Assembly: GCA_011620585.1 (NCBI GenBank)
Contig: WOYV01000086.1
Span: 7,959 to 71,958 of the forward strand
DNA: 64,000 bases
Reading direction: 5' to 3'
Source of the DNA: Draconibacterium sp.
Lineage (GTDB): Bacteria; Bacteroidota; Bacteroidia; Bacteroidales; Prolixibacteraceae
The notes below the pieces were generated by a model. The model ran no database searches, was not told the DNA's origin, and worked only from the letters and a program-made list of their open reading frames with translations. Numbering within the stretch: the stretch's first letter is position 1; each line of letters starts with the position of its first letter. A program made the translations under genes and the position numbers. Shown here in pieces: positions 1-64,000 of this stretch.

Positions 1-88
1 AAGTACAATTTTGAAAGGATCCCGGGTGTATAAGTTAATTATAAAAAAGTTGAATAACTTCCTGATCGTAACTTAAAACAAAAAGACT

Positions 89-330
89 ATGAAAATTTTA
101 AGCGGGACAGTTTTCGGCGGGATTGCATTTTTCCTGCTTGGTTTTCTGGTACGGGGTGTTTTGCTGATGAACTTTTCGATGTAAAATTACAACCAGAAAA
201 TTTATCGGCATGATATGATCTGGTGGGCCATGATCGTTTCCAATTTAGTGTTGGCCTTGCTTTTAACCCTGATGATGAACCGGGTTGGTCCCGGGGAAAG
301 GAAAAATAGCTTGAATGCTACGACTTCAAC
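89..330 (+). pseudogene. Small membrane protein, broken by an in-frame stop
   Basis: Reading from the ATG at 89 gives a hydrophobic segment that ends at a TAA at 182-184. The same frame then continues without interruption through NYNQKIYRHDMIWWAMIVS and a second hydrophobic helix. Together they resemble the N-terminal two-thirds of a small two- or more-helix membrane protein of unknown function common in Bacteroidota (family name not certain). After about position 300 the reading no longer looks like membrane protein and runs into the tail of the converging activase remnant, so the 3' end also appears lost. The end coordinate is approximate. Read-through or a sequencing error at 182 is the alternative. 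Confidence 0.5.
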
Positions 331-372
331 CGCTCAGCAATACTATGAACTCATTCGTTTGGGTGAGTTTTT

Positions 373-1655
373 TTATCCTTCAACTTCAATATTAAAGGCC
401 TTAAAAATGCTGATCGCGAATTCGATTTCCTGATCAGTTGGTCCTGCCATTTCAAATTCGTTATATATCGAACCGAGTTTATTGTATTTATGCGCCGCAA
501 TGTTGTGGTAAGGAAGAATGCTCACCAAAGGTGTTTTTCCGGGAAGTGCAGCAATAAACTTTGCCATCTTGCTCACTTCCTCTTCTGAGGCATTTATATT
601 TTTAATGAACGGTATTCGAATGTTGATTTCGGCACCGAGTTTCCGGGTTGGAGAATATGTAATTCTTCAATCACTTCGAGCATGATGTAGGAAACCACGC
701 TCACTCCATCGCTTCCATCGGGTTTTACCCCGCCTATGTTAATGTTGGTAAAATCGTTAAACGTGCCGCTTTCCCGGGCAGTTATTCCAACTTTTGGTGG
801 CGCCGGGTGGTTGTTTACTTTTATCCAGAAACAGCTGATTAATTCTTTTGCCTTGTCGCGGGAAAGTGTTCCTTCAGCAAGTTCTTTTTCATAAAATGGA
901 GTAAGGTGCTGATCGAAATGCCCTGGATTCAAGGCATCCCAACCATTGAGTTCGGTAATGGTTCCCAGATGAACAAACCAATACATTTGGATGGCTTCCC
1001 ACAAAGTTCGTGGCGCATTTGCCGGTACCCGGCGACAAACTTCCGCTATCTTTTTTAATTCATCAATGCGCTGCGGATTTGGTTCTGTTTTAGCCAAAGT
1101 TTCCGCTAATTCAGCGTGGCGTTCGGCAAAAACAATAGCTGCATCACACGATATGCCCATGGCCTTCAATTCTTCCAGTTTGCCGGTAGCTTCGGGATCG
1201 TTTAAAAAGTCGAGTCGGTCAATGTGTTCCTTGATTTCCTTTTTATAATCAAGCATCCCTTTCCTGTAAATGGTACCGTCGAGCGCGGTGTGGCCGGGTG
1301 CGCGTTGTTCCATAAATTCTGTAAAAACTCCTGCTTCGTATGCACGTTTCCATTCGTCAGGCACATGTAAAAAAATACGTTCACGCATGGTCCGGCCTTC
1401 CCAATAAGGAATCACCTCACGCTCATAAATATCAATATCTTCCTGCGAGATAGTGTAACGTTGCTGATCGCGCGAGTTCAGTACATGAAAATCATCTACA
1501 CTGTGGCAAGTTAATTCGGGAAAGGTAGGTACCGATTTTGGAGAAGGTCCGCGTTCTCCAACAATTAGTTCGTTATCGCCGATAATTAATTCGTGAAAAA
1601 TATATGGTTTGAACCGGGGATGTCGGTGAGCGATTACAAGTACAAGATCCAGCAT
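373..1655 (-). pseudogene. Glycyl radical enzyme fused by deletion to its activase (both remnants)
   Basis: From 1655 down to about 645 the minus strand encodes the N-terminal half of a glycyl radical enzyme of the PFL2/HypD type (NELIVGERGPSPKSVPTF, EQRAPGHTALDG, CFWIKVNNHPAPPKVG). The usual protein is about 780-800 residues; the catalytic Cys and the C-terminal glycyl radical loop are missing. At about 640 the homology jumps, in a different frame, to the C-terminal third of the radical SAM activating enzyme (KLGAEINIRIPFIKNINASE, then LPYHNIAAHKYNKLG), ending at 373. The activase CxxxCxxC cluster site is also missing. A single deletion of roughly 2 kb would explain this. The enzyme N-terminus also looks shortened, since about 50 residues usually precede NELIVGERG. 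Neither half can work as an enzyme. HypD-like dehydratase versus another subfamily cannot be settled. Confidence 0.85.
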
Positions 1656-1834
1656 TCAAATAAACACCGGTAGGTGATCAGCAAATTTGTATCGTGCTTT
1701 TTGTTCTTCATTTTATGAATTATTCCAAACAAAGCTATATAAATAGTAAGATTTCTCAAAGTCTGCATTTTCCTGAGCCGTAATTATAGTGGATTAAGAA
1801 AATTTATAAAATAATATTCAGGAAACGCGATTAA

Positions 1835-1915
1835 ATAAATGAAGAAAGGGCAGTTCAACAACTGCCCTTTTACTAATGTTAACCCCCAAACACACATCGT
1901 GCAGAATGCACGATG
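1835..1915 (-). ncRNA. Candidate small RNA of about 80 nt
   Basis: Read on the minus strand, an 8-bp perfect hairpin (CATCGTGC, 5-base loop, GCACGATG; 1908-1915 with 1895-1902) lies at the predicted transcription start. A single-stranded G-rich linker (TTTGGGGGTTAAC) follows. The segment closes with an 11-bp perfect stem (AAAGGGCAGTT with AACTGCCCTTT; 1860-1870 with 1845-1855) followed by a U-rich tail, as in an intrinsic terminator. A promoter at 1919-1949 is spaced correctly. A 37-codon frame (starting MCVWGLTLV) overlaps it but runs past the terminator, so I treat it as chance. I do not recognise a known RNA family. It could also be a remnant leader of a lost gene. Confidence 0.45.
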
Positions 1916-1918
1916 GTA

Positions 1919-1949
1919 CAAATGAACAAAAAAGTTCAGATTTATCAAA
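1919..1949 (-). promoter_or_regulatory. Promoter of the candidate small RNA
   Basis: On the minus strand TTTG at 1946-1949 is followed after exactly 19 bases by TTCATTTG at 1919-1926. This matches the Bacteroidota sigma consensus TTTG-N19-TAnnTTTG except for one base in the -7 box. The start would fall at about 1912-1915, the first base of the 5' hairpin. Confidence 0.5.
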
Positions 1950-2288
1950 GTATTGAGGAAAATAATTTGATGATTTTATACGTACGAATAGCTTTTATTA
2001 TCAGAAAACAAACAATCGTTTAAAAAAGCAACCACGATCTTTCTTTATCCTTAGAAAACAAAATGACTACACTTGAGCTAAATATTAAATCATTATAACA
2101 TATTAAAATGAATTAATTGTATTTTTGGCATAATTAGCTACAAATACAAACAAAAAGCAATCATCCCATGCGTTCTTGATCTCCTTATTTACAGACTCTT
2201 CGTGGTCAATTATAAAAAACATGAAACTAAATAAGTTATCAGAAATTCATTTTAACGACATGCAAAATAGTTGGTTGGTGAACAAAAA

Positions 2289-2320
2289 AAAGCTTTAATT
2301 CTATATAGAATTAAAGCTTT
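2289..2320 (-). terminator. Perfect 32-base palindrome, terminator of tRNA-Arg
   Basis: Sixteen bases (AAAGCTTTAATTCTAT) are followed directly by their exact reverse complement. On the minus strand the palindrome lies 5 bases downstream of the tRNA and is followed by a run of T (complement of A at 2284-2288), so it is a plausible intrinsic terminator. Confidence 0.7.
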
Positions 2321-2325
2321 CAGAG

Positions 2326-2397
2326 TAGTCCCACCAGGAATCGAACCTGGATCTACAGTTTAGGAAACTGCTATTCTATCCGTTGAACTATGAGACC
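2326..2397 (-). tRNA. tRNA-Arg (anticodon CCT)
   Basis: The minus strand folds as a full cloverleaf. It has a seven-base acceptor stem GGTCTCA/TGGGACT with G-T pairs, a D arm, an anticodon stem GCAGT/ACTGT around loop TTCCTAA, and a T arm CCAGG-TTCGATT-CCTGG. The anticodon CCT reads AGG. The discriminator base is A and CCA is not encoded. Confidence 0.95.
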
Positions 2398-2507
2398 AAA
2401 TAATACGCTGCAAAAATATACAAAAAGCTTATTCCCGGCAAATTGTCACAAAAGTTTCATTTTTAACATCATATCCCTTCAAGTCCGCTTCTTTTCGATG
2501 GATTGTT

Positions 2508-2515
2508 TATCTTTG
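2508..2515 (+). promoter_or_regulatory. -7 box of pheS
   Basis: TATCTTTG is an exact match to the Bacteroidota -7 consensus TAnnTTTG and lies 22 bases before the pheS ATG. No clear TTTG -33 element is visible at the right distance. Confidence 0.5.
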
Positions 2516-2537
2516 CGCTTCATTAAAACATCAGATA

Positions 2538-3557
2538 ATGTTAGATAAAATCAAAGCATTACAAGAGGAATTAGAAAAAGTAGTGGCTTCGAGCAAAGAA
2601 GAAGTCGAAGAACTGCGTATTAAATATATCAGTAAAAAAGGCCAGATCAGCCAGTTATTCAACGACTTTAAAAATGTTCCACCTGAACAAAAAAAAGAAG
2701 TTGGACAGGCCATTAATATTTTAAAAGAGTTTGCTCTCGAAAAAATCAACTCTCTGAAGGATGGTTTCGAAAATAGCAACGATGAAAATTCAGGCCTGGA
2801 TCTTACTATGCCCGGCGAATCGATGAAACTGGGCACACGGCATCCGCTTTCCCTGGTAAAAAACGAGATCACTGGTATTTTTGCGCGTCTTGGTTTTACG
2901 GTTGCCGAAGGCCCTGAAATAGAAGACGACTGGCATGTTTTTTCAGCATTAAACTTTCCGCCGGAACACCCTGCCCGCGACATGCAGGATACTTTTTTTA
3001 TTGAAAAAGATCCGGATGTCTTGCTCCGTACACACACCTCAAGTGTTCAAATCAGGGTGATGGAACGCACGCAACCACCCATCCGGGCCATTTTCCCGGG
3101 CCGAGTGTTTCGCAACGAGGCTATTTCTGCCCGCTCGCATTGTATTTTTCATCAGATTGAAGGATTGTACGTTGACGAAAATGTTTCGTTTGCCGATTTG
3201 AAACAAACGCTCCTACAGTTTGCGAAAGAACTTTTTGGCGAAGGAACTAAAATCAGGCTGCGTCCTTCTTATTTCCCCTTTACCGAACCCAGTGCCGAAA
3301 TGGACGTAAGCTGTTCGATATGCGGCGGCGAAGGCTGTAACGTTTGTAAATACACTGGCTGGCTCGAAATTCTGGGCTGTGGAATGGTTGATCCGAACGT
3401 TTTGGAACTTTGTAATATCGACAGTAGAAAATACACCGGATTTGCATTTGGAATGGGTATCGAACGGATAACCATGCTGCGATACGGAATAAAAGATATC
3501 CGCCATTTTTTCGAGAACGATGTGCGTTTCCTCAAACAATTTGAGTCGGCCACCTAA
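2538..3557 (+). CDS. pheS: Phenylalanine--tRNA ligase alpha subunit
   Basis: Catalytic subunit of the cytoplasmic alpha2beta2 enzyme that charges tRNA-Phe. The 339-residue protein has the family length. The N-terminal coiled-coil tRNA-binding arm (about 1-90) is followed by the class II aminoacyl-tRNA synthetase core. Visible motifs are motif 1 around RHPLSLVKNEI, motif 2 FRNEAISARSHCIFHQIEG and motif 3 GFAFGMGIERITML. The cysteine cluster near residues 255-270 (CSICGGEGCNVC) is typical of bacterial PheS. The gene is transcribed alone from a -7 box at 2508; pheT is not adjacent, so the two subunits are encoded apart. Start at 2538 fits the conserved N-terminus. Confidence 0.97.
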   Translation: MLDKIKALQEELEKVVASSKEEVEELRIKYISKKGQISQLFNDFKNVPPEQKKEVGQAINILKEFALEKINSLKDGFENSNDENSGLDLTMPGESMKLGTRHPLSLVKNEITGIFARLGFTVAEGPEIEDDWHVFSALNFPPEHPARDMQDTFFIEKDPDVLLRTHTSSVQIRVMERTQPPIRAIFPGRVFRNEAISARSHCIFHQIEGLYVDENVSFADLKQTLLQFAKELFGEGTKIRLRPSYFPFTEPSAEMDVSCSICGGEGCNVCKYTGWLEILGCGMVDPNVLELCNIDSRKYTGFAFGMGIERITMLRYGIKDIRHFFENDVRFLKQFESAT

Positions 3558-3587
3558 TTTGAATTTAAGACAAGAACAAGATATTCG

Positions 3588-3608
3588 AAGGGCCTGTATG
3601 GCTCTTTT
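3588..3608 (+). terminator. Terminator after pheS
   Basis: A short GC stem, GGGCC pairing with GGCTC across the loop TGTAT, is followed by seven T residues, 30-50 bases after the pheS stop. The rest of 3609-3851 has no gene; it holds a -7 box (TATCTTTG, 3734-3741) and a weak parS-like sequence at 3793-3808. Confidence 0.55.
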
Positions 3609-3851
3609 TTTGTTGCGGTATTTTTAGTGTAATAACTTCTTTTATGCAATTATTTCCTTCCTGTTTTGTAACTATCAGGTTAATACCAATTTAACATTAG
3701 AGTGTGCTGTAGAGCATGTTCGTTACAAAGGAGTATCTTTGCCAAACAATTTCCGTATCAGACCTGGTTTGACGGAGAAGAAAACAGAAAACAATTCCAT
3801 GTGAAACACTGTTATAATTAACAGCAAACATGGAAGAATAAATAGAAATTA

Positions 3852-4019
3852 ATGGAAACACAAACAAATCAGAATCAGATCGTTATCAATACCGATCCTG
3901 AGAGTGAGAAAAAAATGCTGCCCGTACATATGTTGGTTACTTTGGCAGCAGGAGCAATTGCCGGAGTGGCAGTAATTTTCACCCTTTTTTGGGGGATTGA
4001 AAAAATCTTTGGAATTTAA
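3852..4019 (+). CDS. Small single-pass membrane protein, unknown function
   Basis: A 55-codon frame begins METQTNQNQIVINTDPESEK and continues into one hydrophobic helix (about residues 27-47, VTLAAGAIAGVAVIFTLFW) with a short basic tail. It is flanked by a -7 box at 3734-3741 and a strong terminator at 4040-4068, so it looks like an independent short transcript unit. I do not recognise the family. The polar N-terminus probably faces one side of the inner membrane. A chance frame is possible, but the composition and flanking signals favour a real gene. Confidence 0.6.
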   Translation: METQTNQNQIVINTDPESEKKMLPVHMLVTLAAGAIAGVAVIFTLFWGIEKIFGI

Positions 4020-4039
4020 TACTTGAAGTATATCAACGA

Positions 4040-4068
4040 AAAAGCTTGCCGTTTGGCAAGCTTTTTTT
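4040..4068. terminator. Bidirectional terminator
   Basis: AAAAGCTTGCC and GGCAAGCTTTT form an 11-bp perfect stem with a GTTT loop. Runs of T (plus) and A (minus) flank it, so it can serve both the 55-aa gene and the converging aldo/keto reductase gene. Confidence 0.75.
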
Positions 4069-4086
4069 ATGCACCACATTCTACTG

Positions 4087-5073
4087 TTAACTTTGTAATA
4101 CTTCCTCTATCATTTTTAATTCCTCGTCGATGAATGCGAGATTTTTCAAGGTATCTACGTTGTCTTCGACCTGTTTAACCGAGCTGGCGCCAATTAAAAC
4201 CGAAGTAATCCGTTTATCACGTAACACCCAGGCAAGCGCCATTTGTGCGAGCGACTGTCCACGGAGTTTTGCAATGTCATTTAAACGAATGATTTTGTCG
4301 TGAGCCGAATCCACATGTTCCTTTTTCAGAAATACCTCGCGCGTAGCTCGCGATCCTTCAGGAATACCATGTAAATATTTGTTGGTAAGTAAACCTTGGG
4401 CAAGTGGTGAAAACGGAATACATCCGATTCCTTCGTTTTCGAGTACATCGAGCAAACCATCTTCCACCCATCGTTCGAACATCGAATATTTGGGTTGATG
4501 GATCAGACAAGGTGTTCCAAGCTCTTTTAAAATCCGGGCTGCTTTTTGTGCCATATCGGCCGGATAATTTGATATGCCTGCATACAAGGCCTTTCCCGAC
4601 CGGACAGCCTGATCGAGCGCCATCATCGTTTCTTCCAAAGGTGTATCCGGGTCGGGGCGATGCGAATAAAAAATGTCCACATATTCGAGTTCCATCCGTT
4701 TTAAGCTTTGGTCAAGACTGGCCAGCAAATATTTACGGCTTCCCCACTCTCCATAAGGGCCGGGCCACATCAGGTATCCGGCTTTCGAAGAAATGATCAG
4801 CTCGTCGCGATATGCCAGGAAATCCTGTTTTAATATTTTCCCAAAGTTTTCTTCTGCCGACCCGGGAGGCGGACCATAATTGTTGGCCAGATCAAAATGA
4901 GTGATACCCAAATCAAAAGCACGGTGCAGGATTGCCCGTCCGTTTTCGAGTATGTCAACACCGCCGAAATTATGCCACAATCCCAATGAAACTGCGGGAA
5001 GTTTTAACCCCCATTTCCCGCACTTGTTATATTTCATCGTATCATAACGATGGTCATCTGCTAAATAAGTCAT
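4087..5073 (-). CDS. Aldo/keto reductase, YghZ/Gpr-like
   Basis: Cytoplasmic NADPH-dependent (beta/alpha)8 barrel reductase, closest by eye to E. coli YghZ, which reduces L-glyceraldehyde 3-phosphate and other aldehydes. The catalytic tetrad is visible: Asp and Tyr in FDLANNYGPPPGSAEENFG, Lys in ISSKAGYLMWPGPYG and His in YSHRPDPDTP. The cofactor-binding IGASSVKQVEDN is near the C-terminus. I take the ATG at 5073 (MTYLADDHRYDTMKYN) because it matches the family N-terminus; an in-frame ATG at 5136 would add 21 unlikely residues. It stands alone between convergent and divergent neighbours. The true substrate is unknown. Confidence 0.9.
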   Translation of the reverse strand: MTYLADDHRYDTMKYNKCGKWGLKLPAVSLGLWHNFGGVDILENGRAILHRAFDLGITHFDLANNYGPPPGSAEENFGKILKQDFLAYRDELIISSKAGYLMWPGPYGEWGSRKYLLASLDQSLKRMELEYVDIFYSHRPDPDTPLEETMMALDQAVRSGKALYAGISNYPADMAQKAARILKELGTPCLIHQPKYSMFERWVEDGLLDVLENEGIGCIPFSPLAQGLLTNKYLHGIPEGSRATREVFLKKEHVDSAHDKIIRLNDIAKLRGQSLAQMALAWVLRDKRITSVLIGASSVKQVEDNVDTLKNLAFIDEELKMIEEVLQS

Positions 5074-5189
5074 AACACTGTTGTTTATAATTGTTCGAAA
5101 GTTAATGATTTTCATTGTTCTCAAAAGCTTTTGCAATTACATAAAACTATCGGCCTTCAAAATAAATCCTTGATTTTGGGCTTTTTCAT

Positions 5190-5197
5190 TAATTTTG
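5190..5197 (+). promoter_or_regulatory. -7 box of rbfA
   Basis: TAATTTTG fits TAnnTTTG and lies 18 bases upstream of the rbfA start codon. Confidence 0.45.
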
Positions 5198-5215
5198 AAG
5201 CATTAATTATCAATC

Positions 5216-5560
5216 ATGGAACAATACAGTACCCGTCAGAACAAAGTTTCGCGACTGATCCAGCGCGAAATGGCAGATCTTCTGCTACGTTTAAACAAGG
5301 AACGTTTTCACGGAAAACTAATTAGTGTAACCGTTGTGCGGGTAACCAAAGATCTCGGTGTTGCCCGTATTTATCTCAGTATATTTCCTTCCGAATTTGG
5401 GATTGAAATACTCGAAGAAATCAGGTTGAGCGCCAGGCAACTTCGTGGCGATTTGGGCAGAAAAGTAGCTAAAACACTACGCATTGTTCCCGAGCTCGAA
5501 TTTTTTATTGATGACAGTTTAGACTATATCGACAAAATTGATAATCTGCTGGATAAGTAA
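5216..5560 (+). CDS. rbfA: Ribosome-binding factor A
   Basis: Small cytoplasmic maturation factor that binds the 30S subunit near helix 1 of 16S rRNA and helps late assembly. The 114-residue protein matches the single KH-like domain of RbfA from the N-terminal TRQNKVSRLIQREMADLL through VRVTKDLGVARIYLSIFP to the C-terminal ELEFFIDDSLDYIDKI. The usual nusA-infB-truB neighbours are absent. Here it is followed closely by an FtsX-type permease, an arrangement I believe recurs in Bacteroidota. Confidence 0.95.
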   Translation: MEQYSTRQNKVSRLIQREMADLLLRLNKERFHGKLISVTVVRVTKDLGVARIYLSIFPSEFGIEILEEIRLSARQLRGDLGRKVAKTLRIVPELEFFIDDSLDYIDKIDNLLDK

Positions 5561-5605
5561 AAGACATTGGCGCCTTACTACTCTTTTCAGCATAAAACAG
5601 TTCCT

Positions 5606-6838
5606 TTGAATCTTCCATTTTATATTGCAAAACGATACCTGGTTTCGAAAAAGAAACAGAACATTATCAATATCATTTCAGGTATATCGCTGGCCGGGAT
5701 TGTGGTTGGAACCATGGCAATTATTATTATCGTTTCGGTGATGAATGGTTTTATTCAGTTGATCGGGTTATTCTACAGCGATTTTGACCCCGACCTGCAA
5801 ATTTCTGCCGTCGAAGGAAAAATGTTTGACCCTTTACAAATCGACACTCAGAAAATCAAAAACTTGCCGGGTGTTATTCAGTATAGCGAGGTGGTGGAAG
5901 AAGTGGCCATGCTTAAATACGGAAAACAACAATATCCGGCCACGGTGAAAGGTGTTCCTAATAATTATGCCGATTACACAAACATCAATAAATTACTGAT
6001 TGAAGGCGAATATTACCTTGAGAAAGACGGTATAAATTATGCCGTTGTTGGGCGAGGTGTAGCCAATTATTTGGGTGTTGGAATTTCTTTTCTCGATCCG
6101 ATTAATATTTACGTGCCTAAAAAAGGTCGGCAGTTTTCACTTAATCCTGCCCGATCTATCAATCATGATTACCTTTATCCTTCGGCCATCTTTGCCGTTC
6201 TCGAAGATGTTGATTCGAAATACATAATCGTTTCTAAAACGTTTGCTTCCAAGTTGTTCGAGTCGGGAAATTATATTTCGGCTATTGAGTTAGATGTCGA
6301 CAATAATGCTGACTTAAAAACCATTCAGCGCGAAATTCAAAAAATTGCAGGAACATCGTTTCACGTGAAAAATAAGGAGCAGCAACACGATCTGATTTTC
6401 AAGACCATGAAATCGGAAAAATGGGCTGTTTACTTTATTCTCATCTTCATTCTTTTATTGGCTTCAGGAAACATGATTGGTAATCTCACCATGTTGTATA
6501 TCGATAAAAAAGAGGATATTTCGATTTTACTTAGCATGGGAATGGGCATAGAAAAAATCAACCGGATATTTCTATTCGAAGGATGGCTAATTTCATTGAT
6601 CGGTGGAGTAGTGGGAACCATTCTTGGGGTGTTGGCTTGTTGGCTACAAATTCATTTCGGGTTGATCAAACTTCCGGGAGCAAACGGTTCTTTTGTAATT
6701 TCAGCATACCCGGTTCAGGTGTTATTTTCCGATATCGTTCTGGCATTTATTGCAGTTATATCCATCGGTTTTCTGGCTTCGTGGTACCCGGTAAAATTTA
6801 TGTCGCCCAAAAATATTAGCTCTCAAAATATCAATTAA
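5606..6838 (+). CDS. FtsX/LolE-type ABC permease
   Basis: Inner-membrane permease of the MacB/LolCE superfamily, probably part of lipoprotein release towards the outer membrane or a related mechanotransmission exporter. The first helix (ISGISLAGIVVGTMAIIIIV) is followed by a large periplasmic domain (about 60-260) and three C-terminal helices in the FtsX domain (about 275-400). I choose TTG 5606, giving LNLPFYIAKRYL at the start as in homologues; an in-frame TTG at 5567 would add 13 atypical residues. It directly follows rbfA. No ATPase gene is adjacent, so its LolD partner is elsewhere. A parS-like sequence lies inside the gene at 6357-6372. Confidence 0.85.
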   Translation: MNLPFYIAKRYLVSKKKQNIINIISGISLAGIVVGTMAIIIIVSVMNGFIQLIGLFYSDFDPDLQISAVEGKMFDPLQIDTQKIKNLPGVIQYSEVVEEVAMLKYGKQQYPATVKGVPNNYADYTNINKLLIEGEYYLEKDGINYAVVGRGVANYLGVGISFLDPINIYVPKKGRQFSLNPARSINHDYLYPSAIFAVLEDVDSKYIIVSKTFASKLFESGNYISAIELDVDNNADLKTIQREIQKIAGTSFHVKNKEQQHDLIFKTMKSEKWAVYFILIFILLLASGNMIGNLTMLYIDKKEDISILLSMGMGIEKINRIFLFEGWLISLIGGVVGTILGVLACWLQIHFGLIKLPGANGSFVISAYPVQVLFSDIVLAFIAVISIGFLASWYPVKFMSPKNISSQNIN

Positions 6839-6968
6839 CTGACTTTCATTAGAAATTCAACATTTTATTTGTTTTAACTTGCAAAGGCAGCCAAAGAAAT
6901 GTAAGCACTATTTTAGTTGCTGAATTTCAAGTTTTTAGCTGAACTTTATTTCAAGAATTTAATTGACA

Positions 6969-7997
6969 ATGAAAGCAATTGTAAAAAGTAAACCAGAAAA
7001 AGGAATCTGGATGGAAGATGTTCCGATACCCAAACCTGGGCCAAACGATATTTTATTAAAAGTAAAAAAATCAGCTATCTGCGGCACCGATCTCCACATT
7101 TACAAATGGGATGAGTGGGCCCAGCAAACCATTAAAACGCCGGTTATCATTGGCCACGAATATATGGGGACCGTTGTTGAAGTGGGTTCTGAAGTAGACC
7201 GTGTAAAAGTGGGGGAACGGGTAACGGTAGAAGGCCATATTTCGTGTGGTTTTTGCCGAAATTGCCGGCGCGGCCGCCAACACATTTGCGATCACACCAT
7301 CGGAATTGGTGTGAACCGCGACGGGGGTTTTGCTGAATATATTGCCGTTCCTGCAAAAAACGTATTACACATCGATGAGCGTATTTCGGATGAAATGATG
7401 GCGATTATGGACCCGCTGGGTAATGCTACACACACCGCACTTTCGTTTCCTCTTTTGGGAGAAGATGTTCTGATAACCGGAATTGGGGGCCCAATTGGAG
7501 CAATGGCTGCAGCTATTTGCAGATTTTCAGGTGCCCGTAACGTAATCGGAACCGATTTGAGCAAATATCGTAGAGACCTGGCCAGAAAAATGGGAGCAAC
7601 CCGCGTAATAGATCCACTAAAGGAAAGCATTATTGAAGCAATGAAAGTTCATAATATGGTCAGTGGATTCGATATTGGCCTTGAATGCTCGGGATCGCCG
7701 GTGGCATTTAACGATATGGTAAACCACATGTATAACGGGGGCAAAATAAGTCTGCTTGGCTTACTTCCTGAAAACACAAAGATAAACTGGAGTAAACTGA
7801 TATTTAAAGGGTTAACCTTAAAAGGGATTTATGGCCGCGAAATGTATGAAACCTGGTATCAAATGGAAATGATGCTAACTTCGGGCCTTGATATTACACC
7901 TGTAATTACCCACCGTTTTAAGGCCGACGAATACCAGAAAGCTTTTGAAATAATGGAGTCAGGAGAATGTGGCAAGATCATTCTCGACTGGGAATAA
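6969..7997 (+). CDS. tdh: L-threonine 3-dehydrogenase
   Basis: Zinc-dependent medium-chain dehydrogenase that oxidises L-threonine to 2-amino-3-oxobutyrate with NAD+, feeding glycine formation. At 342 residues it has the family length. Visible are catalytic-zinc residues in AICGTDLHIY and IGHEYMG, structural-zinc cysteines in CGFCRNCRRGRQHIC, and a Rossmann fold with GIGGPIGAMAAAICRFSGA. The ATG at 6969 gives the canonical MKAIVKSKPEKGIWMEDVPI. The partner glycine C-acetyltransferase (kbl) is not next to it. The gene is monocistronic with a terminator at 8024-8054. A weak parS-like element directly follows the stop. Confidence 0.93.
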   Translation: MKAIVKSKPEKGIWMEDVPIPKPGPNDILLKVKKSAICGTDLHIYKWDEWAQQTIKTPVIIGHEYMGTVVEVGSEVDRVKVGERVTVEGHISCGFCRNCRRGRQHICDHTIGIGVNRDGGFAEYIAVPAKNVLHIDERISDEMMAIMDPLGNATHTALSFPLLGEDVLITGIGGPIGAMAAAICRFSGARNVIGTDLSKYRRDLARKMGATRVIDPLKESIIEAMKVHNMVSGFDIGLECSGSPVAFNDMVNHMYNGGKISLLGLLPENTKINWSKLIFKGLTLKGIYGREMYETWYQMEMMLTSGLDITPVITHRFKADEYQKAFEIMESGECGKIILDWE

Positions 7998-8023
7998 AGT
8001 TCCACGTGAAAAATAAAATTAAG

Positions 8024-8054
8024 AAGGGGTTCAATTAAGATTGGGGCCCTTTTT
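8024..8054 (+). terminator. Terminator after tdh
   Basis: AAGGGGTTCAAT pairs imperfectly (one G-G mismatch, two G-T pairs) with ATTGGGGCCCTT across a TAAG loop, and a run of T follows. Confidence 0.6.
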
Positions 8055-8086
8055 TCGTTGCTAAATTCTGTATAAAGATTTTACAT

Positions 8087-8094
8087 TATCTTTG
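8087..8094 (+). promoter_or_regulatory. -7 box of rsgA
   Basis: TATCTTTG, an exact Bacteroidota -7 box, lies 15 bases upstream of the TTG start of rsgA, which leaves a very short leader. Confidence 0.5.
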
Positions 8095-8109
8095 TGAAAA
8101 ACAAGCGAT

Positions 8110-9060
8110 TTGAAAGAAGGGCTGGTCATAAAATCTACAGGAAGCTGGTACACCGTTGAAGATGAAAACGGGGAAACTTTTGAGTGCAAAATCAAAGGGA
8201 AATTTCGCATCCAGGGAATTAAGAATACAAACCCAATCGCAGTGGGCGATCGTGTTGGATTTAGCTTACAACAGGTGTCTGCCGACAAAAATGAGGCAAT
8301 GATTGGATTGATTACCTCCATTTCTGAACGAAAAAACTACATCATCCGTCGTTCGATAAACCTTTCGAAACAGGCACATATTATAGCGGCCAATATAGAT
8401 CAGGCCGTTTTGATTGTTACCATGAATTATCCGATTACCACAACTACTTTTATCGATCGCTATCTCGCTTCTGCCGAGGCTTACCGTATTCCCGTGCTCA
8501 TTGTTTTTAATAAAACTGATCGCTACGATTTCGACCAAAAACATAAGATGGAAAAATTGATAGAGTTATATGAAAGTATTGGTTACAACTGTCTTAAAAC
8601 TTCAGCCAAGACAGGAGCCGGACTTAACGAATTAAAATCGGCTTTAAAGGACAAAACCAATGTTGTAAACGGACACAGTGGCGTTGGTAAATCAACCCTG
8701 ATAAATCTCCTTCAACCCGGATTGAATCTGAAAACAATGGAAATTTCTGATTCGCACCAAACGGGGAAACACACTACCACATATTCAGAACTGTTTAAAC
8801 TCAATTTTGGAGGCTACATTATCGATACTCCAGGAATCAAAGCTTTTGGCGTACTGGAAATGGAACCCTGGGAAATTTCGCATTATTTTGTGGAAATTTT
8901 TAAGATTTCCGAAAATTGCCAGTACAACAATTGTTCGCATACTCACGAACCGGGTTGTGCCGTAAAAGTTGCCGTTGAAAAAGGAGAGGTAGCTACTTCA
9001 AGATTTATCAGTTATCTGGGCTTACTTGAGAACGATGAAAAATATCGACAAGCTTTTTAA
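8110..9060 (+). CDS. rsgA: Small-subunit-dependent GTPase A
   Basis: Cytoplasmic circularly permuted GTPase that checks and releases assembly factors from the maturing 30S ribosome. The OB-fold (about 1-75, [18 protein letters not shown]) is followed by G motifs in permuted order: NKTD (FNKTDRYD), SAKTG, Walker [10 protein letters not shown] and DTPG. The C-terminal zinc knuckle is [14 protein letters not shown]. The length of 316 is slightly above the average of about 300. The start is TTG at 8110; no ATG would give the conserved N-terminus, and the -7 box at 8087 supports it. It converges with mnmA, with only 16 bases between the genes. Confidence 0.95.
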
Positions 9061-9076
9061 TTTCAATTGAGAATAT

Positions 9077-10132
9077 CTATGAGGCAGATTCGATAAATCC
9101 TCCACCTACCAAACGGGGACCATCGTAAAAAACCGCTGTTTGTCCCGGCGAAATCATGGCCTCAGAATTTAATAATTCGGCCTCCGCCCTTGATTCATCC
9201 AGAATATTCAAACTACAGAGGGTTTCCTGTAATCTATACCGTACCTTCACAATGAGCGGTTTACCATTACTAATAACCTCATTATCAATAAAATAATAAT
9301 TTTTTATGTGCAGCTTTTTTCGGTATAAATCATCAAATTTCGACAACACTATTTCATTGCGTTCCAGGCGAATTTCGGAAACAAAAACCGGATAATTTAG
9401 GTTTAATCCTAATCCTCGTCTTTGCCCGATGGTATAATTGATAATTCCTTTGTGCCTGCCCAAAACCAAATTATTATGATCAACAAAATTTCCTTCACGG
9501 GATCGAATACCTCTTTCATTCAAAAATTTTCGGTAGTCATTTCCTTCTATAAAACAAATCCCAAGACTATCTTTTTTCTGAGATAAATTAAAGAATCCAT
9601 GTTGTTGAGCCAGTTCCCTAATTTCTGCTTTGATAAATTTGCCTAAAGGAAAAATAAGCCGATCTACAATTTCCCGCTGCAAGCCCCAAAGAAAAAAGCT
9701 TTGATCTTTGTCTGGGTCTACCCCCTGGAAAATATACTTTTCCCCTTTGTATAAATCGGCTTGAACATAGTGTCCGGTTGCCATGTAATAGCAATTTTCA
9801 GTGTCGGCGATTTCCGTTAAGTACTTAAATTTAAGTTTTGGATTACAATATGCACATGGAAATGGTGTTCGAGCAGCGACATATTCATTAATAAAATAGG
9901 ATATTACTTCCTTTTCAAATTCCTGCCGCAGATCTCTGATCATATGCTTTATTCCCAACTGTCGGGAAAGAATTTGAGCGTCTTTTACAAAATGATGATT
10001 GTCATGTGCACTACCAGTAAAAATAAAGGTGATACCTATAACCTCGAAACCTTTTTCCCTCAGAATAAAGGCCGCCATCGAGCTATCCACTCCCCCGCTC
10101 ATTCCAAGTAATACACGATTATTTTCCTTCAT
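9077..10132 (-). CDS. mnmA: tRNA-specific 2-thiouridylase
   Basis: Adds sulphur to U34 of Lys, Glu and Gln tRNAs in the cytoplasm. The N-terminal PP-loop GMSGGVDSS binds ATP. The catalytic cysteines lie in CAYCNPKLKFKYL and GICFIEGNDYRKF, and the C-terminal beta domain ends SPGQTAVFYDG. The ATG at 10132 (MKENNRVLLGMSGGVDS) overlaps the uvrC stop by 14 bases, so translation is likely coupled. Together with mnmG in the same operon, two wobble-U34 modification genes are co-transcribed. An in-frame ATG at 10156 would add eight residues and is less likely. Confidence 0.95.
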   Translation of the reverse strand: MKENNRVLLGMSGGVDSSMAAFILREKGFEVIGITFIFTGSAHDNHHFVKDAQILSRQLGIKHMIRDLRQEFEKEVISYFINEYVAARTPFPCAYCNPKLKFKYLTEIADTENCYYMATGHYVQADLYKGEKYIFQGVDPDKDQSFFLWGLQREIVDRLIFPLGKFIKAEIRELAQQHGFFNLSQKKDSLGICFIEGNDYRKFLNERGIRSREGNFVDHNNLVLGRHKGIINYTIGQRRGLGLNLNYPVFVSEIRLERNEIVLSKFDDLYRKKLHIKNYYFIDNEVISNGKPLIVKVRYRLQETLCSLNILDESRAEAELLNSEAMISPGQTAVFYDGPRLVGGGFIESAS

Positions 10133-11945
10133 CCTTATTAAAATAGTCGTACACAATCTGAGCTTTTGCCTTTCCTATTAATTCAGACAAATCGTTAACA
10201 GATTTTTCTCGAATAAGCTTTACCGATTTGAAATTTCTCAACAATTTTTCGAGTGTTTTTTCTCCAATTCCCTCAATAGAAACCAACTCTGAACTAATAA
10301 AATTCGTAGATCGTTTATCCCGATGAAATCCAATTCCAAAACGGTGTGCTTCATCACGTAACTGTTGAATGACTTTTAGTGTTTCGGAATTTTTATTGAT
10401 GTAAATGGGAACAGAGTCTCCCGGAAAATAGATTTCTTCCAATCGTTTTGCAATACCAATAATAGTAATTTTACCTCGCAAATCAAGCTTTTCAAGTGCC
10501 TGTACTGCCGACGATAACTGGCCCTTTCCTCCGTCAATAACAATTAGTTGCGGTAAGGGCCGTCCTTCTTCCACCTGTCGTCGATAGCGTCGAAAAACCA
10601 CTTCTTCCATGGAAGCAAAATCGTTTGGACCCTTAACCGTTTTTATATTAAAATGACGATACTCGCGTTTTAAAGGCTTAGCGTTTTTAAAAACAACGCA
10701 GGCAGCCACAGGATTTGTGCCTTGTAAATTACTGTTATCAAAACACTCAATCCAAACAGGTAATTCAGGTAACTGCAAATCCTTTTTAATTGTTCCCAGA
10801 ATTCGCTCGGTCCTTTCATGTGGATTTTTCAAAAAATGCTGTTTTTCCTTTTCCAGTTTAAAGTACTTCGCATTTCTGGTGGATAGATCGAGTAATTGCT
10901 TTTTTTCTCCAATTTTTGGTACAGTAAATTTTACATTTTCGAACGAATTATGCAGTTTAACCGGCACCAGAATTTCTTTAGCATTACTAAATATCTTTTG
11001 TCTGATATCAACAATTCCAGCCAATAAAAGCTCTTCTTTGCTTTCATCTAAACTCTTCTTTATTTCGAGTGTGAATGTTTGTATAATGGCTCCTTTAATA
11101 ATTTTTAAATAATTGATGAAAGCAAATTTTTCATTTTCATCAATCGAAAAAACATCCACCTCTGTTATCACCGGAGAAACAACAGTCGAGCGACTTTGAT
11201 AACGTTTTAATGATTCGTACTTTTCCTTTATTTTAATTGCTTCCTCAAAGTTAAGGGCAGCCGCCATTTTAGCCATAACTTCTTCCAAATGTTTAATAAC
11301 GCCTGAAACATTTCCTTTCAAAATATTTGAAATATCCGAAATTCCCTGATTATATACTTCACCAGACACGTGGCCTTCGCAAGGCCCAGAACAATTGCCA
11401 ATATGATATTCAAGACAAACTTTGAATTTTCCATTTCTCACATTTTCTTCGCTTAAATTCAAGTTACACGTACGTAGTTTATATTCTGATTTAAACAAAT
11501 CCAATAAAGTTTGCACCGTATGAAAAGATGTGTATGGACCAAAATATTTTGAACCATCGCGGATTAGATTCCTGGTTTTAAACACTCGCGGAAAGGATTC
11601 ATTTTTAATACATATCCAGGGATAACTTTTATCGTCTTTTAAACGAATATTGTATCTGGGCTGATATTTTTTTATTAAGTTATTTTCGAGCAAAAGAGCG
11701 TCTTGTTCGCTCTCAACCACCATATGTTTTATATCGGCAATATTTCGTACAAGTAATGCAGTTTTACGATGTTCGTGTTGTTTGGAAAAATAGGAAGAAA
11801 CCCGCTTTTTTAAATTCTTGGCTTTTCCAATATAAATTATAGTTCCTGAGGAATCGAAATACTGATAAATCCCAGGTTGTTGTGGTAAAACCTTAATCAG
11901 TGTTTTTAGATAATCGAGATTCGTATTTGTCGTTTTATATTTCAA
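10119..11945 (-). CDS. uvrC: Excinuclease ABC subunit C
   Basis: Dual-incision nuclease of nucleotide excision repair, acting with UvrA and UvrB on damaged DNA. The 608-residue protein shows the GIY-YIG domain near the N-terminus (GIYQYFDSSGTIIYIGKAKN) and a UVR motif around residue 210. The RNase H-like 5' nuclease domain includes ECFDNSNLQGTNPVAACVV and IVIDGGKGQLSSA, and tandem helix-hairpin-helix motifs end the protein (SIEGIGEKTLEKLL). It lies three bases after apt in the same operon and overlaps mnmA at its end. Confidence 0.96.
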   Translation of the reverse strand: MKYKTTNTNLDYLKTLIKVLPQQPGIYQYFDSSGTIIYIGKAKNLKKRVSSYFSKQHEHRKTALLVRNIADIKHMVVESEQDALLLENNLIKKYQPRYNIRLKDDKSYPWICIKNESFPRVFKTRNLIRDGSKYFGPYTSFHTVQTLLDLFKSEYKLRTCNLNLSEENVRNGKFKVCLEYHIGNCSGPCEGHVSGEVYNQGISDISNILKGNVSGVIKHLEEVMAKMAAALNFEEAIKIKEKYESLKRYQSRSTVVSPVITEVDVFSIDENEKFAFINYLKIIKGAIIQTFTLEIKKSLDESKEELLLAGIVDIRQKIFSNAKEILVPVKLHNSFENVKFTVPKIGEKKQLLDLSTRNAKYFKLEKEKQHFLKNPHERTERILGTIKKDLQLPELPVWIECFDNSNLQGTNPVAACVVFKNAKPLKREYRHFNIKTVKGPNDFASMEEVVFRRYRRQVEEGRPLPQLIVIDGGKGQLSSAVQALEKLDLRGKITIIGIAKRLEEIYFPGDSVPIYINKNSETLKVIQQLRDEAHRFGIGFHRDKRSTNFISSELVSIEGIGEKTLEKLLRNFKSVKLIREKSVNDLSELIGKAKAQIVYDYFNKDEGK

Positions 11946-11948
11946 CTA

Positions 11949-12470
11949 TCAGTTGTATTTTACTAAAACGTGCGGATTATACTCCTTAATTTGTTGTTTG
12001 TTTGGCGTATCAATAAATTCCAGATCGCAAATAAAACTGAAAAAGATATGCTTCACACCACATTGCTGGGCAAGTTTTAATGCAGCCATTGCCGTACCAC
12101 CTGTCGCCAGTAAGTCATCATGAATTAAAACAATGTCGTTTTCATTAAGGGCATCAGCATGTATCTCTACACTATCAAGACCATATTCCAATTCATATGT
12201 TTCCTCCAATTTTGCACAGGGAAGCTTACCTTTCTTGCGCACTGGCACAAAGCCTGCTTCCAGTCGCTCGGCAACCGCTCCGCCAAAAACAAAGCCCCTG
12301 GCCTCAAGACCCATTACCTTTGTGATCCCCATCGCCTTAAAATTTTCATAAATCGATGTAGTTACAAACCTCATGGCATCCTTGTTTTTAAAAAGCGTTG
12401 TGATGTCTTTAAAACTTATACCTTCTTTGGGATAATCCTGTACTTCTCTTATTTCTTTTTTTAAGTCCAT
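11949..12470 (-). CDS. apt: Adenine phosphoribosyltransferase
   Basis: Cytoplasmic purine-salvage enzyme making AMP from adenine and PRPP. The 173-residue sequence carries IREVQDYPKEGISFKDIT at the start, the GLEARGFVFGGAVAERL loop and the PRPP-binding motif VLIHDDLLATGGTAMAALKL. Usual family length is about 170-180. It sits between mnmG and uvrC in the minus-strand operon; the 25 bases before it contain a perfect parS site. Confidence 0.96.
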   Translation of the reverse strand: MDLKKEIREVQDYPKEGISFKDITTLFKNKDAMRFVTTSIYENFKAMGITKVMGLEARGFVFGGAVAERLEAGFVPVRKKGKLPCAKLEETYELEYGLDSVEIHADALNENDIVLIHDDLLATGGTAMAALKLAQQCGVKHIFFSFICDLEFIDTPNKQQIKEYNPHVLVKYN

Positions 12471-12479
12471 AATTATTCT

Positions 12480-12495
12480 TGTTCCACGTGAAACA
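12480..12495. promoter_or_regulatory. parS site (ParB binding)
   Basis: TGTTCCACGTGAAACA is an exact 16/16 match to the ParB/Spo0J consensus TGTTnCACGTGAAACA. It fills the gap between the mnmG stop codon and the apt start. mnmG (gidA) is an origin-proximal gene in many bacteria, which fits a ParB loading site here. Confidence 0.85.
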
Positions 12496-14373
12496 CTACC
12501 TTCCCATTAATACTAATAAAACATTTATATCAGATGGCGACACCCCAGGTATTCTTTTTGCCTGTCCAATGGTTCTCGGCTTAATTTTAGTGAGCTTTTC
12601 TCTGCCTTCTGTAGAAATTGATTTGATATCGACATAATTGAATTTATCCTCAATTATAATGTCATCAAACTTAACAAGCTTTTCTGCAAATTGTTGCTCA
12701 CGATTAATATAACCATCGTATTTAATAGCGATTTCAGCCCCCTCAATAATTTCAGATTTTCTGTCGTCAGGAACAATTTGAAGAAAATTCTTAAATGGTG
12801 TAATTATCTCTATTAATTCAATAATGGAAACCTGTGGTCTTAAAATTAAATCAAAAAGTTTTACTCCTTGCTTTAACTCACTGGTTTCCTTTGACTTAAG
12901 ATACTCATTAACAAATCGTGGCTTTAAAGAAAAATTCTTTGTAAAGGCGATTATCTCATCTATTAAACGATATTTCTCCTCTAATAATTTTACACGTTCC
13001 TTTTTTGCCAAGCCAATCTCATACGATTTCCTAGTTAGCCTGGCATCAGCATTATCCTGTCTAAGAAGAATTCTAAACTCTGCCCTGCTTGTAAACATTC
13101 TATACGGTTCGTCAACGCCTTTAGTAACTAAATCATCAATCAACACACCAATATATGCTTCGTTTCTTTTCAATATGAAACTCTGATCACCCTTTCTTTT
13201 TAAATGTGCGTTTATGCCAGCCATAATACCCTGTGCACCAGCCTCTTCATAACCTGTAGTGCCATTAATTTGTCCAGCAAAAAACAGATTTTCAATTAAT
13301 TTGGTTTCCAGTGTGTGATTCAGTTGCGTAGGATCAAAATAATCATATTCAATTGCATAACCTGGTCTGAATATCTTGGCATTTTCGAGGCCAACAATTT
13401 TTTGTAAACCCTTTAATTGCACATCCCATGGTAGTGATGACGAATAACCATTAAGATAATATTCTATAGTTGTTTCGCCTTCAGGCTCTAAAAATAATTG
13501 ATGCTGTTGCTTTTCAGCGAAGGTCACTAATTTAGATTCAATGCTGGGACAGTAGCGCGGACCCGTCCCTTGAATAGTACCATCGAACATTGGTGAAAAA
13601 TCAAACCCTTTTTCCAATTCAGCATGGACTTCCTTGTTGGTATGTGTAATCCAGCAAGACCGTTGTTTCAATTTTGATTTCGTGCCTGGTAAATACGAAA
13701 ATGTAAAGTGATCAGTGTCACCTGGTTGCTCGCTAAGTCTCGAAAAATCTATGCTTCTTCCGTCAATGCGAACCGGCGTACCGGTCTTGAGACGACCCGT
13801 TTTGAATCCCGCTTCAAAAAGCTGCTCAGAAAGATTATAGGAAGCTGCTTCGCCAATTCGTCCACCTTGTATCTTTGCGGAACCAATATGCATTAATCCG
13901 TTCAAAAAGGTACCATTGGTAAGTATAACCGTTTCTGAAGTAAATTCGATTCCAATTTTTGTTCGAACACCCTTTACCACCATATTATCAATAATAAGAG
14001 AGGTAACAGCATCCTGCCACAAGTCAAGATTTTCTAAACTTTCGAGGACGTTTCTCCATTCTTCAGTAAACCGAAAACGATCGTTTTGGGTTCTTGGACT
14101 CCACATTGCAGGTCCTTTCGATCGGTTTAGCATCCGAAATTGAATGGTGGTTTTATCAGCGATTATGCCACTGTATCCTCCAAGTGCATCTATTTCGCGT
14201 ACGATCTGTCCCTTTGCAATTCCCCCCATGGCCGGATTACACGACATCTGACCATACTTGGTCATATCCATGGTTATGAGCAAAGTTTTTGATCCCAGAT
14301 TGGCCGCTGCTGCAGCTGCTTCGCATCCTGCATGACCTCCTCCCACAACAATTACATCATAGTGCGGCATCAT
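12496..14373 (-). CDS. mnmG: tRNA uridine-5-carboxymethylaminomethyl modification enzyme MnmG
   Basis: FAD- and folate-dependent enzyme that, with the GTPase MnmE, builds the cmnm5 group on U34 of several tRNAs. The 625-residue protein shows the dinucleotide-binding VIVVGGGHAGCEAAAAAANL, the SCNPAMGGIAKGQIVREIDALGG signature, GTFLNG, and the C-terminal helical domain that contacts MnmE. Two ATG codons in a row make the exact start ambiguous by one residue. It overlaps ybeY by four bases. The stop codon abuts the parS site. Confidence 0.97.
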   Translation of the reverse strand: MMPHYDVIVVGGGHAGCEAAAAAANLGSKTLLITMDMTKYGQMSCNPAMGGIAKGQIVREIDALGGYSGIIADKTTIQFRMLNRSKGPAMWSPRTQNDRFRFTEEWRNVLESLENLDLWQDAVTSLIIDNMVVKGVRTKIGIEFTSETVILTNGTFLNGLMHIGSAKIQGGRIGEAASYNLSEQLFEAGFKTGRLKTGTPVRIDGRSIDFSRLSEQPGDTDHFTFSYLPGTKSKLKQRSCWITHTNKEVHAELEKGFDFSPMFDGTIQGTGPRYCPSIESKLVTFAEKQQHQLFLEPEGETTIEYYLNGYSSSLPWDVQLKGLQKIVGLENAKIFRPGYAIEYDYFDPTQLNHTLETKLIENLFFAGQINGTTGYEEAGAQGIMAGINAHLKRKGDQSFILKRNEAYIGVLIDDLVTKGVDEPYRMFTSRAEFRILLRQDNADARLTRKSYEIGLAKKERVKLLEEKYRLIDEIIAFTKNFSLKPRFVNEYLKSKETSELKQGVKLFDLILRPQVSIIELIEIITPFKNFLQIVPDDRKSEIIEGAEIAIKYDGYINREQQFAEKLVKFDDIIIEDKFNYVDIKSISTEGREKLTKIKPRTIGQAKRIPGVSPSDINVLLVLMGR

Positions 14374-14807
14374 AATAATTTCTCTTTAAAATCTACTTCA
14401 CCTAAATAATAATTTTCCTTCTCCCTCATAGTCTTTTGTTCTTCTTCAGTCTTGTCGTTATATCCAACAAGATGAAGTACGCCGTGAAAAACAACCCGAT
14501 AAAGCTCTTTTAAAAGGCTTGTCTTGAAATTTTTTGCGTTTTCCCTTATTCTGTCAAGACTAATGAATAAATCGCCGGAAATCACTTCTTTCTCCACATA
14601 ATCGAAAGTAATGATATCAGTATAATAATCGTGATCAAGGTACTCTTTGTTCATTTGAAGTAAATATTCGTCGGAACAAAAAATGACACTCACTTCACCC
14701 AATATTTTTAACTCATTTTTAATCAATGAATTAAGCTGCAAAACTAATAATTTTTTATGAATTGATACCGGATTGACATCTTCGAAGTAAAATTCGATCG
14801 AATTCAT
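14370..14807 (-). CDS. ybeY: Endoribonuclease YbeY (rRNA maturation)
   Basis: Cytoplasmic metalloendoribonuclease for 16S rRNA 3' processing and ribosome quality control. At 145 residues it matches the family, with the signature HGVLHLVGYNDKTEEEQ near residue 108. The first two zinc-ligand histidines are present, but the position of the third histidine (GYDH in E. coli) is Asp followed by Lys. I recall this change from other Bacteroidota YbeY proteins, so it need not mean loss of function. It overlaps both neighbours by four bases (ATGA junctions), consistent with coupled translation. Confidence 0.93.
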   Translation of the reverse strand: MNSIEFYFEDVNPVSIHKKLLVLQLNSLIKNELKILGEVSVIFCSDEYLLQMNKEYLDHDYYTDIITFDYVEKEVISGDLFISLDRIRENAKNFKTSLLKELYRVVFHGVLHLVGYNDKTEEEQKTMREKENYYLGEVDFKEKLL

Positions 14808-15214
14808 TTACATTTAATTTGAAATTGCAAACTGTTTCCCTTTTCATTGAAATCAAGCTTATCACTAATCGATTTTATAATGTGTATCCCTCTTCCCGAT
14901 TCTTTCTTTAAATTACTTTTCGTGGTAGGATCAGCTATGGAAGTAATATCAAATCCTTCTCCTTCATCAGTAATTGTAATTTTTACATCCGTTTCTTCGG
15001 AAATAACCTGAATCAAAATTTTCTTTTCTTCCTTTTGTTTATGACCGTGAACTATTGAATTTATTATCGCTTCGGAAACACACAATAATACTTTATTAAA
15101 ATTCTTTTCGGGTAATTTATATTCAACAAAAATATCTTTTAAAAAAGCCTCAACTCTTTTTAACTCCGACTGGTTCGAATTGATTACTAATATGTTGGGA
15201 GACGGTTTTATCAC
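14804..15214 (-). CDS. RsbW-like ATP-binding anti-sigma/regulatory kinase
   Basis: Single-domain GHKL (HATPase) protein of 136 residues resembling the anti-sigma factor kinases RsbW and SpoIIAB. The N box lies in CVSEAIINSIVHGH, the G1 box in ITDEGEGFD, and the G2-like glycine motif in KKESGRGIHIIKSISD. Such proteins usually bind a partner sigma or anti-anti-sigma factor; no STAS-domain gene is adjacent here, so its partner is unknown. It lies between DUF4175 and ybeY with four-base overlaps on both sides, an unusual place for a stress regulator. Confidence 0.85.
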   Translation of the reverse strand: MIKPSPNILVINSNQSELKRVEAFLKDIFVEYKLPEKNFNKVLLCVSEAIINSIVHGHKQKEEKKILIQVISEETDVKITITDEGEGFDITSIADPTTKSNLKKESGRGIHIIKSISDKLDFNEKGNSLQFQIKCK

Positions 15215-18200
15215 TTTTGTTCACGAATATTATTCAAATAGTTTTTGTATTTCCGGTTATAAAAATTGTTCAATTTATGAGAATTCTTGTTTAAATATTC
15301 TATAGAATAATTGTCCTTTTCTTTATACTCGAAAAATTTAACAGGGTTACTATAAAATTCATCTGCGCTTTCCGACTCACGTTTATCATCAAATTCGCGT
15401 TCCATTTCGGCTTTTTCGGCTTCAAGTAAACGTGTAGTAATCAGGTTCTGACGTTTAATTGTTTCGGCATTTATCGATCTGTTCATCAACTCTTTACGGT
15501 TTTCTTCCAGCATTTGATCGATTTGTTGCAACATTTCCCGTGCTTCGCTACCTACTCCGCCATTGTTCATCAAGTCGCGTAACATTTGTTGCATCATTTC
15601 GTGTTGCATCAAACTTTGTCCAAGTTGTTGACCCATTTCCTGAGAATTGCCGTTTTTCATTTGCTCGATCATCTTCTCAAGTTGTTTTTGTAAACTTTCC
15701 GAACTCTTTTTCAGGTCCTGCATTCCCTGTCCATTTCCTCCAGGGTTCTCGCATTGCTGATCGCCTGGTTTTGCATTGGCTTGCTGTTTCTCCATATTTT
15801 CGAGCGCCTCGTTTAATAATAAAGCAAGATTATTTGCCGCCGTAATAACAAATTGCTGGCTGCTAACAGCTTGCTTGAATTGTGCTTCTTCCATCTCCAA
15901 CGAAGCTTTGTCGAGGTTCATTTCCATGGTCACCAATTCGTTATTTATAGTGTTCGAAATCTGTGGAGTTCGCATAGCCAGCGCGTAAAGCGAGTCTTTT
16001 ACAATTTTACTTTGATCGGTAATCCTTTTTTGTTCCTGATTAAGCTGGATCAGTTGCGGATCTTTCGCATCCACTTCGCTCACACCATCTAAAATGTCTT
16101 CCTGTGTAAAACTTATATAAATCAGATTGCTAAGTATTTGACGCAGGTTTTGTATGTTTTCCATGTTTTGTTCCATGGAATTATTATCGAGCATTTGTTG
16201 CATTCCAAATGCCATATTTTTCATTTTTTCGGAAGTTTCCTTTATACTACTTCCCGACTTTTTACGATTTTTTTTATTCAAATTTTCTTTGCTCTTTTCA
16301 ATGCTTTCGTCAGTGTCTTTAAAATCATCTTTGAATTCATCAAAATTCATCGGATTCTCAAGATCCTTATTCATTTTAAGTGCATCCTTTATCTGTTGTT
16401 GTAAATCACCCAGTTCTTTTTGGTGTTCTTCTACTTGCTCTTTTACTTCTTCAAAATTCTTTTCCTCACTAACTTCCTGTGAGAGTTTTTCCTCCTCAGT
16501 AGCCATTTCACTGATTTTGTCGATCACATCCTGAAGCTTTTGCTCTATCTTCATTTTTTTAAGCATCTCAATATTTCTGTCGAGTTGCTTTTGCAGATCA
16601 TCAAAAGTGAGGTTCATATTTTTCGTGAGTTCGTTGAGTTTTTTACTGTCGAAATCTTCAGCCAGTTTATTAAACTCCTCCATTAATTTTTTGAGTTCGT
16701 CGGTAAAAACATCTTGCAACAACTCTTCAATTTGCTTCTGTTTTTCAAGTATATCCTGGTTCTTTTCGTTAAACGAATTCACATAATTATTTAAGCGTTC
16801 GTTGTCCTGTTTAATCTGATCGTATAATTTTTCGAGTTGATTTTGTTTCTGAACAATATCGTTTACCATTTGCGATTTCTCCCAGTCCGAAAGATGGGTA
16901 TCCATGTTTTTTAGTTGCAAATTATTCAGATCGCTTTGAATTTCCCGGGCTAGTTCACGACTTTGATCCAGCTTGTTTTCAAGATTTTTAAATTGCTCGT
17001 TATCAAATGCTTCCAACTCTTCCTTGTTTGGAAACTGAAAGGTAAAACTTTTAGAAGTAGTTGTTTTATAATGGTTTATAGCATCGTTATCGCTTACCGA
17101 AAAGTAATACGAAATAATACCTTCGGGATTGGGAAGATCTTTAAAATCGAAACTGTAATAAAAATCCTGGTCGCTTAACGAGCGTGTAAACGGGATGTTC
17201 AAAATTGAGTCGTTATTATCTATATTATAATGAAAATGAAGAGACGAAAATCCATAATCGTCCCCAATAACCCCTTTAAAGAAAAAACGTGTAATGTTCG
17301 TCGAATCCTGTACTTCCAGAACATCAATTTCGGGATAGAGATCTGGGACCACTTCCACAAAATACGACAAAGCCAGTTCGGGCTCGGTTACTTTATTTTG
17401 GATAAAAACGTTGTAATTCGATGATTTATAAAAGCTTCTTTCCATCTCGAAATGATCATCAATTTGAACCGCATCTGCACGTGCCGAATCATCCATTACC
17501 ATATAAAGCGAATCGACATCAATTCCATAAAATTTCCAAATAATTTTTGTTCCGTTAGGAACCTGTAAATCGCCAAGATTTTCGAAAACCTGGTTTTGTA
17601 AACTGGTGTAAACCGGCGGATGGATTTCAGTGGTAAAACTGTTGATGCCGGGCTTTGGAAGTAGCTCAAGTTTAAAAACGCCGGATTTGTATTTCATATC
17701 CGTAAAATAAAACTGAACCGGATTAATTACCGATGCCATTTCAAACTCGAAAAGTCCGTTGGAGTTGTTTTTCATCAGGTAATTATTGCCATCGATGTTG
17801 ATATAAACAATTTGCGGAAGTTCGTCTCCTTCTGTAATAACCTGTATTAGATATGTGTCTCCTTTTTTTGCTTTTAACTGTTTATTTTTCAATATAAAAG
17901 TAAAGGGCGCCGGCTTTATAAACTCCTGGTTGTAGTGCAAAATGCGATTGGCCGATTCTGTAAAAATGTTTTTATTAGCCACGAACAAACCTGCGGTAAT
18001 CAGAATGCTAACCAAAAAATAAAGCGATATCAACCGAAGGTTCCGGTAACTAATTGCTTCGTTAAAATCAAAAACTTTTAATTCATCTATTTTTTGATCG
18101 ATACTGGCCAGTACCAGTTCATTCGAACTATCGACGTTATGATATTCTGATAACTCAATAATGTTCAATAACTTATCCTGGATAGAAGAGAAGTGGCTTT

Positions 18201-18495
18201 GAATAATAAGCGTTGTCGATTTTAAACTGATAGGTTTTAAAATATTCAGTAAATGAAGAATAGGTAATGCAATAAATCGAAGCACCATCAGCAAGGCAAA
18301 AAACATAAAACCAAAAAAGACAAGTTTTCTTACTTCAGACGAAAAGTAAACGAAATATTCGGTGATTGAAAAAAGTGTATAAACAAGTAATAGCGCCCCA
18401 AAAGTAAGTACAAATCCTTTAATCAAGCGATAAGAATAATACTTCATTTTAAAAGTATTAAGCTTATTAACAAGTATGTCGAAATTTTTTGTCAT
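15211..18495 (-). CDS. DUF4175-like large membrane protein with coiled coils
   Basis: A 1094-residue inner-membrane protein of unknown function, most like the DUF4175 family of Bacteroidota. The first 190 residues hold about three hydrophobic helices (FVLTFGALLLVYTLFSITEY, FFGFMFFALLMVLRFI, YFLVSILITAGLFVA). A beta-rich periplasmic region spans about 190-490. From about 500 to 830 the sequence is dominated by Glu, Lys, Gln and Asn heptads typical of coiled coil. A Gln/Met/Gly-rich low-complexity stretch (about 900-990) precedes a charged tail. It is the first gene of the operon and may define a membrane-attached scaffold. No enzymatic motif is seen. Confidence 0.75.
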   Translation of the reverse strand: MTKNFDILVNKLNTFKMKYYSYRLIKGFVLTFGALLLVYTLFSITEYFVYFSSEVRKLVFFGFMFFALLMVLRFIALPILHLLNILKPISLKSTTLIIQSHFSSIQDKLLNIIELSEYHNVDSSNELVLASIDQKIDELKVFDFNEAISYRNLRLISLYFLVSILITAGLFVANKNIFTESANRILHYNQEFIKPAPFTFILKNKQLKAKKGDTYLIQVITEGDELPQIVYINIDGNNYLMKNNSNGLFEFEMASVINPVQFYFTDMKYKSGVFKLELLPKPGINSFTTEIHPPVYTSLQNQVFENLGDLQVPNGTKIIWKFYGIDVDSLYMVMDDSARADAVQIDDHFEMERSFYKSSNYNVFIQNKVTEPELALSYFVEVVPDLYPEIDVLEVQDSTNITRFFFKGVIGDDYGFSSLHFHYNIDNNDSILNIPFTRSLSDQDFYYSFDFKDLPNPEGIISYYFSVSDNDAINHYKTTTSKSFTFQFPNKEELEAFDNEQFKNLENKLDQSRELAREIQSDLNNLQLKNMDTHLSDWEKSQMVNDIVQKQNQLEKLYDQIKQDNERLNNYVNSFNEKNQDILEKQKQIEELLQDVFTDELKKLMEEFNKLAEDFDSKKLNELTKNMNLTFDDLQKQLDRNIEMLKKMKIEQKLQDVIDKISEMATEEEKLSQEVSEEKNFEEVKEQVEEHQKELGDLQQQIKDALKMNKDLENPMNFDEFKDDFKDTDESIEKSKENLNKKNRKKSGSSIKETSEKMKNMAFGMQQMLDNNSMEQNMENIQNLRQILSNLIYISFTQEDILDGVSEVDAKDPQLIQLNQEQKRITDQSKIVKDSLYALAMRTPQISNTINNELVTMEMNLDKASLEMEEAQFKQAVSSQQFVITAANNLALLLNEALENMEKQQANAKPGDQQCENPGGNGQGMQDLKKSSESLQKQLEKMIEQMKNGNSQEMGQQLGQSLMQHEMMQQMLRDLMNNGGVGSEAREMLQQIDQMLEENRKELMNRSINAETIKRQNLITTRLLEAEKAEMEREFDDKRESESADEFYSNPVKFFEYKEKDNYSIEYLNKNSHKLNNFYNRKYKNYLNNIREQK

Positions 18496-18923
18496 TCTCT
18501 TGTTTTCAGGCTTTTATGTAATCAAATAAATGTTGATAATATGTGTGCAAACTGCTCAAAAAACAAAAATAATCTTTTAATTCATTATTTGCTTAATTCG
18601 TAATTTTCTACATATAATAACGTAACTTGAAATCAATTGTTAAAAGTATAATTATTTGAGACCAACATTTCAACAGATTATATACAGGTTTATATCTTAA
18701 AAATTCCTACCGCTTAAATAATTAACAGTTGTTGGTAAACTATTTAAGTTATTTGTTTTTGAGCACATTAGAACACTCCTACCTTGTTTACAAACTATTC
18801 ATTTTGTGGTTGAGCAATTCTTTGTAAAAATTAACAAATAGAAATGAACACTTACGAACAGACTATTATATACAGTATTAGATTTTATATATTTGTTTAA
18901 ATAATTATTATAAACCCTGTGAC
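18496..18923. promoter_or_regulatory. Divergent promoter region, 428 bases
   Basis: No gene is seen. TATATTTG at 18888-18895 is a good -7 box for the receiver gene starting at 18924. On the minus strand TATTTTTG at 18564-18571 is a candidate -7 box for the DUF4175 operon, leaving a leader of about 60 bases. The rest is AT-rich sequence without obvious structure. Confidence 0.45.
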
Positions 18924-19292
18924 GTGAAAATTCTCTTAGTTGAAGATAATATTTTAAATCAAAAGGTAGTTTCTTTCAATCTTCGCAAATTCGAATACGA
19001 TGTAATTGCAGTGACTAACGGAACTGATGCGCTTGATCAGTTTGAAAATGAAAATTTTGATTTGGTATTGATGGATTTGATGTTACCTGGAATGAACGGA
19101 TACGAAATTACCCGTGAAATAAGAAAAATGGAAAAACAAGCAGGTTTAGGAAAAGAAATTCCTATAATTGCCATTACGGCAAATACGCTCGACAACGATC
19201 GCCAAAAGTGTTTTGAAGCAGGGATGAATGATTATTTGGCGAAACCATTTACGGTAGAAGAGCTTTTACAAAAAGTTAAGCTCTTTATTTGA
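18924..19292 (+). CDS. Stand-alone response-regulator receiver (CheY-like)
   Basis: A single receiver domain of 122 residues with no output domain. The acidic pocket is in LLVEDN (about residues 5-9), the phospho-acceptor Asp51 in [15 protein letters not shown], the conserved Thr in AITANTL and Lys in [11 protein letters not shown]. The EDNxxNQ start is typical of receivers cut from hybrid histidine kinases, so it may take phosphate from such a kinase elsewhere. The start codon is GTG, supported by a -7 box 29 bases upstream. ruvB follows 13 bases later and is probably co-transcribed; the functional reason is unclear. Confidence 0.9.
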
Positions 19293-19305
19293 AAACAAAA
19301 TACAG

Positions 19306-20328
19306 ATGGAAGAAAATCTGGATATTAGGGGAGAATCGTACACTGAAACTGAGCGCGAACTCGATAAAAAATTAAGACCACTACAATTCAACGATTTCAG
19401 GGGACAAAAGCAAATTGTTGAAAACCTCGAAATATTTGTAACTGCTGCAAAAATGCGTGGAGAAGCTTTGGATCATGTGTTACTCCATGGTCCTCCGGGT
19501 TTGGGAAAAACCACTCTTTCAAACATTATTGCCAACGAATTGGGTGTTGGTATTAAAGTCACTTCCGGACCAGTGCTTGATAAACCCGGCGACCTTGCCG
19601 GATTGCTGACCAACCTCGAAGAAAATGATGTACTTTTTATCGACGAAATTCACCGCCTCTCGCCCATTGTTGAAGAATATTTGTATTCGGCCATGGAGGA
19701 TTTTCGGATTGATATAATGATTGACAAAGGACCGAGTGCCCGGTCGGTCCAGCTCGAATTAAATGCTTTTACACTGATTGGAGCCACAACCCGTTCGGGT
19801 TTACTTACTTCGCCGCTCAGGGCACGTTTTGGAATAAAATCGCATCTCGAGTACTACGATGCCGATATTCTTGAAAAAATTGTAAAACGATCGGCTGGTA
19901 TTTTAAAAGTTAAAATTACCGACGAAGCGGCAATCGAAATTGCCTTACGAAGCCGAGGCACACCGCGTATTGTAAACTCTTTATTACGCAGGGTTCGCGA
20001 TTTTGCCCAGGTAAAAGGCAACGGCAATATCGACATGAAAATTACCAAACATGCACTTAATGCCCTGAATATCGATAAATACGGTTTAGATGAAATGGAT
20101 AATAGGATTCTGACTGCCATTATCGATAAATTTAAAGGAGGACCGGTTGGTTTAACTACTATTGCCACAGCAGTTGGCGAGGATGCCGGAACCATCGAAG
20201 AAGTTTACGAACCCTTTCTTATAAAAGAAGGGTTTATAAAAAGAACTCCGCGTGGACGTGAAGTTACTGATTTGGCTTACAAACATTTAGGAAAAATAAA
20301 GTACGGAGATGCCCCTACTCTATTTTGA
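19306..20328 (+). CDS. ruvB: Holliday junction branch-migration helicase RuvB
   Basis: Hexameric AAA+ motor that, with RuvA, drives branch migration during recombination repair. The 340-residue protein shows the N-terminal [12 protein letters not shown], Walker [18 protein letters not shown], Walker [11 protein letters not shown], sensor 1 [18 protein letters not shown] and the C-terminal winged helix ending in [19 protein letters not shown]. Its 3' end overlaps the converging cyclotransferase gene by nine bases. Confidence 0.97.
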
Positions 20329-21393
20329 TATAAATTTTACTTCGAATAATCTAGGATAAAGTTTACCGGTAACATACATTTTGTTGTTCTCGCTGTCGTA
20401 CGCAATGCCATTCAGGTGATCTATCCGATCTCCGTTTCGGTGATACAGATTGATTATTCCTTCCATGTTGATCTCTTCCAATACTTTTCCTGTTTCAGAA
20501 TCAATTTTTACAATGTAATTAGTTGTATAAATATTGGCGTAAATCATTCCGTCGATGTATTCCAATTCGTTCAGATTTGACATTAAACCACGGTTGTTGG
20601 CTACCTGTAATTTTTTAACAATCGAAAAATCTGTTGGGTCGAGCCAGGTAAGCACATTGGTCCCATTACTCATAATCAGGTAAGTTCCGTCATTGGTTAG
20701 TCCCCATCCTTCTGCCGATGCAAAAGTAAAACTATCAACAAGCGCAAAAGTATTAAGGTCGTACACAAAACCTTTTTTAGCGTGATAAGTAAGCTGGTAA
20801 ATTTTATTGTTTAATATGGTAATTCCTTCACCAAAATATTTGTCTTCCAGGTCGATAGATTTTAAAACTTCACCGGTTTTAATATTCACTTTCATTAATT
20901 TAGAATGACCATTTTCGCCGGTACCTTCGTACAAATAGCCCTTGTAATATTCAAGACCTTGTGTATACGAGGTTTTTAAATGAGGATAGTTTTCGATTAC
21001 CTGGTAAGTCATTTGCTGTGGAACAACATCCGAATTAACATTCAAAATTTTTGTACGAGTATTTTTTAGACCGTCGGTTTTTTCGGCATTTACATTTAAA
21101 GTTACCGAACCTACTGTTGTAAGTTCAATACCAGAAACCGTTAAATCAGTTTCGGAAGCTTCTTTTAAAAGCTGGTCGTTGTAAAAAAGCTGAACTGCTT
21201 TTAATTCGCCATCTTTTAGTTTAGTAGTTACATTCACCGAAATTTTATCGCCGAAAACGTAGTTTTGTTTCGAAGGTTGAACATTTATGGCGCTTACCGG
21301 TTTGCGCGGACGTTTAGTGGATTTGCTCGAACACGAAAAAAAAGTAACGAAAAGTGCCAGAATTAATACTATCGGGAAAAAGCTACGCGACAT
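20320..21393 (-). CDS. Glutamine cyclotransferase lipoprotein
   Basis: Predicted lipoprotein glutaminyl cyclase, which would convert N-terminal glutamine of exported proteins to pyroglutamate. The signal peptide ends in the lipobox TFFSC with Cys21. A beta-sandwich-like linker (about 30-125) precedes a five-bladed propeller of the plant/bacterial glutamine cyclotransferase family. Visible propeller motifs are [56 protein letters not shown] and [19 protein letters not shown]. The catalytic Glu of this family lies in the LEYIDG and EGWGL strands. It is a solitary gene. Confidence 0.88.
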
Positions 21394-21574
21394 CGATATT
21401 TATTTTAGTACCCCAAAGATAAAACTATAAACGTTTTCATGTAAATGAAACCAACAGCTTAAGTTTAAACTTTCAGAAAAATAATTTTTTATTAGCCGAT
21501 AGAAAAATATCTCCTGCCAGTTACATGAGTTACCAAAGAAATGAATTTTATCTTTACCCAAAATTTAAATTCAA

Positions 21575-23056
21575 TTGAATTCATTTAAGAAATTAGCCAG
21601 TGATACGGTTATTTACGGAGCAAGTAGCATAATCGGTCGTTTTCTGAACTGGTGGCTGGTTCCGTACTATTCTTTTATGTTTTTGCCCGAAGAATACGGG
21701 GTGGTTACCAATATGTACGCCTACGTGGCTTTTTTCCTGGTGCTGTTAACCTACGGAATGGAAACCTCGTATTTCAGGTATGCTTCGAAAAGCAAAAATC
21801 CGGAAGGGGTTTATTCAACTTCTATTATATCGCTGTTTTTTACCACTTTTTCGTTTGTGCTGCTGGCAACGGTTTTCAGGCATCCGATAGCAGCATTGTT
21901 AAACTATCCCGATCATCCTGAATACATTTGGTGGTTTGCACTAATTTTAGGAATCGATGCATTTACTGCCATTCCTTTTGCCCGGTTAAGACTTAATAAC
22001 CGACCCATCAAATTTGCCTTTATCAAGCTTGTTTTTATTGGTTTTAACATTGCTTTCAACCTGTTTTTTATTTCGCTGTGTCCGAAGATATTGGAACATA
22101 ATCCCGAGTCAGTAATCCGCCTTGTTTATTCCAAAGAAATAGGAGTAGGCTATGTTTTTATTTCAAATTTACTGGCTTCGGTAATCACGCTTATTTTACT
22201 GGTTCCCGAAATATTCCGCATAAAATTCAGTTTCGACAAAAAGCTGCTGAAACAAATGCTCAACTACGGATTTCCAATTTTGATAGTAGGATTAATGGGA
22301 ATGGTAAATCAGAATATCGACAAGGTTTTGATGCCGTTTTTGATTCCTGCCAACCAGGATCCGATCTACCAACTGGGTGTTTATGGCGCAAGTTATAAAC
22401 TGGCCGTTTTAATGAACATGTTTATCCAGGCTTTTCGTTATGCATTCGAACCCTTCTTTTTTGCCCGCTCCGATGTAAAAGAAGATCAAAAAATGTATGC
22501 CACGGTAATGAAGTATTTTGTAATTTTTGGACTGCTCATTTTCCTTGGAATGATGTTGTACCTCGACATCATAAAAGTAATTATCGACACGAATTACCAC
22601 GAAGGATTAAAAGTGGTTCCACTGGTTTTGATGGCCAACCTTTTTTACGGAATGTATTTTACACAATCGCTGTGGTACAAACTCACCGATAAAACCCGCT
22701 ACGGAGCCTATATGGCAATCGTGGGTGCCGTCATAACTTTAGCGCTGAATATTTTGCTGGTTCCGGTAATGGGTTACATGGGATCGGCCATTGCAGTATT
22801 TGTGTGTTTCCTGGTTATGGTGGTAATTTCGTATGTTCTGGGAAGAAAGTTTTATCCGGTTCCTTACGATTTAAAGCGCATCGGGACGTATTTTGTTGTG
22901 GCCACGATTTTATATGTTGTTTCAATATTTTCGAATCAGCAGGGCGCGGTCGTTAAATACGCGCTTAATACTATTCTGCTGCTATTGTTTTTAGTAACGA
23001 TTTATCATTTCGAGAAAAAAGAAGTGAGGCGATTACTTCATTTTAGAAGACGATAG
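21575..23056 (+). CDS. Polysaccharide/oligosaccharide flippase (MOP superfamily)
   Basis: A 493-residue polytopic membrane protein with 12-14 predicted helices, of the Wzx/polysaccharide-biosynthesis family that moves lipid-linked sugars across the inner membrane. The N-terminal KKLASDTVIYGASSIIGRFL and the later MVNQNIDKVLMPFLIP are typical. The frame begins with TTG at 21575, since no ATG precedes the conserved segment; a -7-like TATCTTTA at 21549 supports this start. No glycosyltransferase genes are nearby, so it is an orphan and the substrate cannot be inferred. Confidence 0.85.
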   Translation: MNSFKKLASDTVIYGASSIIGRFLNWWLVPYYSFMFLPEEYGVVTNMYAYVAFFLVLLTYGMETSYFRYASKSKNPEGVYSTSIISLFFTTFSFVLLATVFRHPIAALLNYPDHPEYIWWFALILGIDAFTAIPFARLRLNNRPIKFAFIKLVFIGFNIAFNLFFISLCPKILEHNPESVIRLVYSKEIGVGYVFISNLLASVITLILLVPEIFRIKFSFDKKLLKQMLNYGFPILIVGLMGMVNQNIDKVLMPFLIPANQDPIYQLGVYGASYKLAVLMNMFIQAFRYAFEPFFFARSDVKEDQKMYATVMKYFVIFGLLIFLGMMLYLDIIKVIIDTNYHEGLKVVPLVLMANLFYGMYFTQSLWYKLTDKTRYGAYMAIVGAVITLALNILLVPVMGYMGSAIAVFVCFLVMVVISYVLGRKFYPVPYDLKRIGTYFVVATILYVVSIFSNQQGAVVKYALNTILLLLFLVTIYHFEKKEVRRLLHFRRR

Positions 23057-23158
23057 ATTTTAATTTATTGAAAATCATGTGTTTAAAAATATGGTTTAAC
23101 ATTATTCTATCCTGTTTTATAAAAATAAGGAATGAACGAAATAAATATGAAAAAGTAT

Positions 23159-23166
23159 TAAATTTG
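23159..23166 (+). promoter_or_regulatory. -7 box of rpiB
   Basis: TAAATTTG fits TAnnTTTG and lies only four bases before the first ATG of rpiB. The transcript may therefore be nearly leaderless, or translation may begin at the second ATG (23174). Confidence 0.45.
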
Positions 23167-23170
23167 TGAG

Positions 23171-23620
23171 ATGATGGATTTAAAAGGCAAAGTACTCGCG
23201 CTGGCAAGTGATCATGCAGGATTCCAACGAAAACAGGCAATCATCAAGTATTTCAATGAAAAGGGAATCGCGTACAAAGACCTCGGGTGTTATTCCAACG
23301 AAAGTGTAGATTATCCGGTTTATGCACATAAGATCGGAGACGCAATCGAAAAGGGCGAATTTGAAATGGGAATAACATTTTGCGGAAGCGGACAGGGGAT
23401 CAGCATTGCAGCCAATAAACATCAGGGAGTTCGATCGGGAGTTTGCTGGAACCCTGAAATTGCAGCGCTGGCCCGTCAGCACAACGATGCAAATATTTGT
23501 GCTATTCCAGGCCGTTTTGTTACCGACGACGAAGCCATCGCGATAGTTGAAGCTTTTTTAAAAGCCGATTTTGAAGGTGGCAGACATGCCCGGAGAGTGG
23601 CACAGATTCCTCTACATTAA
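23171..23620 (+). CDS. rpiB: Ribose-5-phosphate isomerase B
   Basis: Interconverts ribose 5-phosphate and ribulose 5-phosphate in the pentose phosphate pathway. The 149-residue RpiB/LacAB fold shows ALASDHAGFQRKQAI, the catalytic cysteine loop GITFCGSGQGISIAANK and the phosphate-binding RQHNDANICAIPGR. It is followed after four bases by lutB, a likely two-gene operon. Confidence 0.95.
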   Translation: MMDLKGKVLALASDHAGFQRKQAIIKYFNEKGIAYKDLGCYSNESVDYPVYAHKIGDAIEKGEFEMGITFCGSGQGISIAANKHQGVRSGVCWNPEIAALARQHNDANICAIPGRFVTDDEAIAIVEAFLKADFEGGRHARRVAQIPLH

Positions 23621-23624
23621 ATCA

Positions 23625-24992
23625 ATGGCTAAACTTAAGAACATATTTCTACACGATTCTGAAATTGCTTTTGACAAAAAGCACCGGCAAACTTTAAATT
23701 TTAATATTTCGAAGTACGACGAGGCGGTGGCGAAAGGCAAACTTCGTTACAGAAACATGGATTTGGCCAAACAACGCGCTTCTTATCTAAAAGGAAAAGT
23801 TGTTTCAAATCTGGCAACTTATCTCGAAGAATTTGAGCGAAATGCGCAAAAAAACGGCATCGAAGTTTTATGGGCACGAAACAGTAAGGAAGCAGTTTCT
23901 GAAATAAAAAAAGTGCTGGTAGCCAACCATGCAAGACTTTTGGTAAAAGGCAAATCGATGATTTCGGAAGAGATCGAATTAAACGGGCATCTCGAAAAAG
24001 CAGGTTACGAACCGGTTGAAACCGATTTAGGTGAATTCATCGTACAGGTTGCCGGCGAAAAACCTTACCACATTTTAACGCCTGCCATGCATAAATCGAA
24101 AGAAGACGTGGCAGCATTGTTTCATAAAAAATTTGATACTCCCGAAAAATCTACCCCTGAAGAACTAACGGCTTATGTGCGTGAAGTTCTTCGCAAAAAA
24201 TTTACCACTGCCGAGATTGGTATTACCGGTTCGAATTTTTTGGTGGCCGATGTAGGGGGAGTGGCGCTTACCGAAAACGAAGGCAACGGTTTTATGTCTG
24301 TTGCTTTTCCAAAAGTTCACATTGTCATTACCGGCATCGAAAAAATTATACCGTCCATAAACGACCTCGACCTGTTTTTTCCGCTTCTTTCAGCGCTTGG
24401 AACCGGTCAGCAGGTTACGGTTTACAATTCGTTACTGACCGGACCGAAACGCGATAACGAAGCCAACGGGCCCGGGAAAATGTTTGTGCTTTTGCTCGAT
24501 AATAAGCGGAGCAAAATTGCTGAAGAAAAAAAGCACTTCGAAGCTTTAAAATGTTTACGGTGCGGGGCGTGTTTAAATGCTTGCCCTATTTATAAAAACG
24601 TTGGGGGTTATACTTACAACACAACTTACAGTGGCCCTATCGGATCGGTAATCACACCTTTAATGAAAGGATTTAAGCAGTACGATCACCTGAGTTTTGC
24701 CTGCACAGTATGTGGTGCCTGCACCGATGTTTGCCCGGTAAAAATTCCACTCCACGACCTGCTTTTACTAAATCGTAAAAAAAGCGTTGAAAAGAAACTT
24801 GATTCGTACTCCTGGAGAAAAGGAATGAAAGCTTATGAATGGGCCTTTAAAAAGCGTAAGAATCTCGATAAAGTAAACGGCATTGCAAAAAATATTATGG
24901 CAAAAACGAACACAAACATTGTGGGTAAACAAAAAGAATTACCCGGTTTTGCCAAACAGTCATTTAGTCAGCAAAGGAAGTCAAACAAATAA
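23625..24992 (+). CDS. lutB: LutB-like lactate utilisation iron-sulphur protein
   Basis: The 455-residue protein has an N-terminal LUD domain (about 60-300) and two ferredoxin-type 4Fe-4S motifs, CLRCGACLNACP and CTVCGACTDVCP (about 305-385), followed by a short lysine-rich tail. In Bacillus LutB works with LutA and LutC to oxidise L-lactate; here neither is adjacent, so a stand-alone electron-transfer role is possible. The start ATG 23625 (MAKLKNIFLHDSEIAF) lies four bases after rpiB; an upstream in-frame start inside rpiB is less likely. An Rrf2 regulator follows directly. Confidence 0.85.
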   Translation: MAKLKNIFLHDSEIAFDKKHRQTLNFNISKYDEAVAKGKLRYRNMDLAKQRASYLKGKVVSNLATYLEEFERNAQKNGIEVLWARNSKEAVSEIKKVLVANHARLLVKGKSMISEEIELNGHLEKAGYEPVETDLGEFIVQVAGEKPYHILTPAMHKSKEDVAALFHKKFDTPEKSTPEELTAYVREVLRKKFTTAEIGITGSNFLVADVGGVALTENEGNGFMSVAFPKVHIVITGIEKIIPSINDLDLFFPLLSALGTGQQVTVYNSLLTGPKRDNEANGPGKMFVLLLDNKRSKIAEEKKHFEALKCLRCGACLNACPIYKNVGGYTYNTTYSGPIGSVITPLMKGFKQYDHLSFACTVCGACTDVCPVKIPLHDLLLLNRKKSVEKKLDSYSWRKGMKAYEWAFKKRKNLDKVNGIAKNIMAKTNTNIVGKQKELPGFAKQSFSQQRKSNK

Positions 24993-24999
24993 TAATTAT

Positions 25000-25443
25000 A
25001 TGTTATCAAATACTTGCAAATATGCATTGAGGTCCCTGATTTACCTGGGCAAGTTTTCGAGAGAAGATAAACGGATCGGGATCAAGAAAATCTCGGAAGA
25101 CCTTCATTTATCGTCGCCATTCCTTGGAAAAATCTTACAAAACCTGGTAAAACAAAAATTGCTGGTTTCAACCAAAGGCCCAAACGGCGGTTTTTCGCTG
25201 GCCAGAAAAGCATCTGAAATTTCGTTGTGGGAAATTGTGACAAAAGTAGATGGAGAAGAGTTTTTCACCAACTGTTTAATTAGTCTCGAACCTTGCAAAT
25301 CACACGATCCAAGTAAACCGCTTTGTCCGGTGCATTCACAGTACGAAATGCTTCGCAAGGAAATTCGATCGTTTTATAAGGACACTACCTTGGAATTGAT
25401 CGGACAGGACATTGACAAGTACGAAGATTTGGTAAGGCTTTAA
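25000..25443 (+). CDS. Rrf2-family transcriptional regulator
   Basis: A 147-residue winged-helix repressor. The start MLSNTCKYALRSLIYLGKF at 25000 is the canonical family N-terminus. The DNA-binding helix-turn-helix is around residues 25-50 (KISEDLHLSSPFLGKILQNL), and the wing has KGPNGGFSLARKA. Three cysteines (NCLISLEPCKSHDPSKPLCP, about residues 90-108) occupy the place of the Fe-S ligands of IscR and NsrR, spaced C-x6-C-x9-C. It may sense Fe-S status, redox or NO. It lies seven bases after lutB and may regulate it. Confidence 0.9.
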   Translation: MLSNTCKYALRSLIYLGKFSREDKRIGIKKISEDLHLSSPFLGKILQNLVKQKLLVSTKGPNGGFSLARKASEISLWEIVTKVDGEEFFTNCLISLEPCKSHDPSKPLCPVHSQYEMLRKEIRSFYKDTTLELIGQDIDKYEDLVRL

Positions 25444-25817
25444 ACAAGTTTTTCGAGTTTTTTACCCGAAACAAAGAAGCGAAAAAACACCGTGGCAGCA
25501 AGTATTCCTGCACTGTTGGCCAGGAAATCGTAAATGTCTGTGTGTCGGCTTGCGCTTATTATGTGCTGAACTGATTCGAGGATGGCCGCAATTACCAAAC
25601 TAATTAGTGGTGTCCAGAAATAATAATTCGGAGTGTGGTATTTTATCGGTCGGAAAGACAAGAGGCAGAGCGGAAAAAACATAGAGAAATGAACGATTTT
25701 ATCAAAATGAGGAATTTTCAAAAAAGGTCCTGATGGTAGTTGGCTGGCAGGCATAAACAGCAGGTAACACATGATAATCAACCAGATTAGTAGTCGCCAG
25801 TAGTTTGTAATTTTCAT
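25440..25817 (-). CDS. VanZ-like membrane protein
   Basis: A small polytopic inner-membrane protein of 125 residues from MKITNYWRLLIWLIIMCY, with about four helices. The VanZ-like signature is HFDKIVHFSMFFPLCLL and, later, ESVQHIISASRHTDIYDFLANSAG. The family includes a teicoplanin-resistance protein, but most bacterial members have no known role. An ATG at 25853 in the same frame would add 12 polar residues and is less likely. It converges with the Rrf2 gene by four bases. Confidence 0.8.
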   Translation of the reverse strand: MKITNYWRLLIWLIIMCYLLFMPASQLPSGPFLKIPHFDKIVHFSMFFPLCLLSFRPIKYHTPNYYFWTPLISLVIAAILESVQHIISASRHTDIYDFLANSAGILAATVFFRFFVSGKKLEKLV

Positions 25818-25892
25818 CTTCGGGTATTGGTAAAAGTGGCCATCCGTGCGCACTCAATTGTTATTTTTAGAATTAAATCATAGTTACATTTC

Positions 25893-27020
25893 ATGGCGGG
25901 CATTTATATCCATATTCCTTTTTGCAGGCAGAAATGTTATTACTGCGATTTCTATAAAACCGTTAATACTTCGTTGAAAAATCGCTTTCTGTCGGTTTTA
26001 TCCGAAGAGGCAAATGTACGCAAAAACTATCTTCAAAATGAACCTGTTGAAACAATTTATTTTGGGGGAGGTACGCCATCGGTGCTGGAAATCAAAGAGA
26101 TAGACAAAATTTTAAAGATGCTGGGCGGGCATTTCGAAATTTCGAAAGATGCCGAGATTACATTTGAAGCTAACCCCGACGATCTGAGTGTCGAATATCT
26201 AAGTGGAATCAGGCAAACCGGTGTGAACCGGCTAAGTATTGGGATACAGGCTTTTCAGGATACTCATCTTAAAAAAATGAACCGCCGCCACGATGCTGCA
26301 CAGGCAGTCGAAGTGGTAGAAAATGCCGCCCGGCTGGGATTCGACAACCTGGGTGTTGATCTGATTTATGGTCTGCCAAATCTTACAAAAAACGAATGGA
26401 AAGAAAGCCTTAAACAGGTTTTTCAGTTACCGGTTCAGCATTTGTCGGCCTACCATTTAACCTACCACGAGGGCACCGCCTTTTACACCTGGCTAAAAAA
26501 GGGAACACTTAAAGAACTTAGCGAAACCGAAAGTGTGGATCAGTTTAATATGCTGGTTAACGAAGCCGAAAAAGCAGGTTTTGAGCAATACGAAATTTCA
26601 AATTTTGCACGCGACGAAAAGTACTCGAAACACAACACGGCTTATTGGTTCGGGAAAAAATACCTGGGCTTGGGGCCGTCGGCACATTCTTTCGACCTGA
26701 AAAGCCGACGCTGGAATGTTTCGCATATCGAGAGTTACATTAAGGGAATTGAAAACAAAACGGCCTGTTTCGAAGAAGAGCAATTATCCGAAAAAGACCG
26801 CTTCAACGAGCACATTCTTACCCGGATCCGCACCCAATGGGGCGTTTCCTTAACCCTTGTAAAAGAGCAGTTTGGAGCCGAACTCGAAAATTATCTTCTC
26901 AGCCAATGTGCAAAATATATTCAAACGGGCAATATTCAATTAAGTCAGAGTACCCTCAAATTGTCAAAAAACGCTTTGTTCATTTCCGACAAAATCATGG
27001 CCGACCTGATGATTATTTGA
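25893..27020 (+). CDS. hemW: HemW-like radical SAM haem chaperone
   Basis: Radical SAM protein of 375 residues related to coproporphyrinogen oxidase HemN but with the HemW pattern CRQKCYYCDFYK (C-x3-C-x2-C-x-F). True HemN has a fourth cysteine at that last position, as in the protein at 37262. HemW binds haem and delivers it to respiratory proteins. GGGTPSVL and LSIGIQAFQD are visible SAM-domain motifs, and the HemN C-terminal domain is present (about 285-350). It stands alone on the plus strand. Confidence 0.88.
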   Translation: MAGIYIHIPFCRQKCYYCDFYKTVNTSLKNRFLSVLSEEANVRKNYLQNEPVETIYFGGGTPSVLEIKEIDKILKMLGGHFEISKDAEITFEANPDDLSVEYLSGIRQTGVNRLSIGIQAFQDTHLKKMNRRHDAAQAVEVVENAARLGFDNLGVDLIYGLPNLTKNEWKESLKQVFQLPVQHLSAYHLTYHEGTAFYTWLKKGTLKELSETESVDQFNMLVNEAEKAGFEQYEISNFARDEKYSKHNTAYWFGKKYLGLGPSAHSFDLKSRRWNVSHIESYIKGIENKTACFEEEQLSEKDRFNEHILTRIRTQWGVSLTLVKEQFGAELENYLLSQCAKYIQTGNIQLSQSTLKLSKNALFISDKIMADLMII

Positions 27021-27133
27021 TTGTTACCCAATTAGTTGAAAACGGTTTCAAATATCAAAAATAATGTTAAAGCGCACTCAGGGTGGCATTATTTATCTAT
27101 ATTAGCGGTTCTTTTTTAAAAAGACATTTGCGC

Positions 27134-27568
27134 ATGCAGGTTAAAATTGTAAATAAATCGAAGAATGAATTACCGGCTTACAGTACGGTTCACTCAGCCG
27201 GAATGGATTTACGGGCGAATCTCGACCATGCGGTTACACTAAAACCGCTCGAAAGAATTTTGGTACCAACCGGACTTTTTGTTGAATTGCCCGAAGGTTA
27301 TGAAGCACAGATCAGACCGAGAAGTGGTTTGGCCCTGAAAAAAGGAATAACGGTTTTAAATACTCCCGGAACCATCGATGCCGATTACCGTGGAGAAATT
27401 GGAGCGATACTGATCAACTTGTCGCAGGAAGAGTTTGTTATTGAGAATGGAGAGCGCATTTGCCAGATGGTTATTGCCGCACACGAAAAGGTGGAATGGG
27501 ATTTGGTAGAAGCGCTGGAGGAAACAGAAAGAGGAGCGGGTGGCTTTGGTCACACCGGGAAAAAGTAA
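27134..27568 (+). CDS. dut: dUTP pyrophosphatase
   Basis: Trimeric cytoplasmic enzyme that hydrolyses dUTP to dUMP and keeps uracil out of DNA. The 144-residue protein contains the five motifs: [42 protein letters not shown] and the C-terminal Gly/Phe-rich [12 protein letters not shown]. The ATG at 27134 gives the normal N-terminus MQVKIVNKS. The next gene begins one base after the stop codon, so the two are co-transcribed. Confidence 0.96.
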
Positions 27569-27569
27569 A

Positions 27570-29333
27570 ATGAAAAAAAATAGCGTAAAAATTATAGGTG
27601 CAGCGCTTGTATTTGGTATGCTGGCTTCGTGTTCGGGAACCAAACAAATTACCGAACAGCAAGTAGCCAGAGCCGCAGTAAATACCCCTGTTGATGAACT
27701 GGCAGAACAAAAACAGCAAGAATTTGAATACCTGTTTGTAGAGGCGCTGAAACAAAATATGTTTGGTAATCCGCAAAAAGCGATTCAGTTGTTGTCGAGC
27801 TGCTTAGAGATTGATCCGAATTCGTCGGCAGCCATGTTCGAACTGGCCAACATTCATGCCGCCAACAACGATTTTACCAGCGCATCGCTTTTGCTCGAAA
27901 AGGCAATAAAGTTAAACCCTGATAATAAATGGTACAAACTTTTGCTGGCTCAGGTTTACCAGCAAACTCGTAAGTTTTCGGAAGCTGCCGATATTTATGC
28001 CGGACTGCTCAGTAAAGAGCCCGACAACCTCGAATATATGTATATGAACGCCGGACTGCTTGCCAATTCACAGCGATTCGATGAAGCCATTACAGCTTAT
28101 AACCGAATGGAGAAAAAAACCGGGGTGAATGAGCAAATTACGGTGGCAAAACAGCAGGTTTACCTTTCGATGGGAAAAGTAGACAAGGCTTTCGAAGAAA
28201 TTCAAAAGCTAATTGATAGCAACCCCGGCGAAGCAAAATATTACGGGTTACTGGCCGATTTGTACCAAAGCCAGGGCGATAAGGAAAATGCAATGAAAAA
28301 CTACCGGAAAATACAGGAACTGGATCCGGAAAACGGGTTTGTGCATTTTTCGCTGGCCAACTACTACCTGCATGAGGGCGACCTGGAACGTTCGTTCGAT
28401 GAAACAAAACAAGGTTTTACCAGCTCTTCGGTAGATTTACAAAGTAAGCTGCAACTCTTTATGTTACTCACGTCCAACCAGGGAGAAGGGCAGTTAAACG
28501 AGGCTCAGCAAGACGAACTCATTCAGATTTTACTCGAAGTTCATCCTGATGAGTCGCTGGTTCATACGGTTTATGCCGAGAGTTTACTTAAAAAGAATAA
28601 ATTAGCTGAAGCACGCACCGAATTGTTAAAATCGCTGGAAATCGAGAAGAATGATTACATGATCTGGGAACGGGTAATGTACATCGACAACGATTTGCAG
28701 GACTGGGATGGTTTGTATGGCCACACAAAAGAAATTATGGAACTGTTCCCAAACCAGCCGCAAGGTTATTTCTTTCATGCCATTGCTTGTGTCCAGCTCG
28801 AAAAATACGACGAAACCATCAATGTGGTTGACGAAGGGCTCGATTACGTGGTGCAAAATCCACAGCTCGAAGGAAATTTCCTGATGTTGAAAGGCGAGGC
28901 TGTTTACAAACAAAACAAAAAGGAAGATGCGTTTAAACTGTTTGATAAAGCGGTGAAGGTAGATCCTGAAAATTACCTGACACTGAACAATTACGCTTAC
29001 TACCTTTCGGTGGATGGTAAAGACCTGGACAAAGCTGAGCGAATGAGTGGAAAAGTGGTAGAACGTTTTCCTGATAACTCGACATATCTGGATACCCACG
29101 CCTGGGTTTTGTTCAAAAAAGGAGAATACACACTGGCCAAATTTTATATGGATTCGGCGCTTAAAAACGGGGGAGCCGATAATCCAACCTTGCTCGAACA
29201 TTATGGCGATATTTTGTTTATGCTGAAAAAGATAGGGGAAGCAAAAACCTACTGGGAAAAGGCAAAAGAAAATGGCGGTAATTCAGAGGTGCTCCTGCGA
29301 AAAATAAAGGAAGAAAAATACATTGAGGAATAA
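27570..29333 (+). CDS. TPR-repeat lipoprotein
   Basis: A 587-residue periplasmic or outer-membrane-anchored lipoprotein (MKKNSVKIIGAALVFGMLASC, Cys at about residue 21). It consists almost wholly of tetratricopeptide repeats, for instance AAMFELANIHAANNDFTSA, GLLADLYQSQGDKENAMKNY and LTLNNYAYYLSVDGKDLDKA. TPR superhelices bind partner proteins; nothing shows which. The gene follows dut by one base and precedes the DUF4292 and EnvC-like genes, a string I believe is conserved in Bacteroidota and which points to a cell-envelope role. Confidence 0.88.
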   Translation: MKKNSVKIIGAALVFGMLASCSGTKQITEQQVARAAVNTPVDELAEQKQQEFEYLFVEALKQNMFGNPQKAIQLLSSCLEIDPNSSAAMFELANIHAANNDFTSASLLLEKAIKLNPDNKWYKLLLAQVYQQTRKFSEAADIYAGLLSKEPDNLEYMYMNAGLLANSQRFDEAITAYNRMEKKTGVNEQITVAKQQVYLSMGKVDKAFEEIQKLIDSNPGEAKYYGLLADLYQSQGDKENAMKNYRKIQELDPENGFVHFSLANYYLHEGDLERSFDETKQGFTSSSVDLQSKLQLFMLLTSNQGEGQLNEAQQDELIQILLEVHPDESLVHTVYAESLLKKNKLAEARTELLKSLEIEKNDYMIWERVMYIDNDLQDWDGLYGHTKEIMELFPNQPQGYFFHAIACVQLEKYDETINVVDEGLDYVVQNPQLEGNFLMLKGEAVYKQNKKEDAFKLFDKAVKVDPENYLTLNNYAYYLSVDGKDLDKAERMSGKVVERFPDNSTYLDTHAWVLFKKGEYTLAKFYMDSALKNGGADNPTLLEHYGDILFMLKKIGEAKTYWEKAKENGGNSEVLLRKIKEEKYIEE

Positions 29334-29335
29334 AT

Positions 29336-30214
29336 ATGCGTAGTTTTCCGGTCCGTATATTTCCATTACTGGCAAGTTTCCTGTTTTTGATTTGGGGAAG
29401 TTCGTGCCGCGCACCCAAAGAATTGGCAATGGCAAATGTAAAACCCATGCCCACAGGAAGGCTGCTGAAAAAAATCGATCAGAATGCTTTTGACTACGAA
29501 TATCTGACCATAAAAAGGATCAGCTGCCAGTACTCGGGCCCCGAATCAAAAACTTCGTTCCGGATCAACCTTAAAGCAAAAAAGAATGAACGTATGCTGG
29601 TTGCCATCAGTAAACTAAATATTCCCGTGGGCCGTGTACTGCTTACTCCCGACAGTGTGTTCTATGTTAATTATATCGATCACAACTATTTTATTGACGA
29701 CTACAGTTATCTGAGCAGTTATCTAAACATGGATGTTGATTTCAACACCGTGCAGGCGATTATTTCCAATAATGCTTTTTCGTACCGCGACGATCCGCGC
29801 AACGATTTTAAAACCTTCGATTCGTTTGTGGAAGACGGAGAATATGTGATGCAATCTGAAAAAACGCGGAGGATTTTTAAAATAGAAAAGAAAAACCCCC
29901 AAAGAATCGAGCGTCGCTTAAAACGCCTCGACGACGAAGCGCTTATTCTGCAAAAAATGTTTTTCGATCCGTTGTATTTTTCACTCACCCGGCTCGAAAT
30001 GACCGATAAAACGAACCACCGCAACATGTTTATGAGTTTTGGCGAATTTACCAAGGTAGGAGCAAAAAATTATCCCGAAGCCATCAATATGAATTTTTTA
30101 TCCGACGGTGAAGAAATATCAATAAAAATCAGGATGAGTGGATTTTCAACCGATGAAATTGATTCATTTGAATTAAAGATTCCCGAAAAATATGAACAGA
30201 TCAAGATAAATTAA
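29336..30214 (+). CDS. DUF4292 lipoprotein
   Basis: A 292-residue protein with an N-terminal lipoprotein-type signal (SFLFLIWGSSC). The rest is beta-rich and resembles the DUF4292 family, whose fold is similar to the lipoprotein-binding LolA/LolB half-barrel. The family is found in Bacteroidota and has no proven function; a role in carrying lipoproteins or lipids is inference. It starts two bases after the TPR gene and precedes the EnvC-like gene. Confidence 0.78.
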   Translation: MRSFPVRIFPLLASFLFLIWGSSCRAPKELAMANVKPMPTGRLLKKIDQNAFDYEYLTIKRISCQYSGPESKTSFRINLKAKKNERMLVAISKLNIPVGRVLLTPDSVFYVNYIDHNYFIDDYSYLSSYLNMDVDFNTVQAIISNNAFSYRDDPRNDFKTFDSFVEDGEYVMQSEKTRRIFKIEKKNPQRIERRLKRLDDEALILQKMFFDPLYFSLTRLEMTDKTNHRNMFMSFGEFTKVGAKNYPEAINMNFLSDGEEISIKIRMSGFSTDEIDSFELKIPEKYEQIKIN

Positions 30215-30250
30215 GCGCTATTTCGCCTACATTCGTAAAACGGTTGACCG

Positions 30251-31450
30251 ATGATTCGATTACTCAGTTTTATCATAGTTATGTTTCTTTTTTTGATCTC
30301 TTTTCCCGGATTTTCGCAGTCGATGGCCGACCTTCAAAATAAAAAGGCGGAAACTTCAAAAGAGATTGAATACACTACCCGCTTGCTCGAAGCAACCCAA
30401 AAAAACGAACGCTCTTCGCTTAATAAACTCAACTTGCTCAACAACCAGATCAAACAACGAAATAATCTGATTTCGACCATTGGCAGCGAAATTTCGATCT
30501 ACAACGAATGCATTGCAAATAACCAGCTTTCGATTTCAATTTTGGAAGACGATCTCAAAGCGCTTCGTGCCGAATACGCGCAAATGATCCGCCTGGCTTA
30601 TAAAAATATGAATACCAACGATCTGTTTATGTTTCTGTTATCGGCCGAGAATTTTAACCAGGCTTACCGCCGTTTGCTGTATATGCGCCATTATACCGAA
30701 TTTCGGAAGGCCCAGGCCGAAACGATCGCTGCTGTACAGGAAGTTCTGCATGATAACATGGCCCGGCTCGAACAACAAAAAGCGACAAAACAGGACTTGA
30801 TCGGACAAACGCAAAACGAACGAAAAGAGCTCGCAAAAGCGCAGGGTCAGCAAAATTACCAGTTACAAAAACTCACGGATCAAAAACGCGATTTGCAGAA
30901 AAAATTGCGCGAACAACGTAAAATCGAGCAAGAACTCGAAACAGCAATTCAGCGCATTATCGAAGAAGAGGCGAGGAAGAACCAGGCTGCCGGTAAACCC
31001 GGTTTTGCGCTAACTCCTGAACAAAAACTGATCGGCAACAATTTCGAACAGAACAAAAAACGGATACCCTGGCCAGTGGAAAGGGGAGTGATTGTTGAGC
31101 ACTTTGGTGTGCACCAACATCCAGTTCTACCTAATGTTCAGGTACGTAACAACGGTGTAAACATTGCCACCGAAATTGGGGCGAAAGCGCGTGCGGTGTT
31201 TAACGGCGAAGTAAGTAAGGTATTTGGTATTTCGGGTGGTAATACCGCAGTGATCATCCGGCATGGCGAATTCCTGAGTGTATATTCAAACTTAAGGGAA
31301 GTAGTGGTAAAAGCAGGCGATAAAATTAGCGCCAAACAAACCATCGGAACAATTTACACCGATTTCGACGACGATAATAAAACGATCCTGAAGTTTCAGC
31401 TCTGGCGCGAGAGCCAAAAGATGAATCCCGAAGACTGGATCGTGCGTTAG
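30251..31450 (+). CDS. EnvC-like murein hydrolase activator (M23 fold)
   Basis: A 399-residue secreted protein. The signal peptide ends near PGFSQS, a long coiled coil covers about 25-245, and a C-terminal LytM/M23 domain covers about 275-395. In active M23 peptidases zinc is held by HxxxD and HxH; here the equivalent positions read GVHQHPVLPNVQVRNNGVNI and IRHGEFLSVYSNL, so some ligands are missing. This fits EnvC-type activators, which switch on amidases at the division septum rather than cutting peptidoglycan. It ends the dut-TPR-DUF4292 run. Confidence 0.87.
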   Translation: MIRLLSFIIVMFLFLISFPGFSQSMADLQNKKAETSKEIEYTTRLLEATQKNERSSLNKLNLLNNQIKQRNNLISTIGSEISIYNECIANNQLSISILEDDLKALRAEYAQMIRLAYKNMNTNDLFMFLLSAENFNQAYRRLLYMRHYTEFRKAQAETIAAVQEVLHDNMARLEQQKATKQDLIGQTQNERKELAKAQGQQNYQLQKLTDQKRDLQKKLREQRKIEQELETAIQRIIEEEARKNQAAGKPGFALTPEQKLIGNNFEQNKKRIPWPVERGVIVEHFGVHQHPVLPNVQVRNNGVNIATEIGAKARAVFNGEVSKVFGISGGNTAVIIRHGEFLSVYSNLREVVVKAGDKISAKQTIGTIYTDFDDDNKTILKFQLWRESQKMNPEDWIVR

Positions 31451-31499
31451 TTTTATTTTTCCTTGAGCTTGATTTTTATTTCCTTAATGCTTTGCAGAA

Positions 31500-31761
31500 T
31501 TTCCATAGTAACAGGATTCTCTGTTGCGGCATTTCGCATTTTTTATCTTCGCAACCCCAGCTTGGTATCCAGGCAACCCCGCACCATCATCAAAACAAGC
31601 CATCGAATGTTTCGGACGAATATCTTCGGAATAGATCTTTTCGCGGAGGATTTCAGGGTCAGGTTCACTTTTACAAAATATTCGGCAAAAGCGGTGTTAA
31701 AGAGTTCGGACAGTGTCAGCTTTTCGGGCGTTTTGAAATTTATAAATCAAGGGTTGAACAT
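31500..31761 (-). pseudogene. GNAT acetyltransferase remnant, frameshifted
   Basis: The minus strand reads FKTPEKLTLSELFNTAFAEY and FVKVNLT in one frame. At about 31658 it shifts frame by one base, then continues as PEILREKIYSEDIRPKHSMA and CFDDGA. The two parts joined resemble the N-terminal 60 residues of a GNAT N-acetyltransferase (beta-alpha motif AFAEYFVKV, then AFDDGKLVGF-like). A TGA and lack of a start codon upstream, and loss of the acetyl-CoA-binding half downstream, confirm decay. Boundaries are approximate. The rest of the 368-base gap (31451-31818) holds only the terminator of the Crp/Fnr gene. Confidence 0.6.
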
Positions 31762-31775
31762 ACGAGGTTAGCAGA

Positions 31776-31801
31776 AATAAAAAACCGGCACTTGGCCGGT
31801 T
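31776..31801 (-). terminator. Terminator of the Crp/Fnr regulator gene
   Basis: A seven-bp stem, AACCGGC with GCCGGTT around a five-base loop, is followed on the minus strand by a T-rich run (complement of the A run at 31778-31782). It lies 18 bases after the regulator stop. Confidence 0.7.
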
Positions 31802-31818
31802 CTTCAGAAATATCTTTT

Positions 31819-32520
31819 TTACAGATTTGCGATCCGCGTCAGCGACGGAATGTCAAGGAATTTAATTTTTCGTCCCTGTAACTCAATAATCTGATCGCTC
31901 TTGAATTCCGATAAAAGCCGGATCACCGATTCGGTTGCGGTTCCCACCATGTTGGCAAGTTCTTCGCGGGTAAGCGAAATCTGGAGCGTATTTTGGTTGT
32001 CGAGGTCAAAATTCTCTTTCAACAACAACAAAACTTCGGCCAGGCGTTCGCGAACGGTTTTCTGGGCAATGTCGGTAATATAATCGTTGGCTTCGCGCAA
32101 TTCGCGGCAAACAATCTGTAACATATGGTGCGAAAACTGCCAGTTGCTCTGGATAAGGTACAAAAGCGTTTGATACGGAATATGGCACAAAGTGGCTTCC
32201 TCGATCACTTTGGAGGTGGTACATGCCAATTCCTGGCTAAGCAGCGAACGGTAGGCAATAATTTCGCCCTTTTTGGCAAAGCGAATAATCTGTTCCTTTC
32301 CGTCAATTCCGGTTTTAAAAATTTTGATGATCCCGCTGGTAACACAGAAAAAGCCAGTCAAACGGCTTCCCTCGCGGTAAATTATGGTTCCTTTTTTATA
32401 TACTGAACAGGTTTTCTCGTAATTCAGGCGGGTGAACTCATCTTCTGTAAGTTTTTTAAAAAGTTGAAATCCACTCAAATCTGCTTCTGCGTCCGACGGC
32501 CTCTTAATCGCGCTTCTCAT
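31819..32520 (-). CDS. Crp/Fnr-family transcriptional regulator
   Basis: A 233-residue regulator. The cyclic-nucleotide-binding-type beta roll spans about 20-140 (KKGTIIYREGSRLTGFFCVT, GEIIAYRSLLSQELACTTSK), then a dimer helix, then a Crp-type winged helix (ISLTREELANMVGTATESVI). The Fnr-type four-cysteine N-terminus is absent, so it is unlikely to sense oxygen by an Fe-S cluster; the ligand is unknown. A -7 box (TAATTTTG, 32576-32583, minus) lies upstream. It is divergent from an OsmC-like gene, which is a plausible target. Confidence 0.9.
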   Translation of the reverse strand: MRSAIKRPSDAEADLSGFQLFKKLTEDEFTRLNYEKTCSVYKKGTIIYREGSRLTGFFCVTSGIIKIFKTGIDGKEQIIRFAKKGEIIAYRSLLSQELACTTSKVIEEATLCHIPYQTLLYLIQSNWQFSHHMLQIVCRELREANDYITDIAQKTVRERLAEVLLLLKENFDLDNQNTLQISLTREELANMVGTATESVIRLLSEFKSDQIIELQGRKIKFLDIPSLTRIANL

Positions 32521-32677
32521 TTTCTGTACTTTAATTAGAAATTAACAAATAAGTAGTTTTATTGTTCTTACGCCGCAAAATTAAGATTATCTCTCATATT
32601 TGGGCATTTATTTACATATTTAGATGTTGTATATTCGCACTGCAAATTAATTGAAAACTATTTAAAACGTGGATGTT

Positions 32678-33094
32678 ATGAAACATGTAGTCGATATGGC
32701 GTGGACCGATCAGCTGGCTTTTGAAGCCGATCTTGACGGACACCGGTTAATCGTTGATGCCACCGTTGAAACCGGAGGAAACGACCTTGGCCCGCGCCCT
32801 AAGAAATTGATGCTTGCAGCGCTCGCTGGTTGTACAGGAGTTGATGTGATCATGATCTTAAAAAAAATGAAAGTGGAGGTTGAGGCTTTTAATGTGATTG
32901 TTGAAGCCGACGTTACCGAAGAACATCCAAAACATTACAACAAGGCAAAAGTTATTTACCAATTTAAAGGCAAAGATCTGCCATACGAGAAGCTTGAAAA
33001 GGCAGTGAAACTTTCGGAGGAAAAATATTGCGGCGTAACTGCCGTTTACCGCAAAGCCATGGAAATGGAAACCGAGATCAGAATAGTGGAATAA
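32678..33094 (+). CDS. OsmC-family protein
   Basis: A 138-residue OsmC/Ohr-fold protein starting MKHVVDMAWTDQLAFEADLD. The central helix carries LMLAALAGCTGVDVIMILKK, with one of the two redox cysteines of this family (GCTGVD) and the second in SEEKYCGVTAVYR, so peroxidase activity using thiols is possible. It belongs to the YhfA/OsmC subgroup rather than Ohr. Start at ATG 32678 is preferred to a GTG three codons upstream. It is divergent from a Crp/Fnr regulator and ends at a strong terminator. Confidence 0.88.
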   Translation: MKHVVDMAWTDQLAFEADLDGHRLIVDATVETGGNDLGPRPKKLMLAALAGCTGVDVIMILKKMKVEVEAFNVIVEADVTEEHPKHYNKAKVIYQFKGKDLPYEKLEKAVKLSEEKYCGVTAVYRKAMEMETEIRIVE

Positions 33095-33121
33095 GAAATA
33101 TTTCAAACAAAATAAAATCGA

Positions 33122-33150
33122 AGCAATCTTCATGGAAGGTTGCTTTTTTT
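33122..33150 (+). terminator. Terminator after the OsmC-like gene
   Basis: AGCAATCTTC pairs with GAAGGTTGCT (ten bp, one G-T pair) across an ATG loop, followed by a run of T. Confidence 0.8.
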
Positions 33151-33181
33151 GTACTTTTAAGAATCACAATTTCAATTTGTT

Positions 33182-34546
33182 ATGCTACAATCGATCAACC
33201 CTGCAAGCGGCGAGCTTGTAAAAACTTATGAATCACACTCTCCGGAAGGTGTCGAAAAGATCATCAATTCAGTAGATAAAACCTGGCACCATTGGCGGAG
33301 CACTTCGTTTATGTTTCGAAGTCAGCTAATGCAGAACCTGGCGAGTTTGTTACGCACCAACAATGAAAAGCTGGCACTTCTAATGGCGCTGGAAATGGGA
33401 AAAGTTAAACGCGAGGGTCTTGCCGAAATTGAAAAATGTGCCTGGGTTTGCGATTATTATGCTACCCATGCCGAAGCTTTTCTCGAAAACGATCCAATCC
33501 GGACCGAAGCCGGGAAATCTTTTGTTTCTTACCAACCCTTGGGAACCATTCTGGCAATCATGCCCTGGAATTTTCCATTCTGGCAGGTGTTTCGTTTTGC
33601 AGCGCCAACTTTAATGGCGGGCAACACGGCAGTGTTGAAACACGCCAGCAATGTGCCGGGGTGTGCATTGGCTATCGAGGAATTGTTCCGCGACGCCGGT
33701 TTCCCCGAAAATGTTTTTCGCACTTTATTGGTTGGCAGCAAAGAAGTAGCCGGTGTGATCCGACACCGTGCGGTAAAAGCAGTGAGTTTAACCGGTTCGA
33801 CACCCGCCGGTAAAAGTGTGGCTGCGCTGGCAGGTGGCGAATTAAAAAAATGTGTACTCGAATTGGGCGGCAGCGATCCGTACCTGATTCTGCCTGATGC
33901 AGACTTGGAGCTTGCGGCAAAGAAATGCGCCGCCGGACGGCTTTTAAACGCCGGACAAAGTTGTATTGCGGCCAAACGTTTTATTGTGGATGAAAAAGTG
34001 TATGGTCATTTTCTGGAGTTGTTTACGCACGAAATGGCGGCCGCCTATTTTGGCGATCCAACCGACGAAGAAACTACCATGGGCCCGCTGGCTCGTGCCG
34101 ATTTGCGTAACGAACTTCACCAACAGGTTGTTTCATCCGTTAAAAAAGGCGCCGAAGTAATTATAGGTGGAGAGATCCCGCATCGAAAAGGTGCGTACTA
34201 CCCACCCACAATTCTCGAGAATGTAAAGCCCGGAATGCCTGCTTACGAAGAAGAACTTTTCGGGCCAGTGGCTTCGGTGCTTAAAGTGAAAGACCTCCGT
34301 GAAGCCATTCAGGTGGCGAATGACACCGAATTCGGACTGGGGGCAGCCGTATTCACCAGCGACTTGTTAAAGGGCGAGAACATAGCTGAAATGCAACTTG
34401 AGGCGGGTTCGTGTTTTGTTAACGAGTTTGTAAAATCCGACCCACGACTACCTTTTGGCGGCATAAAAACCAGTGGTTTTGGCCGCGAACTGTCGGAATA
34501 TGGAATCAAAGAGTTTGTGAATATTAAAACCGTGGTGGTAAGGTAG
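33182..34546 (+). CDS. Succinate-semialdehyde-type aldehyde dehydrogenase
   Basis: NAD(P)-dependent aldehyde dehydrogenase of 454 residues, the short form seen in bacterial succinate-semialdehyde dehydrogenases (GabD/Sad type). Visible are the cofactor segment MPWNFPFWQVFRFAAPTLMA and GSTPAGKSVA, catalytic Glu in LELGGSDPYLIL (about 230) and catalytic Cys in NAGQSCIAAKRF (about 265). The C-terminal signature is PFGGIKTSGFGRELSEYGI. The specific aldehyde cannot be fixed from sequence. It is the only gene on its transcript and runs up to the converging haem operon. Confidence 0.87.
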   Translation: MLQSINPASGELVKTYESHSPEGVEKIINSVDKTWHHWRSTSFMFRSQLMQNLASLLRTNNEKLALLMALEMGKVKREGLAEIEKCAWVCDYYATHAEAFLENDPIRTEAGKSFVSYQPLGTILAIMPWNFPFWQVFRFAAPTLMAGNTAVLKHASNVPGCALAIEELFRDAGFPENVFRTLLVGSKEVAGVIRHRAVKAVSLTGSTPAGKSVAALAGGELKKCVLELGGSDPYLILPDADLELAAKKCAAGRLLNAGQSCIAAKRFIVDEKVYGHFLELFTHEMAAAYFGDPTDEETTMGPLARADLRNELHQQVVSSVKKGAEVIIGGEIPHRKGAYYPPTILENVKPGMPAYEEELFGPVASVLKVKDLREAIQVANDTEFGLGAAVFTSDLLKGENIAEMQLEAGSCFVNEFVKSDPRLPFGGIKTSGFGRELSEYGIKEFVNIKTVVVR

Positions 34547-34553
34547 GTTTATT

Positions 34554-34883
34554 TCAGTCTGTTTTTTTTCGTTGGAAAAGATAAAGGGGCCATTTTGCAT
34601 AAATTTTTCTCCCCACAAACTGCCCAAGAAAGAAACTACCCAGTAAAAAGGGAGCTAAAGCCCAGGTAAGTGTTAAATCATGAAACTTCCGGATAATGAT
34701 TATCAGTGGGACAGGTGCGTGGATAAATACAAACCACCAGAATGATAGTTTTCGGAAACCACCACGCATGTAGCCAAACGGAAGATTTACAAGGAATGTA
34801 GCGATACAGGTAATCAATACCCGCCACCATAGTTCGTTTGCTGTAGCGCCTTCAAGTAATTGAATTTTATAAAGCAGGATCAT
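34554..34883 (-). CDS. Small polytopic membrane protein at the end of the haem operon
   Basis: A 109-residue protein with three or four hydrophobic helices (WWRVLITCIATFLVNLPFGY, FWWFVFIHAPVPLIIII, LAPFLLGSFFLGQFVGRKI) and a basic C-terminus. I do not recognise a named family. It overlaps the hemH stop by four bases and is last in the operon, so a role in porphyrin or metal handling at the inner membrane is possible but unproven. Confidence 0.75.
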   Translation of the reverse strand: MILLYKIQLLEGATANELWWRVLITCIATFLVNLPFGYMRGGFRKLSFWWFVFIHAPVPLIIIIRKFHDLTLTWALAPFLLGSFFLGQFVGRKIYAKWPLYLFQRKKTD

Positions 34884-35899
34884 TTAGAGCTTTGTTCTTT
34901 AATTATCTGATCGAGCGCTTCTACCCAATTATCTTCGGCATTCAAACTTTCTACCAGTTGTAGTTTTTCTCCTCCGTTTTTGTAAAACAAGTCGCCATAT
35001 TCTACGCCAATTTCTAGCGTGGTTTCCAAACAGTCGGTAACGAACGAAGGAGCCAGTACCAAAATTTTCTTTTTTCCTTCTTCGAGTTTTGCGTGCAAAA
35101 TGTTGTCGGTAAATGGTGTCAGCCAGTTTTTCGAAAGCCTTGATTGAAAAGCAACCGTATAATCCTTGGATTCGAGATTGAGTTGTTTAGCCAGTAAGCG
35201 TGAGGTTTCGTAGCAGGTTGCGCGGTAACAAAATTTACCATGTTCAGGGAAACTTTCCGTGCATTTACAAGCATCGACTTTGATCAGGGGATGACACTTC
35301 TCAACATGGCGGTTCGGTAGTCCGTGGTACGAAAATACCACATGATCGAAATTTGACACCTTGTATTTCTGGGCCTGTTTTACAAATGCTTCGATAAATT
35401 TCGGATGATTATAAAATTGTTCCACCTCAAAAACTTCAGTTTTTAGCCTGAGTTTTTTAACTCTTTTTTTTGCAGCTACCAGCGCAGTTTCGGTGGTCGA
35501 CATGGCGTGCTGCGGAAAAAGAGGAACCAAAACCAAGCGTCCAAAACCCTGTTGCTTAATTTCCCTGAGCGCTCTTTTTATCCCCGGATTTCCGTAACGC
35601 ATTCCTGTAAAAACCCGGGTGCTATCGTCCTGCTTTTCCTGTAATTTTTCGCGCAATTCTTCGGTCAGGTAAATCAATGGCGAACCTTTTTTGGTCCACA
35701 AACGCAAATAAAGCCTGGTCGAATTTTTCACACGGAAGGGAATAATGATCAGGTTAACCAGTATTTTGCGGAGCAGCCACGGCAAATCGATTACGCGTTT
35801 ATCGTTCAGAAATTTAGTAAGATAACGGCGTACTGCCGGTTTGGTAGGGGAGTCGGGGCTCCCCACGTTCATTAAAAGTATGGCTGTTTTGGTCTGCAT
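34880..35899 (-). CDS. hemH: Ferrochelatase
   Basis: Inserts Fe2+ into protoporphyrin IX to give haem, the last step of the pathway. The 339-residue protein has the N-terminal AILLMNVGSPDSPTKPAVRR, the metal-binding His of FSYHGLPNRH, and Glu in the VTDCLETTLEIGVE signature. The CKCTE and FCYRATCYET cysteines are like those of other Bacteroidota enzymes. It shares its start base with the hemY stop codon, so translation is coupled. The operon supplies both preceding enzymes. Confidence 0.95.
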   Translation of the reverse strand: MQTKTAILLMNVGSPDSPTKPAVRRYLTKFLNDKRVIDLPWLLRKILVNLIIIPFRVKNSTRLYLRLWTKKGSPLIYLTEELREKLQEKQDDSTRVFTGMRYGNPGIKRALREIKQQGFGRLVLVPLFPQHAMSTTETALVAAKKRVKKLRLKTEVFEVEQFYNHPKFIEAFVKQAQKYKVSNFDHVVFSYHGLPNRHVEKCHPLIKVDACKCTESFPEHGKFCYRATCYETSRLLAKQLNLESKDYTVAFQSRLSKNWLTPFTDNILHAKLEEGKKKILVLAPSFVTDCLETTLEIGVEYGDLFYKNGGEKLQLVESLNAEDNWVEALDQIIKEQSSK

Positions 35900-37260
35900 T
35901 ATTTATGTTCGTTCATCATTTCGTCGGCTATCAATCTTCCTTGTCTGATCCGGTCGGCCATCCCAATTCCGTCGCGAATATTTCCCGCCAGTATCAGGCC
36001 GGCGAATTCGCTTTCAAGTTCCGAGATCGCTTTCAGTTTTTCTTCGCTCTCGAAGCTGTATTGCGGAATGGCATGTTCGTAGCGAAAAATCCGCACCACG
36101 TCAGGGTTGAAATCCGGGACTTGCAACATATCAATAACTTCGCGTTTTACGATGGCCAGAATTTCTTCGTCATTCATTTGGTAGAACTCAGGTTTTCGGA
36201 TCCCGCCCAGAAACACTGATAACAGTGCCCCACCTTTTGGAGCCCGGTTTTTCAGGAATGAAGATAAGAAAAGAATTCCTAAAACATCGCGTTTTTCAGC
36301 CGAAGGAACCAGCCCGCCAAACGATCGGATTGGGATGCCTTCCCACTTTTTAAAGCCCAGCGAAACCTGTATTACCTTTGCATATTCCAGGCGATCGATC
36401 TTTTTTATTTTTTCGGCTGGCAGAAAAGGAAAGGTTTTTTCGAGAGCAAAAGCTCCAATGGTTGAAATTACGTGTGTGAACTTCTGATTGTCGAGAATAA
36501 ATTCCTGTTTTGCAGTCGTTTTTTCAAATGCCAGATTTTTGCAGCCGAATGAAATATTTTCTTCTCCGATATTTTTTACAAGCGCTTTTACCAGGTTTCC
36601 AAGTCCGCCTTCGGCCGAGAAAACCGAAGAGGTAGCTTTCTTGTCGCGCCCGGTTTTGGGTTCGCGTGCTTTTTTAATGGCGCCGCCAATAAAACTACCG
36701 TAATTTTGCTCGAGTGCGTATAATTTTGGAAGTGCAAAACGGGTTACCAGTATTTCGGGATTGCCGGAATATACACCCGAAATAAAAGGATCTACAGCAT
36801 TCCGTAAAAAGGTTTTCCCCATTCTTCGGCGAACGAGTCCGGCAACGGTTTCATCCGGGTTGTTCCCCGGTTTCCGAAAAGGCTCGCCCAGTAAACGCAG
36901 CTTGTCGGCAAAACTAAAAAGCGGGGTAGTAATCCCACCTATTAAACCCGATGGAATGACGCACCATTTCCCGTTTAACCAGATCCACCGTGACTTGGCC
37001 GTTTCGTCGGCAGTTTCCAGCTTGCAATCGGCTTGCAGGTCTTCAAAAAGTTCAGCTGCTTCCACTCTCGACATCGACCCGGTGTTTGGTCCGGCTTCCA
37101 TCACAAATCCATCGATGTGATGAGTTTGGATCGCGCCACCAGCCTGCTCATTTTTCTCAAAAATACGAACTTTAAATCCGTATTTTTTCAGGTAAAATGC
37201 AGTCGTTAGTCCGCTTAATCCGGCTCCTATAATAGCTATGTTGACTTCTTCTTTTTTCAT
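35899..37260 (-). CDS. hemY: Protoporphyrinogen oxidase (HemY/HemG type)
   Basis: FAD-dependent oxidase of 453 residues that takes six electrons from protoporphyrinogen IX. The N-terminal AIIGAGLSGLTTAFYLKKYG binds FAD and is followed by the GGAIQTH motif; the C-terminal FAD motif is GLILAGNIRDGIGMADRIRQ. The start ATG 37260 lies one base after the hemN stop; a frame extension to 37293 would add 11 residues. HemY normally uses O2, so in an anaerobe it could act with another acceptor. It is sometimes named hemG in Bacteroidota. Confidence 0.92.
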   Translation of the reverse strand: MKKEEVNIAIIGAGLSGLTTAFYLKKYGFKVRIFEKNEQAGGAIQTHHIDGFVMEAGPNTGSMSRVEAAELFEDLQADCKLETADETAKSRWIWLNGKWCVIPSGLIGGITTPLFSFADKLRLLGEPFRKPGNNPDETVAGLVRRRMGKTFLRNAVDPFISGVYSGNPEILVTRFALPKLYALEQNYGSFIGGAIKKAREPKTGRDKKATSSVFSAEGGLGNLVKALVKNIGEENISFGCKNLAFEKTTAKQEFILDNQKFTHVISTIGAFALEKTFPFLPAEKIKKIDRLEYAKVIQVSLGFKKWEGIPIRSFGGLVPSAEKRDVLGILFLSSFLKNRAPKGGALLSVFLGGIRKPEFYQMNDEEILAIVKREVIDMLQVPDFNPDVVRIFRYEHAIPQYSFESEEKLKAISELESEFAGLILAGNIRDGIGMADRIRQGRLIADEMMNEHK

Positions 37261-37261
37261 T

Positions 37262-38638
37262 TTATAAAGCTTTTGAAAATTTTTGGGTGGCATTTTTCAT
37301 CCCTGGATCAAAACTAGCTGCAATATTCCGAACAAAAAACTTCCCCCCATCTAGTACGGTGAGTTCATGGTCGGTGAAAGTGAGCAACCCTTCACCTGAA
37401 AATTCTTCCAGTTGTTGAATTTCATAATTCACCGTTTTCATGATTTCTTTTTCGCTAACCTGGAGCAATTGGGCTGCTTCGCTCCATGAAATATAGTAAT
37501 TACACATAATTTCGTTGATCACGTGGCGGATAATCTTTTGAGCCGGATTCAATTCATAACCTTTTTCCACGGTGAACCGGCCTTCGTTGATCGATTTTAC
37601 ATAGGTGTTGGTATCCTTTGCATTTTGTGCGTAGGCACTTTCAAGCTGACTGATTCCGGTAGCCCCAAAAGCATAGACCTGGCCAGTGGTTTCGCGTGTG
37701 CAATATCCTTGGAAATTACGGTGAAGTGTTTTTCCGCGGAAAGCCACGCTGAGTTCATCATCGGGTTTTGCAAAATGATCGAGACCGATGGCATCATACC
37801 CGTTTTCGGTAAGTAAACGGAAACCCGTTTGAAACATGCCAAGTTTTTCTTCGGCACCTGGAAGACCCTGGGTTTCGAGAATCTTTTGCGCTTTTCGCAC
37901 CCACGGAACGTGCGCGTACGAAAAAGTCACCAAACGATCGGGAGAAATTTCGATGGCCTGAGAAATGGTGTTGGCAAACGAAACCTCGGTTTGAAAAGGC
38001 AGGCCATAAATAAAATCGAGGTTAACCGCCGTGTTCCCGTGGCTACGGATCATGTCGACCAGTTCCTTTACCGGAAGAATCGACGGATCGCGGTTGACAT
38101 TGTCGAGCACTTTGTCGTCGAAATCCTGGATTCCCAAACTAAAACGGTTAAATTTTAAGGCCACCAGTTTGTCGATAAATGTTTTGTCGAGCATGGCCGG
38201 ATGACATTCCATTGCAATTTCGGGCTTTTCAATAAAATCAAAATTGGCATGGACCAGCTCCATGATTTCTTCGATCATTTCGATGGGAAGCGAGTTAGGG
38301 GTTCCGCCCCCCCAGTGAACCTGCGATACTTTTCGGGTTTTATCGAGGTAGCCGCGCACCATTAGAATTTCCTTTTTCAAGGCATCTACATATACCCGCA
38401 TTTTGTTTTGGTCTTTAGTCAGGTGGGTGTTACATCCACAGTAGTAGCAGATTTTGGGACAAAAAGGAATATGAATGTAGATCGAAATATTCTGTGGTAG
38501 TTCTGTATTCGAATGTTCCAGAACCCGGACATAATCTTCCGGCCTAAAACCGGTAGTAAAAAAATTGGCAGGCGGGTAACTTGTGTAACGCGGAACAGGC
38601 CGGTTGTACTTTTCAATTAATTGTTGAGGTATTTGCAT
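37262..38638 (-). CDS. hemN: Oxygen-independent coproporphyrinogen III oxidase
   Basis: Radical SAM enzyme of 458 residues that decarboxylates coproporphyrinogen III to protoporphyrinogen IX without oxygen. The full HemN signature CPKICYYCGCNTH (C-x3-C-x2-C-x-C) is present, along with VHWGGGTPNSLP, MECHPAML, SLGIQDFDDKVLDNVNR and LDFIYGLPFQT. The C-terminal HemN domain contains GLDHFAKPDDEL. This distinguishes it from the HemW-like protein at 25893. It follows the MFS gene by two bases. Confidence 0.95.
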   Translation of the reverse strand: MQIPQQLIEKYNRPVPRYTSYPPANFFTTGFRPEDYVRVLEHSNTELPQNISIYIHIPFCPKICYYCGCNTHLTKDQNKMRVYVDALKKEILMVRGYLDKTRKVSQVHWGGGTPNSLPIEMIEEIMELVHANFDFIEKPEIAMECHPAMLDKTFIDKLVALKFNRFSLGIQDFDDKVLDNVNRDPSILPVKELVDMIRSHGNTAVNLDFIYGLPFQTEVSFANTISQAIEISPDRLVTFSYAHVPWVRKAQKILETQGLPGAEEKLGMFQTGFRLLTENGYDAIGLDHFAKPDDELSVAFRGKTLHRNFQGYCTRETTGQVYAFGATGISQLESAYAQNAKDTNTYVKSINEGRFTVEKGYELNPAQKIIRHVINEIMCNYYISWSEAAQLLQVSEKEIMKTVNYEIQQLEEFSGEGLLTFTDHELTVLDGGKFFVRNIAASFDPGMKNATQKFSKAL

Positions 38639-38640
38639 GT

Positions 38641-39900
38641 CTAAAATGTTTTATCCGGAAGTTCGGCGCCTTCGTGCGTAATCGGGCAGCGTGCTTCCGT
38701 GCTGTAAAAGTCTTTTTTAAATAAGAAAGGCAATAGAATCAGGATCAAAAATCCAATTCCAAGTTCAATCGCAAACAATCCGCGGTAACCCAGTGCATCG
38801 GCCACTTTGCCACTCATCACGGCAATAATCAGGCTGCTTAAATGTGTCACAACAATCTGGATTGTAAAATCGGTTCCTTCGCGGCCCTGTCGTACCACGC
38901 GCATTCCGAGCGTGTACACAAACACCGACGACATGGCGTAAGCGCTCCACAACAAAGCCACCCCAATATAAATAAGGTAAAGCTGGTGGTTGGTGTATGT
39001 CAGGAAAATGAAGTAAACAGCAACGAGTACGTTCAGGATTGGGAAAAGCCAAAGCGACTGTACCAGTCCGCGTTTACGAATAAAGAATCCGGCGGGGATT
39101 GTCATCAGTGCGCCACAGGCCGTTCCGAAAATTCCGGAGATAAAGCCGATCTTTTTAATATCGAAACCCAGATCCACAAGGTAGGGTTTTATCATGGTCA
39201 GTATCCCGATAATTCCTGAGTAGAACAGGAACAACAGGATAAGGTGGCCACCGATTTTCCGTTGCTTAAAAAAATAAACGAACTCGATGGGCGAAACATT
39301 TCTGTGCGATTTATCTTGTTTCTTTTTACGATGGTTTTTGAAAAAGATGACCGGGATCAACGAGATCAGTACAAAAACGGCAAGGCTGTGCAAAAGCGGC
39401 AGCCATCCCCAGTAATGATAGATGATAAGCAAAACACCGCTTCCGAAAAGCGTGCCGATAAAACTTCCGGCCGATTGCATGCTGTTGCCAAAGCTACGTT
39501 CCTTTTCTTTCAGAATAAGGATCGCGAATGCATCGGTGGCAATGTCCTGTGTGGCCGAGGCCAGGAAAGCGATCACCATTAGGACAATAATGGTTGTGAA
39601 ATCGGTTTCGAGGGTAAAAAATCCGATACTAAAAATCACAGCCGCGTAAAAGAACTCCGAAGTAAGTATCCAGCGCCGGTACTGTTTCGACGACTGACTG
39701 GTGCGGTCAACCAGCGGAGCCCACAAAAACTTGATAATCCAAGGCAGTTTAATCAGTTGAATGTACCCGATGGATTCCAACGAGTAATTCTCTATCCGCA
39801 TGATTACAGGAATCACCGTCGAGAAAAAACTCATTGGAATCGACTGTGCCAAATACAGGCTCAGCAGGGTGTAATATTTGTTTACTTCCTTGTGCTTCAT
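38641..39900 (-). CDS. MFS transporter, AmpG/RhtX-like
   Basis: A 419-residue 12-helix inner-membrane transporter. Sequences such as YIQLIKLPWIIKFLWAPLVD, QDIATDAFAILILKEKERSF and the central loop resemble AmpG (muropeptide import) and the RhtX/FptX siderophore permeases of the same family. AmpG has 14 helices and is longer, so the RhtX-like option fits better. Lying between a TonB receptor and hemN, it most simply carries the receptor's ligand from periplasm to cytoplasm; a porphyrin or iron-chelate substrate is inference. Confidence 0.82.
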   Translation of the reverse strand: MKHKEVNKYYTLLSLYLAQSIPMSFFSTVIPVIMRIENYSLESIGYIQLIKLPWIIKFLWAPLVDRTSQSSKQYRRWILTSEFFYAAVIFSIGFFTLETDFTTIIVLMVIAFLASATQDIATDAFAILILKEKERSFGNSMQSAGSFIGTLFGSGVLLIIYHYWGWLPLLHSLAVFVLISLIPVIFFKNHRKKKQDKSHRNVSPIEFVYFFKQRKIGGHLILLFLFYSGIIGILTMIKPYLVDLGFDIKKIGFISGIFGTACGALMTIPAGFFIRKRGLVQSLWLFPILNVLVAVYFIFLTYTNHQLYLIYIGVALLWSAYAMSSVFVYTLGMRVVRQGREGTDFTIQIVVTHLSSLIIAVMSGKVADALGYRGLFAIELGIGFLILILLPFLFKKDFYSTEARCPITHEGAELPDKTF

Positions 39901-39905
39901 TTTTA

Positions 39906-42008
39906 TCAGAACGCTACTTTTAGGTTTACGCCCATGGTAGCAGGTTTGCCAATTTGTGCATACGAATTTCCAAGGGCCTGGAAGTAAAACGAGTTGTATT
40001 CTTCGTTCAACAGGTTTTTACCCCAGAAAGCCAGCGTAATATGGTTACGTTCGAAACTTATACGGCTGTTTAGCAAACCGTAATAATCCTGGTAAGCCAC
40101 GTTGTCCTCGTTCCAGTAATGTTTTCCAAAACCGTTGTAAGTTACATTCACATGAATTTTATCGAGCCAGTTTTTCTGAAGGTCAATGGTATAATTTCCG
40201 CCAACGTTAAACGAAAAACGGGGAACGTAAGGTAGGTATTTGCCGCTGTAATCTTCGGTTGCATTTTTCACGTAATCCACAAATTTAGCATCGTTGAAAC
40301 CAAAAGCCATCCAGGTTTCGATATTTTTTGCAGGCAAGGCTTTTATTTCAAGTTCAAAACCTTTGCTTTCTGATTTCCCGGCGTTAGTCAACATCGAACC
40401 AGTTCCACTTGGTACAGTCTGATAAATCTGCTGATCTTTCCAGTCGATATAAAATACAGCCAAATTTGCATAAATGCGTTGTTCGAGCCACTTTGCTTTA
40501 ATACCGGCTTCGTAGTTGTACGAGTATTCCGGTTTAAAAGTCTGGTCTTCCGGCCGTTCAAAGGTGGAATTAAATCCGCCAGCATTGTATCCTTTCGACC
40601 AGGTTGCATAAGGGACAAAGTATTCCGAGATGCTGTATTTTAGCGCAATACGCGGGAGTATTTCAAAAAAGTCCATTGAACTGCTAAACTGTTCAACGGG
40701 TTTTAACGCGCCATTCGGATACTTATCATACCCGTAATCCAAGGTTGCTTTTTCATAATCGGCCCGCAGCCCCAGGGTCAGGGATAATCCGCCGTGGGTA
40801 AAAGTAGATTGGTGAAACATGGCGACACCGGAATTTCCGTTCTGATATTCTTTCTCATAATAATATTCTGAATAGGGGAGCCGGTATTTTGTGATTCCTT
40901 CTTCACCGTATTCAACCCTGACCGTTTTGTCCTGGTCCTGGTTAAAGGCAAATATTCCGAACAGCCAGTTGTACAAGCCGTCGGTGGTTGATCTTAAATT
41001 GTATTCCTGCGAAAACATATGTTGTTTTTGATCCTGCAGGACAAAAAAGAGCGACTGCGGAGTAAAATCCTGGTCGATATCCTGAAAATCTTTTATTGAT
41101 TGATAACTGGTTGATGCGGTAAATTCGAAGGTCTCGCCTGAAAAACCAACGTTGAAGCCCGACGACAATAATTTGCGGTTGTAAATGCTTTCATGGTCGT
41201 AATTAATGTCGCCTGCCTGGTTGGTTGAATCGTTGAAAAGCGCGTACGGGTATCCCACCTGCTTGCTGTCTTCGTATTGCAGGTTACCGTTGAAGTGTAA
41301 ATTATTCAAAGGATTGTAAGCCAGCTTCAAACGGCCCGAGTAGCTTTCGAGTGCATCTACTTTTGTATCGTTGTAATGGTTGGTAAAAAAACCACCGTTT
41401 TCGCGATAATTAATTCCACCCATTACTGAGAAATTTTTAGTAACAGGCTGAATGTGTGATGCTTCAATATTAAACTGGTTAAAGTTTCCCTGGTCAACAG
41501 ATGCGTATGTATGACGCTGTTTCCCGGGTTGTTTTGTCATAATGTTGATCAGGCCGCCCATAGCGTTTCTCCCGTATAACGTTCCTTGCGGGCCGCGTAG
41601 AACTTCGATGCGCTCGATATCAAAAAAATCGAAATTAAACGCTGATTTCTCGAAATACGGGATCCCGTCAACGTAAAGCCCAACGGCCGGGGTGTTGATG
41701 CGGTTTCCAATGCCGCGGATATATACCGGCGAAGTAAGTTTCGAGCCGTAATCGGGCATAAAAAAGTTGGGAACGATCGAAGAAATATCGGTAAGATTCT
41801 GCACACGGTTGCTTTCGATCAGGCGGTCGGGAACCAGGGTGGCTGCGGCCGGAATTTCAAAAACATTGCGGTTGAACTTGGGAGATTTTATCTCGATATC
41901 TTCGAGCTGATAATGTTTAATCGTGTCTTGTTTGGTGTTTGATTCCTGGGCCTTTGCGCCGATAATAAACAAGATTATCAATGCAAAAGAGGCATAAATT
42001 CTCTTCAT
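39906..42008 (-). CDS. TonB-dependent outer-membrane receptor (haem operon)
   Basis: A 700-residue receptor with a signal peptide (ALIILFIIGAKA), a plug domain (about 30-150; VYIRGIGNRINTPAVGLYVDG, EVLRGPQGTLYGRNAMGG) and a 22-strand barrel ending in a C-terminal aromatic-rich strand (GVNLKVAF). It lacks the N-terminal carboxypeptidase-like domain of SusC proteins and has no SusD partner. It therefore belongs to the classical metal-chelate/vitamin/haem type. Its place ahead of an RhtX-like importer and hemN/hemY/hemH points to a porphyrin or iron ligand. Confidence 0.9.
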   Translation of the reverse strand: MKRIYASFALIILFIIGAKAQESNTKQDTIKHYQLEDIEIKSPKFNRNVFEIPAAATLVPDRLIESNRVQNLTDISSIVPNFFMPDYGSKLTSPVYIRGIGNRINTPAVGLYVDGIPYFEKSAFNFDFFDIERIEVLRGPQGTLYGRNAMGGLINIMTKQPGKQRHTYASVDQGNFNQFNIEASHIQPVTKNFSVMGGINYRENGGFFTNHYNDTKVDALESYSGRLKLAYNPLNNLHFNGNLQYEDSKQVGYPYALFNDSTNQAGDINYDHESIYNRKLLSSGFNVGFSGETFEFTASTSYQSIKDFQDIDQDFTPQSLFFVLQDQKQHMFSQEYNLRSTTDGLYNWLFGIFAFNQDQDKTVRVEYGEEGITKYRLPYSEYYYEKEYQNGNSGVAMFHQSTFTHGGLSLTLGLRADYEKATLDYGYDKYPNGALKPVEQFSSSMDFFEILPRIALKYSISEYFVPYATWSKGYNAGGFNSTFERPEDQTFKPEYSYNYEAGIKAKWLEQRIYANLAVFYIDWKDQQIYQTVPSGTGSMLTNAGKSESKGFELEIKALPAKNIETWMAFGFNDAKFVDYVKNATEDYSGKYLPYVPRFSFNVGGNYTIDLQKNWLDKIHVNVTYNGFGKHYWNEDNVAYQDYYGLLNSRISFERNHITLAFWGKNLLNEEYNSFYFQALGNSYAQIGKPATMGVNLKVAF

Positions 42009-42092
42009 GTCGAATTTTTAGTAAATAAATACTCACCCTTTAAAACAAAGAGTATCAATTAATAAAAGTGCTGTAAAAGCAGGGATGAAAAT

Positions 42093-42431
42093 TTATGCGA
42101 GCGCGGGTGGAGGGCGGCTGAAATGGGATTCTTTGATGTACTCTTGCACATGTAAAATGTGCCGGTGGCACAATTTCCACTTTTGTTTGGCCTGTTGACA
42201 ACTGATCGTGGCATGCTCCATTCCATCGGTGGCATGAAGCGCGAAAAAATCGAATGCCTGAACGGCTATCGCCTGAAAATCATTGATGTGCTGTTCGATC
42301 CTGACGGAATGATCAGTCAGAAGAATTTCACCGTTATTGGATTTTTCAACGCCAAAAATTAAGAAGTAGGCATAAAAAACCACAAAAGCTATGTAGGGGA
42401 AATGTGTCGTAAAAATTCCTACTGTAAACAT
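42093..42431 (-). CDS. Small protein with one helix and SRPPP tail, first in operon
   Basis: A 112-residue protein beginning MFTVGIFTTHFPYIAFVVFY, one hydrophobic N-terminal helix, then a polar region containing nine histidines and three cysteines and a C-terminal SHFSRPPPALA. A -7 box (TAACTTTG, 42451-42458, minus) lies 19 bases upstream of the ATG, and the TonB receptor follows 84 bases downstream, so it heads the haem operon. I do not know a named family. The histidines (HATDGMEH, CHRHILH) could bind haem or metal, which is inference. Confidence 0.68.
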   Translation of the reverse strand: MFTVGIFTTHFPYIAFVVFYAYFLIFGVEKSNNGEILLTDHSVRIEQHINDFQAIAVQAFDFFALHATDGMEHATISCQQAKQKWKLCHRHILHVQEYIKESHFSRPPPALA

Positions 42432-42546
42432 TTGTTTTGGTTAAGGGGGACAAAGTTAAGATTATATCAATAGGTAAATGTTTTGCCCGGATGTTTTATA
42501 AAACAGAATGCTTAATTTATATTTGTTTTAGATACAAATAAGTAAA
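42432..42546. promoter_or_regulatory. Divergent promoters of haem operon and amidohydrolase
   Basis: On the minus strand TAACTTTG (42451-42458) and on the plus strand TATATTTG (42518-42525) both fit TAnnTTTG and have short leaders of about 12-20 bases. The two starts are close enough for shared control. No clear Fur-box palindrome is visible. Confidence 0.5.
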
Positions 42547-44181
42547 ATGAAAACATTCACAGCCTTCCTGTTAATACTTTTCGCCATGGTTTCGTGTTCA
42601 CAAAAAGAAAATGCCGACCTGCTTGTGGTCAATACGACAATTTACACTGCCGACAATAATTTTTCGAAAGCTGAGGCGCTGGCTGTCAGCGACGGAAAGG
42701 TGATTGCTGTGGGAACCAACGAGGAAATACTCGCCCGTTTCGAAAGCCAAAATAAAGTAGATTCAGAAGGGAAATTTGTGTACCCTGGTTTTAACGATGC
42801 ACATTGTCATTTTAATGGCTACGGCAATAACCTGATGCAATATGCCGATTTGCGCGACACCAAAAGCCCGGAGGAGATTTACGAAATCCTGCAAAAACAC
42901 CACGAAACGTTTGGTGGCGGTTGGATTTTGGGCCGCAGCTGGGATCAAAATGATTGGACAGTAAAAGAATTTCCGACTAAAGAACGCCTCGACGAACTTT
43001 TCCCGGATATTCCGGTTTATCTTATCCGTGTGGACGGACATGCCGGCTGGTGTAATTCAAAGGCGCTTGAAATAGCTGGAATCACTGCAAAAACAAAAGT
43101 ACAGGGTGGAGAGATTGTGCTGAAAAACGGCGAACCTACCGGCATTTTGATCGACAACGCCGAAGGATTGATTACTAAACACCTGCCTGAAATAACCCGC
43201 GAACAGCAGGAGAAAGGATTGCTGGCGGCGCAACAGAACTGTTTTGCTGCGGGCCTGACCTCGGTGACCGACTGCGGGTTGGATAAAAGCACCATTTTGT
43301 TGATGGACGAACTTCAGAAGGAGGAAAAATTAAAAATACGCATTGATGCGATGTTAAACCCCAGCGAAGAAAACTTTGAATATTTTGTTAGAAAAGGAAT
43401 TTATGAAACAGATCGTCTGCTGGTGAACACCATTAAAATTTATGCTGATGGTGCGCTGGGTTCGCGTGGTGCACTGATGCTTGAAAATTATTCAGACAAC
43501 CCAGGAAACAAGGGACTTCAGATAGAAACGCAGGAATTTTATGACCGCATTTGCCAGCTTGCATACGACAACAATTATGGAGTGGCTACACATGCCATCG
43601 GCGATGGGGGAAACCGGCTTATTCTGGATACTTACGCCAAATTTCTGAAAGGAAAGAACGACCGTCGCTGGCGGGTAGAACATGCGCAGATCATTGATCC
43701 CGGCGACTTTAAAAAGTTTGCCGATTATTCGATTGTTCCATCCATTCAGGCTACACATTGTACCAGCGATATGCAATGGGCAGAAGACCGTGTGGGAGCT
43801 GACCGGATAAAAGGCGCTTATGCCTACCAAACCCTGTTGCAACAAAATGGCTGGATACCAAATGGAACCGATTTCCCGGTGGAGAACATCGAACCGTTGT
43901 TTACCTTTTATTCATCCGTTTTTCGTACCGATCACAACGGGATTCCCGAAGGAGGCTGGCACATCGACGAAGGATTGACGCGCGAACAGACACTCCGCTC
44001 GATGACGACATGGGCGGCAAAATCGTCGTTCGAAGAAAATGAAAAAGGACAGCTCGTTCCCGGGATGTGGGCCGATTTTGTAATCCTCGATACCGATTTG
44101 ATGACTGCTTCGCCGAAAGAAGTCCTGAATGCCAAAGTTGAGAGTACCTGGAGCTCCGGAGAGAAAGTGTTTGAATTATAA
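42547..44181 (+). CDS. Secreted amidohydrolase (YtcJ-like)
   Basis: A 544-residue lipoprotein with lipobox MVSC (Cys17). A metal-dependent amidohydrolase of the YtcJ-like amidohydrolase 3 family follows: N-terminal sandwich (about 20-60), metal ligands in NDAHCHFNGYGN and a later VEHAQIIDPGDF, and the C-terminal PNGTDFPVENIEPLF with the metal-binding Asp. The substrate is unknown; family members hydrolyse amide or ring N-C bonds. The lipid anchor and lack of metabolic neighbours suggest scavenging in the periplasm. It converges with the ROK kinase gene. Confidence 0.87.
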   Translation: MKTFTAFLLILFAMVSCSQKENADLLVVNTTIYTADNNFSKAEALAVSDGKVIAVGTNEEILARFESQNKVDSEGKFVYPGFNDAHCHFNGYGNNLMQYADLRDTKSPEEIYEILQKHHETFGGGWILGRSWDQNDWTVKEFPTKERLDELFPDIPVYLIRVDGHAGWCNSKALEIAGITAKTKVQGGEIVLKNGEPTGILIDNAEGLITKHLPEITREQQEKGLLAAQQNCFAAGLTSVTDCGLDKSTILLMDELQKEEKLKIRIDAMLNPSEENFEYFVRKGIYETDRLLVNTIKIYADGALGSRGALMLENYSDNPGNKGLQIETQEFYDRICQLAYDNNYGVATHAIGDGGNRLILDTYAKFLKGKNDRRWRVEHAQIIDPGDFKKFADYSIVPSIQATHCTSDMQWAEDRVGADRIKGAYAYQTLLQQNGWIPNGTDFPVENIEPLFTFYSSVFRTDHNGIPEGGWHIDEGLTREQTLRSMTTWAAKSSFEENEKGQLVPGMWADFVILDTDLMTASPKEVLNAKVESTWSSGEKVFEL

Positions 44182-44203
44182 GTTGCACATTATAAGAAAG
44201 ATA

Positions 44204-44235
44204 CGGTCTGTATGAGTTTGTGTATATATAGACCG
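44204..44235. terminator. Hairpin between convergent genes
   Basis: CGGTCTGTAT and ATATAGACCG form a ten-bp stem with one G-T pair and a 12-base loop in the 76-base gap between the amidohydrolase and ROK genes. No strong T run follows, so it is a possible but weak terminator. Confidence 0.35.
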
Positions 44236-44257
44236 GATCTATTATTTGGAATATCCT

Positions 44258-45103
44258 TTATTGACCAATGGCATCGAGCACCAGCGAAGAAGCTCCCAAC
44301 AAAGCGCTGTTTTCGAGTGTAGATACTTTGATAGTAAGCGATTGGTAAAGCCTCTGAAACGGGAACTCATTTTGAAGGACATCTTCCATTCCCTGTTTAA
44401 ACAAAGGATATGAATTGGCCACAGAACCACCCAGGATTACGGCTTCAGGCGCCAACGCGAATAATATATTTCCGATTGCCCGCCCGATGTGCATTCCCAT
44501 TTCATTAAATAATTCTTTTGCTTCCGGATCTCCTGCCGCCGCTTTTTTGGCCAATAACTTTCCACCTTGTTTTCGGTCTTCAAAAAACTGACCGCTGGCG
44601 TAGGCTTCCACAATTTTGTCGAGATAGGGGATCATTCCAAATTCGCCTGCGCCGCAATAACGACCCGAGTACAAGTGGTTGTTGATAACGATCCCGGCAC
44701 CCATTCCGGTCCCGATTGTAAGTCCCACAAAATTCCGAAAAGGCAGGCCCTGTCCAAAATATTTTTCGCCGAGAGCAAAACAGTTCGCATCGTTGTTCAC
44801 AAAAACGGGTTTGCCAAAGTAATCTTCGAGCTGTTTTTTTAAAGGAACACGGTCCCAAGAGGGAATATTCACAACGTCGAGCACTTCGTTTGTTTCCAGG
44901 TCAACCAAACCCGGTACACCGATTCCAATTCCCGAAATGTTATCCGAAAAAACTTTTTCAATGGTTCGGATAAGGGCATTTGTAACTACATCTTTGCTAC
45001 GGTCGTAAGGAGTAGGTTCGGCGTTTCTGCCAACTATTTTTCCATTTTCGATGCATGCTGCATCCATTTTTGTTCCGCCAACATCTACTCCGATAATTTT
45101 CAT
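44258..45103 (-). CDS. ROK-family sugar kinase, zinc loop absent
   Basis: A 281-residue ROK kinase (repressor-ORF-kinase family) that would phosphorylate a hexose or amino sugar on import. The ATP phosphate loop GVDVGGTKMDAA and the catalytic Asp in FVNNDANCFALGE are present, plus NFVGLTIGTGMGAG. The usual zinc motif (C-x-C-G-x2-G-C) between the catalytic half and the C-terminal half is missing; the chain runs GAGEFGMIPYLDKIVEAYAS. I recall this variant in other Bacteroidota. The cluster points to sugar use, not repression, since no DNA-binding domain is attached. Confidence 0.9.
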   Translation of the reverse strand: MKIIGVDVGGTKMDAACIENGKIVGRNAEPTPYDRSKDVVTNALIRTIEKVFSDNISGIGIGVPGLVDLETNEVLDVVNIPSWDRVPLKKQLEDYFGKPVFVNNDANCFALGEKYFGQGLPFRNFVGLTIGTGMGAGIVINNHLYSGRYCGAGEFGMIPYLDKIVEAYASGQFFEDRKQGGKLLAKKAAAGDPEAKELFNEMGMHIGRAIGNILFALAPEAVILGGSVANSYPLFKQGMEDVLQNEFPFQRLYQSLTIKVSTLENSALLGASSLVLDAIGQ

Positions 45104-45136
45104 ATTATCTATTTTTTGAACACCTAATCGATGCTT

Positions 45137-46399
45137 TTATTTCTTCTTCCCTGCGAATAATTCCGAAAGTTTTATGGTTTTATTATTCACCAGTGGCTTT
45201 GCCCAGAAACTGATACTGAGAATGTATCCTAAAGTAACAAAAATAAACAGCATCCCAATTTTAAGCGTAAACAAGTCGGCCAACCCGCCAATAAGTATTT
45301 GTACTATGGCGCCCCCGGCAATCCCACTCATAAGAATACCAGCAAAAGAGCCGTGATGTTTTGCCACCGAATTTAATCCCAAAGAGACAACAGCCGGGTA
45401 CATAATCGAAAGGAAAAATCCCGAAATCGGGAAAGCCCACAAAGCAATTTGTGCCCCACCAAATAATCCGAGAACGACACAGATGATTGCCGAAACAACA
45501 AAGTAGCGAAGTATAATTTTGGTGTCGAATAATTTAAAAAGAAGCAAGCCAAGAATCCCTCCAACCGTCATTAATCCCCAAAAGTAAGAAACGGCATCGG
45601 CTCCGGTTGTGTCGGGGTCGATACCATGATAGTTGCTTAGGAATTTCGACATCCAGTAAGAAATACCCTGCTCGGTTCCCACGTAACAAAACATTCCGAT
45701 AAAAAACAGGGCCACATATTTGTTTTTGAACAGCTCGACAAAGCTGGCTTTCGATCCCACTTTTTCATCGTCATTCAATTCAACATGTGGAAATTTTATA
45801 AACAGAATTAGTACGGTCATGAGTAAACCCAGCAGTGCAAATACCCAGTAAACCGATACCCACGACAAGGATTCGGGCACAAGGCTGCTCATCAAACCAA
45901 TGAGTGGTTTTTCCACATTTCCCTGGTTGATGTTTGAAACCAGGTACGAGTACATTTGCGGACTAATAAACGACGCAAGACCAAAAATCAGTTGTGCAAG
46001 TACCGAGTTGAAAGCAAAATGCTCTTCTCCGCCCGACACCCTCAACAGCGGATTAATCACTACCTGCAACGCTGCCATCCCGGTACCGATGGTAAATAGC
46101 GAAATCACAAAAACATTAAAACCCGGATTAATGGCAAATACAATCGCCCCAATAAAAGCCAATGCAAAGGCCAGGGCCATCATCTTTTTTTCTCCCCATT
46201 TTTCGACCAGGAAACCAGATGGGACCGACATTACACCATACGCGATAAAAAAGGCGAATGGAAGAAAACCGGCCATTGTTTCGGTGAGGTTGAACCCCTG
46301 GGAAACATTTGGATTTAATGCACCCAAAATATTGGTCATAAAAGAGATAATAAAAAAGGTGAGCAGGATGAGGCCAACTATAACATAACTTCTTTTCAT
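45137..46399 (-). CDS. FucP-like sugar MFS transporter
   Basis: A 421-residue 12-helix proton symporter of the FucP/GlcP type, related to fucose and glucose/galactose permeases. N-terminal MKRSYVIVGLILLTFFIISF and ETMAGFLPFAFFIAYGVMS, WGEKKMMALAF and ISGFFLSIMYPAVVSLGLN fit the family. The ATG at 46399 is used; the frame runs upstream with 26 unlikely residues. It lies with the ROK kinase and AgaI-like isomerase in one operon, so the imported sugar is probably their substrate. Confidence 0.87.
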   Translation of the reverse strand: MKRSYVIVGLILLTFFIISFMTNILGALNPNVSQGFNLTETMAGFLPFAFFIAYGVMSVPSGFLVEKWGEKKMMALAFALAFIGAIVFAINPGFNVFVISLFTIGTGMAALQVVINPLLRVSGGEEHFAFNSVLAQLIFGLASFISPQMYSYLVSNINQGNVEKPLIGLMSSLVPESLSWVSVYWVFALLGLLMTVLILFIKFPHVELNDDEKVGSKASFVELFKNKYVALFFIGMFCYVGTEQGISYWMSKFLSNYHGIDPDTTGADAVSYFWGLMTVGGILGLLLFKLFDTKIILRYFVVSAIICVVLGLFGGAQIALWAFPISGFFLSIMYPAVVSLGLNSVAKHHGSFAGILMSGIAGGAIVQILIGGLADLFTLKIGMLFIFVTLGYILSISFWAKPLVNNKTIKLSELFAGKKK

Positions 46400-46422
46400 G
46401 AGATTCAGGCTTTTAAAGTTGC

Positions 46423-47139
46423 TTATAAATGTATCGATTCGCGATCGATCAAACAAATGGTATTGGGGTGCAGCCATAAAAAAGAAGCTGGCAGATGACT
46501 GTTGATCTTTCCGCTTAATAATTGCTGAACCGTAGCGGATTTTCCCTTGCCGGTGATGAGGATCAGGATGTTTTTAGACTGAAGAATATCGGCCATCCCC
46601 AGTGTAAGTCCGTAGGCTGGTTTTTGCTTCATTCCCGAGGTCATTTTATGTTTTAACGACGAAGGAGACAGTTCGGCAACATGACATTGTGCCTGCAAAA
46701 ATTCCGCGGGTTCGTTCAGCGCCAGGTGCCCGTTACTGCCAAGTCCTAATATGCAAAGATCGATCGGGCCTTTTTCATCCAGATACGATGAAATACGTTT
46801 GCATTCCTCGTGCGGATTCTCCGCGTTACTTTTTAATCCGATGTATCGTTCTTCGGATATTTGCAAAGGCTGGAGCAGATGTTTTTGCAGATACGATTCG
46901 CAGCTTCCTTCTTCCGCCGGATCAATTCCTCCCCATTCATCGAGCTTGAGGACACGAAATTTTGAAAACAGATTCGGATCTTTTTGATGTTCGTCCGCCA
47001 AATGTCGGTAAGTTGCGGTTGGGCTGTTACCTGTGGCGGCACAAAACAAGAGGTCTGGCTTTGTTTCCAGTGATCGTACAATGTGTTCTTTTGCCAGACG
47101 GCTAAGTTCGTTGTATGAACTTACGATTTTGATTTGCAT
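46423..47139 (-). CDS. AgaI-like galactosamine-6-phosphate isomerase/deaminase
   Basis: A 238-residue cytoplasmic enzyme of the NagB/6-phosphogluconolactonase superfamily. The GLGSNGHLALNEP motif, with Asn where glucosamine-6-phosphate deaminase NagB has its catalytic Asp, and the C-terminal PASFLWLHPNTICLID both match AgaI of the E. coli N-acetylgalactosamine pathway. By eye, AgaI (galactosamine side) is the closest relative, but a substrate cannot be proven. KLDEWGG and FCAATGNSPTATYRHL are other active-site segments. Next genes are the transporter and the kinase. Confidence 0.83.
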   Translation of the reverse strand: MQIKIVSSYNELSRLAKEHIVRSLETKPDLLFCAATGNSPTATYRHLADEHQKDPNLFSKFRVLKLDEWGGIDPAEEGSCESYLQKHLLQPLQISEERYIGLKSNAENPHEECKRISSYLDEKGPIDLCILGLGSNGHLALNEPAEFLQAQCHVAELSPSSLKHKMTSGMKQKPAYGLTLGMADILQSKNILILITGKGKSATVQQLLSGKINSHLPASFLWLHPNTICLIDRESIHL

Positions 47140-47214
47140 CGTATTTATTTAAATGAAAAGGGGAAGGAGAAAATACCTCCTTCCTGGTGAAGTATGTTTA
47201 GTTCAAGAATCGGG

Positions 47215-48735
47215 TCAGAGCTTAAGTTCGCCCCAACCTTTTCGGTATTCGCGTTTTACAAACTGGTTGGCTTGTTCGAAATTGGTGATGCGCATATTTT
47301 CGCCGTCCCATTTAAAGTTGATGTAGCGTCCCGGGAATTCGAATCTTTCCATTTCGCCATAAACAGGATCTGTTACTTTTACTTTATTCCGGATATCAAA
47401 ACTGCGCAGCACCAGGTTACCCATCAAAACCGTTTCGGTGAGCGGCCCTGCATAACCTTCGAAAGGAGAATCCACTTCTGCCTTGCCATAACCGGCGATA
47501 CAAGCATCGATAAACTGCCAGTAGTGGCCATCCATGTCGCCTTCCACCCGCGGGTATTTCTTTGGAACGTTTACCACGTCGTTTAATTTCAATGGCAGCA
47601 ACACCGGTGCCCGGCCTCCCCAGCCACAGGCTGCTTTTCCTTTCGAACCAATAAAAAGCGTACTTCCTTCGTAATCGCGCAGGCCTGTATAATCGCCTAA
47701 AATGTCGTTCATATTTCCTTCTCCGTCAAGCTCAGCCGGACGCTCGGGTGTGATCCCGCCGTCCATCCAGTACAAATCCATGTTTTTGCCGCTTTTCAGT
47801 TTATACCTGAATTTCAGCGAACTCGACACCGGGCCACTTTCCGGGAATTGTGCTTCGGAGAAGATGCCGTCGTAAATGGTGCTGGCACTTCCCGACACTT
47901 CATAAGGAAAACCCAGTTCGAGTAATTTAAAAGGTGGGCCCATAATATGGCAGCCCATGTCGCCCAGCGCACCGGTACCAAATTTCCACCAGCCACGCCA
48001 GTTAAATGGCACCAGGTTTTCGATATAGTTCGTTTCCTGTGCAGTACCCAGCCAGAGATCCCATTTGAGTTCCTTTGGAATTTTAGCACCCGATTTTGGC
48101 CATGGAATTCCTTGTGGCCAAACGGGCCGGTCGGTCCAGCAATATACTTTTTCGATATCGCCTAAAATTCCGGCTTCAATCCATTCGCGCAGGGTTCGCA
48201 TCCCTTCGGTTGATGCTCCCTGGTCGCCCATTTGTGTTACTACTTTATATTTTTTCGAAGCTTCGGTTAGAATGCGGGCCTCATAAATATCGTGTGAAAG
48301 CGGTTTTTGCAGGTAAAGATGTTTGTTTAGCTGCATAGCTGCCAGCCCTACAACTGCGTGGTTATGATCGGGAATTGCGACTGTAACCGCATCAAAGTTT
48401 TTACTTTCTTTTTCGAACATTTCGCGCCAGTCGTGGTAAAAAGGCGCTTTTGGAAAGTCTTTAATCATTGGCGCTGCCATCCGGTCGTCGACGTCGCACA
48501 AATGCGAAATCACCGCATTCCCCTTGGGGGCGCGCGCAAAAACGCCAACATCTGCCGCGCCTTCTCCGCCGCATCCAACTACTGCAATGTAGAGTTTATC
48601 ACTGGGTGTAACATGTCCGAGTCCACTCACGGTGAAACTGGGCAGAATGGTTACTGCGGCTGCACCCGAGGCTGCCATGCCTACAAATTTTCGTCTTGAA
48701 ATATTTGTTTTAGCTGATGAGTTATTCGTTTTCAT
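47215..48735 (-). CDS. Tat-exported Gfo/Idh/MocA-family oxidoreductase
   Basis: A 506-residue protein with a twin-arginine signal (NISRRKFVGMAASGAAAVTI). An N-terminal NAD(P) Rossmann fold (YIAVVGCGGEGAADVGVFAR), the conserved Gfo/Idh/MocA EKP-like segment here as LQKPLSHDIYEA, and a C-terminal substrate domain follow. It probably folds with its cofactor in the cytoplasm before export. Next to a DUF1080 hydrolase, it may oxidise or reduce a sugar at C3 as in 3-keto-glycoside pathways. It is not a clear GH109 member. The gene sits 18 bases downstream of the DUF1080 gene. Confidence 0.85.
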   Translation of the reverse strand: MKTNNSSAKTNISRRKFVGMAASGAAAVTILPSFTVSGLGHVTPSDKLYIAVVGCGGEGAADVGVFARAPKGNAVISHLCDVDDRMAAPMIKDFPKAPFYHDWREMFEKESKNFDAVTVAIPDHNHAVVGLAAMQLNKHLYLQKPLSHDIYEARILTEASKKYKVVTQMGDQGASTEGMRTLREWIEAGILGDIEKVYCWTDRPVWPQGIPWPKSGAKIPKELKWDLWLGTAQETNYIENLVPFNWRGWWKFGTGALGDMGCHIMGPPFKLLELGFPYEVSGSASTIYDGIFSEAQFPESGPVSSSLKFRYKLKSGKNMDLYWMDGGITPERPAELDGEGNMNDILGDYTGLRDYEGSTLFIGSKGKAACGWGGRAPVLLPLKLNDVVNVPKKYPRVEGDMDGHYWQFIDACIAGYGKAEVDSPFEGYAGPLTETVLMGNLVLRSFDIRNKVKVTDPVYGEMERFEFPGRYINFKWDGENMRITNFEQANQFVKREYRKGWGELKL

Positions 48736-48753
48736 ACTATCTGGTTTAGTAAT

Positions 48754-49461
48754 TTATTCCGCCTTTTTATCCATTTTGGTCAAAGGCCTTACCTCTACTT
48801 TTCTGAAATAAACCACATCGGCTTCGCCATGGTTTTGCAGTCCGATGTATCCAAATTCCGGGCGTGGGCCGTGGAATGGCTCAAAATCGAATTTACGTTC
48901 GGGCACCGGGTCACCTTCATTAAACGAGGTAACTTTTACTCCGTTTACCAAAACAGTAGTGTGCAGGCCATCAAGGATAATTTCGGTAACATTCCATTCT
49001 GGTCCGGGTTTGCCGGGTTTGGCCAGTGGTTTTGTTAATGAATAAAGAGTTCCGGTGTAGTGGTAATCATCTTCATCCGATAATTCAGGTTTATTGTCGA
49101 TCTGGACTTCGTAGCCATAAAAAACGGGCATCCACTCTTCGTAGGGTTCAATCGGGATACGGATAAAAATCCCCGAGTTGCTGTTCTCATCACGCATTTT
49201 CCATTCTACACGGATTACACAGTTTCCAAATTTTTCGCCGGTCCAATACAACAATCCCATGCCACCTTCGCCATGGATCATTCCGTTTTCAACCACCATG
49301 TCGCCGGGGCCAACATGTTTCCAGCCGGTCAGGTCTTTGCCGTTAAATAGCTGGCGCCAATCGTTTTTTTGCTTGCCCGGTTCACCTGAAAAACCTTGTA
49401 AGGTAAACAGCAGAAACAAACTTGCTGTCAGAAATTTCATCATTGCATTTTTCTTGTTCAT
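48754..49461 (-). CDS. DUF1080 3-keto-disaccharide hydrolase-like protein
   Basis: A 235-residue secreted protein with signal peptide (MMKFLTASLFLLFTLQGFSG) and a single concanavalin-like beta sandwich of the 3-keto-glycoside hydrolase (DUF1080) family. Signatures are WRQLFNGKDLTGWKHVG, RVEWKMRDENSNSGIFIRI, and GYIGLQNHGEADVVYFRKV at the end. Members cleave glycosidic bonds after oxidation at C3. The signal and the Tat-exported partner downstream place the reaction in the periplasm. It is the promoter-proximal gene of a DeoR-controlled operon. Confidence 0.87.
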   Translation of the reverse strand: MNKKNAMMKFLTASLFLLFTLQGFSGEPGKQKNDWRQLFNGKDLTGWKHVGPGDMVVENGMIHGEGGMGLLYWTGEKFGNCVIRVEWKMRDENSNSGIFIRIPIEPYEEWMPVFYGYEVQIDNKPELSDEDDYHYTGTLYSLTKPLAKPGKPGPEWNVTEIILDGLHTTVLVNGVKVTSFNEGDPVPERKFDFEPFHGPRPEFGYIGLQNHGEADVVYFRKVEVRPLTKMDKKAE

Positions 49462-49531
49462 GTTATTTTAATGAGTTGGTTATTGTAAAATATTTTTGTT
49501 TTTAACCTGATTTCTGTGAGAACGGACCCAT

Positions 49532-49630
49532 ATTTCGTAATATATCTAAAACCAAAGCTAAATTATAAAAAGAAACAATACGAAACAACCAAATGAGAAT
49601 TTTACCTTTCGTATTATTTTTATATTTTTG
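49532..49630. promoter_or_regulatory. DeoR operators and divergent promoters
   Basis: Three copies of a TTTCGTA(A/T)T motif occur: TTTCGTAAT at 49533-49541, AATACGAAA (reverse copy) at 49577-49585 and TTTCGTATT at 49607-49615. The last two form a perfect nine-bp inverted repeat with centres 30 bases apart, about three helical turns. The minus-strand operon has -7 box TAGCTTTG (49553-49560), and the 49577 copy covers its -33 position. The plus-strand regulator has -7 box TATTTTTG (49623-49630), with the 49607 copy just upstream. Confidence 0.6.
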
Positions 49631-49710
49631 ATTATTCGATAATCACTTTAGGATTGCATTGGTTTAATGCCCACAGGTTCGATTGTGATTTTCATACCAA
49701 AAAAGGAAGA

Positions 49711-50496
49711 ATGAGCGATAAAATGGAACTATCGACTGTTGAAAGACGAAGAGTTATTCTGGAAGAACTGGAGAAGAACAAGCAGGTAAAAATGACCGAT
49801 TTATTTGGTCTTTTTGAAGTAAGTAAAGTAACCCTCCGCAAAGATTTGCAATATCTTGAAAGCCGGAATTTACTAATCCGCTCGCGTGGCGGCGCGATGC
49901 TTCCGGTGAAAGTTGCCGATGATCTTTCGGTAAAACAACGGATGGTGTTAAACCTCGAACAAAAGAAAGCGATCGCGAAAAGCGCCGCATCTTTGATCAA
50001 AGAGGGGGACACAATCATTATCGATTCGGGAACTTCACTTATGCAGCTGGCGTGTTTGCTTCCTAAAATGCAAAACCTGACGGTGATTACAAATGCGCTT
50101 GATATTGCGCTCAAACTTTCGGAATACAATCATCTGAAAATCATTGTGCCAGGTGGTGTTTTCCGCCAGAATTCGTCTTCGCTTGTTGGAACCCTTGCCG
50201 CCGATAACTTTCGAATGTTTCGTGCCGATAAATATTTTGTAAGTGCCGATGGTATTACCGAAGAAGGTGTTTTTACTTCGAACCTGGAAGAAGGGCAATT
50301 GGCAAAAATGATCCTTTCGAATGCCAAGGAAAATATTCTTTTGGTCGACTCCAGTAAATTCAACAGGATGGGGATTATTAACTATTCTTCGCTCGAAAAA
50401 TTCAATATCGTTATTACAGATAAAAATATACCCCGCGAATATCAAAAATTACTCAGCAACCTTGATATCAAAGTAATTATCTCAGATAGGGAATAG
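49711..50496 (+). CDS. DeoR/GlpR-family sugar-responsive repressor
   Basis: A 261-residue repressor. The N-terminal winged helix (about 8-60, KMTDLFGLFEVSKVTLRKDL, RSRGGAMLP) is followed by the DeoR sensor domain (about 80-250), with DTIIIDSGTSLMQLACLL and GITEEGVFTSNLEEGQLAKM typical of sugar-phosphate binding. The ATG at 49711 (MSDKMELSTVERRRVIL) is used; the frame continues upstream without a sensible start. It is divergent from the 49461-44258 operon and most likely represses it, releasing when a sugar phosphate accumulates. Confidence 0.9.
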   Translation: MSDKMELSTVERRRVILEELEKNKQVKMTDLFGLFEVSKVTLRKDLQYLESRNLLIRSRGGAMLPVKVADDLSVKQRMVLNLEQKKAIAKSAASLIKEGDTIIIDSGTSLMQLACLLPKMQNLTVITNALDIALKLSEYNHLKIIVPGGVFRQNSSSLVGTLAADNFRMFRADKYFVSADGITEEGVFTSNLEEGQLAKMILSNAKENILLVDSSKFNRMGIINYSSLEKFNIVITDKNIPREYQKLLSNLDIKVIISDRE

Positions 50497-50531
50497 ATGG
50501 CAAATTCATTTCTGCCAGATCTTATTCGTTA

Positions 50532-51131
50532 TTAGAAATAACGACGCACCTTTTTTGTGTATTCGAGGTATTCTCGCTGGTATTTTTCGGTAAGAAAACG
50601 CTCTTCTTTCAGAATAAAAAAATGAGTGCCCACGATGGCTGCCAGCGTAAAAGCGACGTGAAAAGCCGAAGGTAGAATCAGTGCAACTCCCAGAAAATAG
50701 AAATCGAGCGAAAGAAAAAACGGATTTCGTGAACGCGAAAAAATACCAGTTGTTACCAGTAGCCCCTGGTTTTGCTTATCGAGCCCAAAACGAAGCGAGG
50801 TTCCAAAATCGTTAAGTGTAATCGAGAAAGAGATTAATCCGAGCAATAAAAATATAGCGCCGGTGATTGGAAGCGCTTTGGTTTCGACGAGAAAATCAGA
50901 TAAAAACGCCGGAAGCAGCACAAAAGACAAATGAAAAGCTGGCCGAATGATCTCGAATAGCCAAATCAAAAAAACCAGGAAGAAAACCGGGAAAAGAAGG
51001 TATTTTGCCTTGTTCTTTTCCCCGTTTCCTGAACCTGGTTGAATTCCTTTTTTTCGGAGAGCTATGATCTTTGCGATCAAAACCACCACCAGCAAAAGGA
51101 AAGAATAAAAAGGTATAACTTCTAAACTCAT
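50532..51131 (-). CDS. ICMT/PEMT-like membrane methyltransferase
   Basis: A 199-residue integral membrane protein with about five helices. The C-terminal half has the isoprenylcysteine carboxyl methyltransferase/phospholipid methyltransferase signature GLLVTTGIFSRSRNPFFLSL and the final EERFLTEKYQREYLEYTKKV. Bacterial members methylate small lipids or unknown membrane substrates using SAM. No neighbour suggests a role. Confidence 0.82.
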   Translation of the reverse strand: MSLEVIPFYSFLLLVVVLIAKIIALRKKGIQPGSGNGEKNKAKYLLFPVFFLVFLIWLFEIIRPAFHLSFVLLPAFLSDFLVETKALPITGAIFLLLGLISFSITLNDFGTSLRFGLDKQNQGLLVTTGIFSRSRNPFFLSLDFYFLGVALILPSAFHVAFTLAAIVGTHFFILKEERFLTEKYQREYLEYTKKVRRYF

Positions 51132-51170
51132 TAGCCGCCGATCTGCTATTTTTGGCTAAGTTAAGGAGTC

Positions 51171-52658
51171 TTATTGAATTATAAACTTCAATCCCAACGA
51201 AACTATATTAGCTTTCAAACCGTCGGTTCTTGCATAATGGCTGAATTTCAGATTGGCATTTTTAAGTTCAAAGCGGTTGATGTGGAAATCGTTGAAGATA
51301 TCGTTGTAATTCAGCGCCACGCTGTATTGATTGCTGTTGAACTTTGCCAAATCGGGGTCCGAAGTATAAAACTTCTCGGTTGAAAGATGGGTTTCGTATG
51401 GCGCATAATATTTTACCGGATTTTGTGTGTAATACCTGTACGACGGGGTTATTGAAAATTTCTGATTAAACCTTATCGGAAGATCCACATTTACCGTGTG
51501 CGCTTTTAAACCCCAGTCGTCGGTGTAGTAACGGTAGTAGGTTCGCAATACAAAAGTTTCGTTGATGTAGTAATTCAGCCTGGCCCCAATTGGTATTTTA
51601 AACCGGGTCGAAGGCAATCGTTCGATGTCGTCGGCGAGCTGGTAAACTCCCCTGTTTTGACGTGTAGTATATACCGGAATGTATGCCGCATCGCCAATAT
51701 AGTAATTCGCTTTATCGGCAAAATAAATCCGGTGGTAGGGCGTCGAAAGCAACCCATCCTGTTTAACCAGATCGAAAAAGAGCGCCACCTGTAGCCGTTT
51801 GCTCAAAATCTGAGATAGGAAAAACGACGCTGAATAGGAATTCCGGCCACGATTAGTGATGGCATTAAAACCTGATGGGAAATAGCTTGACGAAACGGTT
51901 CCATTCTGGTTGATAACATCTACGTTTGCAAAATATCCCTGATTCAAAAAATTGCTTCCGTACAAATTGTATTCATTCAATTCGGTCGGGTAGATAGGCC
52001 GCCATTTATCGAGGTAAACCGCTCCTTTCAAACCCACTTCGGTATTTTTATCGTTGAACAAGTGCGAAATGTTTCCTCCAAAACCAAAGGAGGTGTAGTC
52101 GTATTCATTCGAAAGCGACACATTGGTTCCCCAGATAAAATTACGGTCGTCGGAGCTGTGGCTGTAATCCACGTGTCCCGAAGCCAACGCATCGCTTCGG
52201 GAGGCACCGGAAGATGCCAGCCAGGGCGTTCCCGGTTGTGCATCGGACGAATGTTCATGATCGTCATCATCTTCGCCACGTTTGCCAATTATGGTTGTCG
52301 CCGCACTTTTTGTAGAAATGTTTGACGAAGAGGCTGCGGTGTTTCCGTTAAACGGATTGATGTTGCTTGATGATGCCGAAGTGTACGCCGAAATCCCAAC
52401 GTCGATGGTCAATACATCGTCGTCGTTTAAAGGCAGGCTAACGACGATAGTTGGTGTTACATCGGTAAGTTCTTCGGTTCCCACTCCGCCGCCGACCGCC
52501 GAATTATCGCCATCCTGCTTGTATATGCTCATCAAAAAATCGACTTCGGTATTTTCGAGCACCCTTTTCCTGTAAACTCTTGTGGAATCCTGCACTTGTG
52601 CATAACCCACCACCCGGCCTGCCACTAAAAGCAGACCTATCAACATTGTTCTTTTCAT
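51171..52658 (-). CDS. DUF3570 outer-membrane barrel with SSGAS motif
   Basis: A 495-residue secreted protein from MKRTMLIGLLLVAGRVVGYA. After the signal, an N-terminal region (about 20-175) contains an acidic and histidine-rich patch (EDDDDHEH, 129-136) and the sequence WLASSGASRSD, SSGAS at residues 149-153 (52200-52214). The remainder alternates as amphipathic beta strands and is likely a beta-barrel ending in a terminal strand. The family has no known function. It closes a thioredoxin-ApbE-DUF4266-DUF3570 operon. ApbE flavinylates S/T in SGA(S/T) motifs, so SSGAS is a candidate FMN site (inference). Confidence 0.85.
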   Translation of the reverse strand: MKRTMLIGLLLVAGRVVGYAQVQDSTRVYRKRVLENTEVDFLMSIYKQDGDNSAVGGGVGTEELTDVTPTIVVSLPLNDDDVLTIDVGISAYTSASSSNINPFNGNTAASSSNISTKSAATTIIGKRGEDDDDHEHSSDAQPGTPWLASSGASRSDALASGHVDYSHSSDDRNFIWGTNVSLSNEYDYTSFGFGGNISHLFNDKNTEVGLKGAVYLDKWRPIYPTELNEYNLYGSNFLNQGYFANVDVINQNGTVSSSYFPSGFNAITNRGRNSYSASFFLSQILSKRLQVALFFDLVKQDGLLSTPYHRIYFADKANYYIGDAAYIPVYTTRQNRGVYQLADDIERLPSTRFKIPIGARLNYYINETFVLRTYYRYYTDDWGLKAHTVNVDLPIRFNQKFSITPSYRYYTQNPVKYYAPYETHLSTEKFYTSDPDLAKFNSNQYSVALNYNDIFNDFHINRFELKNANLKFSHYARTDGLKANIVSLGLKFIIQ

Positions 52659-52668
52659 TACACTCTTT

Positions 52669-52881
52669 TTAGTTGCAACCACATCCACCACCTGTTTTTC
52701 CGCCATTTGCCCCGGCGGCCCCTTCGCGGTAAACCTGGAAATTGGTTTCGAAACGTTCGTTGGTGTGTGCGGCTAATTTCATGTCGGGGTCGTTAATGTA
52801 AACTTTCTCGTATTCTTTTACAGTGGCACACGATGTAAGTAGCAGGATCATAAAAAGCCCTAAAAGCAATTTTTGTTTCAT
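52669..52881 (-). CDS. DUF4266 small lipoprotein with CGCN tail
   Basis: A 70-residue lipoprotein. The signal ends in the lipobox LTSC (Cys18). The short polar body (DPDMKLAAHTNERFETNFQV) leads to a Gly-rich end, GGGCGCN at residues 64-70, with two cysteines (67 and 69). I recall this C-terminal CGCN as a hallmark of the DUF4266 family. It overlaps the ApbE gene by four bases and is followed by DUF3570, a pairing I recall from other Gram-negative genomes. The paired cysteines near the end may form a disulphide or hold a cofactor; nothing in the sequence proves it. Confidence 0.82.
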   Translation of the reverse strand: MKQKLLLGLFMILLLTSCATVKEYEKVYINDPDMKLAAHTNERFETNFQVYREGAAGANGGKTGGGCGCN

Positions 52882-53861
52882 TTTGTTGAATTCAATTTTA
52901 TATTTTCCGATTCGTATATTTTTCCATTGTCGTCGACAATAATACATTCTATTCCGGGGAGCTGATTTACAAAATCGAGACCGGTTTCCAAGCCCATTAC
53001 AAAAATTGAGGTTGCCAGGGCGTCTGCCAGTTCGGCCCGAGGGGCAAAAATAGTAGCGCTCGTTAACCCGCTTACGGGCCAACCCGTTCGCGGGTCGATG
53101 ATGTGGGTGTACCGTTTCCCGTTGAACTCGACAAACTTTTCGTAATTACCAGATGTTACTACCGCGTTGTTGTCGAGCGGAAACCACGAGAATACCTTGT
53201 CTTTGTTCAGTGGATTGGTGATGCCAACCATCCAGGGCGATCCGTCGGGTTGGGTTCCCCAGGTAGTGAGGTCGCCCGACGCATTCATAATCCCGGCTTT
53301 AACTCCTTTCGAAATAAGCAGTTGCTTGGCCTTGTCGGCTGCGTAACCTTTTCCGATAGCGCCAAACCCGATGCGCATTCCTTTCTTTTTAAGAAATACG
53401 CTTTGATTTTCAGGATCGAGTACAATGTTATTGTATCCTACCTTTTCGACCGAGAGTAAGACTTCGTCTTCGCTTGGCAGTCGTTTCATCGATCCGTCGT
53501 ATTTCCATATCCTGTCCATCGATGCATAAGAGATATCGAAGGCGCCATCAGTTAGTTCCGAAATTTTTATGGCTCGCCCAATCAGGTCGAATAGTTCCTT
53601 GTCCACTTTTACAGGCCTTATTCCTGCAAAGCGGATTACTTCGGATGTTTCGGAAAGCGTATCCCACGAAGAAATCATTTTTTCGATCCTGCTGATTTCG
53701 TCCACGGCTAAATCGATGTACTCATCGGCCTGGGCCTGATTAGCAGCTACCACAGTTATATCGAAGCGGCTTCCCATCAGTTTTAAGGTGCGGGTGTACT
53801 TTTCCTGTGCCGAAAGCAGAACAGGAGCCAGACAAAGTATAAATATGAAAATGGTTTTCAA
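52878..53861 (-). CDS. apbE: ApbE: FAD:protein FMN transferase
   Basis: A 327-residue periplasmic flavin transferase with a signal peptide (IFILCLAPVLLSAQ). ApbE attaches FMN from FAD to a Thr or Ser of target proteins. Visible are TLKLMGSRFDIT, the FAD-binding GFGAIGKGYAADKAKQLL, GIMNASGDLTTWG, HIIDPRTGWPV and the metal-binding ADALATSIFVMG. The partner genes are a thioredoxin upstream and DUF4266 and DUF3570 downstream, so its substrate is probably encoded in the operon. No Nqr, Rnf or FMN-binding-domain gene is in the window. Confidence 0.94.
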   Translation of the reverse strand: MKTIFIFILCLAPVLLSAQEKYTRTLKLMGSRFDITVVAANQAQADEYIDLAVDEISRIEKMISSWDTLSETSEVIRFAGIRPVKVDKELFDLIGRAIKISELTDGAFDISYASMDRIWKYDGSMKRLPSEDEVLLSVEKVGYNNIVLDPENQSVFLKKKGMRIGFGAIGKGYAADKAKQLLISKGVKAGIMNASGDLTTWGTQPDGSPWMVGITNPLNKDKVFSWFPLDNNAVVTSGNYEKFVEFNGKRYTHIIDPRTGWPVSGLTSATIFAPRAELADALATSIFVMGLETGLDFVNQLPGIECIIVDDNGKIYESENIKLNSTK

Positions 53862-53867
53862 ACCGGC

Positions 53868-54329
53868 TTATTTTTCGAATGAATGCAACATCGCTATATA
53901 CTCGTTGGGACTGACATGTTTATATCCGGTGGTCCCCAGCACTTTTCCATTCTTATCGAGAACTGCCACCATCGGGAAAAGACCCTGTTTGTTGTAGACT
54001 TCTGCCAGGTGTTCATTGGCTTCCTGTTGTTCTTTTGAAAGTCGGTTGTTTTTCTTTTTTGGAAAATCGGCCCGAAGAAGAACAAAATGATTGTTAGACT
54101 CTTTGATAAATTCAGGTGATTCCCATATTTCCTTTTCGAGTTTCATACAAGGAATGCACCAGTCGGAACCGGAGAAAACCAACACAATGTTTCTTCCTTC
54201 GTCAGAGGCTTTTTGTTTGGCCACGTCAAAATTGGTTTCCCAGTTTTGTGCGTTTAATGAAATCACTACCAGCAGTGCCGATGCGATCAAAATAATCTTT
54301 TTCACCTTTTTTAATTTGAAATTTAACAT
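53868..54329 (-). CDS. Secreted thioredoxin-like protein (CIPC)
   Basis: A 153-residue protein with a hydrophobic N-terminus ending near VISLNAQN, so likely periplasmic. A thioredoxin fold carries the active site WCIPCMKLEKEIW and the cis-Pro region LFPMVAVLDKNGK. It may reduce or keep reduced the cysteine pairs of the operon's partner proteins (for example the DUF4266 CGC tail). It is the first gene of the ApbE operon; the start could also be the downstream GTG (VKKIILI). Confidence 0.87.
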   Translation of the reverse strand: MLNFKLKKVKKIILIASALLVVISLNAQNWETNFDVAKQKASDEGRNIVLVFSGSDWCIPCMKLEKEIWESPEFIKESNNHFVLLRADFPKKKNNRLSKEQQEANEHLAEVYNKQGLFPMVAVLDKNGKVLGTTGYKHVSPNEYIAMLHSFEK

Positions 54330-54507
54330 TTAACATCCCTTACCGGGTTTCTGAAAAAACAGGGTTAAAACGACCTGGGGCCATTTTTGTTTTTGAAATT
54401 GCCGTCAAATTTTAATTAGCGCCACCGTATTTATAATAAATTAACAGTAGAATGGCAGGTGCGTTTAAAAATCTTAAAAAATAAAGGCTTTCGGAGAGAT
54501 ATAAAAA

Positions 54508-54533
54508 ATAAAACCCCGGCCAATGGCCAGGGC
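54508..54533 (-). terminator. Terminator after the barrel gene
   Basis: On the minus strand GCCC-TGGCC-ATT-GGCC-GGGG forms a strong GC stem, and a TTTTATTTTTT run follows. It lies about 30 bases past the stop at 54563. Confidence 0.8.
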
Positions 54534-54562
54534 AATAATTGAACTATATATTTTGCTTGTCT

Positions 54563-55498
54563 TTAAATATTCGGGAAAGAAATTCCAATTAGCAAAGGGT
54601 GTACATCGGGGCCTCTGCCATCTCTAAACAGCGATGTCATACTGTAGTTGGCAAACACACAGAAGTCGCCAAACCCGATTCGCCCGGTTAATTCGTATTT
54701 CCACTGGTTGATATTAAATCCGCTTTTTGATTTTTCCTTGTCGCCTTTGTAATATTTGTACTTGGTGTGCGAACCCAGGTATAAACTACCGATCACTCCC
54801 CCGGCAAGGTACAAGCGCGAGCTTCCCATACGTAGCGGGGTTTTTACTTCGAGCATCAATGGAGCAGTAAGGTAATTTACATGCAGTTTCGATTTTTTAA
54901 TGCCATGGCCATCAGGATCATCCGGTAATTGTACTGGAATGGTAATTGCCGGAGTCCTGGTATTTACCACCGTGATCTGGTCGTTAAAAGTGTAGTCGTT
55001 GAAACTAAAACCAAGCCCGGTGACTACGCCAAAGGTTTTGCGTTCGTTTTTAAAGGCAAACTCCATGATATTCAGGTTCCAGCTAAGTGATTTGCCGGGG
55101 CTCAAATCCATAAAATCGCCAAATTCATCGTACTGTCCGTTATAAATTGAGTAGTCGGAATTGGTCATAACGTTTAAGCCAACTTCCAAACCAGCCCAGT
55201 GAGGGTTGAACCTGCCCGACCATTTCGGGCGGTCGTAATCTTTATCAACTCTTACATAAGTTCCGTTGTGTCCGTCAATCACTTTAAAAGTTCTACGGCC
55301 AATACGAATGTGGGTGGTATCTCCCCAATCGTCGGTAACTACTTCTACTCCGTTTCCGACCGAAACTTCAACTCGATCGTTGCCTTCTACAACCGTTACA
55401 ATATTTTTCTTTCCAAGAGTTACTTTGGTAGAATCGGTTTGTGCCCACGAATTTGTGGCGAGCACAGTGCATAAAATAAGGACCATCAATTGTTTCAT
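54563..55498 (-). CDS. Outer-membrane beta-barrel protein, ECF operon
   Basis: A 311-residue protein with a signal peptide (LMVLILCTVLATNSWAQ). After a short beta-rich region (about 25-85) the sequence is an alternating barrel of PorT/outer-membrane-barrel type, with repeated aromatic strands (HWAGLEVGLNVMTNS, FGVVTGLGFSFNDYTFND, SRLYLAGGVIGSLYLGS) and a final strand HPLLIGISFPNI. It lies just downstream of the anti-sigma-like gene and ends at a terminator. It may be the sensed or regulated target of the sigma factor. Confidence 0.82.
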   Translation of the reverse strand: MKQLMVLILCTVLATNSWAQTDSTKVTLGKKNIVTVVEGNDRVEVSVGNGVEVVTDDWGDTTHIRIGRRTFKVIDGHNGTYVRVDKDYDRPKWSGRFNPHWAGLEVGLNVMTNSDYSIYNGQYDEFGDFMDLSPGKSLSWNLNIMEFAFKNERKTFGVVTGLGFSFNDYTFNDQITVVNTRTPAITIPVQLPDDPDGHGIKKSKLHVNYLTAPLMLEVKTPLRMGSSRLYLAGGVIGSLYLGSHTKYKYYKGDKEKSKSGFNINQWKYELTGRIGFGDFCVFANYSMTSLFRDGRGPDVHPLLIGISFPNI

Positions 55499-55561
55499 CT
55501 TGTTCTGGTTTTAATGTTCTGAAGTTGTGACGGGCAAGGTATTTAAAAAGTTACAGCAATA

Positions 55562-55593
55562 AAAAAAGAGATACTTTTCGGCATCTCTTTTTT
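55562..55593. terminator. Terminator between anti-sigma and barrel genes
   Basis: AAAAAAGAGAT pairs with ATCTCTTTTTT around a ten-base loop, with T runs for the minus strand. This splits the 110-base gap, so the barrel gene may have its own promoter, or read-through may occur. Confidence 0.7.
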
Positions 55594-55609
55594 GGGTATG
55601 ATATAAAAA

Positions 55610-56647
55610 TTATTCTTCGTCGGCAGGGTGAGACGAAGGGATGGAAAAAGCAAGTAAACGCGAGTCGTAATTGTATTCGGTAACTTTTCCATCTTCATCT
55701 GTTTTATAGGTAAAACGTTCGTTCGACAGGCTTGTAACCAGATTTAGGCCGGCACGCGTAATTTTCTGAAGACTTACTTTTCCACGAAGATTATCGGTAA
55801 GTAAACGTTTGTCATCAATTTCATATTCGGGATAAACCAGTGTCATAACACCGAGTTCAGCACGCGGAGCCTGCACATTGATCGAAGCGGTAAGTGTATT
55901 TAAGGTTTTGGGAACCTCAAGCGGGATGCGTTCCAGTGCAAGGAATTCCGGAACAGTTCTGTCTTTTGTTTCTTCACGCAGGCTTTTGGTTTCTTTTTTT
56001 GTTTCGGTTTTCTTTTTAATAACCTGGGGTTTGGGTTTTTCAACCACTGTTTTTGTTTTGGTTTGAACCGGAATCACAGGCTTCTCAATAATTTCTTTTG
56101 GAGTTTCTGTTTTTTTCTCAACCCGGGCAACCTGATTTTGAAGATCAGGAATTTTGTTGTTCGGATTGAAAAGACTAAAAATTGCCAAAGCCAGGATTAA
56201 AACGGCGGCTACACGACCTGCCCATAACAAAACAATTTTTCTTCCCGATTTTTTGTAAAGTCGGTTTTTATGTGCAAAACGGATGTTTTCGTCGGCGAGC
56301 AAGATGGTTTTTTCAAAGAGTTGCTTGTCTTTTTGTTTTTCGGGATGCGCTGCCAGGTATTTTTCGAAAACGGCTGTTTCTTCCTCGTCAATATCTCCTT
56401 CGATTTCAGCAATGGCGGCTTTGTTAAATTCGGGTTCGTGATCGTATTTTGCTTTGTACAGTTTATTTTTCCCCGAAAATGTATGATTCTCAGGAACGGC
56501 GCTTACCGATTCAAAAAGTTTGAGTTCGGCTTTTAAATCGGGATTTTCCTGCAAAAATTCGATAAAACGATCCACCAGTTTTTCGTCGAGATTACCTTCG
56601 AGGTAATCGACAAACCAGGTTTCGTAATTTTCTCTTGTAATATTCAT
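55610..56647 (-). CDS. Anti-sigma-like membrane protein with tandem N-terminal repeats
   Basis: A 345-residue one-helix protein (helix about 138-160, LWAGRVAAVLILALAIFSLF). The cytoplasmic part holds two similar units of about 50 residues, roughly 14-65 (DYLEGNLDEKLVDRFIEFLQ) and 79-131 (AEIEGDIDEEETAVFEKYLA), each ending in KNKLYK or KNRLYK. The usual His/Cys zinc site of anti-sigma factors is missing. After the helix lies a Lys/Pro/Thr-rich extended region (about 170-240) and a beta-rich periplasmic end. It follows the ECF sigma gene by 17 bases and probably binds it; this assignment rests on context. Confidence 0.75.
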   Translation of the reverse strand: MNITRENYETWFVDYLEGNLDEKLVDRFIEFLQENPDLKAELKLFESVSAVPENHTFSGKNKLYKAKYDHEPEFNKAAIAEIEGDIDEEETAVFEKYLAAHPEKQKDKQLFEKTILLADENIRFAHKNRLYKKSGRKIVLLWAGRVAAVLILALAIFSLFNPNNKIPDLQNQVARVEKKTETPKEIIEKPVIPVQTKTKTVVEKPKPQVIKKKTETKKETKSLREETKDRTVPEFLALERIPLEVPKTLNTLTASINVQAPRAELGVMTLVYPEYEIDDKRLLTDNLRGKVSLQKITRAGLNLVTSLSNERFTYKTDEDGKVTEYNYDSRLLAFSIPSSHPADEE

Positions 56648-56664
56648 TATCAACTCCTTTCGGT

Positions 56665-57150
56665 TTATGCCACAGCTTCAATGCTTCCGATGTACTTTTT
56701 CAAAAATACCCTTGCCCGGTAAATGTACACTTTTACCTGCGAGGTGCTCAGGTTGGTGAGTTCGCCAATTTCCTGATAGTTATAGCCTTCGTAATCGCGC
56801 AGTAATACCACCATGCGTTGCACCTGTGGCAGCCGATCGACGGCTTCTTTCAATATTTCACTCAAATCAGAATAATTGTTTTCATGGCCGTCTTCCCGCA
56901 GGCTGATGTCTTCGGCATACACGGCATTTTTTTCTTTTCGGATGCGGTCGATCATGGTGTGATATGCAGTTGTAAAAAGATACGACTTCACCTTTTCAGC
57001 ATTTACGTTGTCTACATTCTTCCACAATTTCTCGTAGCTATCCTGCACAATGTCTTCTGCCTTGTGTGTGTCTTTAATGCTTTTTAAAACAAACCGGTAC
57101 AATCGGTCCGAATATTCATCAACAGCCTGGTTGTATTCGTTTACGGTCAT
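56665..57150 (-). CDS. ECF-type RNA polymerase sigma factor
   Basis: A 161-residue sigma-70 family factor (MTVNEYNQAVDEYSDRLYRF) with region 2 (about 25-90, AEDIVQDSYEKLWKNVDNV and YLFTTAYHTMIDRIRKEK) and region 4 (about 115-160, HTH LPQVQRMVVLLRDYEGYNYQ and LSTSQVKVYIYRAR). Such factors are held by a neighbouring anti-sigma protein, here the downstream gene at 55610. No FecR/FecA partners are adjacent. The ATG at 57150 is used; a frame extension to 57162 adds four residues. It starts a likely three-gene operon with the barrel at 54563. Confidence 0.92.
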   Translation of the reverse strand: MTVNEYNQAVDEYSDRLYRFVLKSIKDTHKAEDIVQDSYEKLWKNVDNVNAEKVKSYLFTTAYHTMIDRIRKEKNAVYAEDISLREDGHENNYSDLSEILKEAVDRLPQVQRMVVLLRDYEGYNYQEIGELTNLSTSQVKVYIYRARVFLKKYIGSIEAVA

Positions 57151-57162
57151 TCTCTTAAACAC

Positions 57163-57512
57163 TGTTCAATGGATAAGACGAACAAGTGGGATAGAAGTTA
57201 CAGAAAGTTTTTAGATTTATTTATTTTGAATTTTGTGAAAAAAGTAGCATCTGTTTTCATATGGTCCTATTTTTCTTGACTGAATTATCTTGTCAGTTAT
57301 GTTTGAGTTTAAGACAGGTTTCCAATTATTTAAATTTGATTTGGAAACGTAAAAACCTTATTTTTAGATAGTAAACCTTAATAGTACTGAATTCCCCGTA
57401 AGAGATTAACCGTATTCAGGGGTTCGGAAAATGGAAAAACCGTTCCTTTTACAAAGAAACGGCTCTTTCACTATTTTTTATCACTCTTTCTAATTCAAAA
57501 TAAGAGAGGAAA
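57163..57512. other. Gene-free interval with ilvE terminator
   Basis: No gene is seen in this 350-base stretch. Around 57432-57460 the minus strand folds as GCCGTT...AACGGT with a T run, a likely terminator of ilvE. The rest, nearest the sigma gene, is AT-rich and must hold its promoter, but I cannot point to a clear -7 box. Confidence 0.5.
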
Positions 57513-58532
57513 CTAATCCAATACTTCCACCCAACCGTGTGTATCCGGCTCGTCGCCATATTGGATGGCACGCAGTTTATGGTACAGTTTTTCGCTAACT
57601 GGTCCCGGTTTTCCATCCTTCGAAAATACATACGATTTGTTCTCGTCGTAATCGTCGATTCGGCTAATTGGGCTGATAACGGCCGCGGTTCCGCAAGCGC
57701 CTGTTTCCTCAAAAGTTGAAAGTTCTTCAACCGGAACTTGTCGCCGTTCCACTTTCATTCCCATTTCTTCAGCCAAAACCATCAGGCTTTTATTCGTAAT
57801 CGATGGCAATATTGAAGAAGATTTTGGGGTAATGTATGTGTTGTTTTTTACCCCGAAAAAATTGGCTGCCCCGCACTCATCGATGTATTTTTTCTCTTTT
57901 GCATCAAGATAAAAAATATTGGAATAACCCAGCTCGTGAGCTTTTTTATCGGCAACCAGGCTGGCGGCATAATTGCCACCTACTTTGTATTTTCCCATTC
58001 CGAGTGGCGCCGAACGGTCGAATTCGCGCATGATTACAAATGGGGTGGTTTGGAAACCTCCTTTAAAATACGGACCAACCGGCATAACAAAAACGATAAA
58101 CATGTATTCATCGGCAGGTTTTACGCCAATCTGAGGACTGGTGCCAAACAATACCGGACGGATATATAATGCCGCACCGGATTCGTATGGAGGAACAAAT
58201 TTTTCGTTTAATTTGACCGCCATTCTTACCGCTTCCATAAATTTCTCAACGGGCATTTTTGCCATTAATGTCCCTTCGCTCGAATCCTGCATTCTACGGG
58301 CGTTTTCGTCCATCCTGAAAATACGGATTTTACCGTCTTGCCCTTTAAATGCTTTTAATCCTTCAAACGCTTCCTGTCCATAATGTATGGCAGTCGCCGA
58401 CATATGAATCTCAATCTTATTCGAAGAACTTACTTCCAATTCACCCCATTCGCCATTTTTATAGTAACAACGGATATTAAAGTCGCTGTCACGGTAGCCA
58501 AAACCAAGATTGGCCCAGTCAATATTTTCCAT
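57513..58532 (-). CDS. ilvE: Branched-chain amino acid aminotransferase
   Basis: PLP enzyme of 339 residues, transferring the amino group between glutamate and Leu, Ile or Val in the cytoplasm. Fold-type IV signatures include GQEAFEGLKAFKGQDGKIRI, the KYKVGGNYAASLVADKKAHE region around the PLP lysine, and EETGACGTAAVISPISRID. The length fits the eukaryote-like group of BCATs. The -7-like TTACTTTG in the upstream 58575-58600 region is preceded by a small GCAAC/GTTGC hairpin in the leader. It is monocistronic, with a terminator near 57440. Confidence 0.95.
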   Translation of the reverse strand: MENIDWANLGFGYRDSDFNIRCYYKNGEWGELEVSSSNKIEIHMSATAIHYGQEAFEGLKAFKGQDGKIRIFRMDENARRMQDSSEGTLMAKMPVEKFMEAVRMAVKLNEKFVPPYESGAALYIRPVLFGTSPQIGVKPADEYMFIVFVMPVGPYFKGGFQTTPFVIMREFDRSAPLGMGKYKVGGNYAASLVADKKAHELGYSNIFYLDAKEKKYIDECGAANFFGVKNNTYITPKSSSILPSITNKSLMVLAEEMGMKVERRQVPVEELSTFEETGACGTAAVISPISRIDDYDENKSYVFSKDGKPGPVSEKLYHKLRAIQYGDEPDTHGWVEVLD

Positions 58533-58763
58533 TTCTTGTTTATTTCAGTTTATCGTGCAACTTTTGTTGCAGTGGCAAAGTAAGAAAATTTTCCTGTATC
58601 AAAATACGACAAAGGTCAATGAAACCCGCTAAATGCAAATGTTTTATAACTATTTAATATTGCAATGGAATTACAATCCAGAAGGAATTGAAGGTTGAAA
58701 CTGCGGGTTTTTTAATCGGATGATGTTTTTTGTTTCGATTTATAAAAAAACATTGTAACCGGG

Positions 58764-59105
58764 TTATTTTAGTTTTTCGTTGTCCTGATGACGGTCTTTG
58801 TCGCGGTTGGTTTTCTTCTCGATATTTTTCAGAAAAGCCTCATTCAGGTTGACACCGGTTTGGTTGGCCAAACAAATCAGTACCCAAAGCACATCGGCCA
58901 TTTCATCGGCCATGTCGTACTTTTCGTCCGATTTTTTAAACGATTGATCGCCATATTTACGGGCCATAATTCTGGCCAGTTCGCCCACTTCTTCAGTTAA
59001 AATGGCCATATTGGTGAGTTCGCTGAAATAACGCACTCCAATGGTTTTTATCCAATGATCGACCTGTTGCTGTGCTTCGGATATAGTAATTTCTTTATTT
59101 GTCAT
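58764..59105 (-). CDS. MazG-like nucleotide pyrophosphohydrolase
   Basis: A 113-residue all-alpha NTP pyrophosphohydrolase of the MazG/iMazG type. The metal-binding pattern is LTEEVGELARIMARKYGDQS followed by DMADEMADVLWVLICLANQ (E-x2-E and E-x2-D). It probably hydrolyses non-canonical nucleoside triphosphates. The ATG at 59105 (MTNKEITISEAQQQVDHW) lies one base after the dtd stop; a longer upstream frame inside dtd is not needed. It is co-transcribed with dtd. Confidence 0.88.
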   Translation of the reverse strand: MTNKEITISEAQQQVDHWIKTIGVRYFSELTNMAILTEEVGELARIMARKYGDQSFKKSDEKYDMADEMADVLWVLICLANQTGVNLNEAFLKNIEKKTNRDKDRHQDNEKLK

Positions 59106-59106
59106 T

Positions 59107-59562
59107 TTAAAAATCTTTTTGTTTCGAATCGATGATAATAGTAACCGGGCCATCGTTGATGAGGGCTACATCCATCATGGCACCAAATTCACCGGTTTCA
59201 ATTTTTTTACCGAGGGCATCTTCCATTGCTGCGACAAACTTTTTATACATCGGGATAGAGAATTCGGGTCGTGCTGCCCGAATGTACGAAGGGCGGTTCC
59301 CTTTTTTGGTGCTGGCATGTAAAGTAAACTGGCTCACCACAATAACATGGCCGCCTATCTCCTGCACTGATAAGTTCATCACATCGTTTTCGTCGTTGAA
59401 AACACGAAGTTGCACAATTTTACGTACCAGGTAGTCGATATCATTTTCAGTGTCTTCACTTTCGATTCCAACCAAAACAAGCAAGCCATTTTTGATGGCA
59501 GAAATAAGCTTATTACCAACCGTAACCGAGGCTTGTTTTACTTTCTGAATAACTACCCGCAT
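59107..59562 (-). CDS. dtd: D-aminoacyl-tRNA deacylase
   Basis: Releases D-amino acids (for example D-Tyr) and mischarged glycine from tRNA. The 151-residue protein has the expected MRVVIQKVKQASVTVGNKLI start, the SQFTLHASTKKGNRPSYI active-site loop and the C-terminal NDGPVTIIIDSK (gly-cisPro region). It heads a two-gene unit with the MazG-like gene, divergent from a TonB receptor gene. Confidence 0.95.
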   Translation of the reverse strand: MRVVIQKVKQASVTVGNKLISAIKNGLLVLVGIESEDTENDIDYLVRKIVQLRVFNDENDVMNLSVQEIGGHVIVVSQFTLHASTKKGNRPSYIRAARPEFSIPMYKKFVAAMEDALGKKIETGEFGAMMDVALINDGPVTIIIDSKQKDF

Positions 59563-59614
59563 AAGTATGCTATTTTTATGCTAAAATAAAAATAACATTA
59601 GACAGAAAACAAAT

Positions 59615-61996
59615 ATGAAAGCCATAAAAATCATTTTAATCCTTTTGATTGCGCCATTGGTAATGTTTGCCCAGAAAGGTTCGCTGAGTGGAAAAATTCT
59701 GGATGCCACCAGCAATGAACCCTTGCCTTTTGTGAATGTCCTGGTTTCAGGAACTACCATTGGAACAATAACCGACGACGAAGGCCACTTTCTGCTAAAT
59801 AATATCGATCCCGGGTTTATCCGGATTGAAGCTTCATTTGTAGGCTATCAAAAAATCATTTCAGCCGAAATCGAAATCAGTCGAACTTCCACTCCATTCA
59901 TTGAGCTGAAACTGGAAAAAACACAGTCGGAAATCGAAGAGGTGACCGTGTGGGCATCGCCTTTCAGGAAAACGATCGAAAGCCCGGTTTCGCTGCGTAC
60001 CATTGGAATTGGCGAAATCGAAAAGAGCCCGGGGGCGAACCGCGATATTTCTAAAATTATTCAATCGTTCCCGGGGGTTCAGTCAACGCCAGCTTATCGA
60101 AACGATATTATTATCCGTGGGGGAGGACCCTCCGAAAGCCGTTTTTATTTGGACGGGGTAGAAGTTCCGGTGATCAATCACTTTGCCACACAAGGCGCTT
60201 CGGGAGGGCCGGTTGGTATTTTGAATGCCGATTTTATTCGGGAGGTAGATTATTTCTCGGGAGCTTTTCCGGCCAGCCGTGGAAATGCGCTGAGTGGTGT
60301 GCTCGAATTCAAACAAATTGATGGTAACGAAGAAAAACTGGATTTTCACGGAACATTGGGTGCATCGGAAATTGCGGTAACACTTGATGGCCCGCTGGGC
60401 GACAAAACCAACTATGTTTTTTCTGTACGGCGTTCGTACCTGCAATTTTTGTTTAGTGCGCTCGAGCTGCCTTTTCTGCCCACTTTTACCGATATGCAAT
60501 TTAAGCTGCGTACCCGCTTCGATCAGAAAAATGAACTGACATTGATTGGTTTAGGGGCACACGATATTAATAAACTTAACTTTGAAATCGACAACCCCGA
60601 CGAGCAACAGGAATATATTCTCAGTCAACTACCCGAAAGTAAACAATGGAGCTACACATTTGGAGCGGTTTACAAACATTACCGCGAGAATAGTTACCAG
60701 ACTTTGGTTGTGAGCCGCACACACCTGAACAACATGACTGACAAGTATCTTGAAAACGATAATAGCTCGGAGGCCAATAAAATACTGGATTACGGATCGC
60801 AGGAAAGTGAAAACAAATTGCGTTTCGAAAACACTTCGCGTTTCGATGGTTACAAACTAAATTTTGGTGCAAACCTCGATTTTGTGAATTACACGAACAA
60901 TACTACAACCGGGCGTTTTGAGAACGATCAGCGTGTGGAGATCAACTACAATTCGGACCTCGGCCTGGTGAAATACGGTTTTTTTGCACAAATCAGCAAA
61001 AATGTTTTCGACGAAAGACTGGCTCTCTCGCTGGGAGTGCGTGCCGATGCAAACAACTATTCGTCCAGCATGAAAAATCCACTCGATCAATTTTCGCCCC
61101 GTTTTTCGGCATCGTATAAACTTACTTCGCAGTGGAGCCTTAATTTCAATACAGGCCGGTATTACCAGCTTCCGACATACACGGCACTGGGCTACAAAGA
61201 AGGCGATGTATTTGTGAACAAGGAAAATAATCTGAAATACATTTCGGTTGATCATTTGATCGGAGGGCTCGAATTCCGCCCAAAACCAAGCATTCAACTT
61301 TCGGCCGAGGCATTCCTGAAAAACTACGACCACTATCCGTTCTCGGTGAACGATCAGATAAGTTTGGCAAATAAAGGGGCCGATTTTGGGGTGATAGGCG
61401 ATGAGGAAGTGCTTTCTTCGTCGAAGGGCCGTGCCTACGGTGCCGAATTTCAGGCACGCATCAACTCCGGCAAAGGCTTTAATTTAAATCTCTCGTACAC
61501 GCTGGTGCGAAGCGAATTTACCGATGGTACAGGAACTCAAATTCCTTCGAGCTGGGACTCAAAACATTTGCTTAGCCTTACTACTACCAAAGAATTGAAT
61601 AAAGGGTGGAGAGCTGGCGCCCGCTGGCGGTTTGTTGGCGGTTTGCCATACACTCCGTGGAATCCCGACAAGTCGTCGCTGGTGGAGGCCTGGAACCTTA
61701 CCGGTGGACCATATCCCGATTATCCACAGTTGAATACCTTGCGGTTTAATGCTTTTCATCAGTTGGATATGCGTGTCGACAAATCGTTCTATCTCGAAAA
61801 GATTACGATGAAATTTTATGTCGATATTCAAAACCTGTATAATTTTCAGGCCAATCAGCAAGCTATTGTAGTGCGAGAAACAGATGAAAACGGGAATTTT
61901 CTGCTCACCGATAACGGAACACGCTATGTGCTGAAAGAAGTTGCGAATACAACAGGTACCGTTTTGCCAACTGTCGGGATTATTATTTCGTTCTAG
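59615..61996 (+). CDS. TonB-dependent receptor with carboxypeptidase-like domain
   Basis: A 793-residue outer-membrane receptor with a signal peptide (ILILLIAPLVMFAQ). An N-terminal CarboxypepD_reg-like domain (about 20-105, GSLSGKILDATSNEPLPFVN), a plug (about 120-230, IIRGGGPSESRFYLDGVEVP) and a large barrel follow. The C-terminal strand ends in TVGIIISF. No SusD partner is adjacent, so peptide, metal or another ligand is more likely than a glycan. The gene appears monocistronic and converges on add. Confidence 0.9.
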   Translation: MKAIKIILILLIAPLVMFAQKGSLSGKILDATSNEPLPFVNVLVSGTTIGTITDDEGHFLLNNIDPGFIRIEASFVGYQKIISAEIEISRTSTPFIELKLEKTQSEIEEVTVWASPFRKTIESPVSLRTIGIGEIEKSPGANRDISKIIQSFPGVQSTPAYRNDIIIRGGGPSESRFYLDGVEVPVINHFATQGASGGPVGILNADFIREVDYFSGAFPASRGNALSGVLEFKQIDGNEEKLDFHGTLGASEIAVTLDGPLGDKTNYVFSVRRSYLQFLFSALELPFLPTFTDMQFKLRTRFDQKNELTLIGLGAHDINKLNFEIDNPDEQQEYILSQLPESKQWSYTFGAVYKHYRENSYQTLVVSRTHLNNMTDKYLENDNSSEANKILDYGSQESENKLRFENTSRFDGYKLNFGANLDFVNYTNNTTTGRFENDQRVEINYNSDLGLVKYGFFAQISKNVFDERLALSLGVRADANNYSSSMKNPLDQFSPRFSASYKLTSQWSLNFNTGRYYQLPTYTALGYKEGDVFVNKENNLKYISVDHLIGGLEFRPKPSIQLSAEAFLKNYDHYPFSVNDQISLANKGADFGVIGDEEVLSSSKGRAYGAEFQARINSGKGFNLNLSYTLVRSEFTDGTGTQIPSSWDSKHLLSLTTTKELNKGWRAGARWRFVGGLPYTPWNPDKSSLVEAWNLTGGPYPDYPQLNTLRFNAFHQLDMRVDKSFYLEKITMKFYVDIQNLYNFQANQQAIVVRETDENGNFLLTDNGTRYVLKEVANTTGTVLPTVGIIISF

Positions 61997-62000
61997 ATTT

Positions 62001-63008
62001 TCAGAATTTATTGAGTTCAGTAATCCATTTTTGTTTGTCGGCTTCATCAAGAAAACTGGCAGTGAAACTGTTTTTTGCCAATTGGATAATTTCCTCTTTC
62101 GTGAGATCGAGCGCTTCGGCAATTTCGATAAGATTTTGAGAAAGATAGCCTCCAAAATATGCCGGGTCGTCGGAATTGACGGTGGCTAACACCTTATGGT
62201 CCAGCAGTTTTTTTAAGGGATGGTCTTTCAGGCCGTTCACCACTTTGAGTTTTAGGTTCGACAGCGGACAAACGGTTAAGGGAATTTGCAGACGGGCAAG
62301 TTCGTTTAAAAGTTCCGGGTCGTCGACCGAACGCACACCGTGATCGATGCGTGAAACTCCGAGAAGATGAATGCTGTCCCAAACATTTTGGGCTGGTCCT
62401 TCTTCTCCCGCATGCGCTACGGTTCGAAAGCCTTCTTTACGGATCCTTTTGAATAATCTCTCAAATTTGGCCGGAGGGTGCCCCACTTCCGAAGAATCGA
62501 GCCCAAAACCTGCAAAATATTCTCTGAATTCGAGCAGTTGTTGAAAACAGGCAATCGCATCTTCTTCGCTCAGATGGCGCAGAAAATTGGGAATAAGACG
62601 ACTGGTGATTTGCCACTTTTGTTGGGCCTGGTTCAAGGCCAGTTGTATTCCATTTACTACTGTTTTTAATGACACTCCGCGGTGGGTGTGGGTTTGCGGA
62701 TCGAAGAATATTTCAGTATGTACAATGTTTTCTTCCCGGCACTTTTTAAGATAGGCCATCGTGAGGTCGTAAAAATCCTCCTCCTGTAAAAGTACCCCGG
62801 CACCCTGGTAATAAATATCCAGAAATTCCTGCAGGTTACTAAAACGGTAGGCTGAATGCAGTTCTTCAATCGAAGTATATTTCATTTTGACATTGTTGCA
62901 TCCGGCCAACCTGAAAATAAGTCCGGGTTCGAGAGTTCCTTCAATGTGCACGTGAAGTTCGGCTTTGGGGATCGCATACACCAGTGTTTGCAAGTAGTTC
63001 CTGTTCAT
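62001..63008 (-). CDS. add: Adenosine deaminase
   Basis: Zinc hydrolase of 335 residues, deaminating adenosine to inosine in purine salvage. Metal ligands lie in PKAELHVHIEGTLEPGLIF, later FRTVAHAGEEGP (His and the catalytic Glu) and INHG/SRIDHGVRS, with the second-shell NSDDPAYFGGYL near the C-terminus. The ATG at 63008 (MNRNYLQTLVYAIPKAELH) is used; an upstream frame of 54 residues is not coding-like. A -7 box (TATCTTTG, 63023-63030, minus) lies 14 bases before it. ADA versus adenine deaminase-type ADD cannot be separated fully by eye. Confidence 0.92.
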   Translation of the reverse strand: MNRNYLQTLVYAIPKAELHVHIEGTLEPGLIFRLAGCNNVKMKYTSIEELHSAYRFSNLQEFLDIYYQGAGVLLQEEDFYDLTMAYLKKCREENIVHTEIFFDPQTHTHRGVSLKTVVNGIQLALNQAQQKWQITSRLIPNFLRHLSEEDAIACFQQLLEFREYFAGFGLDSSEVGHPPAKFERLFKRIRKEGFRTVAHAGEEGPAQNVWDSIHLLGVSRIDHGVRSVDDPELLNELARLQIPLTVCPLSNLKLKVVNGLKDHPLKKLLDHKVLATVNSDDPAYFGGYLSQNLIEIAEALDLTKEEIIQLAKNSFTASFLDEADKQKWITELNKF

Positions 63009-63022
63009 TAGCTGTCTTTTTT

Positions 63023-63030
63023 CAAAGATA
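63023..63030 (-). promoter_or_regulatory. -7 box of add
   Basis: On the minus strand TATCTTTG is an exact TAnnTTTG match 14 bases upstream of the ATG at 63008. It supports this start and rules against the longer upstream frame. Confidence 0.55.
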
Positions 63031-63179
63031 ATAAACCTTGTGAGAGAAGGAAATGAGTCGCAAGCAATTAAGAAATTTATTTCAAAACGGATTTCAAAAT
63101 GCAGAATTCTGTAAGTAACCCATTGATATGCAAACGGTATAAAACCAGTACACATGAGGCTGGAAGGCAACGTCTTATA

Positions 63180-63368
63180 TTACTTTGTACTACTGTTTAA
63201 ATGCCGGTAAGGTACTGGCAAAATGGCGTTAAATAGCGAGGCGATTGCAATGTGCTCATTTTCGTTCAAATTCAACGGCGAGTTGATCTCATCTTTCGAA
63301 CAGGCGAAAAAGAACAGCAATGCACTTAAACAGATAAAGCGTACAATATTTTCACGACGTAATTCCAT
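63180..63368 (-). CDS. Short lipoprotein, unknown
   Basis: A 62-codon frame with a good lipoprotein signal: basic MELRRENIVR, hydrophobic FICLSALLFFF and lipobox FFAC (Cys23). The remaining 39 residues are polar (SKDEINSPLNLNENEH) with no known domain. The upstream minus-strand TACTTTCG could be a -7 box. An opposite-strand frame of 88 residues covers the same bases but has no signal or family feature. It may be a real small lipoprotein or the remnant of a longer one. Confidence 0.45.
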   Translation of the reverse strand: MELRRENIVRFICLSALLFFFACSKDEINSPLNLNENEHIAIASLFNAILPVPYRHLNSSTK

Positions 63369-63575
63369 ACAAGTATTCTTTATCGAAAGTAAACTTACAT
63401 ATTTTGGATTGAACTTTTCGGCCCTGCTTTGGTTTTACATTCCGGGTTTGGAAAAAGCCGGCAAAGCAGAAATATTAAGTAAAAAATAAATTGGGGAAGG
63501 AAGACTCATCTTTTCCTAAAAACCGAAACGAAGCGATTGTTTTTCGGTTACTTTGCCGAACCGGATATCCGAAAA

Positions 63576-64000
63576 ATGGAAAGAAAAAAAGCGTCAAAAT
63601 ACCGAGCAAAACGAGGGAACCAGGCAGGCATGTTTAAGCTGCTGGTACCCTATAAAGGCATGGTTGCTTTGCTCATCGTATTTGCCCTGATCGGAAATGC
63701 AGCCAACCTGGTAATTCCGCGGATCATCGCAAAGGGGATCGATGCATATACCGAAGGAAATTATGTGTTACGTACCGTTCTCATTGAATTTCTGTTAGCT
63801 ATTGGAATCATCTTTTTATTTGCCCTGCTTCAAAAAGTGGTGCAAACCTATGCTTCCGAAAAAGTGGGTTTCGATTTGCGAAAACGTCTTTCGGATAAAA
63901 TTTCGCGACAGAGTTATGCCTTTATACAAGATGCCAACCCCTCGAAGCTTTTAACCAACCTCACTTCTGATATGGATTCGGTGAAGATGTTTGTTTCGCA
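63576..64000 (+). CDS. ABC exporter (permease-ATPase), 5' part only
   Basis: The reading frame from ATG 63576 runs open to the window edge (141 codons). It shows the first half of a type I exporter transmembrane domain: FKLLVPYKGMVALLIVFALI, IPRIIAKGIDAY, a second helix (LLAIGIIFLFALLQKVV), and the intracellular coupling segment GFDLRKRLSDKISRQSYAFI followed by LLTNLTSDMDSVKMFV. The ATPase half lies beyond the window. A TTACTTTG box at 63549-63556 could be its -7 element. Substrate unknown. Confidence 0.88.
   Translation, partial: MERKKASKYRAKRGNQAGMFKLLVPYKGMVALLIVFALIGNAANLVIPRIIAKGIDAYTEGNYVLRTVLIEFLLAIGIIFLFALLQKVVQTYASEKVGFDLRKRLSDKISRQSYAFIQDANPSKLLTNLTSDMDSVKMFVS

Follow-up and report, generated by a model that had tools for sequence, protein, structure and literature searches.

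A thioredoxin–ApbE–DUF4266–DUF3570 operon of Draconibacterium sp. and the probable position of flavins on its predicted outer-membrane barrel

The window, a stretch of 64,000 nucleotides from Draconibacterium sp. (contig WOYV01000086.1), carries four genes on the minus strand, running from position 54329 to 51171. The ORF list and Pfam matches assign them to a DsbH-like thioredoxin, ApbE, DUF4266 and DUF3570, which agrees with the operon proposed at this place in an earlier note. The first gene (53868..54329) encodes a periplasmic thioredoxin-like protein (Thioredoxin_7, PF13899, E = 7.6e-14) with a signal peptide recognized by eye and a CIPC motif at residues 58–61; its score against the NCBIfam DsbH model is 91.6 bits, under the cut-off of 190. 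The second (52878..53861, TTG start) encodes ApbE, the FAD:protein FMN transferase (PF02424, E = 3e-82). Its phmmer alignment with 7esa (E = 4.8e-50), read by eye, matches Ser237, His253 and Asp280 to the Ser-His-Asp triad given for FmnB and Vibrio cholerae ApbE (PMC12052999). The DUF4266 lipoprotein (52669..52881; PF14086, E = 5e-20) has its lipobox cysteine at position 18 and ends in GCGCN, with a CxC at residues 67–69. The last gene (51171..52658; PF12094, E = 1.2e-36) encodes the DUF3570 protein, a predicted outer-membrane beta-barrel that is likely flavinylated; its residues are counted from the ATG at 52658, giving 495 aa. The mechanically called ORF is 511 aa long, starts at 52706 and overlaps DUF4266.

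A possible fifth gene, encoding a PEMT/ICMT-like membrane methyltransferase (50532..51131, minus strand; Pfam PEMT, E = 6.4e-10), lies 39 bp 3′ of DUF3570, and a comparable gene was found in this position in only 1 of 120 loci (L075). Just 5′ of the operon, a terminator-like hairpin (54513..54533, minus strand; 9 stem pairs, 7 of them G-C, and a T-rich tail) separates the four genes from an upstream barrel gene; hairpins of this kind are not in excess across the region (9 versus 8.2 in shuffled sequences). The stretch at 54563–57162 encodes a sigma factor and a 347-aa protein in addition to that barrel. Membership of these genes in the system was considered and rejected: the hairpin intervenes, and neither the barrel gene nor the 347-aa protein had a match in the 120 loci. 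Sigma-factor matches occurred in 12 of these loci, a set that seems to hold some genomes twice (L067/L117 and L045/L138, each pair on contigs of equal length).

The operon is almost certainly a Bacteroidota-type member of a published flavinylation system. A cluster of ApbE, DUF3570, DUF4266 and thioredoxin was described by Méheust et al. (2021, PMC8238504), and the Chlorobium luteolum DUF3570 protein was reported there to be flavinylated at two [S/T]GA[S/T] sites. The proposal that ApbE flavinylates DUF3570 is thus upheld by a homologue but is not new. The window shares with the published clusters the four adjacent families and the CxC of DUF4266. Like NqrC and RnfG, the system would combine an ApbE transferase with a short linear motif; it differs from these FMN_bind proteins in that Pfam found no FMN_bind domain in the window DUF3570, and the motif is hosted by a predicted beta-barrel. 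The operon itself holds no classical FMN_bind substrate (PF04205), as had been noted, and the two matches in the genome lie on other contigs (C44 and C68).

The association of these families is consistent among relatives. ApbE had been expected to accompany motif-bearing DUF3570 and was present in 80/80 related loci, as was DUF4266. The suggested coupling to thioredoxin is likewise supported, since a thioredoxin was found in 78 of these loci and the remaining two (L075, L095) begin at a contig end; WCxxC was present in 77/80 of the thioredoxin matches. Across 133 aligned distinct DUF4266 sequences, C67-G68-C69 is conserved in 100% and Cys18 in 98%. Of 296 genomes sampled from the phylum, 86 have DUF3570 and 83 have DUF4266, and every DUF4266 genome also has DUF3570 (83/83). 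ApbE occurred in 83/86 DUF3570 genomes versus 109/210 without DUF3570. Three of the 86 lacked ApbE and three lacked DUF4266, and one locus (L046) encodes DUF3570 with neither gene nearby.

The earlier note had placed a single flavin site at SSGAS, residues 149–153 of DUF3570, and the motif is indeed there (nt 52214–52200, minus strand), at the end of loop L2 with Ser153 as the candidate acceptor. However, there are at least two candidate sites, and the note missed site 1, YTSAS (residues 92–96; 52371..52385, minus strand), at the junction of strand 3 and loop L2, with Ser96 as the candidate acceptor. Compared with the published two-site pattern, SGAS at 150–153 is canonical and TSAS at 93–96 has Ser for Gly. 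This substitution holds throughout the 82 close sequences, the window included: site 1 reads [ST]SAS in 82/82 homologous loops, and site 2 reads [ST]GAS in 81/82, the exception being SGPS (L139). Both acceptors, Ser96 (mature S76) and Ser153 (mature S133), are invariant in alignment A2, 61 rows chosen from the 82 close DUF3570 sequences. With ApbE present in all 80 related loci, the constancy of Ser153 in the SGA[S/T] site runs against the refuting outcome named in the note, a motif not conserved in DUF3570 proteins encoded beside apbE. The Ser-for-Gly change may already appear in the Figure 3C logo of PMC8238504. Site 1 also lacks the Asp three residues ahead of the motif, a residue called “strictly conserved” in PMC12052999, where its mutation had minor effects.

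A third [S/T]GAS lies in the loop core, between sites 1 and 2, in 54/82 loops. The window is not among them and has instead a decayed TAAS (residues 107–110; 52329..52340, minus strand) in the part of the loop where many relatives keep [ST]GAS; with TSAS at site 1, this distinguishes it from the published clusters. The mean number of [ST][GS]A[ST] motifs per loop was 2.67 in the 82 sequences, window included, versus 0.16 after shuffling (100 shuffles per loop), and the motif is therefore not a product of chance. Erosion occurs in family f11 (L042, L043, L050), where the motifs read ASAS, SSPS or less, and ApbE and DUF4266 are kept. An off-consensus site 1 and middle site, together with the two FMN_bind matches on other contigs, would also suit a scenario in which the window DUF3570 is not flavinylated, its motif is a relic and ApbE serves those other proteins. 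We consider this very improbable, given that two more ApbE genes are present in the genome, that site 2 is retained in nearly every loop and that a DUF3570 homologue was flavinylated in the laboratory (PMC8238504). By analogy with that homologue, flavinylation of the window DUF3570 is very likely.

An AlphaFold2 model of DUF3570 (pLDDT 86.3, pTM 0.82) supports the suggestion that it is an outer-membrane barrel. Two models from overlapping alignments, with a pTM of 0.82 each, were read together as having 16 strands, and the modelled protein shows further outer-membrane traits, namely an antiparallel barrel with both termini on the same side and, by eye, a signal peptide. Foldseek matches of the model were outer-membrane barrels (FadL, OccK, OmpG; best E = 1.2e-10). 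The general barrel fold is common to these channels and DUF3570, with 5–10% identity and a query TM of 0.28–0.41 among the 50 matches listed. Taken together, the predictions make a 16-strand outer-membrane beta-barrel likely.

Flavin motifs are almost confined to the loops of one barrel face. Across 155 mapped rows (82 + 73, with the window in both sets), 213 of 229 strict motif occurrences fell in L2 and none in the turns of the opposite face. A further 11, from 10 sequences, lie at the end of strand 1 and are read as insertions into L1. By the textbook rule, the termini of outer-membrane barrels are periplasmic, and under this usual topology the motif-bearing face would be extracellular. The models thus suggest that the flavins probably sit on the outer face of the barrel, in loop L2. 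Earlier work does not seem to have established this position: the main text of PMC8238504 does not contain “barrel”, “porin” or an outer-membrane placement of DUF3570, and no fitting report of a flavinylated beta-barrel or porin was found in the open-licence literature, judged by titles and abstract openings. A single paper on DUF3570 was found there, which was also the one on DUF4266.

Part of L2 is modelled at pLDDT below 50 and could therefore fold into the pore. This would allow L2 to fold back like the constriction loop of a porin, so that flavins inside the channel, supplied with electrons from the periplasmic side, reduce a passing metal or solute. Mean conservation showed no difference between the two barrel halves (p = 0.16). 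In favour of the overall reading set out below, invariant strand residues were more frequent in the half adjoining L2 (32/102 versus 10/107; p = 1e-4, in a test that, like that of pore-facing residues, followed the failed mean-conservation test and ignores shared descent), and these two comparisons were the only ones to differ. The invariant pore-facing residues beside L2, many of them aromatic or charged, argue for the in-channel reading, as do loops L5 and L7, which are better conserved than L2 and L4, and the metal transporters near some loci. Among five scanned RND pumps, four were of the CusA/CzcA type (L104, L149, L140, L119) and one of the multidrug type (L077); VIT1 occurs in L119 and CDF in L075. 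RND matches of any type were found in 34/120 loci, and since 18 of the 25 RND-bearing loci with named records are from Flavobacterium, the association may mostly reflect shared descent. Against a fixed plug, L2 varies in length from 32 to 82 residues over the measured stretch and is often acidic, which is more like an exposed loop, and we regard the in-channel arrangement as rather unlikely.

The acidic character of L2 includes, in the window, the run EDDDDHEH (residues 129–136; 52251..52274, minus strand), mostly within the stretch of pLDDT below 50. It had been put forward as a possible metal binder; a conserved metal site was rejected, since runs of at least five D/E/H letters occur in only 36/82 loops and vary in length and position. 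Such runs accompany the middle motif (32/54 loops with it versus 4/28 without; p = 1e-4, kinship ignored).

Overall, we regard as fairly probable a reading in which a barrel flavinylated on its outer face is served by a thiol relay and hands electrons on to an acceptor located on the cell surface or beyond it. ApbE would attach FMN to Ser153, and probably to Ser96, in the periplasm before the DUF3570 chain folds into its 16-strand barrel, leaving the flavins in L2 at the extracellular mouth. We infer the order of electron transfer and the acceptor as follows. A DsbD-type protein encoded elsewhere in the genome would supply the operon thioredoxin, which would reduce the C-terminal CxC of DUF4266, the lipoprotein partner of the barrel; from there electrons would pass to the DUF3570 flavins and on to the acceptor, perhaps an oxidized metal. 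Pfam detected no DsbD among the eight neighbour genes of the window operon, and DsbD_TM matches lie on other contigs of the source genome. The window in this respect resembles 316 published clusters without DsbD colocalization (PMC8238504).

Gene content by itself does not set the direction of flow, and the same parts would suffice for the opposite one: the flavins would act as the oxidant, taking electrons from the DUF4266 and thioredoxin thiols and passing them to oxygen or a quinone, in disulfide making or metal oxidation. This appears improbable, as DsbD, a supplier of reductant, lies inside the cluster at L069 and L070, both of family f18, and in 285 published flavinylation clusters, for 227 of which DUF3570 is listed as well (PMC8238504), and the operon thioredoxin resembles, below the cut-off, the disulfide reductase DsbH.

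Outward transfer through the barrel would recall electron conduits of the MtrCAB type, which join an outer-membrane barrel to a periplasmic donor and an acceptor site at the surface. The DUF3570 system would resemble these in working principle, with FMN as its cofactor; by Pfam, no cytochrome family occurs among the cluster genes scanned. A more elaborate version, which we offer tentatively and with some doubt, is a haem-free conduit in which the thiol relay charges two to four covalent FMNs on extracellular loops, with DUF4266 in or under the barrel. The number of flavins would be tuned through gain and loss of motifs in L1 and L2, the acidic loop would collect metal cations, and the whole would act as a surface metal or quinone reductase of Bacteroidota and Chlorobi.

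The function of this gene set was called uncertain in the 2021 paper (PMC8238504). Flavins on the outer face, a constant thiol lipoprotein partner and a motif number that varies between lineages would make that open function directly testable, and, if the reading is true, Bacteroidota would possess an electron exit without a multihaem cytochrome.

The operon lies on the minus strand (54329 to 51171), and the earlier note had placed its four genes exactly: Pfam assigned their products to Thioredoxin_7, ApbE, DUF4266 and DUF3570, and the reported SSGAS was confirmed at residues 149–153 of DUF3570. A terminator-like hairpin on the minus strand (54533–54513) precedes the operon and may form its upstream edge. 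Downstream, a PEMT/ICMT-like gene starts 39 bp after DUF3570 and may be a fifth operon member; among the 120 related loci listed, only L075 carries a similar gene. Beyond the hairpin, upstream and on the same strand, positions 54563–57162 encode an ECF sigma factor, an OMP_b-brl_2 barrel protein and a 347-aa protein with no Pfam match.

The note's inference that DUF3570 is an ApbE substrate is correct, but it was already in print for a homologue. According to the portions of Méheust et al. 2021 (PMC8238504) used here, apbE-adjacent DUF3570 proteins carry two conserved [S/T]GA[S/T] motifs, the C. luteolum DUF3570 was flavinylated when co-expressed with its own ApbE, and flavinylation was lost only when both serines were replaced, the function of the system being described as uncertain. 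In its main text, “barrel” and “porin” are absent and the sole mention of “outer membrane” concerns TonB receptors, while passages of a 2024 paper (PMC11334425) and a 2025 review (PMC12052999) contain no structural treatment of DUF3570.

Motif conservation was assessed in 82 DUF3570 sequences, 81 from the best 80 of 580 confirmed related loci in public genomes plus that of the window. The first site (YTSAS, residues 92–96 in the window) reads [ST]SAS in all 82, and the last, SSGAS in the window, reads [ST]GAS in 81, the exception being SGPS in L139. A middle [ST]GAS occupies the loop core in 54/82; the window, among the remaining 28, has TAAS (residues 107–110), whereas L075, L076 and L077, at the top of the matches listed, have SGAS or TGAS there. 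Among the ApbE substrate mutants quoted in the available part of PMC12052999, which do not include Gly to Ser, replacement of Gly by Ala gave ~50% flavinylation and that of the conserved Asp by Ala had a minor effect, so the departures at the first and middle sites are tolerable, though not proven. Once redundant entries and copies of the window protein were set aside, 151 DUF3570 sequences remained; within their residues 56–230, the relaxed motif [ST][GS]A[ST] occurs at least twice in 143, once in five and never in three; the strict motif [ST]GA[ST] occurs at least twice in 90 and once in 38. In three loci (L042, L043 and L050) the DUF3570 motifs have degraded to ASAS, SSPS or the like with apbE and DUF4266 still adjacent, which offers a natural test of how strict the motif is.

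ApbE, DUF4266 and DUF3570 are each present in 80/80 of these best loci and the thioredoxin in 78, both misses (L075 and L095) beginning at a contig end. Among 296 genomes of the phylum, DUF3570 occurs in 86 and DUF4266 in 83, all within those 86, and ApbE in 192 (83/86 with DUF3570, 109/210 without), figures inflated by shared descent, above all within the large family f18, which we infer to be green sulfur bacteria. The 133 distinct DUF4266 sequences retain the lipobox Cys in 98% and a terminal CGC in 100%. In loci L035–L074, ApbE was found in 36/40 and DUF4266 in 39/40; L046 has neither nearby, and L060, L061 and L072 have no ApbE nearby. The DUF3570 relative encoded in L060 (4497–5636) and in L061 carries a TGAT motif and is accompanied by a DUF4266 ending in CGCAK; apbE was not found within these ~10-kb loci and is present elsewhere in both genomes. 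A full DsbD lies inside the cluster in two f18 loci (L069 and L070), and a redoxin-type thioredoxin precedes DUF4266 in L069 and L058, so what persists on the donor side is the kind of protein, not the family. In the window's own genome, a DsbD_TM protein of 668 aa is encoded on a separate contig. One f18 genome holds four DUF3570 and two DUF4266 genes in a single stretch (L071, 2257–10534), and several f18-type genomes have many DUF3570 matches, up to nine, some of them split matches.

AlphaFold2 predicted a barrel for both the window DUF3570 (pLDDT 86.3, pTM 0.82; 61-row alignment) and its short relative from L148 (pLDDT 87.7, pTM 0.82; 44 rows, overlapping the former), each with 16 strands by our reading, and Foldseek matched the DUF3570 model to outer-membrane channels. 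In the predicted model, the first and last sites flank loop L2, which connects strands 3 and 4. By our division of the model, loops on the motif face span 2–63 residues and turns on the opposite face 4–10. When motifs were mapped in two sets (82 + 73 rows, the window in both), L2 contained 213 of the 229 strict occurrences; a further 11 were at the end of strand 1, one was in strand 2, and L4 and L5 had two each. None fell in turns T1–T7, nor did any relaxed motif, one of which lies in the N-terminal stretch. The 11 at strand 1 come from ten sequences, which by eye appear to be f18 proteins with the site in an insertion after that strand, i.e., in L1. Since the termini of such barrels are as a rule periplasmic, the motif face is predicted to be extracellular. 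The half of the barrel on that face holds more of the invariant residues (32/102 versus 10/107), though its plain mean conservation does not stand out.

The available text describes a short peptide motif as ApbE's only requirement (PMC12052999) and DUF3570 as mostly in the pellet and purified denatured (PMC8238504), which together fit flavinylation of the unfolded chain before membrane insertion. We therefore propose that DUF3570 would be flavinylated in the periplasm, a step shown elsewhere for a homologue, and that insertion of the predicted barrel would then bring the flavins to the outer face, where the loops are predicted to lie. The flavins would be charged through the thioredoxin and then the DUF4266 CxC; we infer this order of electron flow, and likewise the acceptor.

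Gene neighborhoods offer a lead, not a demonstration, toward metals. In many Flavobacterium loci, DUF3570 is followed by a response regulator, a kinase and an RND pump; the regulator of L084 and the kinase of L102, the only ones scanned, best matched heavy-metal sensor models, below the cut-off. In Cyclobacterium L149, genes for a CusA/CzcA pump and its adaptor lie upstream of the thioredoxin gene, co-oriented with it and separated from it by 31 bp, and Sinomicrobium L140 has a divergent regulator, kinase and CusA/CzcA pump. Between that pump and the two-component system, an N-terminally extended member of the rubrerythrin family is encoded (L140, 2825–3553). VIT1 is present in L119 and, in the part of PMC8238504 used, in 25 published clusters; L077, near the top of the matches listed, has a multidrug-type pump instead.

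Overall, the note's observation is real and the operon represents an ordinary case of the published system, to which, as far as the portions of the literature cited here extend, the useful additions are the topology of the sites, the optional third site, the close DUF4266 pairing and the Ser-for-Gly first site.
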